DNA of 64,000 nucleotides, taken from assembly GCA_016936355.1 (NCBI GenBank), contig JAFGYB010000023.1:124001-188000 (forward strand). The letters run 5' to 3'. Every line of letters starts with the position of its first letter. Positions within the stretch are counted from its first letter, which is position 1. The position numbers and the translations under genes were made by a program. The notes under the pieces were generated by a model. The model was not told the origin of the DNA and did not search any database. It saw nothing but the letters and a program-made list of their open reading frames with translations. The stretch is from Bacteroidales bacterium. Its GTDB lineage: Bacteria > Bacteroidota > Bacteroidia > Bacteroidales > F082. Below are positions 1 through 64,000 of this stretch, one piece after another.

Positions 1-93
1 GGCAAACTGTCCACCGTAAATTTTAACACCTAATCGTTTACTTTCGGATTCGCGCCCGTTGTGCGAGCTACCCATTCCTTTTTTATGAGCCAT
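1..93 (-). CDS. rpmA: 50S ribosomal protein L27 (partial, N-terminus only)
   Basis: The start codon lies at 93-91 and the reading frame runs off the left edge of the window. The 31 visible residues begin [16 protein letters not shown] and continue into the [12 protein letters not shown] stretch, which is the conserved N-terminus of L27, a large-subunit protein that reaches towards the peptidyl-transferase centre. It lies 19 nt downstream of rplU on the same strand, the usual rplU-rpmA operon. The N-terminus begins directly with the mature-type sequence, so no Firmicutes-style cleaved leader is present. Confidence 0.95.
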
Positions 94-112
94 TTTTCAG
101 TAATTTTTTGCG

Positions 113-424
113 TTAAAAAGTAATTTTTTCAATCAGTACCTTACTTAAATCCTGACGATGGCCGGATTCCTTCTGATACCCTTTTCTTCTTTTTTTCTTG
201 AAGACTTTCACTTTATCACCTCTGGTGTGCTCAACGATCTTCACATCTACATTGGCACCTTTTACCACAGGTTTTCCAACTTTCACTTTTCCGTCCTGAT
301 CAACCAGTAAAACCTGATCGAAAGTAATATTAGCACCTTCTTCACCATCGAGTCTGTGAACAAAGATCTCCTGACCTTCTTCCACTTTAAATTGCTGTCC
401 GGCTATTTCTACTATTGCGTACAT
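113..424 (-). CDS. rplU: 50S ribosomal protein L21
   Basis: This 103-residue protein matches L21 in full length. It starts MYAIVEIAGQQFKVEEGQ and carries the basic KVKVFKKKRRKGYQ segment and the GHRQ signature near the C-terminus that contact 23S rRNA. It is the first gene of the rplU-rpmA operon. A good Bacteroidota promoter lies 38 nt upstream of the ATG. Expression is expected to be high and growth-linked, as for other ribosomal protein operons; no autoregulatory leader structure is obvious in the short 5' UTR. Confidence 0.97.
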   Translation of the reverse strand: MYAIVEIAGQQFKVEEGQEIFVHRLDGEEGANITFDQVLLVDQDGKVKVGKPVVKGANVDVKIVEHTRGDKVKVFKKKRRKGYQKESGHRQDLSKVLIEKITF

Positions 425-461
425 TCGTTTTTGTCTTTAAATACCGTAAATTTTGGAGGTG

Positions 462-490
462 CAAAAATACTAAAAAAATGTAACTAACAA
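462..490 (-). promoter_or_regulatory. Promoter of rplU-rpmA
   Basis: On the minus strand, TATTTTTG (469-462) fits the Bacteroidota -7 consensus TAnnTTTG, and a TTG (490-488) lies 18 bases further upstream as the -33 element. The predicted transcription start falls about 30 nt before the rplU ATG. Confidence 0.7.
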
Positions 491-501
491 GCTATTGTTA
501 T

Positions 502-1431
502 TTATTTTTTCCAAAATAATATTCTCGTAGCCAAATTTAATTTTGCATAAGGTCTCGCATTGACAAGGAACACCCCCGCAAGAATTAACAAAATCCACAA
601 CACATAGGTAAGTGTGAATTTTTCACCATCCAGTACGCCCCACAGGATGGCAACAATGGGAATCAAATACGTCACCGAGGACGCAAACACCGGGTTCTTC
701 CATTTTATTAACTGGTTATAGGCAATCAGGGCCACTCCTGTTCCCAGAACCGCGAGAATGGACAGGTAACCAATCCCCTCCCAGGCACGAGCATCGGTCC
801 ATAACATTTGTGGAATTCTTGAAAACAAAGCGATGTAAACCAACACCGGCAATCCAATAAAAAAGAACGACAACACAGTAATGTCCAGCGAACTAATGCC
901 ATGAAAATACGACTTTACTATATTTACATTGATGGCATACAAAAGGGAAGCAATAACAACCAATGAGGCATAAAAAATATCCACATTAACAGCTCCGCCG
1001 CTATTGGCCATAATTAACCCAACAGCACCCAGCAACCCGACAATTACGCCCAGTACATTATACCAACGGGTTCTGAATTTAAAAAACATCAGTCCGATCA
1101 ACAGGGTAAACAGTGGCGTAAGCGAATTCAAAGTGCCGGCAATGGCGCTGTCAATTCCGGTTTCTGAAATGGCAAAAAGCAACGCGGGTAATAAACTACC
1201 AATGATTCCGGATACCGTTAGCAACCAGAAATATTTCCTGTCGATCTTCTTCAATCGCTTATAGACCAACGGTGAAAGAAACAAAAAAGTAATCACTATA
1301 CGCAGGAATCCCACTTCAGGAGCGGTAAAATAGAGGAGTGATTTTTTGATCAGTATAAAGGAACTGCCCCATACCAGGACCAGAGCCGTCAATATGAACC
1401 ACGAAAGTGTTTGTTGCTTTTTTGTATTCAT
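502..1431 (-). CDS. EamA/DMT-family transporter (RhaT-like drug/metabolite exporter)
   Basis: The protein has 309 residues and about ten hydrophobic helices, with two internally related halves typical of the EamA (DUF6) fold. Recognisable features are the early WGSSFILIKKSL segment and the second-half GTGVALIAYN and SVTYLIPIVAILWG motifs, which are standard EamA landmarks. The start was placed at the Met beginning MNTKKQQTLSW. A start 18 codons further upstream would add a hydrophobic stretch not seen in the family. The substrate cannot be read from the sequence; related proteins export amino acids or small metabolites. It sits alone between the rplU promoter and the pfkA terminator. Confidence 0.85.
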   Translation of the reverse strand: MNTKKQQTLSWFILTALVLVWGSSFILIKKSLLYFTAPEVGFLRIVITFLFLSPLVYKRLKKIDRKYFWLLTVSGIIGSLLPALLFAISETGIDSAIAGTLNSLTPLFTLLIGLMFFKFRTRWYNVLGVIVGLLGAVGLIMANSGGAVNVDIFYASLVVIASLLYAINVNIVKSYFHGISSLDITVLSFFFIGLPVLVYIALFSRIPQMLWTDARAWEGIGYLSILAVLGTGVALIAYNQLIKWKNPVFASSVTYLIPIVAILWGVLDGEKFTLTYVLWILLILAGVFLVNARPYAKLNLATRILFWKK

Positions 1432-1504
1432 CTGTTTCTTTGCGGGAGCAAAATTAATCAGAAACCAAACAAAAAATACATTCAACCAGAAGCTTCATGT
1501 AAAA

Positions 1505-1536
1505 ACAAAAAAATCCCGGAGCCTGCTCCGGGATTT
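1505..1536 (-). terminator. Rho-independent terminator of the 6-phosphofructokinase gene
   Basis: A near-perfect inverted repeat (arms AAATCCCGGAGC and GCTCCGGGATTT) is followed on the minus strand by a T-rich tract. It lies 24 nt beyond the pfkA stop codon. Confidence 0.85.
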
Positions 1537-1559
1537 TCAAATGTCGAGTAACTGTTTAT

Positions 1560-2702
1560 TTACTTTGCTTTGGAGACTTTCGGTGCCTTGGCTGTTTTAC
1601 GCGGGATATCCACCCCCATACAAATACCCAGCCCCTGCATGGTTTTCACCAATGCATTATCGGGAGTCACCAAATTGGGTTTGGAAATAGCATCGATCAG
1701 CGGAACGGCTTCGAATTTGGGGTGCCTGTAGGCGACCATTTTGCCAAAATCACCATCCAGCACCATTTCGAATGCTTTTACCCCAAACTGTGCAGAAAGA
1801 ACCCGGTCGTAAGCAATCGGAACACCTCCTCTTTGCAGGTGCCCCAACACGGTTTCCCTCATGTCGTGTTTGAAACCGGCGGATTTCAACTGATCAATCA
1901 GCTTTCGGGCAATGCCTCCCAACTTCTGATTGGCATACCCCACTTCATCGTTTTGCTGAACAGCCATTTGTCCGCCTTTCGGACGAGCCCCTTCGGCCAC
2001 TATCACCACGGCAAAACCACGGTCTCTTACAAAGCGTTTCTCCAGGGCTTCTTTCACCAGTTCAACATCGTAGGGCATTTCAGGAATCAGACACACATCG
2101 GCACCACCGGCAACAGCAGCATTCATGGCAATCCAGCCGGCTTCACGCCCCATCACCTCCATCACAAACACACGGTTGTGACTGGCAGCAGTGGTCACCA
2201 GTTTGTCCACAGCTTCGGTGGCAATTTCCACGGCTGTCTGAAAACCAAAAGTCGAATCAGTAGATGAAAGGTCGTTATCGATGGTCTTGGGCACCCCAAT
2301 AATGTTCAATCCTTTGCGGTATAGTTGTTCGGAAATCTGCTGCGAACCGTCACCCCCAATGCTGATCACAGCATCGATTTGCATGATTTGCAGTTTGCGG
2401 ATCATTTCATCGGAGCGGTCAACATAGGACCATTTCCCATCTTTATCTTTTACCGGCCAGGCAAACGGGCCGCCTTTGTTGGTGGTTTCAATGATGGTAC
2501 CTCCCTGAAAATGAATTCCCTTTACTTTGTCCACATCCAATCGCACTACTTCTGTGGGTTCCCAAAGAACACCATTAAAAGCCTGAATACTGCCCAGCAC
2601 TTCCCAGTCCTTCTCCTGTGATGCACGATGCACAACGGCACGGATGACAGCATTAAGTCCCGGGCAATCGCCTCCTCCTGTAGCAATCAGTAATCGTTTC
2701 AT
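1560..2702 (-). CDS. pfkA: 6-phosphofructokinase, group III, ATP-type signature
   Basis: This 380-residue enzyme phosphorylates fructose 6-phosphate to the 1,6-bisphosphate in glycolysis. It starts MKRLLIATGGGDCPGLNAVI. The nucleotide-site motif GGDG occupies residues 116-119 and PKTIDND residues 138-144, with the presumed catalytic base Asp142; the MGREAGW substrate motif follows. PPi-dependent enzymes carry Asp where this protein has Gly119, and classical bacterial ATP enzymes carry Gly where it has Lys139. This Gly/Lys pairing is known from the mixed-substrate group III, whose Gly members use ATP. It is monocistronic, with its own terminator and a candidate promoter at 2795-2802. Confidence 0.93.
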   Translation of the reverse strand: MKRLLIATGGGDCPGLNAVIRAVVHRASQEKDWEVLGSIQAFNGVLWEPTEVVRLDVDKVKGIHFQGGTIIETTNKGGPFAWPVKDKDGKWSYVDRSDEMIRKLQIMQIDAVISIGGDGSQQISEQLYRKGLNIIGVPKTIDNDLSSTDSTFGFQTAVEIATEAVDKLVTTAASHNRVFVMEVMGREAGWIAMNAAVAGGADVCLIPEMPYDVELVKEALEKRFVRDRGFAVVIVAEGARPKGGQMAVQQNDEVGYANQKLGGIARKLIDQLKSAGFKHDMRETVLGHLQRGGVPIAYDRVLSAQFGVKAFEMVLDGDFGKMVAYRHPKFEAVPLIDAISKPNLVTPDNALVKTMQGLGICMGVDIPRKTAKAPKVSKAK

Positions 2703-2794
2703 GTATTCTGTTTTTAATTCAAATCAAAATGTTTTGACCTCATTTTTGGTCGTCTTTCCAAATTATGATGGAATAGAAAACACCAAAAACGCCG

Positions 2795-2802
2795 CAAAAC
2801 TA
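2795..2802 (-). promoter_or_regulatory. Candidate -7 element of the pfkA promoter
   Basis: The minus strand reads TAGTTTTG, a full TAnnTTTG match, 93 nt upstream of the pfkA start codon. No clear TTG -33 element is visible at the expected spacing. Confidence 0.5.
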
Positions 2803-2923
2803 CATAAAAACAAGGTCCTCTTCACCGCACCATCGGCAACAAAAAACAAAACGACTGCCCGAGACTCCTATTTTATAGCAAAGGCTTTTCTCAAACGTTT
2901 GAGTATCCTACAAACCGGAGAAA

Positions 2924-5728
2924 TTAATTCCCCTTTTGATCGGTTTCCGGTTTCAAAACACCCAATACATAGTGATCGGTTGTCAAATATTTGCGGGCAA
3001 ACTTTTTCAGTTCACCTACCGAAATGGCCTTGACAGCAGCATCGTATTGAGCACCGGATTGAATTGCATCGCCTTCAAACTGAGCAGAAATAATCTGATT
3101 CAACCAGAAGCTGTTTTTCCGTCCATCGCTTTCGCGGGTGCGGATGAATGTTTCTTTTACTTTCTTTAGCGTGGCTTCTGTAGGCCCTTCTTTTTTAAAC
3201 TTCTCAAATATTTCAAATACCGATCCCACCAGTTTGTCCACATTTTTCGGTGCACAACCAAAGTTCAGGGTCAATGAATATTGTTCCTGGGGATATTTAT
3301 CCAGAGAAGGGTACATGTAAATACCGTAGGTACCACTCTCCTGTTCCCTGACTTTTTCACGCAGTTCAATATTCAAGGACTGTACCAGCGCCGTCATCAG
3401 GAGGTTGTTGTGCTCATTATAGTTGTATTTTCCCTTCATCATCAGGATCACTGAACTTTGCGGTTCGCTTCCTTTGTGAACCGTAACCTTATTTTCACCT
3501 TTGGGAAAACCGGGGGTCACATCTTTCCAATGCAACGCTTCTCCTGCAGGGATACTGGCGAGGTATTTTTCAACCAGTGGTTTCAATGCTTCCTCATTTA
3601 CATTCCCTACAAAGAACACCTTATATCCGGCAGCATGCTGGAACTGATCTTTGTACACTTTGTAAATCTGTGACTGCCAGATGCTGTTGATTTGTTTTTC
3701 TGTGGGAACCACGATCACCCGGGGCGAATGCTCTGTTACCACCTTATATAAGGAATCATAGAATACCATCTTCGGATTGGCACTTACGTGCTTGATCTGG
3801 TTTTTGGCATCATCAATCACTTTTTCAAAAATGGATTGGTCCTGACGAGGCTGTGTAAAGAACAAATACTGTAACTTCAGCAAGGTCTCGAGATCTCTGG
3901 GACTGGCACTTCCTGAATAACCCTGGGTCAGCAAGTCAAAATTAGGACTCAGACTTGCCACTTTGCCGGACAGTTTTTTCTGTAATTCCACATCACTGAA
4001 TTTACCCAGTCCGCTTTGGTCCACAATATTATTGAACACCCGTGTCATAATCACCTTATCATCCGGCAAGAGCGAAGTACCGCCCAGGCTGTATGCCCTG
4101 TACAACACCTGATCGTTCTTGAAATTTGTGGGTTTAATAAAGACTTCCATGCCGTTGTTGAGTGTCCACTTATCGTATTGATCGTTGTGCTGTACATCCA
4201 CAATTTTTCCGGGTGTAATTTTATGATCAATCAAGGGGGCATTCAAAACCTTATCCACATAAGGTTTAACGGTCACATTGGCTTCATCACGGATGGTTTG
4301 TAACACTTCGTCTTTCGTGGGAACTTTTACACCTTCTTTTTGCGGGGCAGTAATCAGTACCACCATGTTCGAATCGGTGATCCATTTGCCGGTCAGCGCG
4401 TTTACTTCTTTCAGAGAGATTTCGGGAATCAGCTTTTTGGCCAGGTCATATTCTTCCGTAATTCCGGGGATGGGTTCTTTGGTTAAAAAGTTGTTGATGT
4501 ATTCCCGGGTCAAACGGGAGGAAGACATTTTATTGCGTTCGGCATATTGCTGTTCGTATCTACGTAATAAATTTTGTTTCTGTCGCTCCAGTTCCGTTTG
4601 TGTAAATCCATAATCTTTAACGCGCTTGTCTTCATTTAAAAAGACTTTCAGCGAATTTAAAATCTGATTGTCTTTGCAAACAGCAATGTCGGTATAGGCA
4701 TTTTCTGTTCTTCCGATAAAGGAACCGTAACCGGCAAAGGCATACATAAAGGGAGCTGTTGGTTTTTTAGTGATTTCTCCCAAACGGGCATTCATCATTG
4801 AATTATAAAGGCTGGCCATCAGCTGATCGCGGAAATAACCCACCGTATTTCCCACTTTTCTGGGACTCTTGTAGAAAACCTGCAACAGGTTGTTGGTGGC
4901 TTCCTTGTCTGTTTCAATGGCAATCAGCGGTTTTTTGTTGTTCGGCACACCGTAGACGACCCTTTTGACCTCCTCTTTGGGATTGGTTAGTTTGTCAAAA
5001 TGTTTTTCGATTTCTTTTTTGATCTGACCCGGGTCGATATCTCCCACCACAATCACTGCCATCAGATCGGGGCGATACCAGGTATGGTAAAAGGAACGGA
5101 TGGTAGCATAGTGTGCTGTGTCGATCACAGGAATTTTCCCGATGGGCAACCGTTCAGCATAACGAGAGCCCTTAAGCATGATCGGGATGTATTTCTGCAT
5201 CATGCGGTCATTGGCTCCCAAACCCAGACGCCATTCTTCTTTGACCACACCCCGTTCTTTATCGATTTCATCAGCTTCCAGACGGACGTTGTGAGCCCAG
5301 TCTTCCAGTACCAGCATGGCACTATCAATCAGCGATGCACGGTCGGTGGGCATCTGAAGCATGTAAATGGTTTGATCAAAGGAGGTACTGGCATTCAGAT
5401 GGGCTCCGAATTTCACTCCCGTTGATTCAATGAAATTCACCAGGGCCTGCTTTTCGAAATGCTTGGTTCCGTTGAAGCACATATGCTCCAGTAAATGGGC
5501 CAGGCCTTGTTGATCGTCGTTTTCACAAATGGAACCTGCATCAATAACCAACCGGAGTTCGACCCGGTTTTTGGGTTCCTCATTTTTTTGGATGTAATAG
5601 GTAAGTCCGTTACTCAGCTTACCTACCATTACGTTCGGATTCGTCTTCAGGGTTTCCGATAATTGCTGTGCATGGGCTGAAATAAATAAAAACAACAGCC
5701 CGATAAAAAAAGTAAATGGTTTTCTCAT
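2924..5728 (-). CDS. M16 family zinc metalloprotease (pitrilysin/PqqL-like), secreted
   Basis: With the start at MRKPFTFF the protein has 934 residues and a clear signal peptide ending ISAHA-QQ. The inverted zinc motif HLLEH lies at residues 78-82, inside GLAHLLEHMCFNGT, and the downstream glutamate ligand lies in the KERGVVKEEW segment. The length corresponds to two M16 halves (active N-terminal, inactive C-terminal) that clamp unfolded peptides in the periplasm. A start 13 codons upstream is possible in frame but would begin on the promoter -7 element, so the shorter form is preferred. A second M16 protein of different sequence is encoded at 48349-51015. Its substrate is unknown. Confidence 0.92.
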   Translation of the reverse strand: MRKPFTFFIGLLFLFISAHAQQLSETLKTNPNVMVGKLSNGLTYYIQKNEEPKNRVELRLVIDAGSICENDDQQGLAHLLEHMCFNGTKHFEKQALVNFIESTGVKFGAHLNASTSFDQTIYMLQMPTDRASLIDSAMLVLEDWAHNVRLEADEIDKERGVVKEEWRLGLGANDRMMQKYIPIMLKGSRYAERLPIGKIPVIDTAHYATIRSFYHTWYRPDLMAVIVVGDIDPGQIKKEIEKHFDKLTNPKEEVKRVVYGVPNNKKPLIAIETDKEATNNLLQVFYKSPRKVGNTVGYFRDQLMASLYNSMMNARLGEITKKPTAPFMYAFAGYGSFIGRTENAYTDIAVCKDNQILNSLKVFLNEDKRVKDYGFTQTELERQKQNLLRRYEQQYAERNKMSSSRLTREYINNFLTKEPIPGITEEYDLAKKLIPEISLKEVNALTGKWITDSNMVVLITAPQKEGVKVPTKDEVLQTIRDEANVTVKPYVDKVLNAPLIDHKITPGKIVDVQHNDQYDKWTLNNGMEVFIKPTNFKNDQVLYRAYSLGGTSLLPDDKVIMTRVFNNIVDQSGLGKFSDVELQKKLSGKVASLSPNFDLLTQGYSGSASPRDLETLLKLQYLFFTQPRQDQSIFEKVIDDAKNQIKHVSANPKMVFYDSLYKVVTEHSPRVIVVPTEKQINSIWQSQIYKVYKDQFQHAAGYKVFFVGNVNEEALKPLVEKYLASIPAGEALHWKDVTPGFPKGENKVTVHKGSEPQSSVILMMKGKYNYNEHNNLLMTALVQSLNIELREKVREQESGTYGIYMYPSLDKYPQEQYSLTLNFGCAPKNVDKLVGSVFEIFEKFKKEGPTEATLKKVKETFIRTRESDGRKNSFWLNQIISAQFEGDAIQSGAQYDAAVKAISVGELKKFARKYLTTDHYVLGVLKPETDQKGN

Positions 5729-5766
5729 AATCATTAAAATATTAAAAATGTAAGATTTATACCTCA

Positions 5767-5774
5767 CAAAAATA
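5767..5774 (-). promoter_or_regulatory. -7 element of the M16 protease promoter
   Basis: The minus strand reads TATTTTTG, a full match to TAnnTTTG, 38 nt upstream of the chosen ATG at 5728. Its position argues against translation beginning at 5767. Confidence 0.55.
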
Positions 5775-5822
5775 ACAAAGTTTACGGGAAGATACTATAA
5801 ATCAAGCGAGAATCTGAACAAC

Positions 5823-5857
5823 AAAAAAAGGCTGTCTGAAAATTCAGACAGCCTTTT
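5823..5857 (-). terminator. Rho-independent terminator of the TPR protein gene
   Basis: The arms GGCTGTCTGA and TCAGACAGCC enclose an AAAT loop and are flanked by A and T runs. On the minus strand a run of seven T follows the hairpin. It lies 21 nt past the stop codon of the TPR gene. Confidence 0.88.
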
Positions 5858-5878
5858 ACAACAATCGACAGGTAGTGT

Positions 5879-6850
5879 CTATTTACATTTCAACACCTGT
5901 TTGATCTGATATTTTGCAGCGGCTACATTAGGACCACTGGTTACTTTCTTAAAGGCAGAGCAGGCGCTGGCTTTTTCGCCCTTGCCCTGATAAGCCTGTC
6001 CCAAAGTAAAATAAATATCTGTTTTGGATACACCGTTCATTGTCAATGCTTTTTTGGCATTGCTGATGGCGCCATCCCATCTTTTCAATTTCAGATTGGC
6101 CAATGCAATGTAATAATAGGCACTGGCATTGTTACGGTTAAACTGGAGCGATTTGTTCAGACTGGTCAGGGCATCTTCCGGATGTTCCCTTTGCAGCTCC
6201 ATAGCCCCGTCGTTCAGCAAGGTAGCAAAAGCCATATTTTTCACCTGGCCATACATTTGAGGGCCTTTTTGATTAGTACTTTTTGCCACCAATTGTCCCA
6301 GCTTGTTTACCGAAGCAATCATTTCATCGGTGTTTTTGGTTTCTTTAGCCAACAGGCTCTTGCCGAAATAAGCATTCAAACAAGTAGGCTTTTCTTTGAT
6401 CGCAGCATCAAATTGTGCGTCAGCACCCGTATAATCTTTGCTTTTCATCATGGACATACCCTTTGATGAGTAAACGCGGGCAATGTAGGTAACGGATAAG
6501 GTTTTGGTTCTGGCGTCTCCGATTTGATCTGCCAGTTGTTTTGCTTTTTGCATTTGTGCAATAGCCTGGTCGAATTGTCTGTGTTTGTAAAAGTCAATAC
6601 CGTTCCAGAAGTAAGATACAGCCAGTTGTTTTTCAATTTGTGTTTGCAGACTGAAGGCGTCTGGTCCGGCAGCTTTGGCCATCCTCAATGCCTGTTCATA
6701 CAATTGTACAGCCTGACCGTAAGATTTTGCTTTAAACTGTTGGTTGGCCGCATTAAACTTGGCACCAGCCATATCAACCGACTGTGCAAAAACATTCAAA
6801 CCGAAGAACAAGAGTCCAGAGAGAATGAGTAATTTCAAACTTAGCTTCAT
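5879..6850 (-). CDS. Periplasmic tetratricopeptide-repeat protein
   Basis: The 323-residue product has a signal peptide (MKLSLKLLILSGLLFFGLNVFAQ) cut before SVDMAG. About six degenerate TPR units follow, visible as AxxxFxAxxYxxAxxxYxxAL-type spacing near residues 30-65, 95-125, 140-175 and 225-310. No enzymatic motif is present. Such proteins usually act as envelope scaffolds, but the partner is not indicated. It is transcribed alone, with a strong terminator downstream. Confidence 0.8.
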   Translation of the reverse strand: MKLSLKLLILSGLLFFGLNVFAQSVDMAGAKFNAANQQFKAKSYGQAVQLYEQALRMAKAAGPDAFSLQTQIEKQLAVSYFWNGIDFYKHRQFDQAIAQMQKAKQLADQIGDARTKTLSVTYIARVYSSKGMSMMKSKDYTGADAQFDAAIKEKPTCLNAYFGKSLLAKETKNTDEMIASVNKLGQLVAKSTNQKGPQMYGQVKNMAFATLLNDGAMELQREHPEDALTSLNKSLQFNRNNASAYYYIALANLKLKRWDGAISNAKKALTMNGVSKTDIYFTLGQAYQGKGEKASACSAFKKVTSGPNVAAAKYQIKQVLKCK

Positions 6851-7193
6851 ACTTTTAGCTTTTTAAAAATGGATTAAACAACGAAAATTGGGCGCAAGAT
6901 AATAAATTCCGTTTATTTTAAGTCGTTAATTTTTTTTAAAGAAGAACTTTTTACTTCCGCCCCTTGAATTCTGTCTCATAAAATGTTAGGGGTCATTCCC
7001 CTTATGTTTTCATTCCATGAGAAAATAAAAAACAGGAGAAATATTCATTTTCAGTGATATTATCCCTATCTGATTTTTTACAAATAACATGCCATTCCTT
7101 TCGATCCTGAAAAGAAAGCTTTCTGAAAAATTTCAACTCCGAGGGCACCGTGTTTTATGCTTTCTATTATCTTTGCACGCGAATCAAAAACAA
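6851..7193. other. Intergenic region between the TPR gene and tRNA-Thr
   Basis: This 343-nt gap is AT-rich and contains no credible reading frame. It must hold the minus-strand promoter of the TPR gene (a weak TATCTTG-like sequence lies near 6895) and the plus-strand tRNA promoter at 7168-7175. Nothing else was recognised. Confidence 0.5.
7168..7175 (+). promoter_or_regulatory. -7 element of the tRNA-Thr promoter
   Basis: TATCTTTG matches TAnnTTTG exactly and ends 18 nt before the mature tRNA 5' end. Confidence 0.65.
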
Positions 7194-7266
7194 GCCTCCT
7201 TAGCTCAGCTGGTAGAGCAGCTCACTCGTAATGAGCAGGTCGTGGGTTCGAGTCCCATGGGAGGCT
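7194..7266 (+). tRNA. tRNA-Thr (anticodon CGT)
   Basis: A complete cloverleaf is visible. The acceptor arms are GCCTCCT and GGGAGGC, the D stem is GCTC/GAGC, the anticodon stem GCTCA/TGAGC encloses the loop CTCGTAA, and the T arm is GTGGG-TTCGAGT-CCCAT. The anticodon CGT reads threonine ACG codons. The discriminator base is T and CCA is not encoded. A protein gene on the opposite strand ends one base away. Confidence 0.96.
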
Positions 7267-7267
7267 C

Positions 7268-7858
7268 TTATTTTTTCTTCATTTTCTCCAGCATTATTTG
7301 CCGTTTTTCGGCGTCTTCCATCCTCTTTTTATGATCGTTCTGTGTATCCTTTAACGATTGCCACGACAGAATACTGAACACGCTATCTTTTGCCTTCTTT
7401 TTCACCTTAACCAGTGAATTGTACGCGTTCTGTATTTCATAAAAATAATCCCGGTTGCTTCCCGATTTATAATTGTTGGCAATTCGGGCAGCATATATTT
7501 TTATTGTGTTTGAATACCGGATTCCTTGTTTTAAATAGTATTTCAGTGAACTGATCTTGGAAGAAATCTCACCATAGTCCTGAGATTTTTTCATGTTGGC
7601 CTCATAAGCCAGTGCATTATCATACGCTTCGGTATACAAGTCTTTGACCGTAGCAGCCGTCCGGGATAAGTACCGGGCATTTTGTCCCCGCTGATACCCG
7701 GTATGGGAAGCAACTTTGGTAAGATACTCCCTTTGCCGGCTCATATAATTACCCTTATCAACTTTGTTTAGGGGTGCAAAAACCTCTCCCAAAGATTGAG
7801 CCTGTGCCGATAAAACAAACAAAATTGAACTGAAAACCAGTAGTGTTACTCTTTTCAT
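7268..7858 (-). CDS. Secreted protein of unknown function (last gene of a five-gene operon)
   Basis: This is a 196-residue protein with a signal peptide (MKRVTLLVFSSILFVLSAQA). The mature part is polar and predicted mostly helical, with many Tyr and Lys residues. The C-terminus is a highly charged helix (KKRMEDAEKRQIMLEKMKKK). No known domain was recognised. It lies 29 nt downstream of the 472-residue gene, so it probably ends the operon that starts at 12388. Its stop codon is within two bases of the convergently transcribed tRNA-Thr gene. Confidence 0.75.
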   Translation of the reverse strand: MKRVTLLVFSSILFVLSAQAQSLGEVFAPLNKVDKGNYMSRQREYLTKVASHTGYQRGQNARYLSRTAATVKDLYTEAYDNALAYEANMKKSQDYGEISSKISSLKYYLKQGIRYSNTIKIYAARIANNYKSGSNRDYFYEIQNAYNSLVKVKKKAKDSVFSILSWQSLKDTQNDHKKRMEDAEKRQIMLEKMKKK

Positions 7859-7887
7859 AATCCTACAATCTAACCGTGTAATTAATA

Positions 7888-9306
7888 TTAAAACAATGCT
7901 TCTTTTTCTCCTTTGTACAGTTGGGGAATAATGTCGAAGAAGAGCTTGTACTCGGTATTCTTAAAATATTTGTAATATCCCGAACCAACATTGTCGTCAA
8001 AAGTATTGTAAATATTGGTAAATAAGGATTGGGACATTTTATAATTATTATTTTTTAAAGAGGCGATCGACCGAAAGAGATCGGATTTGGGTTGGTATTT
8101 GCTGTATTGTATGTATGCATAGTGGTTGGTTCTGCTTTTGGGTATATACGACAGAAACTCTTTCTTTTGCCGCGAACCGTTTTGTACATACTCCCCCTTT
8201 ATCTTATCTTCAAACTGATAGGTGATTTTCTTCAGGGGCAGCACCATATTCACTTTACCGGAGGGGACGATGGTGATCTTTAACCCTTCCGGATGGGAAC
8301 GGTCTGAATTGGATTTATGCTGCACACCCGCACTTTTTAACCGGGCTGCCAGCTTACTGTCCTGTATCGCATTATAGTCCACCGTCTTCCGAAGGTTTCC
8401 TGTTTCGATGTAAGGATTGTAATAACTACTCGAAAAACTGTTTTTCATTTTCACATCGCAATGCAGCGTATTCAGGTAGTAATAATAAAATAAACTTCGG
8501 CTAAAAACGCTGTTTTGCCTGCCTGTCCACAACATTTCATCGCCGTCGCCTCCAATAAAAACATTGGAGTAATGGATGCTCTTTTTATACGAAATCTCTC
8601 TTTTTTTTCCGTGGCGCTTCACCTTAATGTGCGCTACGTGTGAGAAGTGAGCAGCGTTGCTGCTTCCGAAATAGATCTTGTCTTTATTCAACCTGTAAGC
8701 CAGTGTTGCGCTGGGAATGGTGTACAGCAGATACTTGTTTCCGTAAAAGATGAAAATTGCCTTTTCGTTCGGACTGGTAGTCAGCTTGCTTCGATAAGTC
8801 AGGAGGTAAGGCTTGCCTTCTTCCAGACTTAAAAACTGATTCAGTTTTTTCTGTATCTGAGGTTCCTTTTTCAGGGCAATGGCCTTGTATTTCTTTTCCT
8901 GTTCCCTTTTCTTTTGGAGGGCCAACAACTTTTCATTCTCCCGGGCCCGCTGACTCTTGGCTGCTTTCTCAATTCTGATAAAATAGTCCAGCGTGGACGA
9001 CCGAACCTGATCCGTCACCTGATTACTGTACTCATTAATGAATAAATTCAACGCGTTCTCGGCTTCAATAAACCGGCTCGTGTTGTAAAGAATCTTAACT
9101 TTTAAACTCAAAATCAAACCATTGGTCCCCTGCAACGACTGCTCTGCTTTTACCAAATAATTCAGTGCTTCTTTGTAGTCATTCTGGTTGAACAATTTTT
9201 GTGCTTCATTGAAATAAATTTTCGCTTTATAATCCCCGCTCACCTGGCCTGTAGCCATGTGGATGCTGACCGTAAACAGCGCAACAAGTATCAAACTGTA
9301 TTTCAT
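7888..9306 (-). CDS. Secreted protein with N-terminal TPR-like segment, unknown function
   Basis: The 472-residue product has a signal peptide ending near MATGQ. Residues 25-110 look like two or three TPR helical hairpins (YFNEAQKLFNQNDYKEALNY). A lysine- and glutamate-rich predicted coiled coil spans about 115-155. The remaining 300 residues are rich in Tyr, Ser and Lys and look beta-rich; no family was recognised. The gaps to its neighbours are 29 and 42 nt, so it belongs to the 12388-7268 operon. A role in envelope assembly with the neighbouring secreted proteins is only an inference from context. Confidence 0.75.
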   Translation of the reverse strand: MKYSLILVALFTVSIHMATGQVSGDYKAKIYFNEAQKLFNQNDYKEALNYLVKAEQSLQGTNGLILSLKVKILYNTSRFIEAENALNLFINEYSNQVTDQVRSSTLDYFIRIEKAAKSQRARENEKLLALQKKREQEKKYKAIALKKEPQIQKKLNQFLSLEEGKPYLLTYRSKLTTSPNEKAIFIFYGNKYLLYTIPSATLAYRLNKDKIYFGSSNAAHFSHVAHIKVKRHGKKREISYKKSIHYSNVFIGGDGDEMLWTGRQNSVFSRSLFYYYYLNTLHCDVKMKNSFSSSYYNPYIETGNLRKTVDYNAIQDSKLAARLKSAGVQHKSNSDRSHPEGLKITIVPSGKVNMVLPLKKITYQFEDKIKGEYVQNGSRQKKEFLSYIPKSRTNHYAYIQYSKYQPKSDLFRSIASLKNNNYKMSQSLFTNIYNTFDDNVGSGYYKYFKNTEYKLFFDIIPQLYKGEKEALF

Positions 9307-9348
9307 TATTTTGTTCGTTTGTTAATAATTTCTTCGTTTCTATTTTTT

Positions 9349-10251
9349 TCACAACTTAACGATCAAAAGGGTAGCTGTTTTTCCGGTTGTAATACTCCAT
9401 TCTTTCTTGGCTATTTTGGCACCCTTATCATCAAAAATTTCAAAAGAGGCAGTATTTGTCCCCACCGATCCCTGATTCAATGCCTTAAAATCAATCCGGT
9501 TCATCCCCCATTTCAAATAGACGGTGATGTACTTCTTTGCCTTGGTCAGGTATAAGTTCGAACGGATAATGGATTTGTTGTTTCGGATCTGGACCCGGTC
9601 TCCGTCTTCTTTGCCGTGGTCCCAGCATACAATTTTCAGGGTCTTGGTTTTGCTTTCTACTTCCCCGATGAATTGATTTCCGGGATTTTTTGAATTACCA
9701 CCTGTACTTTTAGTGTTCTCGTTTGTTTGGTACGACCCTTTTCCTTCCCAGAAAGGGTCTTCGTTGGATTTGCCGGTCGTGTTATTTTTGGTATCGGATT
9801 TCCCTGACCAGAAATCATCTTTTTGTTGCTGTTCTTTTTCAGGCTTCTCTTTGGGTTTTTTCTCCTCCTTTTTTTCCTCTTTGTCGTAAAAGGTATGGGT
9901 AATTCTGGGGTTCTCTCCTCCACGCCTCCGACATTCTTCCTTTGCCCGGGCGATCGCTCCTGAATAATCCGAATATCCGGCGGAGGCTCCCACAATCTGT
10001 CTTCCGTCACTGGACTTACCCACAGCGATGGCCCCATGCCCCTTGCCCGGATAACTCAGGATCACCGAAGGGGTTTGACCTCCTCGTTTGATGCATTCGC
10101 TGTAGGCACAACCGGAAGTATTGGCCCCTCCGTAACAAAAACCATAAGCACCGTTTGTAGTGCAAACATATACGGTAGTCTGTGCTTTTGAGAAAAGCGG
10201 ACCCAGCGCCATCACAAAAAAGAAAAGTGAAAATCGTAGTTTCTTGTTCAT
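9349..10251 (-). CDS. Secreted DUF4189-like protein with C-terminal beta-sandwich-like domain
   Basis: This 300-residue protein has a signal peptide ending FSKAQ. Residues 25-115 contain GAYGFCYGG and HGAIAVGKSSDG followed by a GAIARAKEECRRRGG helix, the layout of DUF4189 (short strands, then an Ala/Cys-rich helix), including several cysteines. Residues 120-195 form a low-complexity Lys/Glu/Asn linker. Residues 205-300 form a compact all-beta-looking unit starting IVCWDHGKEDGDRVQI. The biochemical function is unknown. The linker suggests two independent folded domains. It is the third gene of the 12388-7268 operon. Confidence 0.65.
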   Translation of the reverse strand: MNKKLRFSLFFFVMALGPLFSKAQTTVYVCTTNGAYGFCYGGANTSGCAYSECIKRGGQTPSVILSYPGKGHGAIAVGKSSDGRQIVGASAGYSDYSGAIARAKEECRRRGGENPRITHTFYDKEEKKEEKKPKEKPEKEQQQKDDFWSGKSDTKNNTTGKSNEDPFWEGKGSYQTNENTKSTGGNSKNPGNQFIGEVESKTKTLKIVCWDHGKEDGDRVQIRNNKSIIRSNLYLTKAKKYITVYLKWGMNRIDFKALNQGSVGTNTASFEIFDDKGAKIAKKEWSITTGKTATLLIVKL

Positions 10252-10289
10252 GTGTTTTCTTTTAGTTGAATATCTTTTAATTCCTTACG

Positions 10290-12080
10290 TCATTTAAAAC
10301 TCTTTAAATAACTGCGCATCTTGTCCAAACCGCTTTCGTTGGTGTATACATAATAGCCCAGGTAGTAAGGCGCACGACGATGCTTATCGTATTGATCTTG
10401 GTTCATGATAAAATAAAAATACCCTTTGTGGCCACTGAGCTCTTTCATATCAATCCCTTTGGCACCCCCCTGAATCACAAAACGAAACGAGCTGGCCCAG
10501 CGTTTCTCGCCGTCCACATAGGCGGAAAACCTTTTGTTTAAATCATAGGTTTCAAATGCTTTGACAACCAGTGTTGCACTGTCTGTTACAATCCCCCACG
10601 ATCTCGGATTCCCGATCAGAAAATTAATGGTTTTGCCCCTGGGAGCCTCAAACGGAATGACTACATAGTACTTTCCGTAGATTTTCGTCGCACTATTTAC
10701 CGGATACGATTTCACGCTGATCGTCCGGGTATAACTTACCGGCTTTATCTCTTTCCATTTTTTTCCTGCCGCAATAATCTTACCCGCCAATTCCTTCTCC
10801 CAGTATCCATTCTGCTGAATACCGTTTACATACTGATCCATTCTGAGGAACTTCCCGTCCGAATCATAAATGATCAACGTGCCGTTGCCATTCTTCAGGC
10901 TACCCTTATCCAGTGGCTTTCCCCTGGGGTTCAACAGCGATACCACATGCATCAGTTTTCCCTTGTCGTACTGGCGTTCAGTAAACAAATTCCCGTTTTC
11001 ATAATAATTTTTCCACGTGCCGTTCAATTCGCCCTGAATATAACGGGTCTCCAGTTTTAACTTTCCATTCTCGTAATAGAACTTCCAGTCCCCTGTACTT
11101 TTACCCTTTTCGTATCGGCCCAGGGATGAAACCTTCCCTTTTTCAGTGTATCCTTTAAAATCTCCGTCCAGCTTCCCGTTTTTATAGAATGTATTTTGTT
11201 TTAACTGACCGTTGTCGTAATAATATTTCCAATTCCCTGATTGTTTCCCGGATACATACTGTCCGGATGACATGGTTTTTCCATTGTCAAAATAATTCGT
11301 CCACACTCCTTCTCTTTTTCCGTTTTCGAACTTCCCGAGCACATATAATTTTCCGTTTTTGTGATACGCTTTCCACTCTCCGGTTTCTTTTCCATTATGA
11401 TAACTGCCGATTACATACAGCTGCCCCTTTTCGTAATAGCTTTTCCAGGGACCCACCCTTTGATAATGATTGAAGGAATAAATCAGATGAACCCGACCGT
11501 TATCGTATTTCAAGGTGTCTTCAATTTTTTTCTCCGATGAGGCCAAAGCGGACAACAACATCAAATATTGTTGGTTTCCGGGAAGGAAATTGATTCCTTT
11601 ATAATTATAGAGGATCCGGCCGTTCTGAATAATATAGGACTGATCAGATTCATCCTGCTTATCCAAGATTTTGTAGTACGCCCCCGTAGGCTCGAAAATA
11701 CGGGTACAAGCCAGATCCGATTTACCCATCAGTTCTGATAAATATCTTTCGTTTTTCATTGACCCGTTGTCACTCAAGGTATCCACGTACAGGGCTACGA
11801 CTTTAAAGGAATGTTGTTTGTTTTGCTCTTTAATGAGGGCCTTGATGTTTTCTTTACAACTTTTACATTGATCCTTCAGCGTGACCAAAACAACCGGTTT
11901 GTTCTCCGAAATACCTTTTAAATAGGTGGGGAGCAAGATCTTATTGCCCGTCTCGGTACGGATGGTCAAAGTACCAAATTTTTGGTCCACTTCAGACTTG
12001 GAAACAAGACTGTCACATCCGCTCAAAAACAGGAGGAACCCAACCAAACCGATCAACAGGATAGGGGTACGTTTTTTCAT
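10290..12080 (-). CDS. Lipoprotein with thioredoxin-like domain and seven MORN-type repeats
   Basis: The 596-residue protein has a lipoprotein signal with lipobox LSGC (Cys22). Residues 35-165 resemble a thioredoxin/AhpC fold: a VVLVTLKDQCKSCKENIK segment places a CxxC pair at Cys72 and Cys75 after a beta strand. Residues 210-377 are exactly seven 24-residue repeats of the type GxWKxYYxNGKL, the MORN_2/YwqK pattern. About 220 unassigned residues follow. It should be anchored in the envelope facing the periplasm or the cell surface. The CxxC may make it redox-active, but the nature of the repeat ligand is unknown. It follows the 100-residue membrane protein by 5 nt. Confidence 0.75.
   Translation of the reverse strand: MKKRTPILLIGLVGFLLFLSGCDSLVSKSEVDQKFGTLTIRTETGNKILLPTYLKGISENKPVVLVTLKDQCKSCKENIKALIKEQNKQHSFKVVALYVDTLSDNGSMKNERYLSELMGKSDLACTRIFEPTGAYYKILDKQDESDQSYIIQNGRILYNYKGINFLPGNQQYLMLLSALASSEKKIEDTLKYDNGRVHLIYSFNHYQRVGPWKSYYEKGQLYVIGSYHNGKETGEWKAYHKNGKLYVLGKFENGKREGVWTNYFDNGKTMSSGQYVSGKQSGNWKYYYDNGQLKQNTFYKNGKLDGDFKGYTEKGKVSSLGRYEKGKSTGDWKFYYENGKLKLETRYIQGELNGTWKNYYENGNLFTERQYDKGKLMHVVSLLNPRGKPLDKGSLKNGNGTLIIYDSDGKFLRMDQYVNGIQQNGYWEKELAGKIIAAGKKWKEIKPVSYTRTISVKSYPVNSATKIYGKYYVVIPFEAPRGKTINFLIGNPRSWGIVTDSATLVVKAFETYDLNKRFSAYVDGEKRWASSFRFVIQGGAKGIDMKELSGHKGYFYFIMNQDQYDKHRRAPYYLGYYVYTNESGLDKMRSYLKSFK
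10950..11453 (-). repeat. Seven in-frame 72-bp (24-residue) MORN_2-type repeats
   Basis: Within the lipoprotein gene the segment encoding residues 210-377 is built of seven consecutive 24-codon units. Each begins with Gly-x-Trp/Phe and contains NG/KG at positions 9-10 and a second Gly-Lys near position 21. The units differ in DNA sequence, so this is an old protein repeat rather than a recent tandem duplication. Confidence 0.85.
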
Positions 12081-12085
12081 GTTAC

Positions 12086-12388
12086 TTATTTTGATTTGAT
12101 TTCTTTTTCCAGTCGTATGATGTTTTCCTGCATCTGCCGCCTCTTTTTCTGCATTTCCTTTCGTTGGGCATCGTAGAGTGAATCCCTAACCACCTTTTGC
12201 CGAACAATGCGCAGGCTGTCCCTGTACTTCTGATATTCTTTCCTGGCTTTCACCACCTGCTCGGTATTGTATCGCTGCTGCCGCACCTCCCTTTGGTGAA
12301 TTTTTTTAAACAACAGCAACCCAACCAAAGCAAGGATCATGAATATTTTACCCAATAGGCCTACTGTTTTCTTCGTTTTTCGGTTCAT
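12086..12388 (-). CDS. Small membrane protein with charged coiled-coil tail, unknown function
   Basis: The product has 100 residues. A single hydrophobic helix spans about residues 12-27 (GKIFMILALVGLLLF), preceded by a basic N-terminus (MNRKTKKT). The rest is a very charged, probably coiled-coil helix with heptad-like KARKEYQKYRDSLRIV and KKRRQMQENIIRLEKE segments. It is the first gene of the operon extending to 7268 and lies 69 nt downstream of the paired upstream element at 12458-12497. No family was recognised. Confidence 0.7.
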   Translation of the reverse strand: MNRKTKKTVGLLGKIFMILALVGLLLFKKIHQREVRQQRYNTEQVVKARKEYQKYRDSLRIVRQKVVRDSLYDAQRKEMQKKRRQMQENIIRLEKEIKSK

Positions 12389-12457
12389 GAAAGATTAATT
12401 TTAGGGTGTCGCCTGATGAGACACTGTAAAAAAACAAAAACCCACCCGAATACACGT

Positions 12458-12497
12458 GGTGGTTTTCCGCCAAAGAAAAAAATAGTGGTTTTCAGGG
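12458..12497 (-). promoter_or_regulatory. Paired 14-bp upstream element (site 1 of 3), direct orientation
   Basis: Read on the minus strand, CCCTGAAAACCACT (12497-12484) is followed by GGCGGAAAACCACC (12471-12458), 26 bp apart. The distal copy, with its flanks, is identical over 25 bp to the one at 17372-17396. The pair ends 69 nt before the start codon of the 100-residue gene. The sequence is unlike a TAnnTTTG promoter and is interpreted as a binding site for a regulator. Confidence 0.6.
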
Positions 12498-12626
12498 ATA
12501 GGCACTGAAATGAAGAGTGAAAAATGAAGAATGAAAAAATATTGAAAGTGTATGGCCGTCAGGGTGGGCATGCCGGGAAAGGAAACATCCTCCGGACCAA
12601 TGCCGGGGATTGTTTTTCTTTAATTT

Positions 12627-12658
12627 ATTTTTTGAGAAAATTAATTTTCTCAAAAAAT
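12627..12658. repeat. Perfect 32-bp AT-rich palindrome
   Basis: The sequence from 12627 to 12658 is its own reverse complement, with arms ATTTTTTGAGAAAATT and AATTTTCTCAAAAAAT. It begins 7 nt after the stop codon of the four-gene operon 15777-12666. It lacks a loop and a following T tract, so it could be an unusual bidirectional terminator or a protein-binding palindrome. Confidence 0.7.
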
Positions 12659-12665
12659 AACCTTC

Positions 12666-13193
12666 TTACTTAATAGGCTTATGTGTATTTAAGAATAGCT
12701 CATGAAGTCTTTCGTTCCGCTGCTCTTTTTTTAAGGCCAGTTTGGTTAGATGCTGAAACGCCCGATACAAACGCCTTGGCATTTTATTATCTGCAGTTCC
12801 AGGCAAAGAAAGATTATCGTCCTTTCTTGTAATTTTGACATTAGACGGTTTCGCAGGGCAATCATAGTGCATGGCCACAGCAGGTCCGGTAAAATCTAAC
12901 TCGATACGGCTTTTTTTTGATTTTTTTACCTTTTCCAGTTTTTGTAAATCCGCAACATAAGTTACTTTACAGCGCACATGTTCTTGATTGAGATACTGAT
13001 AGGCTGTAAAAGACAATCGATCGTTGTCTGAAATGTCAAAACTATCCACCTGAAAATAAGTTGAAGATTGCTCCTGAATAAACCCTATGGTTTGTTCCCA
13101 ATCTGATTTAAAACCCTTTTTATGCGAAGGACTCTGTGCAAAAGAAACACTAAGCGTGGTCAGGGCGAATAATAATAAAATTGTTTTTTTCAT
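12666..13193 (-). CDS. Small secreted protein, paralogue of the 13748-14302 product
   Basis: A 175-residue protein with the signal peptide MKKTILLLFALTTLSVSFAQ. That peptide is nearly identical to the one of the gene at 13748. Near the C-terminus, RRLYRAFQHLTKLALKK corresponds to AVSLYKALKHLNSFY in the paralogue, so the two share ancestry beyond the signal. No domain was recognised. Its ATG overlaps the stop codon of the preceding gene (ATGA), a sign of translational coupling. It is the last gene of the operon 15777-12666. Confidence 0.75.
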   Translation of the reverse strand: MKKTILLLFALTTLSVSFAQSPSHKKGFKSDWEQTIGFIQEQSSTYFQVDSFDISDNDRLSFTAYQYLNQEHVRCKVTYVADLQKLEKVKKSKKSRIELDFTGPAVAMHYDCPAKPSNVKITRKDDNLSLPGTADNKMPRRLYRAFQHLTKLALKKEQRNERLHELFLNTHKPIK

Positions 13194-13690
13194 TTGTTAT
13201 GGTCAATATGCCATTGAATTGCATATTCGGCGCTCGAATCTGTAAAATGAGAAACAGAAATCTTTTTAACGGATAAAGTGGACAGGTCTATCACTTTTTT
13301 ATAATTGTAAGCAACTTCATAGTTAGCAAAATATGGTCCGGCTATTTCCTCCTTTGTAAAGCCGTTAGACAGTGTTAGTTTTATCCTCATCCCGGCGGGT
13401 TCTCCAAACACAGACAGATAATCCCCGCTATTTTTATAAAACTTGCCCTTATACCAGTATCCTTTAATCTTTAATGAAAAACCGACATCTGCTTCTAAAC
13501 GATAGGTGGTAGGGCTAGCCATGGTTTGGTGAAAATGAACTGTAAAATTAATGACATCAAAAACATAACCTGTTTGATTTCCATTGCTTACATTGGTTAA
13601 CTGATACTTTTCATATCTGTCATCGTAAACCTGGGCAGATAACAGCCTTGCGGAAAGTAGAATTATAAGAAGAAATAAGTATTTTTTCAT
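13190..13690 (-). CDS. Small secreted protein, unknown function
   Basis: The product has 166 residues from the Met of MKKYLFLLIILLSARLLSAQ, a convincing signal peptide. A start ten codons upstream is possible but would push the signal inward. The mature region is predicted beta-rich (YRLEADVGFSLKIKGYWYKG) with no known motif. It lies between the two paralogous secreted proteins, overlaps the downstream gene by four bases and follows the upstream one by 57 nt. Confidence 0.7.
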   Translation of the reverse strand: MKKYLFLLIILLSARLLSAQVYDDRYEKYQLTNVSNGNQTGYVFDVINFTVHFHQTMASPTTYRLEADVGFSLKIKGYWYKGKFYKNSGDYLSVFGEPAGMRIKLTLSNGFTKEEIAGPYFANYEVAYNYKKVIDLSTLSVKKISVSHFTDSSAEYAIQWHIDHNK

Positions 13691-13747
13691 TTGTTTGTTG
13701 TTTGAAGTATCTCGGGACAAAAGCCAAGTAGCCTCAAATTTTCAAAG

Positions 13748-14302
13748 CTAAAAAGCGTTTTTCAGGGAGAGTTTATTTATAAACTTAATGTCGTAGTTAT
13801 AAAAGGAGTTCAAATGCTTGAGTGCTTTGTACAAACTAACTGCCCTTTTCTTATCAGTAAAGGCAATGCGTATTATTCTACTGACAGTTACTGAGGTCAC
13901 GATAATCACTTCATAATCAACGATAACATCACCATTATAATCTGCCGGAGGAATAACAGCGATACTACTAACTTGTTGTAAGGTAAAATTATTTGTACGT
14001 TGGTATTTCCAAGGCGCTTGATCCAAAGAACTATATATTTGACTATTTTCCTTCTGTGACCATATAGATTTTTCATACGAATTATCAATAAATCTTACTG
14101 TGTTATTATCTATACTAATGCGTACATCTCCTATTTTATCGAGTACACCATTCCCACCATGATCTGTATTCCCCGAAAATCCATAGTAATTCAGCCAGGC
14201 TATGGTTTGATCTAAGGTAGGCCCGTTATCGCCGGTTTGTGCCTGTACAAAAGAAACGCTGAGCGTGGTTAGCGCTACGAGTAAAAAGATTGTTTTTTTC
14301 AT
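13748..14302 (-). CDS. Small secreted protein, paralogue of the 12666-13193 product
   Basis: A 184-residue protein with the signal peptide MKKTIFLLVALTTLSVSFVQ, cut before AQTGDNG. The mature part contains several short predicted beta strands and a C-terminal helix (KRAVSLYKALKHLNSFY) shared with the product of 12666-13193. The signal-peptide region is also very similar at the DNA level between the two genes, suggesting a fairly recent duplication or gene conversion. It lies 53 nt downstream of the 473-residue gene. Function unknown. Confidence 0.75.
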   Translation of the reverse strand: MKKTIFLLVALTTLSVSFVQAQTGDNGPTLDQTIAWLNYYGFSGNTDHGGNGVLDKIGDVRISIDNNTVRFIDNSYEKSIWSQKENSQIYSSLDQAPWKYQRTNNFTLQQVSSIAVIPPADYNGDVIVDYEVIIVTSVTVSRIIRIAFTDKKRAVSLYKALKHLNSFYNYDIKFINKLSLKNAF

Positions 14303-14355
14303 TTGTTTTTGCTTTATCATGATTATAAAATTTTATTGGAAACCTTGGATTAGAA

Positions 14356-15777
14356 TTATTTGGCACTTTTAAAAAGGTTATAGGTTACTCCAAAAAACAG
14401 TGCCGGTTCATAGCGGTCGATATAATTGATTTCCTGATGGAAAGGACTTGTAAAAGTATTGTCTGCATTCAGGTTGCTCCTGTTCAGGCGCTTCACACTT
14501 ACGAAGGATAAACCTGCAGTAAATATAATCCTGTTCTTTTCGGTAAAAGCCAAAGAAACGCCCCCGTAAAAGTTTATTTTCGTATCTGTATTAATGCTGA
14601 TGCCGGTAGATAATCCAAGTTGTGGACCATTATTTGGTCCGTCAAAAAATACGTGGGCGAGTCCGCCGATGGCATGGGTAATTTTATCGGAACTGAGTTT
14701 ATAAACCCCAACCACATCACCCGCATCATTGTATTTGTAATCGTAGGTTTCATTTCCAATGAAACTCAGCATATATCCCGTGCTGAAATTTACTCTGAAC
14801 TTACTGTAGGTTCTAACTGTTATTGTATTAAACTCTTTTACTGTAGAACCATCGTATGCCTTCAGAACCGGCTTTAGGTCCTCCTCATCCTTATTTAGCT
14901 GAACAGCATCTGTATAGAAGGTAAAGGCATTTTGCTTGATAATTTTATGATACAGATTAATCCCATCCTGCGCTTTACTAATCATCTTGGCTTTTATAGT
15001 ATCTGTTTCCAAAGCATCCATGGTGTTTTTTGCAAATTCAAATTCATCAACATATTTCTTCTTTAGCGTCTGTGTCACTTTTGCATCGGAAATGTTGATT
15101 GAATTACCGTGCTTGTCTTTCAGTTCCCCGCTTACTTCAAAGGTCTCTTGTGCGGGCGTTTTATTTGTCGTATCATAAATGTATTTAAGCTCTCCATAAG
15201 TGACTTTGAGGTTCCCTATCTTGCTGGCAATATCGTTGTTGCTTCCAATCGAGTTAAACAGGTTTTTTGCTGATTCTCTAATTAACCCCGTGTCTTGTAC
15301 AAATACACCGTCACCCAATAAATTTTTCAGTTTGTTTTCCAACGAAACAGATTTTTCAATGGACACAAGTTGTTGGATGAATTCTTTGTATTTATTGAAA
15401 AACTCATCCGTATTCTTTTGTTTCTTTGATGAACTACCAGTTGTGTATTGTTGCTCTTCACTTTGTGTTTTAATGTTAAACGTTGAGTCCATCGAAATTG
15501 AATCTTTAGGGGGAATCCCGCTTTTCAATAAACCAGAGAAACTACTTGGTATATTAAAAGAGAGATCTTTACCCGATACTTGTATAGAAACTCCTTCTAA
15601 TTTTAAAAAATTGACATTGTTGATGCGGACTTTCAGCAAACTACCTTTTTTAAATTTTTGAAATGATAAGTTATCTGTGTTATCTTTTCCGAAAGGATTG
15701 ATTGTAATAATTTTTTCCTGTCCCCAACTTACAGAGACAGTCAAAACAAAGGCAAAAAGAAATAGTAGTTTTTTCAT
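14356..15777 (-). CDS. Probable outer-membrane protein with periplasmic N-terminal region
   Basis: The 473-residue product has a signal peptide (MKKLLFLFAFVLTVSVSWGQ). Residues 20-330 are polar with extended helical stretches (a lysine-rich segment around 120-290). The last 150 residues show alternating hydrophobic strands, from FRVNFSTGYMLSFIG onwards, separated by polar loops. It ends EPALFFGVTYNLFKSAK, resembling a small C-terminal beta barrel. It is the first gene of the operon 15777-12666. No family was recognised. A role as membrane anchor for the small secreted proteins downstream is possible but unproven. Confidence 0.65.
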   Translation of the reverse strand: MKKLLFLFAFVLTVSVSWGQEKIITINPFGKDNTDNLSFQKFKKGSLLKVRINNVNFLKLEGVSIQVSGKDLSFNIPSSFSGLLKSGIPPKDSISMDSTFNIKTQSEEQQYTTGSSSKKQKNTDEFFNKYKEFIQQLVSIEKSVSLENKLKNLLGDGVFVQDTGLIRESAKNLFNSIGSNNDIASKIGNLKVTYGELKYIYDTTNKTPAQETFEVSGELKDKHGNSINISDAKVTQTLKKKYVDEFEFAKNTMDALETDTIKAKMISKAQDGINLYHKIIKQNAFTFYTDAVQLNKDEEDLKPVLKAYDGSTVKEFNTITVRTYSKFRVNFSTGYMLSFIGNETYDYKYNDAGDVVGVYKLSSDKITHAIGGLAHVFFDGPNNGPQLGLSTGISINTDTKINFYGGVSLAFTEKNRIIFTAGLSFVSVKRLNRSNLNADNTFTSPFHQEINYIDRYEPALFFGVTYNLFKSAK

Positions 15778-15936
15778 GATTTTAGTTTTGTGATTTTTAA
15801 TCTTTTATTCATCCGTTCGTTGCCAATGAACAATGCTAATAAGACAGTGACGTAACAAAGTGTCTTTTTGATTTCATATAGAAAATGCTGAAAAGTTTAT
15901 TGTTTTAACTCAGCTGCTTTCCTGCAAAAAGGTTTA

Positions 15937-16374
15937 TTAGTCTTTATAATATTCAAATCCATTGATAAATTGCACTTTGGCCCCGTCATCCCTGTATTGG
16001 GCAATGTCTTTTATTAAGGCATTGTGTGCTTTACCATAGGTAGTCTCCCAATTAACGGTAACCCTGCCTTTAACAATGAAGTTGAAATACTTTTTTTTGC
16101 CATAACGTGCTTCAAACTCTTTATCAAATTGATCTTCAATAAATGCATTTCCGGCATCACCGTCCGCCGGAAAAATGTTGGTGACATAGGCCACACCTTT
16201 AGCATTGTTATCTGCACCATAGTTGCTCCAAACTGTTATATAATAATAGAAAGTAGCATTATCAGCTTTTGTCAGGGGGACAGGATTGGGTGACGAAGCA
16301 TTGCTTTTAGACGATAAGGTAAATGTGGCTATAGCGGCCAAAATGAAGGAAAAAATAATTGTTTTTGTTTTCAC
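15937..16374 (-). CDS. Small secreted protein, unknown function
   Basis: A 145-residue protein with a signal peptide (MKTKTIIFSFILAAIATFTL) and a mature part rich in aromatic residues (ATFYYYITVWSNYG). It has no recognised domain. It stands apart from the next operon (159 nt gap) and has its own paired upstream element at 16431-16470, with the proximal half-site 56 nt before the ATG. That places it under the same presumptive control as the five-gene operon and the SUMF1-like gene. Confidence 0.7.
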   Translation of the reverse strand: MKTKTIIFSFILAAIATFTLSSKSNASSPNPVPLTKADNATFYYYITVWSNYGADNNAKGVAYVTNIFPADGDAGNAFIEDQFDKEFEARYGKKKYFNFIVKGRVTVNWETTYGKAHNALIKDIAQYRDDGAKVQFINGFEYYKD

Positions 16375-16430
16375 GATTTAATGTTTTAAAATGAAAACTT
16401 AAAAGAATAATATCCTTTTCAGAAATGCAT

Positions 16431-16470
16431 CCCCGAAAACCACCAAAAAAAAAATTAGTGGTTTTCAGGG
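16431..16470 (-). promoter_or_regulatory. Paired 14-bp upstream element (site 2 of 3), inverted orientation
   Basis: On the minus strand CCCTGAAAACCACT (16470-16457) is followed, 26 bp away, by GGTGGTTTTCGGGG (16444-16431). This is the same element in opposite orientation, so the site is a large inverted repeat. It ends 56 nt before the start codon of the 145-residue secreted protein. Confidence 0.6.
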
Positions 16471-16502
16471 ATGGATAGGAAAGAAAAATGATTATTAAAA
16501 AA

Positions 16503-17291
16503 TTATCGGGACAGGGCTATTCTAAAGCCAACATCGCCACATCTGGAACCGGGGGCATTGCACTGGCGACGTGCTACACGGCAATAATCACGCGTACTGT
16601 ACCAGCCGCCGCCCCGCATCACATGATAGGTACCTGGGGAAAGCCCCTTCGGATTGCTGACCGGGCAGTTGCTGTAATATTTTGCATCGTAACAATCGCT
16701 GCACCACTCCCACACATTACCACTCATATCATACAACCCCAGCTCGTTGTGTCTTTTTTGGGCGACGGGATGCGCATGACCGTTGCTGTTCGTACTAAAC
16801 CATCCGTTGGAAAACAGACTTCTCCCGCCACTGTATTGATGTTCCCGGCTTTGATTCCCTCCGCGGGCAGCATATTCCCATTCCGCTTCGGTAGGCAATC
16901 GGTACCTTTTGCCTGTCTTTGCAGCCAGCCAGCCGCAGTAAGCTACGGCATCATACCAGGTAAGGTTCACCATGGGATCGTTGTCGTACCAACCCCACTC
17001 AGGGGCTTCAGGCATTTTCCTGCCCGTAGCATTGCAGTAGGTACGGTACTGAAGCACCGTCACTTCGGTTTTGGAAATGCTGAAGGTTTTTAAGCTAACC
17101 TTGTGGAGCGGATATTCATCGCTATTGCCCACACCCCATTCATCGCCCATCATAAAACTTCCTCCTTCCACCCACACCATTTCAGGATATTCCAGGTTGC
17201 CCAACCGGAGACTTTCTATGGTGGTCAGGTCCCTGAAACCGAGGGGAAGGAAAAAAACTTCCACAACGAGCAGGAAAATCATTTTTGTCAT
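16503..17291 (-). CDS. Secreted SUMF1/FGE-sulfatase-domain protein, probably not a canonical FGE
   Basis: This 262-residue protein has a hydrophobic N-terminus and then one complete formylglycine-generating-enzyme (SUMF1) fold. It starts MVWVEGGSFMMGDEWG and contains the family landmarks RLPTEAEWEYAARGG, YDMSGNVWEWCSD and VMRGGGWYSTRDYCRVARR. Aligned by eye with human FGE, the second copper-ligand Cys (Cys341) is kept in DYC, but the first (Cys336) falls on Ser in WYSTRD. A complete oxidase is therefore unlikely and a structural or ligand-binding role is more probable. No sulfatase gene is nearby. It has its own upstream element at 17350-17390. Confidence 0.85.
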   Translation of the reverse strand: MTKMIFLLVVEVFFLPLGFRDLTTIESLRLGNLEYPEMVWVEGGSFMMGDEWGVGNSDEYPLHKVSLKTFSISKTEVTVLQYRTYCNATGRKMPEAPEWGWYDNDPMVNLTWYDAVAYCGWLAAKTGKRYRLPTEAEWEYAARGGNQSREHQYSGGRSLFSNGWFSTNSNGHAHPVAQKRHNELGLYDMSGNVWEWCSDCYDAKYYSNCPVSNPKGLSPGTYHVMRGGGWYSTRDYCRVARRQCNAPGSRCGDVGFRIALSR

Positions 17292-17349
17292 GAGAGGAAT
17301 TTATTAATGATACAACATCAAATAAACAAAAGACATTTCGGATTTACAA

Positions 17350-17390
17350 GGTGGTTTTCAGCCATTTTAGAAAAATAGTGGTTTTCAGGG
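17350..17390 (-). promoter_or_regulatory. Paired 14-bp upstream element (site 3 of 3), direct orientation
   Basis: On the minus strand CCCTGAAAACCACT (17390-17377) is followed by GGCTGAAAACCACC (17363-17350), 27 bp apart. The proximal copy is 58 nt upstream of the SUMF1-like start codon. The distal copy with its flanks matches the one at 12484-12497 over 25 bp. Confidence 0.6.
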
Positions 17391-17543
17391 ATAGGAAAAC
17401 AATTCATAATGAAACTTTTAAAAGTCTATACGTTGGAGGGGACAGGAAGGCAACGACACAAGGGAAGTCTGCTTTACTGATGAATAGATCCATTGATTTT
17501 CAATAATAAATGGTGAATATGACAGACTGTTCGATATTTAGTC

Positions 17544-17711
17544 TACCTTTGCAAAAAATTTAAGTTTTGATCATTCGCGTTTTTTAAATAAAGTCCTCCC
17601 CTTTTTTCATACTACCGCCCATTTTCTATCCTGATTTTTTATTTACCGGCATGCTGTTGCTCTACAGTTATTTAACAGCCTTCCGGAAACAAACATTTTT
17701 AATTTAAGACT
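17544..17711 (+). promoter_or_regulatory. Promoter and long 5' leader of the RRM/cold-shock operon
   Basis: TACCTTTG at 17544-17551 is a full TAnnTTTG match. Transcription starting near 17557 would give a leader of about 155 nt with T-rich, pyrimidine-rich stretches and no reading frame. Long structured leaders are typical of cspA-type mRNAs, where they control translation at low temperature. The 250 nt to the left hold only the SUMF1 upstream element. Confidence 0.55.
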
Positions 17712-17966
17712 ATGAATATTTACGTAGGAAACCTTGACTACAAGGTAAATGAAGACGACCTCAAAAACGTTTTCGAAGAATATGGACAGGTGAGTGACAC
17801 TGTTGTGATTTCAGATAAATTCTCAGGCAGAAGCAAAGGTTTTGGTTTTGTAACCATGGGAAATCAGGCCGAAGCACAAAAAGCTATTGATGAACTAAAC
17901 GGGGCTTCATATGAGAACCGCACCATGGTGGTTAACGAAGCTCGTCCTAAAAAAGACAATTACTAA
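17712..17966 (+). CDS. RRM-type RNA-binding protein
   Basis: The 84-residue product is a single RNA-recognition motif. RNP2 is IYVGNL at residues 2-7 and RNP1 is RSKGFGFVTM at about 40-49, with the aromatic residues that stack on RNA bases. The C-terminus NEARPKKDNY is a short basic tail, without the glycine-rich extension of cyanobacterial Rbp proteins. It is the first gene of an operon with two cold-shock-domain proteins (gap 18 nt), implying a shared RNA-chaperone role in cold or stress adaptation. Confidence 0.92.
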   Translation: MNIYVGNLDYKVNEDDLKNVFEEYGQVSDTVVISDKFSGRSKGFGFVTMGNQAEAQKAIDELNGASYENRTMVVNEARPKKDNY

Positions 17967-17984
17967 TTTTTTAACAACAAGATT

Positions 17985-18185
17985 ATGGCCAAAGGAAAAG
18001 TAAAATGGTATAACGAAACCAAAGGATTCGGATTCATTGAAACGGAAAACGGAGCAGATATTTTTGTTCACCGCTCGGGCTTAGACAGTCCTTTTTCTGA
18101 ATTACAACCCAATGAGGAAGTAGTTTTTGATACCAAACAGGGAGATAAAGGACCGTTCGCAGTTAATGTGAAATCGGCTCAGTAA
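17985..18185 (+). CDS. Cold-shock protein (CspA family)
   Basis: At 66 residues this is a stand-alone cold-shock domain. It begins MAKGKVKWYNETKGFGFIE, with RNP1 KGFGFI and RNP2 DIFVHRSG, and ends GPFAVNVKSAQ. Such proteins bind single-stranded RNA and DNA and melt mRNA secondary structure. It lies between the RRM gene and the longer cold-shock-domain gene. The 99-nt gap to the latter contains no separate promoter of the usual type. Confidence 0.95.
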   Translation: MAKGKVKWYNETKGFGFIETENGADIFVHRSGLDSPFSELQPNEEVVFDTKQGDKGPFAVNVKSAQ

Positions 18186-18284
18186 AATCAGAATGTACAG
18201 GTGCCCTTCATCATTCAACCGGGAGGTGTTGAATGGATAGGGTACTGCACCAATCAATTATTCACAAAAATTTTACCTTATTTT

Positions 18285-18740
18285 ATGGGAAGATCACAGG
18301 AAACATTTAACAAAAAAGAAGTCAGAAACAAACAGGAGAAAAAGAGAAAAGAGAAAGAAAAGAGGAGATTAGCCAAAAAAGAAGAAGATAAGAAAAGCAG
18401 TCTGGACGACATGATTGCCTATGTAGATGAAAACGGCATGATCACCGATACGCCACCTGATCCAACTAAAAAAACGGAAGTAGATCTGGAAGGCATTGAA
18501 TACGGAATTCCGAAAAGAGAGAAAGAGGATGATGATCCGATCAGGAAGGGTACCGTGACTTTTTTCAACGACTCCAAAGGTTTTGGATTTATTAAAGATC
18601 TGAAAACTAAAGAAAGTATCTTTTTTCACATTAAAAATGTTGAAGGTGAAACGACCCTGAAAGAAGGAAACCTGGTTACGTATGAAACCGAGCAGGGTCC
18701 CAAAGGCCCCACAGCCTTTCGGGTAGCTCTATCCAAATAA
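18285..18740 (+). CDS. Cold-shock-domain protein with charged N-terminal extension
   Basis: The start was set at the ATG of MGRSQETFNKKEVRN, giving 151 residues. An in-frame start 28 codons earlier would add an unrelated hydrophobic stretch. Residues 10-40 are almost entirely Lys, Arg and Glu (KQEKKRKEKEKRRLAKKEE), followed by an acidic linker. Residues 87-150 form a cold-shock domain (KGTVTFFNDSKGFGFI, ESIFFHIKN). The layout matches the Bacteroidota family annotated as cold-shock proteins with basic N-terminal tails. It is the third gene of the operon and is followed by a strong terminator. Confidence 0.88.
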   Translation: MGRSQETFNKKEVRNKQEKKRKEKEKRRLAKKEEDKKSSLDDMIAYVDENGMITDTPPDPTKKTEVDLEGIEYGIPKREKEDDDPIRKGTVTFFNDSKGFGFIKDLKTKESIFFHIKNVEGETTLKEGNLVTYETEQGPKGPTAFRVALSK

Positions 18741-18764
18741 CCAATACTATTTTTGAGAAAAAAC

Positions 18765-18794
18765 AAAAGGCCACGGTTTTCCGTGGCCTTTTTT
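18765..18794 (+). terminator. Rho-independent terminator of the RRM/cold-shock operon
   Basis: AAAGGCCACGG, a TTTT loop, CCGTGGCC and then six T follow 25 nt after the last stop codon. Confidence 0.9.
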
Positions 18795-19347
18795 CATTCA
18801 TAATTTGATCTTCCCTGATATAAACCATAACCCCATTAATTATTCAAAGCGGTTTTCCTTTTACTAACCTGAAAATAAAAGTGTCCTTGCACGTTGCCAG
18901 GAAAAGCGGTCTTTCAGAAAATCTTTGGCGTTGATGCTCAACTTTGGGGTTCGTCAACACAACCATCTAAAATGAAACCGTCGCTCATTCCTCCCCTATA
19001 CCTCCGACTCCTGTCCGACAAAACCCACCCCTCCGTCGGACCTTTGCCGGAGCCTTGTCGGACCCATGTCGGACCTTTGTCGGAGCCGGGTACTTTTTCT
19101 GCCTGATTATAAAACAAAAAAAACTGAACAATTTATTTGGTTTCGGATAGAATGAAAATGATTGATCCGGCAGGCTTTTGGGCTGTTTTCTCTATCCATC
19201 TATTACAACTTCTCACAATGAATCAAGATGATATGGGATCAACAGATTCTCACGTCCGTTTCACTCCTCAGAATTGCGATTCTTCTCTGTATTCGTTCAA
19301 AAATCATTTATACATAAGAACAGCCAATAGCTATATGTCAACCGCCA
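18795..19347. other. 553-nt gene-free region
   Basis: This region lies between the cold-shock operon terminator and the 3' end of the POT transporter gene. It contains a GTCGGA repeat cluster at 19003-19087 and an imperfect GTTGATG/CGTCAAC inverted repeat near 18934-18956. The short open frames crossing it have no coding character. No RNA gene was recognised. Confidence 0.5.
19003..19087. repeat. Cluster of short GTCGGA/TCCGAC repeats
   Basis: Two 20-bp copies of GTCGGACCTTTGYCGGAGCC start at 19035 and 19068, 33 bp apart. A further GTCGGACC lies between them at 19057, and two inverted TCCGAC copies lie upstream (19003-19008 and 19014-19019). Unlike its AT-rich surroundings the cluster is GC-rich, and it resembles a small extragenic repetitive element. 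Confidence 0.65.
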
Positions 19348-20682
19348 TCAAGCCTGCTGCAGCGCTTTCTTTTTATCCAGGTAGTTGGTGACTTTGGAGA
19401 AAACGACCAGCGAAACGGCGGCCACCAGTCCGACAGCGGCATAAACATACCAAATGTAATGGGCATGATCGTAGGCGGTCAACTTTTCTGCCTCGGTCAA
19501 CGTGTCGGGGTTGGGACAGTATTTGTCCAGCAAATAGCCCGAACTGATGAACCCCAGCAAACTGGCCAAAAATGAATGCAGGTGACTAAATCCGAGATAC
19601 ATTCCTTCTTCTCCTTTGGGCGATTGCAGCGAAAAATATTCGAGATAGCGGGGCGAGATAAACGTTTCGGCAATGGCCTGAAAAATAATGCCCACGATCA
19701 TCATCACAGCAATGGGATGCAGACTAAAAAATCCAAAAGAAATGCTGGCTCCGGTTTGTCCTGCAAGCCAGGGACCTAATGACATGGCAAATGCCGATAT
19801 GGGCATGATAAACATCCCGATGGTCATGGAAGTAATAGCTTTCTTGCGGCGCATTAATTCCGTTACAAAAACAACCATGATGACCACTATCAGCGGGTTG
19901 ACGTTGGCGTACCATTCGGGAGCTGCCTGTGCCCCTACTGTACGGATGATGTATTTGGGCATGGAGGCATACAACTGATGCTGAATCATCCAGAATCCGG
20001 TTACCAGAATAATCAATACAACCAGCCGTCCCCTTTTCATCAAAGCGAACAACGCCTGCCATATTTCCCGGATGCTTTTCCCCGTTCCTTTTTCATGACT
20101 GGACCGGTAAAACAGCAGGGATACAATCAAAGCCACTACAGCCAGTCCGGCGGCATAATAATTAATGTACAGGGTTCCCAGGTTGATCCGTACAGGATAA
20201 GCTATGGTTTTCCCGGCAAACGCACCCACATTCACCAGTGCATAAAATATGGAATACCCCCGGGCCCGGTTGGTGGCATCGGTTTCGCGGGCTACCGTAC
20301 CGGTAATAATGGATTTAATAAACGATCCTCCCAGCATGACGATCAGCAAAGCCCCAATGACCGTCGCTTTGTAAGGAAGAAAACCCAGTGTAAAATAGCC
20401 CACACTCAACAGCGAGAAGGCCAGAATCACCGAAGCTCTGAATCCTATTTTATCGGCGTACGCCCCTGAAAAGGTCGGCAGGAAATACAATCCGGCCGAA
20501 AAAATACCGGCCACATAACCGGCTTCAATATCTGAAAACCCTACCACATCACTCAAATACAGTGTAATGGCAATAAATACCGCATAATAGGCCCCTCTTT
20601 CCAACAATTCCACCATGTTGGCGGTCCAGAATGCGTTTGAAAATTTCCAGCTTCCTCTGGTTTCTGCTTTCTCCTGTGTCAT
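19348..20682 (-). CDS. POT/PTR2-like major facilitator transporter
   Basis: The 444-residue membrane protein has about 12 transmembrane helices. Helix 1 carries ELLERGAYYAVF, the ExxERxxYY proton-coupling motif of proton-dependent oligopeptide transporters. GAYADKIGFRASVI after helix 2 is the MFS loop 2-3 signature. The central part is shorter than in E. coli DtpA (about 500 residues). Di- or tripeptides are the likely cargo but were not demonstrated. It stands alone downstream of the TPR-kinase gene, separated by 55 nt. Confidence 0.82.
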   Translation of the reverse strand: MTQEKAETRGSWKFSNAFWTANMVELLERGAYYAVFIAITLYLSDVVGFSDIEAGYVAGIFSAGLYFLPTFSGAYADKIGFRASVILAFSLLSVGYFTLGFLPYKATVIGALLIVMLGGSFIKSIITGTVARETDATNRARGYSIFYALVNVGAFAGKTIAYPVRINLGTLYINYYAAGLAVVALIVSLLFYRSSHEKGTGKSIREIWQALFALMKRGRLVVLIILVTGFWMIQHQLYASMPKYIIRTVGAQAAPEWYANVNPLIVVIMVVFVTELMRRKKAITSMTIGMFIMPISAFAMSLGPWLAGQTGASISFGFFSLHPIAVMMIVGIIFQAIAETFISPRYLEYFSLQSPKGEEGMYLGFSHLHSFLASLLGFISSGYLLDKYCPNPDTLTEAEKLTAYDHAHYIWYVYAAVGLVAAVSLVVFSKVTNYLDKKKALQQA

Positions 20683-20737
20683 TTACCCCTTATTAATTAT
20701 CAATAGTCAAAAATATCAGGTTTCTGTTTTTAAACGA

Positions 20738-22669
20738 TTATAAATTAGCCTTTCCCGGCTGTACATTGGGACAGAGTACCTGAACCAATACTCCCTTTCC
20801 GGGCGAACTTTGAATGTGCATGCTCCCTTTCAGGAATTCAACACGGTTGCGGAGTCCGGAAAGTCCCAGCCCCCGCGACTTTTTTGCTTCCTTCATATCA
20901 AACCCTTTTCCGTTGTCCCTGTACTCGAAACGGATCTCATCCCCTTGCAAAAAACAGGCGATATCCACTTCGGATGCTTCCGCATGTTTCAGCGTATTGT
21001 TCAGTAATTCCTGGGTCAGCCGGTAGATCATAAATTCCATGGTTTCGGAAAGGCCTTTTCCAATCTTCACCCTGAGTTCCACCGACAATTCATCAGAAAC
21101 CTTATCCACCATATCTTCCAGGGCAGCTTTCAAGCCGAACCGCGACAAGACCACAGGCATCATGTTGTGTGAAATTCTTCGCACCTCGGTATTGGCTTTA
21201 TCTACCAGATCCCTGGCTTTTTGCAGGTTTTTTTCCCTTTCGGGATTGAGGTCTTCATCCAGATTGGTAATAAAAATACTGGCCGACGACAACAGAACAC
21301 CCAGCCCGTCGTGCAACTCGCTGGCAATCCGTTTCCGCTCATTTTCCTCTCCCTTCAACAGGTACTGGGCAACCGTTGCTTCTTTTTCTTTTTGCAGCAG
21401 GGCCACTTCCTTTTCCCTGATTTTTTTGTCCTTTTTCTGTTTGTAAAAAAAGAACCAGACTAATAAAATGATGATGAGTAACAACGTAAAGCTACTACCC
21501 AGCAAGGTATTCATCTGGATCCGTCGGGTGCTTTCTTCCAGTTCGCCTTGAAGTACCTGGTTTTTCAGGCGGATTACTTCACTTTCCTTTTGGCCTGCCT
21601 GGTATTTTACGCGCAGTTCCATTAGATAATTCTGCTTGTGCCGAACCTCGCTGTTTTCGTTTGCATTGATTAATTGCTGCATGTAATACAGAGCCGAATC
21701 CAGTCTTCCTTTTTGCTTCCAGGCACCAACCAGTGTTTTATAATAGGTTTCATAATCAATCCGGTCCCGCAATTGGTTTGTGGTATGCCGGATGGCATTC
21801 AGCAGACGAATGGCTGTTTCAGGTTTCTTTCGGTACAGCTCGGTTTCCGCTTTCCAGATGATAATGTTTGTTTGCATCAGCGTGTCCTGGTTCATAGCAG
21901 CCACCACAAGAGCGCTGTCGTAGTTCTTCAGTGCAGCGGTCCATTTCAGATGTTCTTTATAATCCTCTGCCTGTGACAAATAGTAAGAGGCCGTCTTGTT
22001 TCCGGTTAGTTTGGTATGCGAAACTTTCGCTTCCAGTAAACGATAGCGGTTGGCCGAATCCATCCTGTTTTTCCGGCGAAACAGTCGGGCCATCATTAAA
22101 TAAATGTTTTGCTCAAGCGAAGTATTCCCGCTTTTAATGGACCACGACAGTGCCTCCCGGAAATAATGCAATGCCTTATCCTGATCGGAAAGCCGGGAAT
22201 AAATCAATGCCAAGTTATACGAACTAACCGACAACCCCTGACTGTCGCCCAGTTCAGACGAGATTTGATGGGCCTGTTGGAAACAGGTAATCCCTTCCAG
22301 TAATTTTTCCTGTCGAAAAGCACTCATCCCCATTCCTTCATACGCTGCCGCTTCGGTTTTTTTCCAACTGTTTTCACGGCTCAGCTTCAATACGTTTTCA
22401 TTGAGGAAACGGGCACTGTCAAATTTTCTCTGATAAAGAAAAAGGGAGGCCAGCCGCAGGGCCGCCTGGCAATAAATTTCGTTTCCTTCGTTGTCATCAG
22501 CCAACACCATGGCCTTCCTTAAGTAAAACTCTGTGGAATCCATCTTTCGCTGTTGCTGAAAAACCATGCTTTTTTGCAAACAGGAGTGGGCCAAATTCAG
22601 CTTCTTCAGGTCGGAAGCCGAAAGACTGCCGACCACAAAAAAGAGAAAAAGGAGTAGAAAGAGCCGCAT
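20738..22669 (-). CDS. TPR-containing NarL-class sensor histidine kinase
   Basis: The 643-residue protein has a signal peptide. About seven TPR units span residues 25-340 (periplasmic), one transmembrane helix lies at 388-408 and a coiled coil follows. The HisKA_3 dimerisation helix contains ELHDGLG with the phospho-acceptor His453. The HATPase_c domain has the N box NNTLKHAE, RDNGKGFD and RGLGLSGLRNR. It phosphorylates NarL-type response regulators. The gene starts 4 nt after the stop of such a regulator, which is frameshifted here. The TPR sensor suggests it recognises a protein or peptide in the periplasm. Confidence 0.92.
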   Translation of the reverse strand: MRLFLLLFLFFVVGSLSASDLKKLNLAHSCLQKSMVFQQQRKMDSTEFYLRKAMVLADDNEGNEIYCQAALRLASLFLYQRKFDSARFLNENVLKLSRENSWKKTEAAAYEGMGMSAFRQEKLLEGITCFQQAHQISSELGDSQGLSVSSYNLALIYSRLSDQDKALHYFREALSWSIKSGNTSLEQNIYLMMARLFRRKNRMDSANRYRLLEAKVSHTKLTGNKTASYYLSQAEDYKEHLKWTAALKNYDSALVVAAMNQDTLMQTNIIIWKAETELYRKKPETAIRLLNAIRHTTNQLRDRIDYETYYKTLVGAWKQKGRLDSALYYMQQLINANENSEVRHKQNYLMELRVKYQAGQKESEVIRLKNQVLQGELEESTRRIQMNTLLGSSFTLLLIIILLVWFFFYKQKKDKKIREKEVALLQKEKEATVAQYLLKGEENERKRIASELHDGLGVLLSSASIFITNLDEDLNPEREKNLQKARDLVDKANTEVRRISHNMMPVVLSRFGLKAALEDMVDKVSDELSVELRVKIGKGLSETMEFMIYRLTQELLNNTLKHAEASEVDIACFLQGDEIRFEYRDNGKGFDMKEAKKSRGLGLSGLRNRVEFLKGSMHIQSSPGKGVLVQVLCPNVQPGKANL

Positions 22670-22673
22670 AGAA

Positions 22674-23296
22674 TCAATCGGTTAGTTCGTTTTCAACAGC
22701 CCATTTAACCAACCCGGCTATGTTGCGGGCACCGGTTTTCTGCAATAAATTTGACCGGTGGGTTTCCACAGTATGCAGGCTGATAAACAGCTGATCGGCA
22801 ATTTCCCGCGTATTCTTTTCCTGACAAATCAGTTTCAGCACCTCCAGTTCTCTGTGAGTGAGTATGGGATCAAACCCGGATTTGGGTTTTCGCTCTCGGG
22901 CATAGAAATCGGGGAGCCCTTTTCCCAGATAAACAGAACCTTCGTGTACCAGTTTGACGGCCTTGATTAATTCGCGAACCGGTGTACTTTTCAGTAAATA
23001 GCCCCGGGCACCTGCTTTCAGCATTCTCTTAATGAAGTGTTTATCGTCGTACTGCGAAAAAGCAATCACTTTTACCGCAGGATAGGATTTGCGCAGTTTC
23101 TGGGTGCCTCAATACCATCCATATCGGGCATATTGATATCCATGATCACCACATCCGGCTCTTTATTCATCACCTTGAGCAGTTCTACCCCACTGGAAAC
23201 TTCATCCAGCAATAAAACCTCCTCATCCTTCTGAATGGCAGAACGCATTCCTTCAATGATGAGCGGATGGTCATCGGCTATGATGAGTTTGATCAT
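22674..23296 (-). pseudogene. NarL/LuxR-type response regulator broken by a one-base frameshift
   Basis: Two frames together make one regulator. 23296-23072 encodes the receiver start MIKLIIADDHPLIIEGM with phospho-Asp53 (VVIMDINMPDMDG). The frame 22674-23069 continues VIAFSQYDDKHFIKRM and ends in a LuxR-type helix-turn-helix (LTHRELEVLKLI, SLHTVETHRSNLLQKTGA). The break is near 23104-23107, where GAGGCACCCAG would need one extra base to read GIEATQKLRKSYPAVKV. Repaired, the protein would have about 207 residues, the normal length. It could be a genuine mutation or a sequencing/assembly error. It is cotranscribed with its TPR kinase. Confidence 0.85.
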
Positions 23297-23380
23297 GAAT
23301 GTATGTTATGAATTGGTTTACAATATAAAGATTTATTGACCCCAAAACGAGTTTTGAGCCCAAGAAAAGCAAATTAATGA

Positions 23381-23414
23381 ATTTTCGGGGGAATATTTAT
23401 AGCGGAAAACCACT
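23381..23414 (-). promoter_or_regulatory. Inverted GAAAA/TTTTC element upstream of the regulator gene
   Basis: Minus strand: AGTGGTTTTCCGC (23414-23402), then ten bases later CCCCGAAAAT (23390-23381). The arms match the half-site core of the elements at 12458, 16431 and 17350 (AGTGGTTTTC and its complement), less perfectly in the second arm. It ends 84 nt upstream of the response regulator start and could mediate autoregulation. Confidence 0.4.
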
Positions 23415-23458
23415 AAAAAAATCAAATAGCTGAAACCGGGGAGGGATTGAAATGTTTA

Positions 23459-24214
23459 TTATTCCTCGTTTTTATAACGGAACAGATTTCGGATAATACC
23501 GTTGGAATAATTGCTGGCTACCGCATGAATAAATTCCATCACATCGGTTTCGGAATGGATTCCCACCACATCCGATATGGTCCGGATGACGGTAAAGGGC
23601 ACATCGTGTTCAAAACAAACCTGGGCCACGGCAGCCCCTTCCATTTCCACACAGGCCAGGTCAGGTAAGAGGCTCATCATTTCTGAAATATCGGAATTCT
23701 TGGCAATGAACCGGTCTCCACTGGCAATATTACCCCGAATAACCCGGGGTTCCTTGAGGCCGAAAAGAGTGGCCTTCTCCGGTTTCACTTCCACAGAAAT
23801 ATCCGAAAGAAATTCCCGGGTTGCCTTAAAAGCCAGATCGCTTAACGGAGCGTTCGTTTCAAAGAATTTTCTCTTCAGCAAAGGGATCTCATATTTTTTC
23901 ATGAGGGGTCGCGCATCCATATCATGCTGGAACAAACGGTTGCCCACAACTACGTCACCCATCCGCAGGTCGTGATCTACCGCACCGGCTACCCCCGTAA
24001 AAATCAGTTCGCTTACTCTGTAATGCAACAACAGGTGAGTTGCCGTAGCAGCAGCTGCTACTTTTCCCCACCTTGAAAAAACAATCACCACCGGCTGGCC
24101 GTACAAAGTTCCTGTATGGTACGTCCGCATGCCCGAGGTTTCCTGTTTGTGCTCTGTCAGTGCTTCTACAAGGTGGGCAATTTCTTCCTGCATAGCCCCC
24201 ATAATTCCAATCAT
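23459..24214 (-). CDS. mtnN: 5'-methylthioadenosine/S-adenosylhomocysteine nucleosidase
   Basis: The 251-residue protein begins MIGIMGAMQEEIAHLVEAL, the family N-terminus. It contains GVAGAVDHDLRMGDVVV, GNIASGDRFIA, CVEMEGAAVAQV (with the catalytic and ribose-binding glutamates) and RTISDVVG with the catalytic aspartate. It hydrolyses MTA and SAH to adenine plus the thioribose or ribosyl-homocysteine, recycling methylation and polyamine by-products. It is monocistronic, with a TAnnTTTG promoter at 24263-24270. It is about 20 residues longer than the E. coli enzyme. Confidence 0.93.
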   Translation of the reverse strand: MIGIMGAMQEEIAHLVEALTEHKQETSGMRTYHTGTLYGQPVVIVFSRWGKVAAAATATHLLLHYRVSELIFTGVAGAVDHDLRMGDVVVGNRLFQHDMDARPLMKKYEIPLLKRKFFETNAPLSDLAFKATREFLSDISVEVKPEKATLFGLKEPRVIRGNIASGDRFIAKNSDISEMMSLLPDLACVEMEGAAVAQVCFEHDVPFTVIRTISDVVGIHSETDVMEFIHAVASNYSNGIIRNLFRYKNEE

Positions 24215-24262
24215 AACTTCCTGATTTGTGTTGTGTAACCTCTAAAATCCATTCGAGTGAGG

Positions 24263-24270
24263 CAAATGTA
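24263..24270 (-). promoter_or_regulatory. -7 element of the mtnN promoter
   Basis: Minus strand TACATTTG, a full TAnnTTTG match, 48 nt upstream of the ATG. Confidence 0.6.
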
Positions 24271-24313
24271 CACATAAAGCTTAACGATTGGGATAGAATG
24301 CCTCCAATTCAGA

Positions 24314-25048
24314 TCAGAATGTCCACAAAAGTCCCAGATAAGAAGTGAAGAAATTGCCATGAACCAAACTGTGGCCCACCGAAAAAATAACATGGGTAGT
24401 TTCGCTGGGGTTGACGGATCCCCCCACATTGAATGCCGTTACGGATCGGTCACCAATAGTTTGGGCGGTTTGGTAATACAGTTCTCCGCCGAGCGTCACC
24501 ACAGGTGAAAAATCATATTGCAGTTCCCAGCCCGCGAAAAATGAATTTTTGTTTTGGGGACCGGGATTGAACCAATAGCCAACCCCACCATACGAAGTCA
24601 GTTTGTTCCATGATTTCTGAATCCAGACCGGAATAAAAACCTTCATCTTTCCATCGGTAAACCGGTCGTTTTTTAGGGTAGGGATTTCAAAGATGGGGAA
24701 GGTACCAATCTGCGGCCGGTGGTCTGTTTCCCGGACAAAACAATATTTCACCCCCACCTCGGTATCACCATATCCAAAATAGGCCGTGGCATGAGGAACA
24801 TAGGAGTAGTTCAGTGGTAATAAAAGATGAATCTGCATGCGGTGTACAAACCCGTAATTGACCTCAATATGCGGTGCCGTCCCCGACCAGTTATGAGGCT
24901 GGAACGTACTGATGGATGCTATATAAAATTCCCAGTGTTTGTAAGGCACCGGTTCTGGGTCATCAGTCAGAAACGGGGGACCGGCATTCACCGGATAAGC
25001 ATAAACCATCAACAATACCAAAATCAGTATGCTTATTCTTGGTTTCAT
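24314..25048 (-). CDS. Outer-membrane beta-barrel protein (MetA/phenol-degradation-pathway-like)
   Basis: The 244-residue product has a signal peptide ending YPVNA and then GPPFLTDDPEPVPYKHWEFY, the conserved start of the 'putative MetA-pathway of phenol degradation' barrel family. The remainder alternates short hydrophobic strands with polar turns and ends GLLWTF with a terminal Phe, as in outer-membrane barrels. The start was taken at ATG 25048; a TTG two codons earlier is also possible. The natural substrate is unknown. It follows creD by 48 nt and may be cotranscribed. Confidence 0.72.
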   Translation of the reverse strand: MKPRISILILVLLMVYAYPVNAGPPFLTDDPEPVPYKHWEFYIASISTFQPHNWSGTAPHIEVNYGFVHRMQIHLLLPLNYSYVPHATAYFGYGDTEVGVKYCFVRETDHRPQIGTFPIFEIPTLKNDRFTDGKMKVFIPVWIQKSWNKLTSYGGVGYWFNPGPQNKNSFFAGWELQYDFSPVVTLGGELYYQTAQTIGDRSVTAFNVGGSVNPSETTHVIFSVGHSLVHGNFFTSYLGLLWTF

Positions 25049-25096
25049 TGTCAAAGCCTTTCTGTTCCTTGCTAATCAGCTCTGCAGGATCGAAAA

Positions 25097-26428
25097 CTAT
25101 TCCCCTTGTTTATCGGCTTTACTGAGCTCTCCTGAGATGCTGTACCAGTCAATTTTTCTCGAAAAATACATCACAATGGCAAGAATTACAAACAAACCTA
25201 CACTTCCGAACAAAAGTGCATAATCCTGAAGCTGGATGATCACAAAAATAAAACCATACAGTGCTGTTAAAATACCGGTAACCAAAAACGTAAGCGGACC
25301 CGAACGGAGAATGGCCCGGGCATAACCTGCCACCAGAGCCAGGGTCAGCAGGGCAGATACAATATACGACAGGTTGAAACTCATGTATTCCGAAAAGGAC
25401 AGCAACAGGGAAAAGAACAACACCAGGGCAATCCCCACCAAAGCATATTGAATGGGATGAATAAATTTCTTGTTCATGATTTCCACAAAAAAGAACACCA
25501 AAAAGGTCAGGGCAATAAACAGTATGGCGTATTTAATGGAACGCATGGCTTTTTGGTAATTATCAACCGGCAACAACAAGTCCACCCCAAAGGAAGTTCG
25601 TTTCAGTGAATACCGGTCTCCGACCCATTGCTGCGGAAAGTTACGGTTCAGGTTCAAAATATTCCAGTGTGCCGTAAAACCATCCGGTGTTACAGTTCGT
25701 GAATCGGGCAAAAACGCCCCGTCAAAACCCGGATTGGCCCAGGGAGATTTCAACTCAACATCGGTTACCTTTCCGATGGGAACGAAACGAAGCCACTGGC
25801 TTCCCTTGAGGTTTAACTGAAAAGAAAAAGTGTAGGGTTTCTTATCGCTCACACTGACAGGAACACCAATGCTGATCCCTGATTCTGCCAGATCACCGGT
25901 TACCGTTCCCGGATTAAACAACAGATCCCGATTGTTCCATTTCAATTGCACCCGGTTTTCGATCCCTCTCAAATCAGAAACGCCAACTGTAATATAAGCC
26001 TGATCCATCAACAAATTTTTGGTATCAATCCCCAGTTTTTCCCAGTCAATGTTCTGAAAATCTCCACTAATCTTCACCTCCGAATTATACAACACCACTT
26101 CATAAATTCCCCTGGATCTTTTTTGAGGGGATACATCCCCCTTTATACTAAGGTTCTCAGGCAAAATATGAAGGGATTGTTTGATAGGGATCAGTTTTTC
26201 CTTTTTGTCGTTCTCCGAGATTTCCTTTTGGTAATGGATAAAAGGGATCGTGAGAAAAGGCCCGCTGAGGGTTTGGGCATTGCCCCATTTGGAACTGACT
26301 TCCATCACCGCATTTTGCTGTGTTTGCTGTCTTTCAGTGATCAGGTTCTGAATCATAAAGGTTGGAATCAGCAAGAGGAGCGTTATAACGACAATAACTG
26401 CAGACTTGAGTAATAGATTGTATTTCAT
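25097..26428 (-). CDS. creD: CreD-family inner-membrane protein
   Basis: The 443-residue protein has an N-terminal membrane anchor and then a large periplasmic domain from residue 30 to about 300. That domain includes SGPFLTIPF and LPDSRTVTPDGFTAHWNILNLNRNFPQ, the landmarks of CreD. Six hydrophobic helices follow in the last 140 residues, with MNKKFIHPIQYALVGIALVLFF between two of them. CreD affects envelope integrity and colicin E2 tolerance in E. coli and is induced by CreBC there. No creBC homologue is adjacent here, although REC proteins lie just upstream. Confidence 0.93.
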   Translation of the reverse strand: MKYNLLLKSAVIVVITLLLLIPTFMIQNLITERQQTQQNAVMEVSSKWGNAQTLSGPFLTIPFIHYQKEISENDKKEKLIPIKQSLHILPENLSIKGDVSPQKRSRGIYEVVLYNSEVKISGDFQNIDWEKLGIDTKNLLMDQAYITVGVSDLRGIENRVQLKWNNRDLLFNPGTVTGDLAESGISIGVPVSVSDKKPYTFSFQLNLKGSQWLRFVPIGKVTDVELKSPWANPGFDGAFLPDSRTVTPDGFTAHWNILNLNRNFPQQWVGDRYSLKRTSFGVDLLLPVDNYQKAMRSIKYAILFIALTFLVFFFVEIMNKKFIHPIQYALVGIALVLFFSLLLSFSEYMSFNLSYIVSALLTLALVAGYARAILRSGPLTFLVTGILTALYGFIFVIIQLQDYALLFGSVGLFVILAIVMYFSRKIDWYSISGELSKADKQGE

Positions 26429-26510
26429 ACGTATTTTGTTTGAAAAACTTCGGGTAAATCAATCCATTCGTATAAACGGAAGAAAAAAGACGGTACTGTG
26501 TGACCGGGAT

Positions 26511-26897
26511 TTATTTGTCACCCATATACTGGTTTATTTTTTTCATCAGCAAGTCCGCAGTTACCGGTTTGCTAACATAGTCGTTACAACCCGCTTCCAG
26601 TGTTTTTTCGCTGTCGCCGGCCAAAGCATAGGCCGTTTGCGCAATGATTGGAACGGTAGGACTTAACTTTCTGATTTCTCTGGTAGCTTCCAAACCATTC
26701 ATTCCCGGCATTTTGACATCCATCAATACCATGGCTATGTCGGGATTTGTTTTGAATAATTCAACAGCATCCTGACCATTTTCTGCATGAAGGACCCTGT
26801 ATCCATGAGAAGTCAGTACCAGTTTTAAAAAAGTGAAGCTGATGTTATCATCTTCGGCAATTAATATCAGGGGGCTTACATTTTCGCTGCTGTTCAT
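26511..26897 (-). CDS. Single-domain (CheY-like) response regulator
   Basis: The 128-residue product from MNSSENVSPLILIAEDD is a lone receiver domain. It has the acidic pocket EDD at the end of beta 1, phospho-Asp60 (VLMDVKMPGMNG), Thr in IIAQTAYAL and Lys in YVSKP. It is strikingly similar to the C-terminal receiver of the hybrid kinase at 27069-29003, so it probably arose by duplication of that domain. It has no output domain and likely passes phosphate on or competes for it. 171 nt separate it from the hybrid kinase gene. Confidence 0.9.
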   Translation of the reverse strand: MNSSENVSPLILIAEDDNISFTFLKLVLTSHGYRVLHAENGQDAVELFKTNPDIAMVLMDVKMPGMNGLEATREIRKLSPTVPIIAQTAYALAGDSEKTLEAGCNDYVSKPVTADLLMKKINQYMGDK

Positions 26898-27068
26898 TGT
26901 TTTATGTTTTACAGAATCGGCTTCGCTTCGCTCCAACAGAATACGTCTCTCATCACCAAACGAATCATTATTTTGTATAAAATTATTAAAAAAAGTCGTG
27001 CTGTCGCCATTTAAGCGACTATTTTTTCATCTTCCTGAATGGAGTCAATCAGCCTTACCCTGAATTGT

Positions 27069-29003
27069 TTAATTTTTTAATAACTGTTCAATCTTTTCGA
27101 GTAACGTCAATTTTGCAATGGGCTTGCTAATGTAATCGTTACACCCTGCCTTCAGTACCATCTCGTGGTCGCCTTCCATTGCATAAGCCGTTTGTGCAAT
27201 AATGGGAACTTCTTTATTGAACTTGCGGATGTGTTTTGTAGCTTCCAGACCATTCATTCCGGGCATTTTAATATCCATCAGAATGAGTGAGATCTCAGGA
27301 TGTTCCTTACAAACTTGTACCGTATCCTTTCCGTTTGTGGCTCCGAGCAACTGGTACCCCGCCTTATTTAACAGGTGTTTCAGAAAAGAAAAACTGATGA
27401 CATCATCTTCTGCAACCAGTATAATCCCGCTTTTGGATTTTTTTGATTTCACTTCACGAAATTCTGTTTCCTCTTCATTCTGTGACGGATCCGCTTTTAC
27501 ATAAGGAATGGAAAAATAAAAGGCCGTTCCCCTGCCCGGTTTTGAATCCACCCAGATTTTTCCTTCCAGCATGTCGATGTATGCTTTTGCAATGGAAAGA
27601 CCCAGTCCGGATCCTTCGTAGGCCTTTGAATAACTCAGGTCGGCCTGAACGAAGCGGTCAAATATTGTGCTCATCCTGTCTTCAGGAATTCCTATCCCCG
27701 TATCTCTGACTGAAAATTCAAGTTGGTCGCCGAGAAGGGAAACATCGAAATGTACGGATCCTTCAGGGGTAAACTTCAGGGCATTGTTCAACAGGTTAAT
27801 GAATATGCTTTCCAGTTTTTTCTTATCGGTCCGCACTATTTTTTCATTTGCTTTCAGTCCATTTGTCATCGTTAATTCCAACCCTTTATCAGCAGCCTCT
27901 TTTTGAAAGAACTGATACAGAAAGTTCATCGTATCGTCCATCGATACACTAGAAAATTCCACCTTCATTTGACCCGCTTCAATTTTGGATATCTCCACCA
28001 GATCGTTGACCGTATGAAGCAACCTGTGCCCGCTTACGTTAACCAGATCGATGTATTGATTCTTGATTTCGTTGGCTAAATCAGACTCTTTTAAAAGCCC
28101 CATAAATCCCAGGATTCCATTCATTGGAGTTCTTATTTCATGGCTGATGTTGGCCAGAAAGGCGCTCTTCAACCGGTCGCTTTCCTCTGCCCTTTCTTTG
28201 GCTTGTACCAACTCATCCCAAAGTTTTTTGGTTTCAGTAATGTCCTGCATAACCGATACAAAATGGGTGATCTCCCCCTGATTGTCCAACACAGCGGAAA
28301 TGATGGTCAGTTCCCAAAAAAACTCACCATTTTTCTTTTTATTCACCATTTCAGCCACAAAAACCTCACCCGATAAGATAGTTTCCCACATGTTTTTATA
28401 ATACTCTTTCGTATATTTCCCCGATTGCAGGATACTTGGGTTCTTCCCTTTTACTTCGGCAAATTCATAACCGGTGATTTCTGTGAATTTCGGATTGGTG
28501 TATTCAATATCGCCCTTTGCGTTGGTAATAACAATGGACACAGGCCCCTGCTCAATCGAGCGGCTCAACAATTTTAACTGAAGTTCGGCTTCTTTTCGGG
28601 CCCTTTTTTCACGGGCTTCTTCCAGCGCTCTTTTTACAACAAGAGGCAACCGGTCAGGATGGTCTTTCAAGACATAATCAACGGCCCCTTTACGAATCAG
28701 CTCGATGGCTGTTTCTTCACCAATGGACCCGGATACACAAATAAAAGGAGTTTCGGGTGTTATTCGCCCCGCTTCTTCCAGGGCACCAAATCCGTCAAAT
28801 CCCGGCAGGTTAAAATCGGCCAGAATGATGTCGTATTTTTTATTCTGAAGGGCCGAAACGAACTCTTCCCTGGTTTCAGCCCGATCCATCTCTATATTCA
28901 AATCGGTTTCCGACAGGAATTCGGAAATAATCTCATAATCCAAAGGAGAATCTTCCAAATACAGAAGAGACAATGAGTTTATGGTTTTGTCATTTTGTTG
29001 CAT
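27069..29003 (-). CDS. Hybrid sensor histidine kinase (REC-PAS-HisKA-HATPase-REC)
   Basis: The 644-residue cytoplasmic protein has no membrane segment. A receiver at 10-125 carries Asp63 (IILADFNLPG), and a PAS/PAC domain spans about 145-260. HisKA has His288 in FLANISHEIRTPMNGILGFM, and HATPase_c spans about 395-500 with NNALKFTPEGS, RDTGIGIPED and GSGLGLSIAK. The second receiver, 525-640, has Asp577 (LILMDIKMPGMNG). The N-terminal receiver makes it a target as well as a donor of phosphate. It lies 6 nt downstream of the REC gene at 29010, so the cluster 31944-27069 is one operon. Confidence 0.92.
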   Translation of the reverse strand: MQQNDKTINSLSLLYLEDSPLDYEIISEFLSETDLNIEMDRAETREEFVSALQNKKYDIILADFNLPGFDGFGALEEAGRITPETPFICVSGSIGEETAIELIRKGAVDYVLKDHPDRLPLVVKRALEEAREKRARKEAELQLKLLSRSIEQGPVSIVITNAKGDIEYTNPKFTEITGYEFAEVKGKNPSILQSGKYTKEYYKNMWETILSGEVFVAEMVNKKKNGEFFWELTIISAVLDNQGEITHFVSVMQDITETKKLWDELVQAKERAEESDRLKSAFLANISHEIRTPMNGILGFMGLLKESDLANEIKNQYIDLVNVSGHRLLHTVNDLVEISKIEAGQMKVEFSSVSMDDTMNFLYQFFQKEAADKGLELTMTNGLKANEKIVRTDKKKLESIFINLLNNALKFTPEGSVHFDVSLLGDQLEFSVRDTGIGIPEDRMSTIFDRFVQADLSYSKAYEGSGLGLSIAKAYIDMLEGKIWVDSKPGRGTAFYFSIPYVKADPSQNEEETEFREVKSKKSKSGIILVAEDDVISFSFLKHLLNKAGYQLLGATNGKDTVQVCKEHPEISLILMDIKMPGMNGLEATKHIRKFNKEVPIIAQTAYAMEGDHEMVLKAGCNDYISKPIAKLTLLEKIEQLLKN

Positions 29004-29009
29004 TGTGGT

Positions 29010-29450
29010 TTATTTTTGAGGTGGTAATTCGTTGATCAAAGCCCAAAAAACACCTACCTGCCTGACAGCCGCAATAAACTGTTGAAAATCGACCGGCTTG
29101 ACCACATAGGCATTTGCCCCAAGTTCGTAACATTTCTTGAGATCCGGTTCTTCTCTGGAAGAAGTCAGGATAACCACAGGTATCGTTTTTAATTTGTCAT
29201 TATTACGAATGGCTTCCAGTACTTCCATCCCATTCATCCTGGGCATTTTGATGTCCAGCAAGATCACAGCCGGGTTAATCTGCGGGCGGGTTTTAAATTT
29301 TTCACGACACAGGAGGAAATCCATGGCTTCAACACCATCGTTTACAGTGATCACGCGGTTTACAAGACCATGTTCATCCAGTGCTTCCAATGTGAGTTCC
29401 ACATCGTTGGGACTGTCTTCTACAAGTAAGATTGTTTTCAGTTTAACCAT
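29010..29450 (-). CDS. Rcp1-type single-domain response regulator
   Basis: The start was set at MVKLKTILLVEDSPND, giving 146 residues. The longer frame would extend deep into the kinase gene. It is a receiver with phospho-Asp66 (VILLDIKMPRMNG), a longer beta2-alpha2 segment (MDFLLCREKFKTRPQINP) and the C-terminal FWALINE tail. These are the marks of the Rcp1 family that pairs with phytochrome-like kinases. It overlaps the 3' end of the PAS/GAF kinase gene by eight bases, so the two are translationally coupled and very likely partners. Confidence 0.9.
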   Translation of the reverse strand: MVKLKTILLVEDSPNDVELTLEALDEHGLVNRVITVNDGVEAMDFLLCREKFKTRPQINPAVILLDIKMPRMNGMEVLEAIRNNDKLKTIPVVILTSSREEPDLKKCYELGANAYVVKPVDFQQFIAAVRQVGVFWALINELPPQK

Positions 29451-31944
29451 TATTTTGAGTATTAATGTTGGGCAACGAAAATTTAAAAGTGGCGCCCTTA
29501 TTGAGCTCACCTTCAGCAGAAACAACTCCTCTGTGTTTGGCAATGATCCGTTGCACAATGGCCAAGCCTACGCCAGTACCTTCAAAATCTGTTGCAGCAT
29601 GGAGTCGCTGAAAAACGCCAAAAAGTTTAGACACATACTGCATGTCAAAACCCACTCCATTATCCTTAACCGAAAAATAGTGCGTAGTTTGATCTTTTTT
29701 ATGTCCGATCTCTATAACAGGCTGTTCCTTTTTTTCTGAAAATTTTACCGCATTACTGATCAGGTTAAACCAAACCTGCTTCATTAAAGCATCATCACAA
29801 TCCACCACAGGTAAATCATCCACCTTCCATACGATCTTCTGTTTCGGATTGTGTGAATCAATCGCAGTAATAATCTCCTGGACCATTTCCTTCATGTCGG
29901 TCGGAAACTTTTTCAACTCTTTGCGGCTGGCTCTTGAAAACTGCAGTAAATCATCGATTAAGATGCCCATTCTATTGGCCGATTCAGCAATGGTATTCAG
30001 GTAGTGCTGGCCTTTATCGGGCAAAGCCTCCGAATATTTTTTGAGCAATAGGTCAACAAACCCGTTGATGTGTCGCAGCGGGGCCCTCAAATCATGAGAA
30101 ACGGAATAGCTGAACGCTTCCAGTTCCTTATTTGCCACACTTAACTGGGCCGTGCGTTCTTTCACCCGGAGTTCCAGATCCGAATTCAACTTCAGAATCT
30201 CATCTTCGGCCAGCTTGCGTTCCGTAATATCTTCGTATACCGTAACAATCTCTCCCGTGGAAAGCTTATACACATAATTATCCCGATATCCCTGAACCCG
30301 GTTATCGGTGTACATCAGTGCTGAATAATATTCGGGATTCCCGGATCTCCATACTTGCTGAAAAATTTTGAATAGTCCGGAGTCCTTTACCCCGGGAAAG
30401 ACCTCCGTCACTCTTTTTCCAATCACCTCATCACGAGTAATATTTTCTGTCTTTTCAGCCATTGGGTTGAAGTTGACAAAGACAAAATCACTGCCATTGT
30501 CTACTGCCTTATATGCTACAATACAATTGGAGGTATTTTGAATGATTCCCTGATATTTTTCCTCACTTTTTTTGAGTTCTTCTTCAAATTTCTTGCGGGC
30601 AGTGATGTCGGTTATAAAGCCTTCCAGTGCCAATAAATTCTTCTTATCGAACACTCCTCTTCCCCGCTCCCATACCCACTTTATTTTTGCAGTTGAGGTG
30701 ATAATTCTGTATTCAATTTCATAGGGGATTTTCTTTTCCAGAGCCCCTTGTATTTCTTCCCTAATCCGATCCTGATCATCAGGATGAACAATAGAACCAA
30801 ATGTTCTGACTTTATTATCAATAAAATCACCGGCCGGATACCCGCTCAGTTTTCGGACGGCATCACTCATATACTCCATAGTCCAGTCAGCATCGTTGGC
30901 ACAACGGAAAATTACGCCATTCAGATTGTCAATCATCGTACTCAACTTGCGGGCATTTTCTTTCGCAAGGTTATCGTTGATCTTCTTTTCTGCAATATCC
31001 CAGCAAACCTCGGCCAGTATATTCACCATTCTGAGGTCGGATGAGGAATAATCTGAAGGCTTGTTCCCGACCCCCAAAATGGACACCACTTTGTCGTTTC
31101 TGATCACCGGAACAACCATCTCGCGAATGACACGGGCATGACCTTCAGGAAGCCCCCTTTTATTGGTCATGGATTCATAATCGTTGTGAATGATCGGCCT
31201 CTTTTGACGGACACAATCCGCCCATACACCCGCCTCACTTATGTTGTAATGAAGTCCTTTAGAATTCGCCCGGCAAAACTTTTCCTCGGTATCCGTAGAC
31301 CAGGCTTGCAGGAAAATTGTTTCCTGATCCGGGAGAACAAAATGATAAAACCCGATGCTGCTGTTGACCAGTTTGGTAACCTCGTCCAGTGTCTTGGTCA
31401 ACAATTCTTCAATACTATGATCGGTGGCATATTCAAAGAGCTTCAACCGGATCTCAATCATTTGTTCACTGAGCATCTCTTCGGTTCTGTTGGTAAGTAC
31501 CAGAATGACACCGTTCGGTTTTCCCTTCTGATCCTTGATCTGTTTTGAATGGTAGATAACCGGAACTCTATTTCCCTTTCGGGAGATGATAAATGTGGAG
31601 TCCTTTACCTCCTTTTCAAACACTTCTTCCGGAAACGTTTCAAAAATATCCGTCACAGGCAGTTCTCTGTTTTCGGAGAGCCGGCCCTCTGTCAGAAGCT
31701 CTGCTGCAGGGTTCATTTGCCGGATCCTGCCACGGATATCCGAGACAATAACGGCATCGCTCATTGTATTCAGCAGGGACTGAGCAAAATGATCCAGAGG
31801 AACATTATCATGTGCCATCAGTGCCAGTCTGTCAAGTTCCCGAATCAACTCTTCAGGAGGACAGGATGGATTTTTTTTAAGCCGAAGGATCAGATCTGTA
31901 ATCTGTTCGCTTAAGGGGGTACTATTTTTCAATTTAGGGCTCAT
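29443..31944 (-). CDS. Cytoplasmic PAS-GAF-PAS-PAS sensor histidine kinase
   Basis: The 833-residue soluble protein has PAS at about 55-155 (TMSDAVIVSDIRGRI), GAF at 170-318 and two further PAS domains at 335-450 and 462-577. A short coiled coil is followed by HisKA with His617 in AFSYSVSHDLRAPLRHINGF and HATPase_c at 710-825 (NAVKFSEKKE, KDNGVGFD, GTGVGLAIVQRII). The kinase core is the phytochrome-type subfamily, but no PHY domain or bilin-binding cysteine context is evident. The ligands of the GAF and PAS domains are unknown. It is the first gene of the four-gene signalling cluster. Confidence 0.92.
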   Translation of the reverse strand: MSPKLKNSTPLSEQITDLILRLKKNPSCPPEELIRELDRLALMAHDNVPLDHFAQSLLNTMSDAVIVSDIRGRIRQMNPAAELLTEGRLSENRELPVTDIFETFPEEVFEKEVKDSTFIISRKGNRVPVIYHSKQIKDQKGKPNGVILVLTNRTEEMLSEQMIEIRLKLFEYATDHSIEELLTKTLDEVTKLVNSSIGFYHFVLPDQETIFLQAWSTDTEEKFCRANSKGLHYNISEAGVWADCVRQKRPIIHNDYESMTNKRGLPEGHARVIREMVVPVIRNDKVVSILGVGNKPSDYSSSDLRMVNILAEVCWDIAEKKINDNLAKENARKLSTMIDNLNGVIFRCANDADWTMEYMSDAVRKLSGYPAGDFIDNKVRTFGSIVHPDDQDRIREEIQGALEKKIPYEIEYRIITSTAKIKWVWERGRGVFDKKNLLALEGFITDITARKKFEEELKKSEEKYQGIIQNTSNCIVAYKAVDNGSDFVFVNFNPMAEKTENITRDEVIGKRVTEVFPGVKDSGLFKIFQQVWRSGNPEYYSALMYTDNRVQGYRDNYVYKLSTGEIVTVYEDITERKLAEDEILKLNSDLELRVKERTAQLSVANKELEAFSYSVSHDLRAPLRHINGFVDLLLKKYSEALPDKGQHYLNTIAESANRMGILIDDLLQFSRASRKELKKFPTDMKEMVQEIITAIDSHNPKQKIVWKVDDLPVVDCDDALMKQVWFNLISNAVKFSEKKEQPVIEIGHKKDQTTHYFSVKDNGVGFDMQYVSKLFGVFQRLHAATDFEGTGVGLAIVQRIIAKHRGVVSAEGELNKGATFKFSLPNINTQNNG

Positions 31945-32385
31945 AACATCAACCTTTAAACATTACACGCCTATTATTTTAAATACAGAGATGTATATTT
32001 TATTCCTTTTTGAATTAAATCAACCCATCAAAATATTTTGTGGATTGTCGCCAACACTCTTCAAAATCAAATCACACCTTACCATATTTTCCAGTCCATG
32101 CGGTTGTTTATGGAGGTTGCTTTCGTCGCGCAAAATACCCACCATGTCCATCGAAAAAAATGACGATTTTCAGGGTCTGTGATTTTGCTATCTGGTTGAT
32201 ACTGTAAAGATATTAAAAAAAAATCCATTTTAAAAACAATATCTAACAAATTAAATATGAAGATGAAAAGATTTGAAAATGGAGTTAAAAGGGAATAGTA
32301 TCCGGAGCCATCATTCAACATCCACACAGGCACTGAAAAAGCCTAAACAAAGGGAAAGTTGGCAGTTCAATGATTGGGAACAGAC
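31945..32385. other. Intergenic region upstream of the PAS/GAF kinase
   Basis: This 441-nt AT-rich stretch is without coding character. On the minus strand, CCCTGAAAATCG (32175-32164) followed by T-rich sequence weakly resembles the distal half-site of the 12497/16470/17390 elements, with GGTGGGTATTTTG about 26 bp further on. It lies 220 nt from the kinase start. No clear TAnnTTTG element was found close to the kinase ATG. Confidence 0.35.
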
Positions 32386-32418
32386 AAAAAAAATCCGGAA
32401 CTCAGGTTCCGGATTTTT
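32386..32418 (-). terminator. Terminator of tRNA-Cys, possibly bidirectional
   Basis: AAATCCGGAAC, a TCAG loop and GTTCCGGATTT are flanked by eight A on the left and five T on the right. On the minus strand it follows the tRNA 3' end by 10 nt. Confidence 0.85.
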
Positions 32419-32428
32419 AACTGTTTTG

Positions 32429-32499
32429 AGGTACCGAGCGGATTCGAACCGCTGTATAAGGTTTTGCAGACCTCCGCCTAGCCGCTCGGCCACGGTACC
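32429..32499 (-). tRNA. tRNA-Cys (anticodon GCA)
   Basis: On the minus strand the acceptor arms are GGTACCG and CGGTACC, and the D arm is GCCGAGCGGCTAGGC. The anticodon loop CTGCAAA sits on stem GAGGT/ACCTT, and the T arm is AGCGG-TTCGAAT-CCGCT. The discriminator is T, as expected for cysteine tRNA. It is 71 nt long without encoded CCA. Confidence 0.96.
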
Positions 32500-32512
32500 C
32501 TTTCTGAGGCTG

Positions 32513-32520
32513 CAAAATTA
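32513..32520 (-). promoter_or_regulatory. -7 element of the tRNA-Cys promoter
   Basis: Minus strand TAATTTTG, a full TAnnTTTG match, 13 nt before the mature 5' end. Confidence 0.6.
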
Positions 32521-32595
32521 ACACTTTTTTGTGAAACTACAGCCCGATGGCTTTCAAAATTTGCACGACGTGCTTCGTGAAAATATCCTCCGGTA

Positions 32596-32793
32596 TCAGA
32601 CTCCTTTTTCGCTGACCTCTTTCAGACACGACGGGCACAGGCAACGGTCGTACTTCAATTCCATGGCCGCTCTGATTTCATCCGAAACAGCCACCGAATA
32701 GCACCAGCACTTTCCCGATTTGCTGCAGGTAAAGCCGGCACCGCAGCGGGGACAGGTTTCCGGTTCAATCAATATGTTTTTGGGGTTGATCAT
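32596..32793 (-). CDS. Cysteine-rich CWC family protein
   Basis: This 65-residue protein has the CWC pattern CPRCGAGFTC, CWC and CLCPSCL: eight cysteines arranged in pairs that probably bind zinc. The function of the family is unknown. Its ATG shares one base with the folB stop codon (TAATG), so it is translationally coupled as third gene of the gltX-folB operon. Just past its stop, another frame continues for about 20 sense codons (see findings), so a C-terminal frameshift cannot be excluded. Confidence 0.85.
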   Translation of the reverse strand: MINPKNILIEPETCPRCGAGFTCSKSGKCWCYSVAVSDEIRAAMELKYDRCLCPSCLKEVSEKGV

Positions 32794-33143
32794 TAGCTCT
32801 CCAGCTCCAGACTCACAAAGTCCATTTTACCGCCCAGTGGCGGATTTAGTTTCCTGATTTTTAACCGGGCATGTTTCACCTGAGGAAACTCCAGCATGAT
32901 GCGGTCAAGAATGCGTCGGCCCACATGTTCCAGTAATTTCGATTTGGTCTTCATTTCAACCTTAACCAACTGGAAGACTTCCTGGTAATTTACGGTATCG
33001 TGTAGATTATCGGTTTGCTCTGCTTTGGTGGTATCCACCTCCAGAAAAAGGTCGCAGCGAAATTTAGTGCCGATTACCTGTTCCTCTTTAAAGCAACCGT
33101 GGTAGGCAAAAAACTCCATGCCCTCTATGGATATTACAGCCAT
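32793..33143 (-). CDS. folB: Dihydroneopterin aldolase
   Basis: At 116 residues it has the length of FolB, which converts 7,8-dihydroneopterin to 6-hydroxymethyl-dihydropterin and glycolaldehyde in folate synthesis. It begins MAVISIEGMEFFAYHGCFKEEQ with the YHG motif and contains the conserved early Glu, the DTVNYQEVF segment and a late KLNPPLGGKMDFVSLE segment containing the catalytic Lys region. It lies 23 nt downstream of gltX and overlaps the CWC gene by one base. Confidence 0.93.
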   Translation of the reverse strand: MAVISIEGMEFFAYHGCFKEEQVIGTKFRCDLFLEVDTTKAEQTDNLHDTVNYQEVFQLVKVEMKTKSKLLEHVGRRILDRIMLEFPQVKHARLKIRKLNPPLGGKMDFVSLELES

Positions 33144-33166
33144 AACTTCTTATTTAATGTTCCGGT

Positions 33167-34705
33167 TTATTCCTTCCTTCCCAGTTCGTGCAAGCCGGTC
33201 TGGATGCGCATCAACGTCTCTTCCTGTCCGATCAGGGCAATAATATCAAAAAGATGCGGACCTTGCAAAGCCCCCACAATCAGCAAACGGAAGGCGTTCA
33301 TCACAGCTCCCATACCGTATTCCTTTTCCTCAATCCACTGTTTCACCATTTCTTCGGTATGTCCGGCAGTAAAAGGTTCGGTTTTAACCAGTAATTCTTT
33401 CAATTCCATCATCTGGTCATACGAATCTGGTTTCCAGCGTTTCTTTACAGCTTTTTCATCGTACCCGTCGGGGGCCACAAAAAAGAACGACGACTGATCC
33501 CACAACTCGTGAACAAAATCGGCTCTTTCTTTCACCAAACCAACTACCTGTTGCACATACTCACTATCCACCATCAGTCCCTTTTGCTGCAAAACCGGCA
33601 TAAAAGCCCGGGTCAGCTCCTCATTGGCTTTGAGTACCATGTACTGATGATTAAACCAGCGGGCCTTGTCGGGATCAAAACGGGCTCCGGATTTACCCAC
33701 CCGTTCCAGAGAAAAGGCTTCGGCCATAGATTCCATTTCAAACACTTCCCGTTCATCGCCCGGATTCCAACCCAAAAGAGCCAGCATATTGACAAAGGCT
33801 TCCGGGAAATACCCATCCTCGCGATACCCCCGGGTAGTCTCCCCCGTTTGGGGATCAGTCCATTCCAGAGGAAATACCGGGAATCCCAGCCGGTCACCAT
33901 CGCGTTTGCTAAGTTTTCCTTTCCCGTCGGGTTTCAACAACAAAGGCAAATGAGCAAAAGCGGGCTCATTCCATCCAAAAGCTCGGTACAGCATAATGTG
34001 TAAAGGCATGGAAGGCAGCCATTCTTCCCCCCGGATCACATGACTGATTTCCATGAGGTGATCGTCCACCACATTGGCCAAATGATAGGTAGGCATGCCG
34101 TCTGATTTGAACAAAATTTTGTCGTCCAGCGCACGGGTATTCACCACCACTTCACCGCGGATGAGATCCTGCATGTTGACTTCTTCAGATGCAGGCATTT
34201 TGAACCGGATCACATAAGGCTTCCCTGTGTCAAGCCAGGTTTTGACCTCATCTTCGGATATCACCAGTGAGTTCTTCAGTTGGCCCCGGCTTTCAGCATT
34301 GTATGTAAAGGTCTTTTTTTCCGATTCGTAGTGCTTACGCAGCTCGTCCAGCTCGTCTGCCGTATCAAAAGCATAGTATGCATGTCCGCTTTGAATCAAT
34401 TGGTCGGCATATTGTTTATACAACTCTTTTCGTTCCGACTGACGGTACGGACCGAAGGGTCCACCAACATGTACGCCTTCGTCAAACTCAATGCCGCACC
34501 AGCGAAAAGACTCCAGAATATATTCTTCGGCTCCCGGAACAAAGCGGTTTTGATCGGTGTCTTCGATGCGAAGAATAAATTTTCCGCCTTTTTTCCTGGC
34601 CAGTAAATAATTGTAAAGGGCCGTTCGTACACCTCCCATATGCAGCGGGCCGGTAGGGCTGGGTGCAAATCGAACCCTGATATCCTGATTCATCGACATA
34701 TTCAT
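33167..34705 (-). CDS. gltX: Glutamyl-tRNA synthetase
   Basis: This class I aminoacyl-tRNA synthetase has about 512 residues. The HIGH-type motif appears as [20 protein letters not shown], with [10 protein letters not shown] after it, and the KMSKS-type motif as KLSKRDGD. Several Met codons cluster at the start (34705, 34699, 34693). An upstream in-frame codon at 34735 would precede the predicted transcription start, so 34705 is taken as the limit. It charges tRNA-Glu, and possibly tRNA-Gln if a GatCAB amidotransferase is present elsewhere. It leads the gltX-folB-CWC operon. Confidence 0.95.
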
Positions 34706-34717
34706 TGAATTAGGCGG

Positions 34718-34725
34718 CAAAGATA
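34718..34725 (-). promoter_or_regulatory. -7 element of the gltX operon promoter
   Basis: Minus strand TATCTTTG, a full TAnnTTTG match, with only 12 nt between its last base and the first candidate ATG. The mRNA leader is therefore very short. It fixes the gltX start as 34705 or later. Confidence 0.7.
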
Positions 34726-34786
34726 CGGAAAACAAAAAGCCGGAAAAAAGTCGCGGACTAAAATTAGCTTAAAGAAAGAAAGCATG

Positions 34787-34794
34787 TATCTTTG
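34787..34794 (+). promoter_or_regulatory. -7 element of the comB-like gene promoter
   Basis: TATCTTTG on the plus strand, a full TAnnTTTG match, divergent to the gltX promoter 61 nt away. The predicted start near 34800 rules out the TTG at 34792 as a translation start. Confidence 0.65.
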
Positions 34795-34821
34795 CGTTTG
34801 GTTAACAGAAATGCTTTACCA

Positions 34822-35556
34822 GTGAAAATTGATGTTATTCCGTATGCCTCTGCCATTCGAACCGAACGGATTTCGGGAAGAAATGCAGTGGTGATTGATG
34901 TACTTCGTGCCGGTTCGGTTATGGTAACCGCCATGAGTAACGGAGCCAGAGCGTTTCTACCGGTTGTTTCGGTGGAAGAGGCAGTTCAGGTGGCTGAAAA
35001 GATGGAAGGGAACTTTTTACTGGCCGGGGAACGCGACACCAAACTTATCCCCGGTTTTCATCTGGGGAATTCTCCCCTGGAATATACAGCAGACAGAGTC
35101 AAAGGCAAAACCATCATCTTAACCACATCCAACGGTACCCGTGCACTGAATGCGTTGCGGGAAGCCTCCAGGGTCTTTATAGGAACTTTTCTGAACAGCA
35201 ATGCTTTGGTCGATAAGTTGCTGGCCCTCGATGATGTGGTGCTGGTTTGCTCTGGTACCAATGATGACTATTCCATGGACGACGGCATGTTTGCTGCCCA
35301 GGTAATTCACAGGATCGTACAGCAAAAGAAAGCGCACCTTTCGGATCTGGCTCAAAGTCTGCTGCAGGCCTATGAAAGTAAAAACGGAAACCTGAAGGAA
35401 CTGCTGCAAGGCTGCTATCATTTAAACCTTCTGGTCAGAAACGGTTTTGAGAAGGATGTGGAATATTGTCTGCAAACAGACAAACTGTCACTGGTTCCCG
35501 AACTGATTGAGGGAAGCATTTGTGTTCCCGGATATGAAACCACATTAAAAACATGA
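34822..35556 (+). CDS. comB: 2-phosphosulfolactate phosphatase family protein
   Basis: The 244-residue protein reads from a GTG start at 34822 as MKIDVIPYASAIRTERISGRNAVVIDVLRAGSVMV. The AVVIDVLRA segment, the GERD motif and GNSPLEYTADRVKGKTIILTTSNGTRAL are the ComB signatures. The family is a magnesium-dependent acid phosphatase acting on (R)-2-phospho-3-sulfolactate, known from coenzyme M synthesis. In a bacterium of this kind the physiological substrate is uncertain; sulfonated metabolites are a guess. A four-codon frame (34811-34825) ends on the GTG, possibly coupling translation. No neighbour explains its pathway. Confidence 0.85.
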   Translation: MKIDVIPYASAIRTERISGRNAVVIDVLRAGSVMVTAMSNGARAFLPVVSVEEAVQVAEKMEGNFLLAGERDTKLIPGFHLGNSPLEYTADRVKGKTIILTTSNGTRALNALREASRVFIGTFLNSNALVDKLLALDDVVLVCSGTNDDYSMDDGMFAAQVIHRIVQQKKAHLSDLAQSLLQAYESKNGNLKELLQGCYHLNLLVRNGFEKDVEYCLQTDKLSLVPELIEGSICVPGYETTLKT

Positions 35557-35736
35557 ACCATTGAAAATCAATGCAACAGTTTCAGGGAAGATTGTCCGTT
35601 TTCGAACAATGTATGTTTTATTTTGAACAAGTAAACTAATTATCGATCATGAATTGTCCATATATATAGCTCCGTTTCAACCTTTTGAATTTATGGCACA
35701 TTTTATGATAAGCAATACTGAAAAATATAACCCAAT

Positions 35737-37104
35737 ATGAGAAAAACAACTATTCTTTTCATGGTACTCACGGCACTGCTTTTGGTTTCTGTATCGGCAA
35801 GTGCTCAAAAACTATGGTCATTGGAAGATTGCATCAATTATGCTTTTGAAAACAACATTCAAATCAAACAAAGCAAATTGACAGTGGAATCATCGAAAGC
35901 AGATTATTTACAGAGCAAGTTGAATTTCCTTCCTTCCCTGAACCTATCAGCCAATCAAAATACCAGTTGGGGAAGGTCTCTGGACAGGTCAACCTATACC
36001 TATACCAACCAGCAAACCAAACAGCTTTATGGTTCCGTAAGCAGTAGTCTTACGCTGTTCAACGGTTTTCAGAACATCAACCAGATGCGGCAGCAACAGT
36101 TTGCCTACCTGGCACAGAAATACAATTCAGACAATATCAGAGACAACATCTCCTTAAATATAGCCGCTGCCTATCTGCAGATCCTGTACAATGTGGAACA
36201 GGTAAAAAATTCGGAACGGCAACTGCAGACTTCGGAAGATCAGGTTTCCATGACCAAAAAAGAAGTGGAAGTAGGAACCTTAGCCAAAGGTAATTTGCTG
36301 GACGTGGAAGCACAGGCTGCCAGCGATAAGGTGAACCTGGTCAGCGCCCAAAACAAACTGATGCTGGCCTACCTAGATTTAATGCAACTCCTCGACCTGA
36401 AAGCCAGTACCAAATTCGACATTGACAAACCCAACCTGGAAATCACCCGCAAGCCCAGTTTGTTGCCCATCTCTAATATTTATAACAAAGCACTGACGAT
36501 TATGCCCCAAATCAAAAGTGCCGAATACAATGTGAAATCTGCTGACCGGTCGCTGGCCGTCGCCCGAGGCATGAGAAGTCCCAAACTCAGCCTGGCCTCC
36601 TCATACGGAAACAACTACTCCAACCAAATAACCAATCCCGACGGTTCACTCAAACCCTTTTGGGATCAGTTTAAAGACAACGGGAGTATTAACCTTGGTT
36701 TCAGTTTAAGCATTCCCATTTTCAATGGATTCCAAACCGAAACCTACATTAAAAAGTCTAAAATCAACCTCGAAAACGCGGAGTTGAACTTAACCCTGCA
36801 AAAAAACAACCTGAGGAAATCCATCGAACAGGCTTATACTGATGCATTGGCCGCTTACCAAACCTATATCGCCAGTTCAAAATCGGTAGAATCGCTGAAA
36901 GAAGCTTTTAAATATTCACAGGAAAAATTCAATGTAGGCTTACTCAGCGCAACGGATTTCAATGTTGCAAAGAACAACTATTACAATGCGGTATCCAATC
37001 TGACTGCTGCCAAATACGATTACATTTTCAAGACAAAAATTCTTGACTTTTACCTTGGCAGAAGCATGAGTTTAAGCGACATCGCATCGATCAAAAGCAA
37101 CTAA
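35737..37104 (+). CDS. TolC-family outer-membrane efflux protein
   Basis: The 455-residue protein has a signal peptide ending SASAQ and then KLWSLEDCINYAFENNIQIKQS, the classic TolC-family start. Two long amphipathic helical repeats follow, each with an N...L..A..Y pattern, and SLTLFNGFQN and LSIPIFNGFQTE mark the paired outer-membrane strands. It forms a trimeric channel-tunnel through the outer membrane and periplasm. The adaptor gene follows after 176 nt, but no pump gene is adjacent. Confidence 0.92.
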   Translation: MRKTTILFMVLTALLLVSVSASAQKLWSLEDCINYAFENNIQIKQSKLTVESSKADYLQSKLNFLPSLNLSANQNTSWGRSLDRSTYTYTNQQTKQLYGSVSSSLTLFNGFQNINQMRQQQFAYLAQKYNSDNIRDNISLNIAAAYLQILYNVEQVKNSERQLQTSEDQVSMTKKEVEVGTLAKGNLLDVEAQAASDKVNLVSAQNKLMLAYLDLMQLLDLKASTKFDIDKPNLEITRKPSLLPISNIYNKALTIMPQIKSAEYNVKSADRSLAVARGMRSPKLSLASSYGNNYSNQITNPDGSLKPFWDQFKDNGSINLGFSLSIPIFNGFQTETYIKKSKINLENAELNLTLQKNNLRKSIEQAYTDALAAYQTYIASSKSVESLKEAFKYSQEKFNVGLLSATDFNVAKNNYYNAVSNLTAAKYDYIFKTKILDFYLGRSMSLSDIASIKSN

Positions 37105-37280
37105 ACGACGGATGTTTGCTCGAAACATCTGTGAAAGAATCTCCAACTCCCCGAAGCTTAAAAACTTACGGGGATTTGGCATAAAAAGAGAACAGTAGTA
37201 TACTGTTTATAAATTAAATGATTGGCACAAATGGAACAATTTAATTCTTTAATTTCGCATAAATTATAAATCGTAAGATT

Positions 37281-38651
37281 ATGACTAAATCCGGTAAAAA
37301 ATACTTGCTCTTTTCGATTATTGCTGTGGTCCTGATCATCATTGTTGTATTGGTAGTCAAGAAAAGCAAATCCAAGGAGGCCCAGAAAGTAAGCGTTGAA
37401 AAAGTTGAAAAGCGCACCCTTATTCAAACCGTTTCAGCCAATGGCCAGATTGAACCTGCAGTCAATGTAAAGATCAGCCCCTATATTTCCGGCGAGGTAG
37501 TAAACCTGTATGTGAAAGAAGGAGATTATGTAACCAAAGGTCAGAAACTGGCTAAAATCGATCCTAAAATCTACATTTCCGCTTACCAGCAAAGTAAAGC
37601 TTCCACAGAAACAGCCAAAGCCAACCAGGCCAACATGAAGGCGAAACTGTCCGAAGCACAGGCACAGTTTATAAAAGCGCAACTGGATTACAACAGAAGT
37701 GAAAAATTATGGAAAAGCAATGTGATTTCTGCTTCTGATTACGATGCTGCGAAAGCTAATTTTTCAGTGGCAAAGTCTACCGTCAAGGGTACTGAAGAAA
37801 GTTATAAGGCCAGCCAGTTTCAGGTAAAAAATGCCGAAGCCCAGTTGCAACAGGCGGAAGACAACCTCAACCGGACTACTATCTACGCACCGAACAACGG
37901 CACCGTTTCGCAGTTGAATGTGGAAGTGGGGGAACGGGTCACCGGAGCCTCACAGTTTTCATCCGGTACCGAAATCATGAGCATCGCCAATCTGGACGTC
38001 ATGGAAGCTACTGTAGAAGTAAATGAAAACGACATTGTTCAGGTAGCCCTGAATGATACGGCTATCATTGAAGTAGATGCATACCTGGACCATCCGTTTA
38101 AAGGCATTGTAACTCAAATTGCCACTTCAGCCAACACTACAGGTACCAGCGTGGATCAGGTAACGAATTTTGATGTTAAAATCAGGATCCTCAAATCATC
38201 CTACACCGATCTTATCAAACCGAAAAATCCCATTCCTTCCCCATTCAGGCCGGGTATGTCCGCTACGGTAGACATCCAGACCCAGCGGGCCGACAATGTT
38301 TTGTCTGTTCCTATTCAGGCAGTAACAACCCGCTCGACAGAAAAAAAGGTTGCGCTACCTAATAGTGAAAAAAGAGCCCGTGAAAAAATGAAAGAAAACA
38401 AAACCACCACCGCCAAAGAAGATGTGGCTCAGGCTAAAACCCAGGAATATGTATTTCTGTATGATAACGGCGTCGCCAAACTCCAGAAGGTGAAAACCGG
38501 TATCCAGAACAATATGTATATAGAAATTCTGGAAGGGTTAAAAGCAGGCCAGGAAGTCATCACAGCGCCGTATGAATTGGTTTCTAAAAAACTGAAGAAC
38601 GGGGAAGAAGTTAAAAAAGTCTCTCAAAAAGAACTTTTTAGCAGTCATTAA
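37281..38651 (+). CDS. HlyD/MacA-type periplasmic adaptor (membrane fusion protein)
   Basis: The 456-residue product has an N-terminal membrane anchor (LLFSIIAVVLIIIVVLVV). A lipoyl half-motif follows (VNVKISPYISGEVVNLYVKEGDYVTKGQKLAKID), then a long coiled-coil hairpin (about 90-190) and the second lipoyl half (NRTTIYAPNNGTVSQLNVEVGERV). A beta-barrel domain and a membrane-proximal domain complete the fold. It links an inner-membrane pump to the upstream TolC-family protein. The C-terminal domain has a Lys/Glu-rich insertion (about 355-390). A MacB-type ABC pump would be expected next but is absent, so the partner is encoded elsewhere. Confidence 0.9.
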   Translation: MTKSGKKYLLFSIIAVVLIIIVVLVVKKSKSKEAQKVSVEKVEKRTLIQTVSANGQIEPAVNVKISPYISGEVVNLYVKEGDYVTKGQKLAKIDPKIYISAYQQSKASTETAKANQANMKAKLSEAQAQFIKAQLDYNRSEKLWKSNVISASDYDAAKANFSVAKSTVKGTEESYKASQFQVKNAEAQLQQAEDNLNRTTIYAPNNGTVSQLNVEVGERVTGASQFSSGTEIMSIANLDVMEATVEVNENDIVQVALNDTAIIEVDAYLDHPFKGIVTQIATSANTTGTSVDQVTNFDVKIRILKSSYTDLIKPKNPIPSPFRPGMSATVDIQTQRADNVLSVPIQAVTTRSTEKKVALPNSEKRAREKMKENKTTTAKEDVAQAKTQEYVFLYDNGVAKLQKVKTGIQNNMYIEILEGLKAGQEVITAPYELVSKKLKNGEEVKKVSQKELFSSH

Positions 38652-38682
38652 AATTTTTGATTGAAGCAATAAAGCAGAACAT

Positions 38683-39399
38683 TTGGCACTGATACTGAGT
38701 ATAGAAACCTCTACCCGTGTGTGTTCCGTAGCCCTTTCGGAAAACGGAAAACTACTGGCCCTGGAGGAAAGTACCGCACAACATTCGCATGCCGAACAAA
38801 TCACTGTTTTCTCCGAACAGGTGCTCTACAAAGCCGGCAAAAATTTCCGTGACCTGGATGCCATCGCGGTCAGCAAAGGACCCGGATCGTACACGGGTTT
38901 GCGCATTGGCGTATCCACAGCCAAAGGATTCTGCTATTCGCTGGATAAACCCCTGATTTCGGTAGGTACGCTTCCTGCCCTGGCTTCAGGAATGATACAA
39001 TCGTTAATAGATCAGGGTAAGAACCCCGATTCTTATTTATTCTGTCCCATGATTGATGCCCGGAGAATGGAAGTGTATGCTGCCGTGTACGACAGCACCC
39101 TGAATGTGAAAAGAAAGGTGGAGGCTGAAGTCATCGACGAACAATCCTACGCTGATTTTCTCAATGAAAAGCCGGTGCTTTTTATTGGCGACGGAGCCCC
39201 TAAATGCAAAGAGACATTAGAAGGAAAGGACAACGCTTCGTTTACCGAACAGCCCTTTCTCCCATCGGCATCCTATATGATTCCCCTGGCGGAACAGAAG
39301 TTTGCAGCAAAAGAATTTGAAAATGTAGCCTACTTTGAGCCGTTCTATCTGAAAGATTTTATCCCGGGTGTTTCGAGGGTAAAAGGCCTAAAAGATTAA
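38683..39399 (+). CDS. tsaB: tRNA threonylcarbamoyladenosine biosynthesis protein TsaB
   Basis: The 238-residue protein begins at a TTG codon (reading MALILSIETSTRVCSVALSE), because no ATG or GTG lies close upstream and the family N-terminus starts exactly there. The ASKHA-fold motifs AVSKGPGSYTGLRIGVSTAKGF and PMIDARRMEVYAAVYD are present. TsaB is the inactive ATPase-fold partner of TsaD and TsaE in the t6A modification of tRNAs reading ANN codons. It follows the HlyD gene by 31 nt and is closed by a strong terminator. Confidence 0.94.
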   Translation: MALILSIETSTRVCSVALSENGKLLALEESTAQHSHAEQITVFSEQVLYKAGKNFRDLDAIAVSKGPGSYTGLRIGVSTAKGFCYSLDKPLISVGTLPALASGMIQSLIDQGKNPDSYLFCPMIDARRMEVYAAVYDSTLNVKRKVEAEVIDEQSYADFLNEKPVLFIGDGAPKCKETLEGKDNASFTEQPFLPSASYMIPLAEQKFAAKEFENVAYFEPFYLKDFIPGVSRVKGLKD

Positions 39400-39425
39400 C
39401 AAAGGTTTATATTTATTTCATACAG

Positions 39426-39460
39426 AAAGGGAGGCGCCAATCGGTGCCTCCCTTTTGTTT
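39426..39460 (+). terminator. Rho-independent terminator after tsaB
   Basis: AAAGGGAGGC and GCCTCCCTTT arms around a ten-base partly paired loop, followed by TTGTTTTT. It lies between the convergent tsaB and mscS genes and may also serve mscS. Confidence 0.85.
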
Positions 39461-39476
39461 TTACCGTGAGCAACTG

Positions 39477-40316
39477 CTATTTGATCTGATCCAGATGTAC
39501 ATCCATTTGCGGGAAAGGGATGTTGATTCCTTCTTTGCCTGCCTGTTGATAATATTTTTCATTCAAAGTGAAAAATACCCCCCAGTAATCGGCGGCGTTT
39601 ACCCATGCCCGTACGGTAAGATTAACTGAGCTGTCGGCCAGTTCGGACAGGGCAACAAAAGGTTCCGGGTCTTTCTGAATCCGTTCATCTTCTGCAATCA
39701 GCTTCAGGATAAAGGCTTTCGCTTTGTCGTAATCATCGCCATAGGCAATGCCGAATGACCAGTCAACCCGACGGTTTGGCTGTGTACTGAAATTAATAAT
39801 CGTGCCATTGGAGAGGCCCCCGTTGGGAACCAGCATCGTTTTGTTATCCGGTGAAGTCAGGACGGTGACAAAAACATGAATTTCTTTCACTACACCACTC
39901 AATCCCTGAGCCGTGATAAAATCACCTACTTTAAAGGGTTTAAACAACAGAATCATTACTCCCCCGGCAAAGTTTTGCAGCGTTCCGGAAAGAGCCATGC
40001 CCACGGCCAGACCCGCAGCACCCAAAATGGCAATAAAGGAAGTCATTTCCACACCCGCCATCCCCATCACACTGATGATGAGCAGGATCTTCAGTAAAAT
40101 GCCGATGATGCTCTTCAAAAATGAAGAGAGTGAAGGTTCGACATTGCTTTTGTCCATAAGTTTGTGACTGGTTTTGGTCAGGGCTTTGATCACCCACAAA
40201 CCGACCAGTAATACCACAAGAGCCCCCAGAAGCCTGAGGCCATAAGTAGTACTGAATTCGAGGACTGTTTTCCACAGCCCTTCAGCGCTGTTTGACAGAT
40301 TGTTCAAGGAGTACAT
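39477..40316 (-). CDS. Small-conductance mechanosensitive channel, MscS family
   Basis: The 279-residue protein has three transmembrane helices. The third is the glycine/alanine-rich pore helix (FIAILGAAGLAVGMALSGTLQNFAGGVMILLFKPFKVGD, positions about 85-123). The soluble beta domain (VVKEIHVFVTVLTSPDNKTMLVPN) and an alpha/beta C-terminal domain ending FPQMDVHLDQ follow. The length equals E. coli MscS. It releases osmolytes upon hypo-osmotic shock. It is monocistronic, 37 nt from the sprA stop codon. Confidence 0.93.
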   Translation of the reverse strand: MYSLNNLSNSAEGLWKTVLEFSTTYGLRLLGALVVLLVGLWVIKALTKTSHKLMDKSNVEPSLSSFLKSIIGILLKILLIISVMGMAGVEMTSFIAILGAAGLAVGMALSGTLQNFAGGVMILLFKPFKVGDFITAQGLSGVVKEIHVFVTVLTSPDNKTMLVPNGGLSNGTIINFSTQPNRRVDWSFGIAYGDDYDKAKAFILKLIAEDERIQKDPEPFVALSELADSSVNLTVRAWVNAADYWGVFFTLNEKYYQQAGKEGINIPFPQMDVHLDQIK

Positions 40317-40353
40317 ATCATCACTTATTTGTTAATAAATTTGTTGCAGCAGA

Positions 40354-43300
40354 CTACTGCCCTATTAAAAATCTCAACGTCAGCCCTCCGCTTGAAGAGG
40401 CATTCAAAAACTGATTTGAAATATAGGGATTATTTTTATTCCAGTTAAAATAACCGCGCAATTGCAAACTCGAACTCAACATATAGTCGGCAGCAAAATT
40501 AACACTGTATTGTCGGGACCCGGCAGACACCTGGTTGTTGTTCTCATCGATCCGTCGGAGGATGGTTTTGTTGTCCTGAATTCCCACATCCAGCTTCAGA
40601 TTTAAGTCGGTATTGTATTTCTTACCCGGGCGACCCGTGAAATTGGCAATGGAGAACTTCAGCCCTTTCAGCCGGTAACTCAATCCCAGCACCATTTCTT
40701 TTCCATCAATTTCGGTGATTTGATTGTTTATAAAACTAAGGACAATATTTCTGGATTTTTTATACTCCAATCTTCCACCCAGGCTGTTTTTCAGCGTGAA
40801 ATCGATTCCGATCAGGGGACTGAATTGTTCATAGAATGACACCTGACCCAGGTCGTACCGGCTGATGAAATTATCGCTGTTATTGTAAAACTTTCCCGGA
40901 TCCGTTGCATCATAATTCAGGTTGGTAGCCCAGGAGTTGATGCTTAAAATAGAGCTGTATCCGTGGGTAATGTTCAGACTTCTGAACAATTTGCCAATGG
41001 GTTTGATGCGCGTAAGTCCGTTGAACGACACCCGCCAGTTAGGGAAAGGAATCAAGGGGAACGTACGCCCGATGTCCACGCCTTTTCCTGTTTGCCCTGA
41101 GTAGGCCGCCAGGAACGCATAATACATCACCTGCTGTTGTGTGGACGTATACCCCAACGGATAATTTTGCCCCGATACGCTGTCGTATACATACTGCCCC
41201 GACCAGGCAGGATTGTTCGCAGCCAGCCTTTCCGCCACCTCCGGGCGTAGGGCCTTGTACTGATTAAATGCTGCCGAAATATTATCCGTATTCGATTTTT
41301 CAAAAAACGTCCTGATGAACGGGTAAGTGATACTGAAATTACCCGCTCCCTGGCCCGAAAAATCCATAAACTGCTGCGATTCGGGATAAAACCGGAAATA
41401 AGAAGTGTAGTTATCAGCAAAAATTCTGTTTCCATCCAGGTCGATGGTAATGGTGTTCAGAATATTTCCGTTCACTTTATACGACAGCTGATCGGTATAT
41501 TTTTTTATGTACGCCTGATTGAGTGTAGTATCATAGGTCAGCCATCCGTTTCGGGCTGCTGTATAGCGAATATCATGCTGACTACCGAAAATGAATCCCA
41601 GTCCGGGTGCATTCATGGCTGTATTGAGCCCCAACACATCCGGGACAGGCATAAATCCGGGCAACTGGATTCCATCGGACCTGCGGTATACAAAACTGGC
41701 ATTTTTAAACATCATCAAAAACCGGAGGATGCCGTTGAATATTTTATTGCCCCCGACCCCGGCATTGATGTTCGTCTGATTGTCCCGATTTCGGGCCAGC
41801 GGATTTCCGGTCACTCTTGACCTTCCGGCTCCCTGTCGGGAATTGCCGCTGCTGTTGGCCCTTTTCAGGAACGGCAGTTTATTGTACAACTTTGTCAGGT
41901 CAACTCCTCCGTTTACCTGGATATTCCGTGCATTTTCAATGGTACTTCCCAACCGTTTCTGCACGTCGTAAGAAGTTCCGTTCCAGTTGTATTGTGCCTG
42001 ATAGCTGGTGGTCAGATCCATCCAGTCGGTAAGCGGAAGTTTGGACAAGGGAACGCGATACGAAAGCCGCAACGAATGATTGTAGTTTTGTAAGGTTCCC
42101 ATACTTCCGATCTGATCCCAGATCTGACGTTTGTACAGTGCCCATTCCTCGGTGTTTTTATCAGGATAAATTTGGGGTTCCCGAATATAAGCGTTGGCCC
42201 CTGCCACAAAATCCAGCGACAGCGAAGAAGAAAGATCATATTTTAAAGTATAGTTACGGGTCCAGGTCCACGATCGCTTGTAGGTAGGATACATGATAAT
42301 GTCTCCCTCACTTTTGTCGCGGTACAACTGCCGGTCAAACAACCGGTGCATGTTGGTCTGAAACGACAACACCTTAGGCAGCAGATTGAAATTAAAGTCT
42401 TTCAGCCATTTAAGCCAGGGCGACTTCATCTTTTTGTCTTTGGCAAAAGGCCGGATGTTTTTAGGTTGACGACTGAAGTTATACGACAATCCTCCCTGAT
42501 AATTCAGCAGATTATCCGATTGGATATTAATGTTCCGGTGATAAACCTGTGAATAGGCAAACGAAAAATTAAAGTTCGACAAGTCGTAGATCCTGGGCTT
42601 TCTGATTTTTCCCGGTTTGTTTACCTGCTCCTTATGCACGTTCATCAGATTGATGTTCGTCCGTCGGGTATAATCCACCACCATATTGCGGATGGAATCC
42701 CTTTCGGCCCGGGTTGCGTAGGTGCTCAGGTCATCCTTTAATTTCACATCGGGATTCAGCGGATTGTACTTGGGAACTATCAGTCCCTTTCCGTAATCGA
42801 AATGCAACGGAATGGACAGTCCTGTCTTTTTGGGCAATACTTTGCCCAGATCCAGATCGGTTGCAATGGTGTAATTGGTGTTGTTGTCCTGTGAGATCTC
42901 ACCGATGTGTTGTTCCAGACTACCAAAACCGGCGGATTTAAAGGTACCGCTGGCCGAAATCCTTCCCAGGTCAGCCAGATTGGCATCCAGCCGCCCCGTA
43001 GCCGCCCATCCCGAAGTTTTATTGAAGTCGGTTAGACGCAGTTCGTCCAGCCAGACTATGGCACTTTTTGCTTTTCCATCGTCATTCAGTGAGGTACCGA
43101 TTCGTTTTGGATTGATCACTCCGATAAGGATATCCCGCACATCCCCCAGATTCGGGTTCCCCACTACGGTAATTCGGTTGGTTCCGTCGTATTCGGAATA
43201 GGGCGAAAACAACGTCACATTGGAATTGGCCTGTCTCATTTCCACATTACGGTCCTGTTTCACCTGCACCAGCTTATCCAGTTCAATATCCATCCGGTTG

Positions 43301-46300
43301 GCCACAGGCCAGATGGCATCCGGATTGGCGGAAGATGTGTACCACGGGGTTAATTCCAGGGGAATTTCGTATTGATAATAATTCTTCGAAAAATCGGATC
43401 CGATCCGGATAAACACATGAAGATCTCCATTTTTAATATCCTCATTTTCATACAACTTCTCTCCATGGACAAACATTTGCAGTTTCTTGTACTGCCTGAA
43501 ATCAAAAGCCACATTCTTATACGCTGCCCGGGCATCACCGTCTTTCAGGTTTTCCACTGTATATTCCAGCGATTGCTCATTCAACCGGACGTAGTTGGTG
43601 GTTCCGTAATTGACCTCCCGTTGAATCCCCGGAGGAATCACATAAGGAACCGGGGATCGGTTGGAATTTTCTTCCAGGTTGACGGTGGAAATCACAAACT
43701 GGGTCTTGTCCGCATTATCGCTGGTGAGGTATTCATCGTTTGGCAGCAACGACTGATCGTACTGCCGCCAGTCACTGCGCACCAGGTCAAACGTGGCAAA
43801 CCGGCAAACAATGGGGCGTTTGAATCCTTTCATAAACACCCGCATGAAGCGAATGGACTGGAATCCGTTGATGTTGCCCACCACCTTGTTGGGAATTCGT
43901 ACAGGGATTTTAAACTGATACCACTTCACACTGGTAGTTTTCCCATTGGGCAGGTGGATATTGGCTGCCTGATGAATGTCCGTTATATAGTCTTCACCCA
44001 CCTGCATTTTGGTGGGATCCAGATCAATTTTATACTGATAATACCGTTCTGATTCGCTCAGGGTATTGTCGTTGTTGATGTCTTCCTTGTTGGGCAGATT
44101 GGTGGCGGAGGTATTGTATGGTTCGTTGTTTTGCCCGGCTGCCGGGGAGTTTCCTTCCGATTCGTTGTATTTTTTGTACCGTTCGGTGATGCTCGCATAT
44201 TCCGGGTTGTTGTCAAAATCAGTCCCCCGGTAATAGTGGTAATCATCTGAAGAAGGATCTTTTAATGCCGTGACATAGGCCTGTGAATTCGCACCGTATT
44301 TGTTCTTGATCACATCCAGGTACTGTTTGGCAAAGAAGCTGTCTTCATCGTGATCGCTCAATCCGTCGTAGCCCACATCCTGGAAGGGTCGTGAGCCGGG
44401 CACGTTGCTGAACGATTCGGTCAGCGCCTGCTGACTGGGCACCCGCCCCCACTGGGTTGTGTCCACATTTTGAACCGTAGCCGAAGTAGGCAATCCGTTT
44501 TCGTAACTCTTTCGTCCGTCGCGCAGCAAATCTTCCGATACATCACCCAAATCAATGTACAATTCTCCGCTGTTCGTCTTGTCTTCCGTAAACGGGTCCA
44601 TCATCCAGAACTCGATGTACTGAATATTGGAGGCATCGAAATCGGTCGTTTCCAAACTCCTCATCATCCCGCCCCATCGGGTCTGTGGTTGTTCCAGCGA
44701 GCCGTCAGCGGCAATCCCGTCCGAATATGTTCCGGCATTCACATCGTAGTTATACGGGCCTTTTTCCGAGGGGAAGAACGACAGGTTCAGAACCGGAATA
44801 TTGGTTGGAACCCCGTTGGGGATGTCTTTGTTGGGAAACACCTCGGTCTCCAGTACCTGTCGCGTGGAATTTTTGGAGATTTCATCCTTGGTAATGTTTT
44901 TGGGCCGGTAACCACCCCGAACATCATAAAACAACGTGGGATCGATAATATACCAGGCAAAAGTAGCCCGGTTTTTACCGTAATCCAGTGCATTGGGCGA
45001 ATACGACTCCGGAAACAGCGCAGGCTGTCCCTGCGGCGTACTGGCCAGGTACCACGAATTGACATTGGTTAGGTCGATGGTGGATTTGGCTCCTTCAAAA
45101 TCGTCTATGTAACTGGTTCCTGTTTTTCCGATTACCTTGGCATGACCCGGGAAGAACTGAGCAAATTCTCCGTTGACCACCACTTTCGAAGGGACATTGG
45201 GAGAAACACCGGGCAGCCTCGAAACCAGTTTGGTCAGCCATCTTGAATTTTTAGAATACGCAAAATCCATGCCCCAGATGGTATTGGATACCGGATCCTG
45301 TCCGTAGTTTACCTTCTGTGTCAACGGACGTTCGTGCAAATTCAACAAAGTGGCTCCCACCTGCAGATACGGATTGAAAATGTGGTTCACATGGAATCCC
45401 ATCATGGTTTTCTGCTGCAGGTTAAACATGGAATTATTTTCCAGGGAAACGTTGATGGGCGTCCCTGAATTGAGAATTCCCTGGTTCAGGATGGTTACCT
45501 GTCCCAACGTGTAATCCACCGTATAATCTACATTCTCTGTCAACGGAACACCTCCGGCAGTTACCTTCACCGATCCCGGTGGTACATTCATGGCATTCAG
45601 ACTGATCACCGATCCCGATTGGGATTTATAATATCCTTCCAGAATATATTTGTCTTTATCAGCGTATTGCTGTGCCGCCGATTTGGTCATGGTATACAGC
45701 GAATCAAAGGCATACTTATCTGCCAGCTGAGGGTCATTGGGAAAAATGGAATCGTGCACAAAACTGCCAAACGGCTGGAGAACGGGAAAATAGATTCTCC
45801 CGTTGCTGGCCTGGAACGTTCCCCCTTTGGTTTCCGCACCGTCGATAAAATCGAAAAAACCATCCCCGCCCGGAATGGGATTCAGCTGTGAATCCAGATT
45901 ATCCAAATCAAATAAATGAATCAGGGGAACGCCTTTCACCCCGCTGCCGCCTTCGGTAAAATATCCGGTGGGGACTCCCTGATTGTTTCCCGAATACAAA
46001 ATATTCATCACAAAACCCGAACTCTGAACCTGATAGGCGCCTATGGAATAAACGTTTTTCATCATCAGATTCCACATGGGCATGTGGGTATTCAGCGTAT
46101 TGCTTTTCAACAGTTTTACAACCAGATCTTTGGGCGAGTTGATTCCCTGATCCGAGAATTCACCCACCTGATACACACCGGGTCTGCCGATGATGGTATA
46201 TTGAAAGGCCACCGCCAGTACCTGATCCTTATTCAAAGTCGTATTCAGTGAAATGAACCCCAGTTTGGTGTTGACGGTGTACTCGGAAGGGCTGAGTCTG

Positions 46301-47607
46301 CGGGCACTTTCCACCTTCACAAAATCCTCTCCCGAAGTGAGGTAGCCCGTCTGACCGATGCCAAAAGGGTCGCCGGTTAAATAGGTTGTCACAGTATTGA
46401 TATCGCGTACCTTGGCGGTATCCAGCCGACTCACCAGATTGTTGGAATTATTGGAAGGAATGATCCCGCCCGTATTGGGCTGAATGTTGTGGTTGTATAT
46501 CTCGGAAAGTTTCCCCTCTCCCAGATCGGTAAAAGCCACAATGTTTCGGTTGTTGGTCGTAGGGGCTCCCACATTGGTCACCCACACTTCAACCTTGGTA
46601 ATATTAATGTCCGAACTAACGATGGGTAGGGTACTCAGAGCTTTCTCATACCGATCGCGGAAATACTGGCTCAGGAAAAAGTGTCTGTTTTCTTCGTAAT
46701 CCAACGGAGTGAGGTTGAAGCTGTTTTGTTGTGCCCCGTTTTGAACCGTGATGTTTTTGGTTTCGCTTTGCTGTTGTGAAAACACAGCCGTGATTGTTGT
46801 CTTTCCAAACTGCAGTTTGGTTTTGACCCCAAACAAACTTTGTGCTCCCGAGATCAGGGTGGAGTTCAGGGGCATGCTTACGTTCCCCGCTTCGATGGAC
46901 TTAATAATGTCGTCTTCCTTACCCACATATTTCAACTTCAATGAATTTTCAAAATTAAAAGCCGATTCCGTGTTGTAATTTGCCTTGAAGCTCAGCTTAT
47001 CGCCGATCTGGGCATTCACATTCATCTGGATTTTTTCGTTGAAATCGAAATTGGTGGACCGACGCTGCCGGATGTCGAGTTGCGGATCATCGCGGTAATT
47101 GGACAAAACCCCGAAACTCACCTCTGCCGATCCCTGCGGCCGGATGTTGATGGTGTTGCTCCCGAAGATCTGCTCGAACGCCTTACTCTTAATGTAAATT
47201 TTGGGGATGAGCTGCTTTCCTGAAGCCGTACCCAGGGTGGCGGCTTTTTGCCGCCAATACTGCTGAATGCTTTGTTTTTGCTGGTACTTCTGGTAGTCTT
47301 TGAAATTCATGATCACCGGTGTACGGTAATCGAAGCCTCCCACACGGGTCACCAATTGATACGTATGGGTCAGTGGATCGTAAACTACCTTCTTTTTGAG
47401 GTTGGAGGGCGGGTTCAGAAACAACGGACTGGGCTGCAATGTGTCCAGTAAAGGGATCCCGGTCAGGTCATAAAAAGGAAAAGTAAGGACCGGTTTCAGA
47501 GTATCCGAAGCCAAAGAAATGCTTTGTGCCTTCAGTACCGTCGCCGATAAAAGCATCAGCACCAGCCAGATCGTTATTTTATTGACTTGTGTAGATTTTT
47601 GATCCAA
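40354..47607 (-). CDS. sprA: Cell-surface protein SprA, type IX secretion system translocon
   Basis: This 2417-residue protein has an N-terminal signal sequence ending VLKAQ and no large internal repeat. Length, the conserved early PLTHTYQLVTRVGG and YRTPVIMNFKDYQ segments, the RPQGSAEVSFG region and the final beta-strand series ending GGLTLRFLIGQ identify SprA (Sov in Porphyromonas). It is the 36-strand outer-membrane barrel through which T9SS substrates with C-terminal sorting signals leave the cell. It lies 29 nt downstream of ruvA, the conserved ruvA-sprA order of this phylum. No T9SS substrate with an obvious sorting domain occurs in the window. Confidence 0.95.
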   Translation of the reverse strand: MDQKSTQVNKITIWLVLMLLSATVLKAQSISLASDTLKPVLTFPFYDLTGIPLLDTLQPSPLFLNPPSNLKKKVVYDPLTHTYQLVTRVGGFDYRTPVIMNFKDYQKYQQKQSIQQYWRQKAATLGTASGKQLIPKIYIKSKAFEQIFGSNTINIRPQGSAEVSFGVLSNYRDDPQLDIRQRRSTNFDFNEKIQMNVNAQIGDKLSFKANYNTESAFNFENSLKLKYVGKEDDIIKSIEAGNVSMPLNSTLISGAQSLFGVKTKLQFGKTTITAVFSQQQSETKNITVQNGAQQNSFNLTPLDYEENRHFFLSQYFRDRYEKALSTLPIVSSDINITKVEVWVTNVGAPTTNNRNIVAFTDLGEGKLSEIYNHNIQPNTGGIIPSNNSNNLVSRLDTAKVRDINTVTTYLTGDPFGIGQTGYLTSGEDFVKVESARRLSPSEYTVNTKLGFISLNTTLNKDQVLAVAFQYTIIGRPGVYQVGEFSDQGINSPKDLVVKLLKSNTLNTHMPMWNLMMKNVYSIGAYQVQSSGFVMNILYSGNNQGVPTGYFTEGGSGVKGVPLIHLFDLDNLDSQLNPIPGGDGFFDFIDGAETKGGTFQASNGRIYFPVLQPFGSFVHDSIFPNDPQLADKYAFDSLYTMTKSAAQQYADKDKYILEGYYKSQSGSVISLNAMNVPPGSVKVTAGGVPLTENVDYTVDYTLGQVTILNQGILNSGTPINVSLENNSMFNLQQKTMMGFHVNHIFNPYLQVGATLLNLHERPLTQKVNYGQDPVSNTIWGMDFAYSKNSRWLTKLVSRLPGVSPNVPSKVVVNGEFAQFFPGHAKVIGKTGTSYIDDFEGAKSTIDLTNVNSWYLASTPQGQPALFPESYSPNALDYGKNRATFAWYIIDPTLFYDVRGGYRPKNITKDEISKNSTRQVLETEVFPNKDIPNGVPTNIPVLNLSFFPSEKGPYNYDVNAGTYSDGIAADGSLEQPQTRWGGMMRSLETTDFDASNIQYIEFWMMDPFTEDKTNSGELYIDLGDVSEDLLRDGRKSYENGLPTSATVQNVDTTQWGRVPSQQALTESFSNVPGSRPFQDVGYDGLSDHDEDSFFAKQYLDVIKNKYGANSQAYVTALKDPSSDDYHYYRGTDFDNNPEYASITERYKKYNESEGNSPAAGQNNEPYNTSATNLPNKEDINNDNTLSESERYYQYKIDLDPTKMQVGEDYITDIHQAANIHLPNGKTTSVKWYQFKIPVRIPNKVVGNINGFQSIRFMRVFMKGFKRPIVCRFATFDLVRSDWRQYDQSLLPNDEYLTSDNADKTQFVISTVNLEENSNRSPVPYVIPPGIQREVNYGTTNYVRLNEQSLEYTVENLKDGDARAAYKNVAFDFRQYKKLQMFVHGEKLYENEDIKNGDLHVFIRIGSDFSKNYYQYEIPLELTPWYTSSANPDAIWPVANRMDIELDKLVQVKQDRNVEMRQANSNVTLFSPYSEYDGTNRITVVGNPNLGDVRDILIGVINPKRIGTSLNDDGKAKSAIVWLDELRLTDFNKTSGWAATGRLDANLADLGRISASGTFKSAGFGSLEQHIGEISQDNNTNYTIATDLDLGKVLPKKTGLSIPLHFDYGKGLIVPKYNPLNPDVKLKDDLSTYATRAERDSIRNMVVDYTRRTNINLMNVHKEQVNKPGKIRKPRIYDLSNFNFSFAYSQVYHRNINIQSDNLLNYQGGLSYNFSRQPKNIRPFAKDKKMKSPWLKWLKDFNFNLLPKVLSFQTNMHRLFDRQLYRDKSEGDIIMYPTYKRSWTWTRNYTLKYDLSSSLSLDFVAGANAYIREPQIYPDKNTEEWALYKRQIWDQIGSMGTLQNYNHSLRLSYRVPLSKLPLTDWMDLTTSYQAQYNWNGTSYDVQKRLGSTIENARNIQVNGGVDLTKLYNKLPFLKRANSSGNSRQGAGRSRVTGNPLARNRDNQTNINAGVGGNKIFNGILRFLMMFKNASFVYRRSDGIQLPGFMPVPDVLGLNTAMNAPGLGFIFGSQHDIRYTAARNGWLTYDTTLNQAYIKKYTDQLSYKVNGNILNTITIDLDGNRIFADNYTSYFRFYPESQQFMDFSGQGAGNFSITYPFIRTFFEKSNTDNISAAFNQYKALRPEVAERLAANNPAWSGQYVYDSVSGQNYPLGYTSTQQQVMYYAFLAAYSGQTGKGVDIGRTFPLIPFPNWRVSFNGLTRIKPIGKLFRSLNITHGYSSILSINSWATNLNYDATDPGKFYNNSDNFISRYDLGQVSFYEQFSPLIGIDFTLKNSLGGRLEYKKSRNIVLSFINNQITEIDGKEMVLGLSYRLKGLKFSIANFTGRPGKKYNTDLNLKLDVGIQDNKTILRRIDENNNQVSAGSRQYSVNFAADYMLSSSLQLRGYFNWNKNNPYISNQFLNASSSGGLTLRFLIGQ

Positions 47608-47636
47608 TTTTTCTATTCGTTAGCTCTATTGTCCGG

Positions 47637-48218
47637 TTACAGAACCTTCAGGGCTTCTTTGATGAGTTCTTCAACACTTCCGGGTGCTTTTTCTTTCATA
47701 ATTTTATCTAACGCCCTGGAGGAAGCCAGTCGGTTAAAACCCAGTATCAGTAATCCTGATAACGCTTCATCTTTGATTGTATTGTGGGAAACGGCCAGAA
47801 TATCGGCATTCAGGCCTTCTTTGACTACCTTGTCTTTCAGATCCACCACGATGCGCTGGGCTGTTTTACCGCCGATGCCTTTCACGCTTTGCAAACGACC
47901 GGCATTTCCGGTAGCAATGGCCTCATAGGCCTCATCGCTGCTCAGCGACGACAGCACCAAACGAGCCGTATTGGCCCCCACGCCCGAAACAGAAATCAGC
48001 GCCCGAAACAGGGTCCGTTCCTCAGCATCGGCAAAACCATACAGCAAATGGGCATCTTCGCGCACGATGAAATGCACAAACAAGCGGGCAAAATCCAGCT
48101 CCTTAATTTTGGTAAATGTATTGAGTGTGATGTTGATCAGATAACCGATCCCTTCGTTTTCAATCACTACATGGGTCGGACTCTTCTCAATGATCTTTCC
48201 GGAAATAAATTCATACAT
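47637..48218 (-). CDS. ruvA: Holliday junction branch migration protein RuvA
   Basis: The 193-residue protein from MYEFISGKIIEKSPTHVVIE has the OB-fold domain, the two helix-hairpin-helix motifs (RALISVSGVGANTARLVLSS and RLQSVKGIGGKTAQRIVVDL) and the C-terminal RuvB-contacting domain. The open frame extends 35 codons upstream but the extension is unlike the family. RuvA tetramers hold Holliday junctions for the RuvB motor. It is cotranscribed with sprA. Confidence 0.96.
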   Translation of the reverse strand: MYEFISGKIIEKSPTHVVIENEGIGYLINITLNTFTKIKELDFARLFVHFIVREDAHLLYGFADAEERTLFRALISVSGVGANTARLVLSSLSSDEAYEAIATGNAGRLQSVKGIGGKTAQRIVVDLKDKVVKEGLNADILAVSHNTIKDEALSGLLILGFNRLASSRALDKIMKEKAPGSVEELIKEALKVL

Positions 48219-48263
48219 GGAAACAGGCTTATTGTTGCACAAAGATTGTAAAAAAATGTTAAA

Positions 48264-48275
48264 GCGCCAAAGTAT
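48264..48275 (-). promoter_or_regulatory. Possible promoter of ruvA-sprA
   Basis: Minus strand ATACTTTGGCGC, identical to a 12-mer upstream of the second M16 protease (51145-51134). It is one base off the TAnnTTTG spacing. An alternative, AATCTTTG, lies at 48247-48240. Either would serve the ruvA ATG at 48218. Confidence 0.35.
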
Positions 48276-48296
48276 GTATAAAGGGTTTTTAAAGGC

Positions 48297-48332
48297 ACAA
48301 AAAAAGGGAGATCGTCGAAACAATCTCCCTTT
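48297..48332 (-). terminator. Rho-independent terminator of the second M16 protease gene
   Basis: Arms AAAGGGAGAT and ATCTCCCTTT with a ten-base loop, followed on the minus strand by seven T. It lies 17 nt past the stop codon. Confidence 0.87.
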
Positions 48333-48348
48333 GATCCGTCGGTTAAAT

Positions 48349-51015
48349 TTATTTCGGAGCAGGGCCTTCCGTCACCTGAATCAGGTATCCGGTATGAATC
48401 CATTTGGCAAAGGCATCCTTTACCTGTTTGGCCGAAAGCGAAACGTAGTGTTTGGCAGCCACAGTAGGCTCATCCAGTGGCAAGCCCTCCAGCGAACGGC
48501 TCAGCAACCCACCTGCAATATCATCCACGCTGGATTCCGACAGGGTAATTTCGCGCAACAGCAACGATTTGGCCTGCCGCAGTTCCTTGTCCGTGACTTC
48601 CTGTTGCTGCATTTGTTTCAGATCTTTTACCACAATGTCCTTGGCTTTAGAAACATTGGGCGGGTCACAGGCAAAATTCACCGCGTAATCGGACCGGGTT
48701 TTCCCAATATCAAATGAGGACGAAACATAGTATACCAACCCGGCATTTTCGCGAAGATCACGGTACAGGCGGGTGGCATAAAAAGCACCACCCAGCACAT
48801 GATTGCCGACCGATAGGGCATACCGATCGGTATTGGATCGGGTAATTTTTATGTTTTCAGCCAGCACCACACGATCCTGTACTCTGCTGGCATCCGGCAC
48901 ATTCACCACCGAAGCTTTGTTCATAGGAACCGGTGCCAGTTCCGTCTTCGGTTTGGGTCCGGTGGCTTTCCAGTCGCCAAAGTATTTTTCTATCACCGTT
49001 TTGGCTTTTTCAGGCGTAATGTTCCCAATCACCACGATGGTCGTCATATCAGGACGGTAAACATGCTGATAGTATTCCTTCACATCATTCAGCTTCAACG
49101 CCATCACCGATTGGGGTGTGGCACGACGCAAGGCCGGGTCCCCTTCGGGCAACAAGGCCTTGTGAATAGCTCTACCAAAGAGATAATCGGGGCTTTGCAA
49201 CTGTCCGGCTACGGTGGCAGCGGTTTGATGCTGAACAATCAGGAAAGGCTGTGCCGGCAAGGCAGGATGCAATTCGTTGTCGGCCAGCAGCTGAACTCCC
49301 TTTTCAAAGTGGTTGGCCAGAACATTCAGCGAAAACCCGGTTCCGGCCGATTTGTCAGCCCCGATGTCGTCCAGTGCTTTCTGAAACTGAATCCGATTCA
49401 GGGTAGCCGTACCGTATTCAAACAGTTGCCCCAGGATATCGCTCACCCCTTCCTGTCCTTTGGGTGTTTCCAGATCGGGTGCGTTTTTAATCCGGCCGTA
49501 AACACTTACCGTGTTGCTGATGTGTTCCGGCTGAACAATCAGTTTAATACCGTTGGGTAATGTGGATACCACAGGATTCACAACGGATTTGGGAACACTC
49601 AACCGGCCCATGGCTTTTTCAGCCCAATCGGGCAGCTTCACCGGTTTGGGATTCTTGGGAGCAAAGGATTCCTTTCCTCCAAAGCCTTTATGAGAAACCG
49701 GTTTCCCGGAAGACTGCGGTGTCAGGATCACAAAAATAGCATGATGGGGATCGAGGTATTTCCGTGCAACCCGGTCCACATCAGCCGCAGTAACCTTTTT
49801 AATGGCTTCCAGGTTTTGTTCGGGAGACTGGCGTCCCTGAACTGCCAGAGCATCAGACCAGGCTGATGCCAGTCCCGGCACAGAATTTTTCTGAAATTCA
49901 AAAGAAGAAATCTCGTCTCTTTTAGCAGCAGCCACCAGGTCGGGATTCACTCCGTCTTTGAGTTCGGAAGCCAGCACGGCAGAAACTTCACCGAGCAATT
50001 TTTTTGCATCCGCTCCCTTAGGGAAAACGGCAAAGCTGAATCCAAGTCCGGCTTTTTTCAGTCCGTTCATCTCAAAGGCAGTGTACAGGGCTTTTCCCTG
50101 GGGAACCAGCGAATAGAGTTTCCCGCGGTGATTCGACAAAACATCCGACAAAACCTGGGCAGCAGCATAATCAGGACTGTCGGTACCCGGCATCCTGTAG
50201 GAAATAATGGCCAGACCATAAGGCAAATCGGTTGTTAAGTTCAGTGTATCGGGCTTAACAGGCTGCAGGTTGAATACCGGACGGGGAGGCAGTTTCTTGG
50301 AAGGAATATCGCCGTAAAGCTTTTCCACCTCCGCCAGCGTTTTGTGTGGGTCAACCCGGCCAACAATCACCAGAATGGCATTGTTGGGTGCGTACCAGTC
50401 GTTGTGAAACTTCTGCAGCATGGCACCGGTCGTTTTGTTAAAGGAAGGACGGGTTCCCAACGCATCATGGGCATAGGGTGTGCCTTTAAACATTTCGGCC
50501 AGCAGCTTTTTATAAAAAACATACTGCGGATTGGACATGTCGCTGGCCACTTCCTGTTCGATGGCTCCGCGTTCCTTGCTCCATAATTCCTGGGTATCCA
50601 GCACACCCCGCATACGGATGGCTTCGATGTGCAAGGCAACATCCAGGTCTTCGGCGGGAACCGTGAAATAGTACTGGGTAACCATCTGGCGGGTATCGGC
50701 ATCGAAATCACCGCCCATGGCAGCAGTGATGTCAGCCAACTGATCGGCCGACAGTCCTGGGCTGCCCCGAAACATCATGTGCTCCTGGGCATGCGCCATC
50801 CCCGGGAACCCTTCAGGGGCTTCGTTGGAGCCCACGAGGTAGTTCATTTCAGTGGTAACCACAGGTGCCAGCGGATTTCTGATGATCACCACCCGCATCC
50901 CGTTTTTCAAGGTGTGACGCAAGACCGTTTCACTGTTTTTTTTCGCGGTTAAAGGCTTTCCCATCATGGGCGAAACAAAAAGCAGAGCAATAAATACGAA
51001 AAGAATTTTTTTCAT
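48349..51015 (-). CDS. M16 family zinc metalloprotease, secreted (second copy)
   Basis: The 888-residue protein has a signal peptide (MKKILFVFIALLFVSPMMG). The zinc motif HAQEH lies at residues 75-79 in GMAHAQEHMMFRGSPG, and the downstream ligand is in the ERGAIEQEVASD segment. The second half (from about 460) has the inactive-domain pattern with a conserved late RDLRENAGLVYYVSSSFD segment. It belongs to a different M16 branch from the 2924-5728 product, with little similarity beyond the motif. It probably degrades peptides in the periplasm. It is monocistronic, with an inverted repeat 53 nt upstream of the ATG. Confidence 0.92.
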   Translation of the reverse strand: MKKILFVFIALLFVSPMMGKPLTAKKNSETVLRHTLKNGMRVVIIRNPLAPVVTTEMNYLVGSNEAPEGFPGMAHAQEHMMFRGSPGLSADQLADITAAMGGDFDADTRQMVTQYYFTVPAEDLDVALHIEAIRMRGVLDTQELWSKERGAIEQEVASDMSNPQYVFYKKLLAEMFKGTPYAHDALGTRPSFNKTTGAMLQKFHNDWYAPNNAILVIVGRVDPHKTLAEVEKLYGDIPSKKLPPRPVFNLQPVKPDTLNLTTDLPYGLAIISYRMPGTDSPDYAAAQVLSDVLSNHRGKLYSLVPQGKALYTAFEMNGLKKAGLGFSFAVFPKGADAKKLLGEVSAVLASELKDGVNPDLVAAAKRDEISSFEFQKNSVPGLASAWSDALAVQGRQSPEQNLEAIKKVTAADVDRVARKYLDPHHAIFVILTPQSSGKPVSHKGFGGKESFAPKNPKPVKLPDWAEKAMGRLSVPKSVVNPVVSTLPNGIKLIVQPEHISNTVSVYGRIKNAPDLETPKGQEGVSDILGQLFEYGTATLNRIQFQKALDDIGADKSAGTGFSLNVLANHFEKGVQLLADNELHPALPAQPFLIVQHQTAATVAGQLQSPDYLFGRAIHKALLPEGDPALRRATPQSVMALKLNDVKEYYQHVYRPDMTTIVVIGNITPEKAKTVIEKYFGDWKATGPKPKTELAPVPMNKASVVNVPDASRVQDRVVLAENIKITRSNTDRYALSVGNHVLGGAFYATRLYRDLRENAGLVYYVSSSFDIGKTRSDYAVNFACDPPNVSKAKDIVVKDLKQMQQQEVTDKELRQAKSLLLREITLSESSVDDIAGGLLSRSLEGLPLDEPTVAAKHYVSLSAKQVKDAFAKWIHTGYLIQVTEGPAPK

Positions 51016-51068
51016 GGTAAGAATTTTGTCAAAGGGTCATAAAATCTTGTTTTCTTGGGCTCGATCGG

Positions 51069-51099
51069 TGAAAACCACTGACCCATTCATCGGTTTTCA
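51069..51099. promoter_or_regulatory. Inverted repeat upstream of the second M16 protease
   Basis: TGAAAACC (51069-51076) and GGTTTTCA (51092-51099) form an inverted repeat with 15 bases between them, 53 nt from the ATG at 51015. The core equals the TGAAAACC of the elements near 12.5, 16.4 and 17.4 kb. If the ATACTTTGGCGC at 51145-51134 is the promoter, the repeat lies in the 5' UTR or over the initiation region. Confidence 0.4.
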
Positions 51100-51222
51100 T
51101 GAATCAATAATGCTCCCAACACATAATAGTTGAGCGCCAAAGTATTCAGAAAACCCGCACGAGGAGTCCGGTTTAACAATATTTAACGGCTGAGAAAGGT
51201 GTAGAATAGCGCAACAGAGTCC

Positions 51223-51255
51223 AAAAAAAAAGCTGTTCCCGTTTCCGGGAACAGC
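51223..51255 (-). terminator. Rho-independent terminator of the lipoprotein gene
   Basis: GCTGTTCCCG, TTTC loop, CGGGAACAGC, followed on the minus strand by nine T. It lies 88 nt past the stop codon at 51343. The surrounding gap 51016-51342 otherwise holds only the inverted repeat and promoter candidate of the M16 gene. Confidence 0.87.
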
Positions 51256-51342
51256 CTACTGTTAATAAATCAGGTAACCTCCAGCATTTACCTGGTCTAT
51301 TCGGGTTAGCTTAAAAACATGTCAGTCTTATAAAAAAATTCA

Positions 51343-52128
51343 CTAATTGCCGCCTTCACTATCACCGCCTTTATCGCCTTTATCACCATTTTCGTTCTCA
51401 TTCTCGTGGCGATAGTAGCAGTGATGATCTTCACCTAAATTTCGCATGATGGCATTGTATATTTCGGTATTCGTAGAATCTGAGATAACCAGCGTTCCGT
51501 TGGTCAGGTCAGCATTGTTCAGATCAAGTGCCTGTACATTGGTCATGAGCTGATCCAGATAGATTTGAATGTAACTGGTAATGGCAGAGGCACTGGTCGA
51601 ATCCACATGCACGCTGTCACTTTCCGTTTTAAAAAGTACATTCTGATAGGATTTCACAACAATCGGCAAAGAAGTCGTATCGTTTTCGGCATAAATTCCA
51701 TGCAAATAAAATACGGGCCGACCTGCAGCATCATCACTTAAACCACTCACTTTCAATTCCACCTGATCGTAATATCCGGGTTGTAAACTAAAATTTCCAA
51801 ACGTAGCTGTGGTATCGAGCAAATTAACTGTCTGAGGTCCTCTCCATTTGTATTCAATCTCGATGGAATCTTTTTCTGAGACCGAGCTTTTCAGTGATGC
51901 TTCGAATTTTACCATGGAAACCACCATGCTGGCCGAATCCCATGAGATAGCGGGGCTGTTTGCCATCGCCGATTTCAATGTAAAACTCGGGTTCACGGCC
52001 TGAAGTTTCAGATCCAGACTGGATGGTCCGGAAGTAGTAGGGGTAGCTGCCGTGTTTTGCTTCTGACAGGCAAAAAGGCCCACGGCTAAAACAACTAATG
52101 CTGCGTATAAGATCTGTTTACGTTTCAT
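51343..52128 (-). CDS. Lipoprotein of unknown function (DUF4382-like layout)
   Basis: With the start at MKRKQILYAALVV the product has 261 residues and a clear lipobox (GLFAC). The promoter at 52209-52237 excludes the longer in-frame start at 52233. The mature domain is predicted beta-rich, with SMVVSMVKFEASLK early, GYYDQVELKVSG in the middle and a later helix. This resembles lipoproteins with a DUF4382-type fold, but the assignment is weak. The C-terminus is low-complexity (His, then Glu/Asn/Asp/Lys/Gly runs) and may bind metal. It is transcribed alone. Confidence 0.7.
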   Translation of the reverse strand: MKRKQILYAALVVLAVGLFACQKQNTAATPTTSGPSSLDLKLQAVNPSFTLKSAMANSPAISWDSASMVVSMVKFEASLKSSVSEKDSIEIEYKWRGPQTVNLLDTTATFGNFSLQPGYYDQVELKVSGLSDDAAGRPVFYLHGIYAENDTTSLPIVVKSYQNVLFKTESDSVHVDSTSASAITSYIQIYLDQLMTNVQALDLNNADLTNGTLVISDSTNTEIYNAIMRNLGEDHHCYYRHENENENGDKGDKGGDSEGGN

Positions 52129-52208
52129 AATATTTATTTGTTTTGTGATCGATCGGCGTACATCCAAATAAGCCTGTGTCCATGGATGCATGCTCACGAA
52201 ATCGGGAA

Positions 52209-52237
52209 CAAACATACAGAAAGGTTCATACACTCAA
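52209..52237 (-). promoter_or_regulatory. Promoter of the lipoprotein gene
   Basis: Minus strand TTG (52237-52235), 18 bases, then TATGTTTG (52216-52209): both elements of the Bacteroidota promoter at consensus spacing. The leader would be about 75 nt. In the remaining 298 nt up to 52535 nothing was recognised. Confidence 0.72.
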
Positions 52238-52535
52238 CCCCCGTTTTTTCAATTTCAGATTTTGTAACCTGCGATTTCAGCATTTTGGACCTGAGGGCGC
52301 TGAAGCCCTTTTCTGCCTGTTTTATAAACGATAAAAAACGGGAATAGCATGTCTGTCAGTGACTTTTAAGTATTCTTTTACCTAATTAGATGGGGATACC
52401 CGGATTACAATCCTGATTTTCCACTCAGAAAACCGGAAGTTGTCAGCCATAAAAACTCAGATATCGATCAGGGACAGAAAAAGGATACCCGAAAAGGGGT
52501 ACAAAATGATTCCAACAAATAATGAATACGGGAAA

Positions 52536-54425
52536 TTAATTCTTTTCGTGTAACTGGATAATGGCTCGTTTGATGCCTTCCACCTCCAGTCCGCACAAGC
52601 GGTACAGCGATTCCTTATCGCCGTGTTCCATAAAGCGGTCGGGAATACCCAGAAAAATCTGTTGCCCTTTCCAGTTTTTCCGGATTGCTAATGTGGAAAT
52701 AACAGAGGCCAGTCCCCCATTCAATACCCCGTCTTCAACAGTGACTATTTTATTGAAATTCCCGAACACTTCATCAATAAGTTCAAGATCCAGGGGTTTG
52801 AGAAAACGCAGATCGTACAAAGCTGCCGAAATGTTTTCCGTTTCCAGTTGACTGCAGGCTTCCAGGGCATAATTGCCGGGTTGTCCTATGCTGAGTACAG
52901 CAACTTCATTCCCTTCTTTGATCCTCCTTCCCTTCCCGATTTCCAGTTTTCGAAAAGGCTGCTGCCATTGGGAGGCGTCCATAAAACCATAGCCACGGGG
53001 ATACCGGATGGCAAAAGGCCCCTGACTGTAGCGTTGTGCCGTATACATCAGATTGCGCAGTTCAGCCTCATCCATAGGGGCTGCAACCGTCATGTTGGGA
53101 ATGCTGTTCAAGAAGGCCAGGTCAAAAACACCGTGATGTGTGGGACCGTCGGATCCCACCAGTCCGGCACGGTCGAGACCGAAAATCACCGGCAGGTTTT
53201 GAAGGGCCACATCATGGATCACCTGATCGTAGGCCCGTTGCAAAAACGTGGAATAAATGGTACAAAAAGGAGTATATCCTTCGGCTGCCAGTCCGGCCGA
53301 AAAAGTGACGGCGTGTTGCTCTGCAATACCCACGTCAAAAACCCGGTCGGGAAATTCGTCCCGCATATACGTCAAAGCGGAACCCGTGGGCATAGCCGGA
53401 GTCACTGCCACCAGCCGATCGTTTAATCGGGCTAAATCAAGCAAGGTTCTACCATACACTTCCTGATAGGTAATCCGGTTTTCTTTGTCCTTTGCCAGTA
53501 ATGCACCCGTATGCCGGTCGAAGGGACCCGGTGCATGATAGAGGGTTTGCTGTTTCTCAGCTTCCTCGAAGCCCTTGCCTTTGGTAGTCACAATATGCAA
53601 CAACCGGGGGCCGTCCAGTTTTTTCATTTCTTCCAAAACGGCGATCAGCAACTGCACATCGTTGCCGTTGATGGGTCCGATATAGGTAAAATGAAAAGCT
53701 TCAAACAAATTGCTGCTGCGCAAAAAAGAACTTTTGCTTTTTTTCAGCGCTTCCTGCCGACGGCGGTTGCTTTTCTGAATCCGTTTTTTCAGATCGGCAA
53801 GCTCGAACACCTTTTCAGAAGCCATTCCCGTTAAGTAATCCTTAATAACACCTGCATTTTTATCGATGGAAATACCGTTATCGTTCAAGATCAGTAAGAG
53901 ATTGGCATTGCTGTCGCCCACATTGTTCAGCCCTTCCAGTGCCATCCCGCCGGTCATGGCACCGTCGCCGATGACGGCAATGTGGTGGCGGTCTTTTTCT
54001 CCTTTCAACGCTGAGGCCACAGCCATTCCCAATGCCGCCGAAACAGAAGTGGAAGCATGGCCGGTTCCAAAGGTATCGTAGGGACTTTCCTTACGGGAAG
54101 GGAAACCACTGATACCGCCGTATTGACGAAGGGTTTTAAAAACATCGCGCCTTCCGGTCAGAATTTTATGGGGATAAGCCTGATGTCCCACATCCCAGAT
54201 CAAGCGGTCGTAAGGTGTATTGAAAACATAGTGCAGGGCAATGGATAGTTCCACCACGCCCAGACTGGAACCCAGGTGACCCGGATGCACGGAGGTAACA
54301 TCCAGAATAAAATCACGCAATTCATCCGCCAGCTGCACCAGCTGTTCCTGACTGAGATTCTTCAAATCATCAGGACTGTCGATGGTGGCCAGCAACGGGC
54401 CGGGTTTCAGCTCATTTTTTTCCAT
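52536..54425 (-). CDS. dxs: 1-deoxy-D-xylulose-5-phosphate synthase
   Basis: The 629-residue protein from MEKNELKPGPLLATI condenses pyruvate and glyceraldehyde 3-phosphate, the first step of the MEP isoprenoid pathway. TVVHPGHLG-type SVHPGHLGSSLG, the thiamine diphosphate motif GDGAMTGGMALEGLNN, the transketolase-like DVGIAEQHAVTFSAGLA and DRAGLVGSDGPTHHG are all present. Length fits the family. It is monocistronic. A TAnnTTTG element ends only four bases before the ATG, which implies an almost leaderless mRNA. Confidence 0.96.
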   Translation of the reverse strand: MEKNELKPGPLLATIDSPDDLKNLSQEQLVQLADELRDFILDVTSVHPGHLGSSLGVVELSIALHYVFNTPYDRLIWDVGHQAYPHKILTGRRDVFKTLRQYGGISGFPSRKESPYDTFGTGHASTSVSAALGMAVASALKGEKDRHHIAVIGDGAMTGGMALEGLNNVGDSNANLLLILNDNGISIDKNAGVIKDYLTGMASEKVFELADLKKRIQKSNRRRQEALKKSKSSFLRSSNLFEAFHFTYIGPINGNDVQLLIAVLEEMKKLDGPRLLHIVTTKGKGFEEAEKQQTLYHAPGPFDRHTGALLAKDKENRITYQEVYGRTLLDLARLNDRLVAVTPAMPTGSALTYMRDEFPDRVFDVGIAEQHAVTFSAGLAAEGYTPFCTIYSTFLQRAYDQVIHDVALQNLPVIFGLDRAGLVGSDGPTHHGVFDLAFLNSIPNMTVAAPMDEAELRNLMYTAQRYSQGPFAIRYPRGYGFMDASQWQQPFRKLEIGKGRRIKEGNEVAVLSIGQPGNYALEACSQLETENISAALYDLRFLKPLDLELIDEVFGNFNKIVTVEDGVLNGGLASVISTLAIRKNWKGQQIFLGIPDRFMEHGDKESLYRLCGLEVEGIKRAIIQLHEKN

Positions 54426-54429
54426 GCAG

Positions 54430-54437
54430 CAAAAGTA
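54430..54437 (-). promoter_or_regulatory. -7 element immediately upstream of dxs
   Basis: Minus strand TACTTTTG, a full TAnnTTTG match, followed by CTGC and the ATG at 54425. Transcription would begin at or next to the start codon. Confidence 0.5.
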
Positions 54438-54559
54438 GGGAAAATACGATAGAAAGCCCCTTGTCATCCAATTGTCAGAACGTGGTCATCTGCTTGTTTC
54501 ACTATTACCTGACTAGGGTTTTCCTATCATTTGACCCTCGCATGACTATTGCTCCGCGA

Positions 54560-54592
54560 TTGCCTTACAATAAATAAGATGTACTATCTTTG
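54560..54592 (+). promoter_or_regulatory. Promoter of lysS
   Basis: TTG at 54560-54562 and TATCTTTG at 54585-54592, 22 bases apart. The leader is about 21 nt. Confidence 0.68.
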
Positions 54593-54619
54593 CACAAATT
54601 TTTAAAACAGAAGAGTTAG

Positions 54620-56347
54620 ATGCAGCATTTAAGTGAACAGGAACAGGTGAGGCGCAATGCTTTGGAGGAGATGAAAAAACTGGGTATCAACCCTTATCCT
54701 CAGGCTGAATATAAGACAAATGCCTACGCTGCCGATGTGTTGAAACAATTTCCGAAAGACAATAGTTTGTTCCGGGAAGTGAGCATGGCCGGACGGATCA
54801 TGAGCCGCAGGATCATGGGAGCCGCTTCGTTTGCAGAAATCAAAGATTCCACCGGCAGAATCCAGTTGTACATCAAACGGGATGAAATTTGCCCTGAAGA
54901 AGACAAAAACCTGTATAATGTTGTGTTTAAACGCCTGCTGGATATCGGCGACTTTATCGGAATTAAAGGCTATGTGTTTACCACACAAATGGGGGAAACC
55001 ACGGTTCATGTTACCGAACTGACTGTGTTGGCCAAATCGCTGCGCCCGTTACCCATTGTAAAAGAAAAAGACGGTAAAGTATACGATGCCTTTACCGATC
55101 CGGACCAACGCTATCGTCAGCGCTATGTGGATCTGATCGTAAACGACAAGGTAAAAGATATTTTTACCCGGAGAGCTATGGTGTTGCGTTCCATGCGGGA
55201 ATTTTTGAATGAAAAAGGATATCTGGAAGTAGAAACCCCCATCCTGCAGTCCATACCTGGTGGTGCTGCCGCCCGTCCTTTCATTACCCACCACAACGCT
55301 CTCGACATGCCGCTCTATTTACGGATCGCCAATGAGTTGTATTTGAAGCGACTCATCGTTGGGGGCTATGAAGGGGTATTTGAGTTTGCCAAGGACTTCC
55401 GTAACGAAGGGATGGACCGGTTCCACAACCCCGAATTTACCCAAATGGAAATGTATGTGGCATACAAAGATTACCTGTGGATGATGAAAACCACCGAGCA
55501 GATGGTAGAAAAGATCACCCAAGACCTCTATGGAACCACCAAAGTGCAGGTTGGTGAACATGTGATCGACTTTGCCGCACCATACAAACGAATCAGCATT
55601 CTGGATTCCATCAAAGAGCATACGGGCATCGATGTAAGCGAAATGGATGAATCCGCTTTGCGTGAGACCTGTAAAACCCTGGGCATCGAAACCGATGAAA
55701 CCATGGGAAAAGGGAAACTCATCGACGAAATCTTTGGAGAAAAGTGCGAGGGAAAATACATTCAGCCCACGTTTATTACCGACTATCCGGTGGAAATGTC
55801 ACCCTTGTGTAAACGCCACCGCGACAATCCGGAACTGACCGAACGCTTCGAACTCATGGTCAACGGGAAGGAACTGGCCAACGCCTATACCGAGCTGAAC
55901 GACCCCATCGACCAGCGTTTGCGGTTTGAGGAACAGGTTCGTTTGGCAGAAAAAGGAGATGACGAAGCCATGTATATCGACTACGACTTCCTCAGAGCGC
56001 TGGAATACGGCATGCCCCCAACCTCAGGAATGGGGATTGGCATCGATCGCCTGGTGATGCTGCTGACCAACCAGGCCTCCATACAGGAAGTATTGTTTTT
56101 CCCCCAAATGAGACCCGAAAAACCGGTCAAGGTTTTCGGCCCCAAAGACTTTGTGGCCATCGGTGTACCGGAAGTATGGAGCGAAGTGATCATGGAAGCC
56201 GGTTTTGCCAAACCCGAAGATCTGGCTGATACCAAGACTACCCTCATCCAGCAAAAACTCAACGGAATGCGCAAAAAGAATAAGCTGGATATTCCGGCCG
56301 TACAGGTTGAGGAAATCGAACAATGGATCGATAACCTGAAGAAATAA
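54620..56347 (+). CDS. lysS: Lysyl-tRNA synthetase, class II
   Basis: The 575-residue protein has an N-terminal OB-fold anticodon domain ([22 protein letters not shown]) and a class II core. Motif 1 is near [21 protein letters not shown], motif 2 is [24 protein letters not shown] and motif 3 is [20 protein letters not shown]. The C-terminal extension of about 75 residues after motif 3 is usual in this phylum. It attaches lysine to tRNA-Lys. It is monocistronic, with its own promoter and terminator. Confidence 0.97.
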
Positions 56348-56350
56348 ATA

Positions 56351-56378
56351 AAAAAGCCCTGCCTGTCAGGGCTTTTTT
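56351..56378 (+). terminator. Rho-independent terminator of lysS
   Basis: AAAAGCCCTG, CCTGT loop, CAGGGCTTTT plus further T, 4 nt after the stop codon. Confidence 0.9.
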
Positions 56379-56533
56379 ATTTGCCCGACTTCGCATCAGC
56401 TCTCTGCATACAGTTATCAAAAAAGCACTGTTCATTTCTTGTTACCCCAATATTTGATTATCACCAATTATTGCTTATTTTTATCCAAACTGATGCAAAG
56501 TAGTGACTTGCATGTCATAAAACTCATTCCGTT

Positions 56534-57691
56534 ATGAAAAAAATTACAGGATTCATTCTCAGCACATGGATCGCCGCCTTATTCATGCTGCCGCCGGTTC
56601 AGTCCTATGCACAGACTACATTACCGACAAAAAAAAGCGGTTCGTATTGGTATATCAATGCAAATTCAGGTACCAGTATCTTCTATGGCGACATTAAAAC
56701 CAAAGGCTTGTTTCCGGTTGTCCGTGACGGGCACAGTGAATGGAGGATGGGAGGCGGATTGCAGTTGGGATGGCAGATTTCTCCCGTTTTCGGTTTGCGC
56801 GGTCAGGGTTTGTACGGACAGTTATCCGGTATCAAGACCAGTCTGGATCAATTCTTCCAGGCAGATTATCTTGAATTTAACCTGAATGCTACGGTGAGCC
56901 TTATGAACCTGATTTCAGGATACAAATCAGGAAGAAAATGGAATGTCTATTTGCTGGGGGGTGTTGGTTTAACCAACTATAACTCCACCGCCTACAAATT
57001 AAGTGACCTCAGTCTGGTCGGACGGATGGGATACGGATACGGCCATGGTATTGGCAAACGAACACTGGAAGGCATTGTCACCGGCGGGCTTGGTGTTAGC
57101 TATCAAGTTAACGACAAATGGAGTCTACAGTTTGAAACGGCCAACCGGGTTGCTAATTCAGATGCGATGGACCTGTGGGTGAACAATTATAAATACGATG
57201 TTTACAATTATACTTCATTGGGGGTATCGTTCCGGTTTGGTCAGAGCCATTCGAAAAAGACTCCGGCCAGTCAAAACAACACCATACCGCTGTTGGATAC
57301 TCACCTGAAAAAGCCAGCCGGACAAAAGCCACCGGTTACAACCCCGGCAGCAGCTGATACAACACAAAAAACCGTTGCTCAGCCTAAGAAAGAAATTCAA
57401 CCGGTTCGAACCATTCTTCCGGTCAAACCGATCCTTGAGTACCGGGTACAGATCAGGGCCCGTTACGGTAAGCCCGTATCAACGGAATATTTAAGTAAAA
57501 AATACAATATTCCGGAAATGCAGATCAGAATGAACATGCACAACGGATACTATATCTATACAGTCGGTTCCTATGACACCTATATGCAGGCCCGTACCCG
57601 AAGAGATCAGCTGAAAACACAAAACGGAGTGTACGATGCTTTTGTGGTTGCATTCAAAAACGGAAGAAGACTGGATAAACTTCCTAAATAG
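56534..57691 (+). CDS. Outer-membrane barrel protein with C-terminal SPOR-like domain
   Basis: The 385-residue product has a signal peptide ending QSYAQ and then an eight-strand-like barrel region (residues 35-235: WYINANSGTSIFYGDIK, GGGLQLGWQISPVFGLR). A Pro/Lys/Thr-rich linker spans 240-295, and a C-terminal unit (300-380) reads YRVQIRARYG, GYYIYTVGSYDTYMQARTRRDQL. The last part has the spacing of a SPOR domain, which binds denuded peptidoglycan, so the protein probably ties the outer membrane to the wall. It lies close to an MltD-like transglycosylase, which fits a cell-wall role. Confidence 0.8.
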   Translation: MKKITGFILSTWIAALFMLPPVQSYAQTTLPTKKSGSYWYINANSGTSIFYGDIKTKGLFPVVRDGHSEWRMGGGLQLGWQISPVFGLRGQGLYGQLSGIKTSLDQFFQADYLEFNLNATVSLMNLISGYKSGRKWNVYLLGGVGLTNYNSTAYKLSDLSLVGRMGYGYGHGIGKRTLEGIVTGGLGVSYQVNDKWSLQFETANRVANSDAMDLWVNNYKYDVYNYTSLGVSFRFGQSHSKKTPASQNNTIPLLDTHLKKPAGQKPPVTTPAAADTTQKTVAQPKKEIQPVRTILPVKPILEYRVQIRARYGKPVSTEYLSKKYNIPEMQIRMNMHNGYYIYTVGSYDTYMQARTRRDQLKTQNGVYDAFVVAFKNGRRLDKLPK

Positions 57692-57762
57692 AATTATTTT
57701 TCTCGCGACCGATGAAATATCTTCCGCGAAGGTCCGTTTGTACAACGAAAAAAGAAAGGAAT

Positions 57763-57882
57763 ATGGGTAAAAATATTTTTAATTACGATCGGGAAAAAGA
57801 CAAGTTGCCGATAAACATCACCCTGCTGATCATTGTTGCCTCTATTGCAGCGGCAGTTTATTTGTCCTTTGTGGTCGTTTAA
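57763..57882 (+). CDS. 39-residue single-pass membrane protein
   Basis: A purine-rich AAAGAAAGGA lies just before the ATG. The peptide starts MGKNIFNYDREKDKLP and then has an uninterrupted hydrophobic helix (INITLLIIVASIAAAVYLS) ending with VVV. Its composition (charged cytoplasmic head plus one membrane span) and good ribosome-binding site support translation. No family was recognised. It sits 71 nt after the SPOR protein gene and 68 nt before the tatA promoter, so it is probably cotranscribed with the former. Confidence 0.55.
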   Translation: MGKNIFNYDREKDKLPINITLLIIVASIAAAVYLSFVVV

Positions 57883-57950
57883 CCGGTCAGCATTTTTTGG
57901 TTCAAACCGACTAAATAATATTTTTTCATACCCATGTGGACGATTTATTT

Positions 57951-57958
57951 TACTTTTG
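57951..57958 (+). promoter_or_regulatory. -7 element of the tatA promoter
   Basis: TACTTTTG, a full TAnnTTTG match, 22 nt upstream of the tatA ATG. Confidence 0.6.
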
Positions 57959-57980
57959 AGGGCACAAAATAAACAAGATC

Positions 57981-58208
57981 ATGAACGTTATCTATTTGCA
58001 ACAAGCCGGTTGGTTTGGAACTCCGGAAATCATACTCATTGTTTTGGCTATTATCTTGTTGTTTGGTGGAAAAAAGATTCCTGAACTCATGCGCGGACTG
58101 GGCAAAGGAGTGAAGGAATTTAAAGATGGAGTTTCCGATCCTGAAAAAGAAAATTCTGAAAAGAAAAAGGAATCGGATGAATCTAAAGATGACTCTAAAA
58201 AAGAGTAA
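57981..58208 (+). CDS. tatA: Sec-independent protein translocase TatA
   Basis: The 75-residue protein has a short N-terminus with [20 protein letters not shown], the single membrane helix and its FGGKKIPE hinge. The amphipathic helix ([19 protein letters not shown]) and a Lys/Glu/Ser-rich tail follow. TatA polymers form the passage for folded proteins in the twin-arginine pathway. TatC is not nearby, which is common in this phylum. It lies 82 nt upstream of the MltD-like gene. Confidence 0.94.
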
Positions 58209-58290
58209 ACCGTTGTGGGCTTTGAATTTTTGTCTTTTTGCTCACCAAAAAGAAACTATTTCTTGATTCTGATTACCAGGAGATTTTAAC

Positions 58291-60120
58291 ATGAGATTGA
58301 ATAAAAGTTATTTGCTATTACTGATCGTTGGATTTACTTACGGAAACCTGTCGGCACAAGACTCCCTGAACTCGAAGATGCCCGACACCACTTCTCAAAT
58401 CAATGTTGATACCACTGCCATGGACACCCTGAAGGCGGATACGGTCCACCTCATTGATGACCTGCCGTCCACCATGGATTCCATCCAGCTTCCGTCCAAA
58501 ATCAGTTCCCTCAACCGGGTAAACGACAGCATACAGAAAGTCACCTACTACAATGGACATAAACTGATTCAGGATTCCCCCATCGTGGAAGCACTGGACA
58601 GTCTGTCGTATGTAAAATATTATCGTAAAGAATACCTCATTCTGGACACAAACCTTAGGAAGCCTGAAAAAATCAGCAACTCATCAGTCATTCCCACATT
58701 CCCCGATTCGGTGTATGCCAAACGCATTGCCGCTCTGAATGTGGAGACTCCCTTTGATTTTGTCTTCAACAAACAGGTAAAAGCGTTCATCGACTTGTAT
58801 GCAGTTCGAAAGAGAAGGCTCACGGAGAAAGTATTGGGATTGGCCAAGATCTATTTCCCGATGATTGAACAGGAGCTGGACAAATACAACCTGCCATTGG
58901 AAATCAAATATCTGGCCGTTGTGGAATCGGCTTTGAACCCGGCAGCCGGATCACCCAAAGGAGCCAAAGGACTTTGGCAGTTTATGTACGGAACCGGTAA
59001 AGTATACGGATTAAAGGTGACCTCTATGGTTGATGACCGGTACGATCCGTACAAATCAACGATTGCCGCCTGTAAACACCTGCAGGATTTGTACGACATT
59101 TACGGACACTGGTCACTGGCACTGGCGGCCTACAATTCGGGGGTGGGAAATGTAAACCGTGCCATTCGCCGTGCCGGAGGTACCAAAAACTACTGGGCCA
59201 TCTGGCCTTATCTTCCCAGAGAAACCCGCGGTTATGTCCCTGCATTCATTGCCGTTAACTACATCATGCACTATGCAGCCGAACACAACCTGCATGCTAT
59301 GACCCCGGGAATCTTCTTTTACGATATTGATACGGTAACTGTACACAACGTATTATCCTTTGATCAGCTGCATGAAATGCTCGGCATTCCTTTGGACGAA
59401 TTAAAATTCCTGAATCCTGAATTTAAAATGGGTATCATTCCGGCATACGACGGGAAAAGTTATACGCTTCGTATCCCCCGCCAGTTCACCGATGAATTTT
59501 TGAACAATGAAAAAGCACTGTACGCGTTCAAAACAAAAAAAGGTATTGCCCATGATAAACTGATGGCTGAAATCAAAAAACTCGGAAACCGTCAGATTCA
59601 CATTGTTAAATATGGAGAAAACCTGGGATCCATCGCCAGACGTTATCATGTGTATGTCAGTCAGCTGAAAAGCTGGAATCGCCTGCGCAGCAGCCGGATT
59701 TATGCCGGACAAAAGCTGGTGCTGTTTGGATACAACAGCAGTCATTATTACAGCAGCCGGAGTCCAATTTCCCGATCCAAAGACAAAACAATTCATGTGA
59801 TTCGCCGGGGTGAGAACCTGGCTATGATTGCCAAGGAATACAAATGCACGGTAACAGACCTGAAAGAGTGGAACAACCTGAAAAGCGACATCATTTATCC
59901 GGGTCGGAAAATTTACGTTTACAAACCCAACGAAAAAAGTATTGCAACGATTAAGGACCAGAAATTTGTGTATCACATTGTAAAACCCGGTGATACACTT
60001 TGGGATATTGCACAGGAATACGATGGGGTAACCGTGGCACAAATTAAACGCCTGAACAACATCCGAAATGCACAAAAGCTGAGACCCGGACAAAAAATTA
60101 AGATTGCTCTTGTAGGCTGA
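58291..60120 (+). CDS. MltD-like membrane-associated lytic transglycosylase with three LysM domains
   Basis: The 609-residue protein has a signal peptide ending NLSAQ. A Ser/Asp-rich leader spans to about 140. The SLT family 1 catalytic domain (175-330) has the catalytic Glu212 in VVESALNPAAGSPKGAKGLW and the LAAYNSGVGNVNRAI motif. Three LysM repeats end the protein at about 447-490, 508-550 and 565-608, the last starting YHIVKPGDTLWDIA. It cleaves peptidoglycan glycan strands to 1,6-anhydro ends; LysM binds the glycan. E. coli MltD has two LysM units. Confidence 0.93.
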   Translation: MRLNKSYLLLLIVGFTYGNLSAQDSLNSKMPDTTSQINVDTTAMDTLKADTVHLIDDLPSTMDSIQLPSKISSLNRVNDSIQKVTYYNGHKLIQDSPIVEALDSLSYVKYYRKEYLILDTNLRKPEKISNSSVIPTFPDSVYAKRIAALNVETPFDFVFNKQVKAFIDLYAVRKRRLTEKVLGLAKIYFPMIEQELDKYNLPLEIKYLAVVESALNPAAGSPKGAKGLWQFMYGTGKVYGLKVTSMVDDRYDPYKSTIAACKHLQDLYDIYGHWSLALAAYNSGVGNVNRAIRRAGGTKNYWAIWPYLPRETRGYVPAFIAVNYIMHYAAEHNLHAMTPGIFFYDIDTVTVHNVLSFDQLHEMLGIPLDELKFLNPEFKMGIIPAYDGKSYTLRIPRQFTDEFLNNEKALYAFKTKKGIAHDKLMAEIKKLGNRQIHIVKYGENLGSIARRYHVYVSQLKSWNRLRSSRIYAGQKLVLFGYNSSHYYSSRSPISRSKDKTIHVIRRGENLAMIAKEYKCTVTDLKEWNNLKSDIIYPGRKIYVYKPNEKSIATIKDQKFVYHIVKPGDTLWDIAQEYDGVTVAQIKRLNNIRNAQKLRPGQKIKIALVG

Positions 60121-60220
60121 TGCAGGTCTTATGCTCTTTTTGCATAAGCGTTCATAATAAGTATTCTGTCGTTGCGTTCATTATTATACACAGGATGCAT
60201 CTTGCTCCTAAAATATTTTT

Positions 60221-61255
60221 ATGATGAAAACAAAATTGATTCTTAGTATGCTGGCAGGTGTCATTTTGATGACCGGGTTAAACTCCTGCAATATGGGATC
60301 AAACAAAACCAGCTCCGGTTCTTACAAAACAAGTTCAATGGGTAGCACAGCCGAATTGCTTGTTGTGCTGCAAAATGAACAGCAGTGGGATAATCCCATA
60401 GGGACAACCATAAAAAAATATTTTGCTGCCGATCAGTTTGGCATGCCTCAGGCCGAACCCATTTTTAAACTGCTTCATTTAAAGCAGGATCTTTTCAACA
60501 ACAGTTTCCAAAAAGAAAGAAACATCTTTATTGTGAACATTGATCCTAAAGTTAAGAAACCGGTTATTCAGGTACGGAGAGATGTTTGGGCCGCTCCACA
60601 GTTGGTGTTCACTTTAACGGCTCCCAATATTGAGTCCTTCGTTCAGGAGTTTACCAAACGGCATGAATACTTTATCGATAAATATTTTGAATCGGAACGA
60701 AGCCGCATCCTGGATGTGTATAAAACCACACTCAACAACAAAGTAATCCAAAAAGTCAGTAGCCAGTTTGATTTCACCATGGATGTGCCTGCCGGCTATT
60801 ATGTGGCTAAAACAGGCCCTGGATTTATGTGGATCCGTCACGAAGCTTCTATGTACAGCCAGGGAATACTGGTTATTTCCCTGCCCTATACCGATACCAC
60901 TCAGTTTTCAAGGGATCAGATTCTGGATCGGATCCAGAAATTTGAACGCAGGTATGTGCCGGGTCCCACGAAAGGTTCATACATGAGTCTGGATCGCGAA
61001 TTTGTGATCCCCAGGATGCAATTGGTGCATGATTTCCCGGCACCTTACACCGAAGAAATACGAGGACTGTGGAGGGTTGAGAATGATTTCATGGGAGGTC
61101 CGTTTGTTAGTTATACCTTCCTCAACAAAAACAACAATCAAATTGTTACGTTGTTTGGTTATGTTTACGAACCGAATAAAAACAAACGCGATTTACTCTT
61201 GCAGGTTGAATCTGTGCTTTATTCCACCGACTTCGGCAACAGGACCAAAAAATAA
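60221..61255 (+). CDS. DUF4837 family lipoprotein
   Basis: The 344-residue product has a lipoprotein signal with Cys at the end of TGLNSC and a Ser/Gly/Thr-rich spacer. The DUF4837 body then begins AELLVVLQNEQQWDNPIG and includes KERNIFIVNID, RRDVWAAPQLVFTLTAP and the late EIRGLWRVENDFMGGPFV segment. The family is restricted to Bacteroidota and has no known function. It follows the transglycosylase gene by 100 nt and ends at a terminator. Confidence 0.85.
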   Translation: MMKTKLILSMLAGVILMTGLNSCNMGSNKTSSGSYKTSSMGSTAELLVVLQNEQQWDNPIGTTIKKYFAADQFGMPQAEPIFKLLHLKQDLFNNSFQKERNIFIVNIDPKVKKPVIQVRRDVWAAPQLVFTLTAPNIESFVQEFTKRHEYFIDKYFESERSRILDVYKTTLNNKVIQKVSSQFDFTMDVPAGYYVAKTGPGFMWIRHEASMYSQGILVISLPYTDTTQFSRDQILDRIQKFERRYVPGPTKGSYMSLDREFVIPRMQLVHDFPAPYTEEIRGLWRVENDFMGGPFVSYTFLNKNNNQIVTLFGYVYEPNKNKRDLLLQVESVLYSTDFGNRTKK

Positions 61256-61282
61256 AATTTCTTTTCATTTTTTATTTACCAG

Positions 61283-61320
61283 AAAAGCGGCATTTTTCCC
61301 GAGGGAATGGTGCCGTTTTT
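61283..61320 (+). terminator. Terminator after the DUF4837 gene
   Basis: AAAAGCGGCA and TGCCGTTTTT arms with a partly paired TTTTTCCCGAGGGAATGG interior, 27 nt past the stop codon. Confidence 0.75.
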
Positions 61321-61387
61321 ATTTTGAGTATTTTAGCTACATTTCGGAATAAAACAGGGGTTAAAACTGTCTATAAGTAAAAACTAT

Positions 61388-61942
61388 TTGGAACATAAGC
61401 TGTCAAAATATAAGGAAGATAGTGAATTGGTTGCGCGCGCAAAAAACGGCGACCTGGCTGCTTTTGAGGAAATCGTAAACAAATACAAATCCCTGATGGC
61501 GAAAGTTATCATTGGGATGGTAGGGAACAGAGAAGACGCAGAAGATATTGGTCAGGAGGCATTTATCCGGTTTTACAATTCGATGCATCAGTATCATGCC
61601 GAAGCCAGCCTGAGTACGTACCTTACGCGCATAGCCATCAACCTTTCGCTGAACGAATTAAAAAAACGACAGTCAAAAAAATGGTTGAGTCTGGAATCAA
61701 AACACGAACAGTTTCATGCTGATAATGATACATCCAGGCAACGCGACGAAAAAGAAATTGTTGAAAAGGCATTGGAACAACTGGAAACAAAATACAAAAG
61801 CGTAGTGGTCCTGCGATTGATCCAGGGTTTCTCAACCAAGGAAACGGCCAAAATTCTGAAACTCCCATTAGGTACTGTACTTTCGAGGTTAGCAAGAGGA
61901 CAGGAAAAATTAAAGGAAATTATTACTGAAATGGAAAGATAA
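61388..61942 (+). CDS. ECF-type RNA polymerase sigma factor
   Basis: The 184-residue protein starts at TTG 61388; no ATG lies near the family N-terminus. Region 2 (residues 25-90) has DAEDIGQEAFIRFYN and STYLTRIAINLSLNELKKR. Region 4 (130-180) has YKSVVVLRLIQGFSTKETAKIL and GTVLSRLARGQEKLKE. It lacks region 3, as ECF factors do. The two genes downstream (gaps 5 and 15 nt) look like an anti-sigma factor and a periplasmic Spy/CnrX-type sensor, an arrangement recalling CnrYXH metal-response systems. Confidence 0.92.
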   Translation: MEHKLSKYKEDSELVARAKNGDLAAFEEIVNKYKSLMAKVIIGMVGNREDAEDIGQEAFIRFYNSMHQYHAEASLSTYLTRIAINLSLNELKKRQSKKWLSLESKHEQFHADNDTSRQRDEKEIVEKALEQLETKYKSVVVLRLIQGFSTKETAKILKLPLGTVLSRLARGQEKLKEIITEMER

Positions 61943-61947
61943 AGCTC

Positions 61948-62349
61948 ATGAAAACAGAAGTAAAAAAACTAAAGAAATTGCTCTATCGTTCTTTCGACAC
62001 GACCCTGAACAAGAAAGAACAACTCGAACTGCAGAAAGGGATGGAGCAATATCCGGAGCTGACTGATGAAAAAAATTCGGTAGCCAGTCTGCGCCACAGA
62101 TTGTTCAAACAGGACTCTTCGTTTTCTGCAGGATTTGAAGACCAACTGATGGACAAAATTCGAGAAAACAAAGCGGCCTCCAATATTTTCACTATTAAAC
62201 CCACGTTTCGGGCAGTCGCACTTTCCGGTGTGGCAGCCATTGTTGTTGTCCTCATCAGCGTATATTTTATCGACGGAAGTTTGACGATCGACAGCCTGAT
62301 GGGTATCAACAGTTACAATCCTGATTTGGGTATGCTCACCTTTTTCTAA
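61948..62349 (+). CDS. Probable anti-sigma factor, single-pass membrane protein
   Basis: The 133-residue protein has a charged cytoplasmic N-terminal half (KKLKKLLYRSFDTTLNKKEQ, then ELQKGMEQYPELTDEK) and one membrane helix at about 87-107 (AVALSGVAAIVVVLISVYF). Only 25 residues lie outside. No zinc-binding ZAS motif is present. Position directly after an ECF sigma gene and the topology support an anti-sigma role; sequence identity to known families was not recognised. Confidence 0.7.
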   Translation: MKTEVKKLKKLLYRSFDTTLNKKEQLELQKGMEQYPELTDEKNSVASLRHRLFKQDSSFSAGFEDQLMDKIRENKAASNIFTIKPTFRAVALSGVAAIVVVLISVYFIDGSLTIDSLMGINSYNPDLGMLTFF

Positions 62350-62364
62350 TTAAAATCAGAAACC

Positions 62365-62823
62365 ATGAACGAACGAACAAAATATTTATTCTCATTAGTG
62401 ATTGTACTATTGATCGGAATACTCCTGGGATTTTTGATCAACGGCCGACTCGTTAAAGCCCGTGTGAACCGGCTGCAGGATTACTTCACCGAACAGGGCT
62501 TCCGGTATGAATTTATTCACATGCTGGATCCCACTCCCGAACAAATGGATAAAATCCGCCCCATTTTAATGGACTACGGACAGAAAAACCGGGAAAACAT
62601 GATGCAGTACCGCAACCGTCAGCAAGAGCTGATGATGAATCTGCAACACGACCTCCTTCCTTACCTGAGTCAGGATCAGATTCAACGAATGAAATACATG
62701 CGTAACCGCTGGGACAGGCGGTTCATGAGGCCCAATCGTTTTGGACCCGGAAACGGCAGAATGAGACGCGGTCGCGGAATGCCGCCCGGTTCGCCCCATC
62801 GCATGGACAGTAACCGTCCGTAA
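62365..62823 (+). CDS. Spy/CnrX-like periplasmic protein (heavy-metal-sensor type)
   Basis: The 152-residue product has an N-terminal membrane anchor (YLFSLVIVLLIGILLGFLI). A helical periplasmic domain follows, with LDPTPEQMDKIRPILMDYGQKNRENMM and LMMNLQHDLLPYLSQDQIQRM: the helix-LTPEQ-helix layout of the Spy/CpxP/CnrX superfamily. The C-terminus is rich in Arg, Gly, Met, Pro and His. With the sigma and anti-sigma genes upstream it probably senses envelope stress or metals and frees the sigma factor. The signal itself is not known. Confidence 0.78.
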   Translation: MNERTKYLFSLVIVLLIGILLGFLINGRLVKARVNRLQDYFTEQGFRYEFIHMLDPTPEQMDKIRPILMDYGQKNRENMMQYRNRQQELMMNLQHDLLPYLSQDQIQRMKYMRNRWDRRFMRPNRFGPGNGRMRRGRGMPPGSPHRMDSNRP

Positions 62824-62895
62824 GCTTATTCGGATCATTTTCAGTCTTCGGGTGAATTCAGTAATTTACGCAAATATTTTTGGCTCAATATTTAA

Positions 62896-62903
62896 TACCT
62901 TTG
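62896..62903 (+). promoter_or_regulatory. -7 element of the glyA promoter
   Basis: TACCTTTG, a full TAnnTTTG match, 30 nt upstream of the glyA ATG. Confidence 0.65.
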
Positions 62904-62933
62904 CAACTCAAAACAGCTAAACCCCAAGTAACA

Positions 62934-64000
62934 ATGGAAAGAGACCAGAAAATATTTGACCTGATCCGTCAGGAAAAAGAACGCCAAATGCACGGCATCG
63001 AACTCATCGCCTCTGAAAACTTTGTCAGCGACCAGGTTCTGGAAGCCATGGGATCGGTCATGACCAATAAATATGCCGAAGGCTATCCCGGAAAAAGGTA
63101 TTACGGTGGTTGCGAAATCGTGGACCAGTCGGAACAACTGGCCATCGACCGGGCCCGTGAGTTGTTCAATGCCGAATACGCCAATGTGCAACCTCATTCC
63201 GGTGCTCAGGCAAACATGGCCGTATTGATGGCCGTCTTAAAACCCGGTGATACATTTATGGGCCTTGACTTGTCACACGGCGGCCACCTTTCGCATGGAT
63301 CTCTGGTGAATTCCTCAGGTATCCTCTATCATCCGGTAGCTTACCGGGTAAAAGAAGAGACCGGAACTGTTGACTACGACGAAATGGAACAGTTGGCCAA
63401 AAAAGAAAAACCCAAATTGATCATTGCCGGTGCTTCTGCCTATTCCCGCGACTGGGATTACGAACGCATGCGTGACATAGCGGATGAAGTAGGCGCTCTG
63501 CTCATGGCGGATATTGCCCACCCGGCCGGACTCATTGCCAAGGGATTGCTCAACGACCCAATTGATTATTGCCATTTTGTAACCACTACTACACATAAAA
63601 CACTCCGTGGCCCCAGAGGTGGGATGATCCTTATGGGACAGGATTTTGAAAATCCCTTTGGATTAAAAACACCCAAAGGAGAAACCAAAATGATTTCAGC
63701 TGTTCTGAACTCCTCCGTTTTCCCCGGTATTCAGGGAGGGCCGCTGGAGCATGTGATTGCAGCCAAAGCAGTGGCCTTTGGTGAAGCGCTTTCCGATGAA
63801 TATTTCAAGTACATGATGCAGGTTAAGAAAAATGCACAAGTCATGTCTCAGGCCTTTATTGACAGGGGATATAATGTTATTTCGGATGGAACCGACAACC
63901 ACCTGATGCTCATTGATCTCAGAACCAAATTCCCCGAAATTACCGGAAAACTCGTAGAAAACACTCTGGTAAAAGCCGACATCACTGTAAATAAAAACAT
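62934..64000 (+). CDS. glyA: Serine hydroxymethyltransferase (partial, 3' end cut by the window)
   Basis: The frame opens at ATG 62934 and stays open to the window end, about 355 of some 425 residues. It begins [56 protein letters not shown] and the PLP-lysine segment [14 protein letters not shown] are all present. It interconverts serine and glycine using tetrahydrofolate, supplying one-carbon units. The gene has its own promoter and is not part of the sigma-factor operon. Confidence 0.97.

Follow-up and report, generated by a model that had tools for sequence, protein, structure and literature searches.

The window analyzed here, 64,000 nucleotides of the genome of a Bacteroidales bacterium, carries four copies of a paired-box module, and we estimate at about 85% the probability that all four act as operators for a single NarL/LuxR-type two-component system whose genes lie in the same window (kinase, 20738-22669; regulator, 22674-23296). 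The initial annotation had noticed three of the four, had read them as operators of a regulon, and had guessed at a NarL-type regulator. Both ideas gained support: the module is promoter-proximal and linked to one clade of regulators, and the window regulator sits in this module-bearing clade. We regard the autoregulated NarL-type regulon as real, with a promoter architecture that is unusually easy to read from sequence, and, as far as the literature was searched, as previously undescribed; the searches gave no paper evidently on this motif or regulon among the matches listed.

As had been reported, the minus strand carries three exact copies of the 14-mer CCCTGAAAACCACT (12484-12497, 16457-16470, and 17377-17390). 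These are the only exact copies in the whole genome of 3,100,855 bases, all inside 5 kb. A whole-genome search allowing one mismatch added three further copies, in whose contexts no second box was seen by eye. When up to 3 mismatches were allowed, the window held 17 matches, compared with 7.4 ± 2.8 in 100 shuffled windows, none of which reached 17. The pattern GAAAACCACN8-20GAAAACCAC had three matches in the genome: two are window pairs and the third (L026) is on a different contig. The L026 match appeared by eye to be coding.

Each exact copy is followed by a T-tract and a second box, and the start-to-start spacing of 26 to 27 bp and the orientations (two direct, one inverted) were confirmed. 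On the minus strand, operator 1 (12458-12497) pairs box 1 with GGCGGAAAACCACC at 12458-12471 (spacing of 26), operator 2 (16431-16470) pairs it with the inverted GGTGGTTTTCGGGG at 16431-16444 (spacing of 26), and operator 3 (17350-17390) pairs it with GGCTGAAAACCACC at 17350-17363 (spacing of 27). The claimed distance of 56 to 69 nt between pair and start codon also held (69, 56, and 58 nt for operators 1, 2, and 3, respectively), the start codon being ATG after operators 1 and 3 and GTG after operator 2, and two distal copies can be seen in the sequence to agree over 25 bp. With a profile trained on other genomes, operators 1 to 3 reached E values in the window of 5.6e−14, 2.6e−14, and 1.3e−12, respectively.

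All three downstream units lie on the minus strand. Operator 1 precedes a putative operon of five genes (7268-12388) whose products have 100, 596, 300, 472, and 196 aa. The 596-aa protein has MORN repeats and a weak AhpC/TSA-like N terminus (E = 0.0029, below the Pfam cutoff), and matches below the cutoff were also found to DUF4189 (300-aa protein) and TPR (472-aa protein). Operator 2 precedes a gene for a predicted secreted protein of 145 aa without a Pfam family (15937-16374), and operator 3 a gene for a SUMF1/FGE-like protein of 262 aa (16503-17291; Pfam FGE-sulfatase, 6.4e−58).

The initial annotation had called the 14-mer a half-site. The three repeats stood, and the label did not: the 14-mer is better described as a complete box of nearly palindromic form, AGnnG-N4-CnnCT. 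For such an imperfect palindrome, the direct and inverted orientations of the second copy amount to the same thing. Accordingly, the second box was direct in 29 and inverted in 33 of the 62 sites collected across genomes, as a palindromic box predicts. The palindrome of box 1 is strong at three of its seven pairs (complementary, from the outside in, in 26, 41, 13, 16, 59, 8, and 12 of the 62 sites).

The complete module consists of a box, a T-tract, a second box, and then, from 37 bp past the second box, a Bacteroidetes −7 element (TAnnTTTG). One study places this sigma-A box at −12 to −5 (PMC9723704). As the −7 box has a fixed place from the second box, the two boxes would be centered at about −69.5 and −42.5. 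In the window, the elements are, on the minus strand, TTTATTTG at 17319-17326 for operator 3 and the −7-like TTTTTTTA at 12427-12434 and TTCTTTTA at 16400-16407 for operators 1 and 2; TTTG is found at operators 3 and 4, and only TTTA at operators 1 and 2. The −7 elements of operators 1 and 2 are poor, which counts against the operator reading.

To follow the module in other genomes, the core GAAAWCCRCTANTTTT was searched in nine regulator-bearing genomes, which gave 22 exact and 44 one-mismatch matches; the reversed control pattern gave 43 at the one-mismatch tolerance. Random scatter, which the initial annotation had named as an argument against an operator, was not seen: 20 of the 22 exact-core sites were intergenic, and the other two lay inside short ORFs (85 and 103 aa) that had been called mechanically. 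One-mismatch cores were inside ORFs in 29 cases and intergenic in 15. Seven of these 15, together with one two-mismatch site (G394_C80), are included in a curated set of 30 sites; the 8 intergenic cores that were dropped had neither the second box nor TTTG. Because this curation was done by eye, the 22 unselected exact-core sites, picked without regard to the second box, are the fair test. Among them, the best second box of 30 offsets tried was at 26 or 27 in 18 sites, and TTTG was at box 2 + 41 in 14. The curated sites had the second box at 26 or 27 in 25 of 30 cases (300 shuffles: mean, 2.0; maximum, 6) and TTTG at box 2 + 41 in 20 of 30 (59 other offsets: mean, 0.22; maximum, 3). A −7 element at a fixed distance from the putative activator box was thus found, in sites that are not independent, since paralogy or orthology links many of these promoters. 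The position of the −7 element shifts with the spacing of the boxes (63 for a spacing of 26 and 64 for 27). Over the 62 collected sites, the second box was at 26 (n = 30) or 27 (n = 18), and TTTG peaked at offsets 67 and 68 only, some of these sites having been found with the −7 element as a component of the model.

The list of three sites was correct and not complete. A fourth module (operator 4) is located at 23401-23441 on the minus strand, with CCCCGGTTTCAGCT at 23428-23441 as box 1, a T-tract, AGTGGTTTTCCGCT at 23401-23414 as box 2 (spacing of 27), and the −7 element TTAATTTG at 23370-23377; it lies 104 nt upstream of the ATG of the response regulator. A model built from sites outside the window ranked the three known operators at the top (45.5, 43.8, and 39.9), followed by operator 4 (18.3), the maximum in 12 simulated windows being 14.1. 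TTAATTTG is at exactly +64, a feature that was not used in finding the site. The profile trained on other genomes gave operator 4 an E value of 9.9e−6 in the window and of 4.8e−4 at the scale of the whole genome, no better than the best control matches (3.1e−4 and 4.5e−4). A second scorer paired it wrongly, and the resulting score of 21.0 is within the range of 20 simulated windows (maximum, 23.4). The stronger argument for operator 4 is its position before the regulator, as found in seven relatives (L031, L034, L038, L042, L043, L242, and L247).

The regulator gene (22674-23296, minus strand) is split over two frames, with a receiver part at 23071-23296 and the receiver end plus helix-turn-helix (HTH) domain from 22674 to about 23110. 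It encodes both a receiver (Response_reg, 2.6e−14 on 23071-23296) and, in a different frame, a LuxR-type HTH (GerE, 2.6e−17 on 22674-23069), the combination that marks NarL/FixJ-type regulators. Because of a one-base frameshift near 23,100, the gene may be a pseudogene or reflect an assembly error. Directly downstream, on the same strand, is the gene for a TPR sensor histidine kinase of 643 aa (20738-22669) with HisKA_3 (1.3e−10), HATPase_c (2e−11), and TPR_12 (4.1e−15) domains.

The motif alone was a poor guide at larger scales. Exact CCCTGAAAACCACT was present in 18 of 393 genomes of the order, where the matches were mostly coding by eye and one of them (L012) repeats the surroundings too. 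GAAAWCCRCTATTTTT was not enriched in these 393 genomes (28 matches versus 24 for the reversed control). The motif by itself was therefore dropped as an order-wide signal; true sites could be told from chance matches only by the longer core and by the link with the regulator. When 84,980 species genomes were scanned with CCCTNAAAACCACTANTTTT, 19 stretches came up, 14 of them titled Bacteroidetes or Chlorobiota. In five of the 19, found by motif only (L031, L034, L038, L042, and L043), the module is followed at about 50 to 120 bp by a gene for a protein of about 107 aa and then by a NarL-type regulator of 208 aa; in four of these five, the next protein is long and has the look of a TPR kinase (the kinase part by eye).

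The search in the opposite direction started from the regulator, of which homologs at E values of ≤1e−49 were found in 18 of 393 genomes of the order. In seven genomes picked by regulator (at least 49% identity) and never previously chosen by motif, the module was found within 1.5 kb of the regulator in six. In the seventh (G172), the regulator locus is near a contig end and has no adjoining module, and modules occur elsewhere. A regulator of 46% identity (G067) has the module beside it, and seven other genomes with regulators of 43 to 47% identity showed no module beside the regulator. Among 60 scored regulator loci, a cut of 16, fixed after the scores were known, was reached by 16 of the 20 clade members and by none of the 40 loci outside. 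Module-bearing clade loci scored 16.4 to 40.2, with two members close to the cut (16.4 and 17.6), and the maximum outside was 14.6. Three of the four clade loci below the threshold are second, tandem regulators in module-bearing operons. In the tree, all module-bearing regulators, the three tandem ones, that of G172, and that of the window form a group of 20, with a support (93/91) that falls below the program's star. A Trp in the HTH domain is specific to this clade (20/20 inside, 0/40 outside). The recognition helix of the clade has His, Asn, or Tyr before TVE.

Genomes of the window's own family (G101, G201, G286, and G349) and G250 had neither a close regulator nor the motif. In a phylum sample of 395 evenly drawn genomes, 12 had regulators at E values of ≤1e−50 (up to 49% identical), none adjoined by a module. 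Profile R1, trained without the window sites and scoring only 133 first-look candidates per genome, gave a best E value of ≤2.4e−6 in 17/17 clade genomes, all of them except G000 and G172 used in training, and of ≥3.1e−4 in 17/17 controls. In G000, this profile listed no additional match better than an E value of about 0.1.

The probable targets in other genomes were inspected in 37 matches, several of which had been in training; these remained from 44 rows after removal of six opposite-strand overlaps and one adjacent weak match. All except one were intergenic, and the proteins encoded downstream were mostly exported by their look. They include a Ni-superoxide dismutase (3e−26), a glutathione peroxidase (1e−41), C1 peptidases in two genomes (a further one being recognized by eye in a third), and, in three genomes, AhpC/thioredoxin-like proteins. 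The small proteins among them are lipoproteins whose tail resembles a T9SS domain and secreted proteins that belong to no family. The Ni-superoxide dismutase genes start 268 to 283 nt from box 1, beyond the usual distance. A redox or envelope-stress theme was noticed on this inspection, and we offer it as a hypothesis. In its widest form, for which we put the odds clearly below even, a widely scattered, clade-restricted, self-activating NarL/TPR-kinase system of uncultured Bacteroidetes might command, via one rigid two-dimer activation module, an oxidative/thiol-stress defense regulon of the envelope and secretome. Its predicted set would comprise Ni-superoxide dismutase, glutathione peroxidase, thioredoxin-like exported proteins, C1 peptidases, and stand-alone T9SS-domain-like lipoproteins.

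Another transcription factor that happens to accompany the system, such as a paralogous NarL-type regulator on contig C15, could bind the boxes instead; we consider this unlikely. The genome does encode several NarL-type paralogues. When the L042 regulator was compared with this genome, the best match was in the window (56% identity over residues 65 to 207 and 47% over residues 1 to 74), and the full-length C15 paralogue (C15:52783-53409; 41% identity) tied with the window regulator by E value (1.5e−50 versus 1.6e−50); the two are told apart by identity and tree. Flavobacterium sp. 9AF also has one conforming site adjoining a regulator only 36% identical to the query, outside the sample of the tree. 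However, the module follows one clade in both test directions, and in the window as well as in relatives it precedes the operon of that clade's own regulator. Beside the C15 regulator (L050; score, 6.2), no module was seen.

That the regulator binds the boxes and represses seems to us very improbable. Box 2 is directly upstream of the promoter and could hinder the polymerase, but the geometry is that of activation, with box 2 centered at about −42.5, box 1 farther upstream, and a rigid 37 bp from box 2 to the −7 element. In NarL/RcsB-type promoters, such geometry marks activation. We give almost no credence to an element acting at the RNA level or as a repeat (hairpin, attenuator, or dispersed repeat family). 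Of operators 1 to 3, only operator 2, with its inverted boxes, could fold into a hairpin; the direct repeats of the other two cannot, and the module is upstream of the inferred transcription start. T-tract and spacing differ by 1 bp only, and no exact genome copy is dispersed. A dispersed repeat family was rejected on the three exact genome copies and the 20 intergenic sites among 22, and an RNA hairpin or a sigma-factor-only element on the occurrence of both direct and inverted pairs and on the distance rules.

If the modules are operators of the window-encoded two-component system, the kinase would, upon its signal, phosphorylate the regulator, a dimer of which would bind each 14-bp imperfect palindrome. 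Two dimers, 26 to 27 bp (about 2.5 turns) apart, would span the T-tract. With the second box beginning exactly 37 bp ahead of the −7 region, they could stand in for a −33 element by contacting sigma/RNA polymerase and so activate transcription. In this way, the system would switch on the operon that encodes it, along with a few exported proteins.

Bacteroidetes have many NarL-type regulators, of which, to our knowledge, very few have a known operator. The module described here (box, 26 to 27 bp, box, 37 bp, −7) makes regulator, site, promoter, and targets jointly predictable from uncultured genomes. Most members of the regulon are exported proteins without any family, and the module is rigid enough to assign these secreted proteins to one predicted regulator and to a stress hypothesis that can be tested. 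The clade is also a natural set for asking how HTH residues (the specific Trp and the residue before TVE) fit a box.

NarL/FixJ (LuxR-type) regulators bind short palindromic dimer boxes, such as the 7-2-7 sites of NarL and the 14-bp box of RcsB. The system resembles them in its receiver and GerE domains, its 14-bp imperfect palindrome, its tandem putative dimers upstream of a promoter, and its putatively autoregulated operon. It differs from NarL and RcsB in the box AGnnG-N4-CnnCT, the fixed tandem of 26 to 27 bp with a T-tract, the Bacteroidetes-type promoter, and the TPR-sensor kinase. Two-component control of exported proteins is shared with PorXY and other Bacteroidetes systems for secretion, but PorX is not known to be of NarL type and the targets are others. 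Compared with the class II-type activated sigma-A promoters of Bacteroidetes (TAnnTTTG at −12 to −5; PMC9723704), the promoters are alike in that box 2 is followed, at a fixed distance, by TnnnTTTG or TAnnTTTA and unlike in that a putative activator box here fills the stretch just upstream of where a −33 element would stand.

The NarL/LuxR-type response regulator gene of the window (22674-23296, minus strand) is divided by a one-base frameshift near position 23,100, which may represent either an assembly error or a recent inactivation; both pieces are well conserved despite the frameshift. In the stretches L031, L034, L038, L042 and L043 from other genomes, the regulator operon begins, ahead of the regulator, with a gene for a conserved protein of ~107 aa (106 to 120 aa). 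The one member scanned had no Pfam match, and the regulator operon of the window lacks this gene. The region 17712-18740 runs divergently from operator 3 (17350-17390, minus strand); it encodes a protein with an RNA-recognition motif and, after it, two cold-shock-domain-like proteins (content and orientation read by eye).

Flavobacterium sp. 9AF carries a single conforming module (L039:1287-1390), located directly after a NarL-type regulator gene (36% identity to the query) and ahead of a gene for a 178-aa exported protein. Its spacing is 26, with the TTTG at +63, when read by eye, and 27 in the script pairing. This regulator was left out of the regulator tree. L099 and L100 encode stand-alone lipoproteins of ~150 to 180 aa, the tails of which resemble T9SS sorting domains. 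These genes are grouped beside two tandem regulator-kinase pairs, and every one of them has a separate operator.
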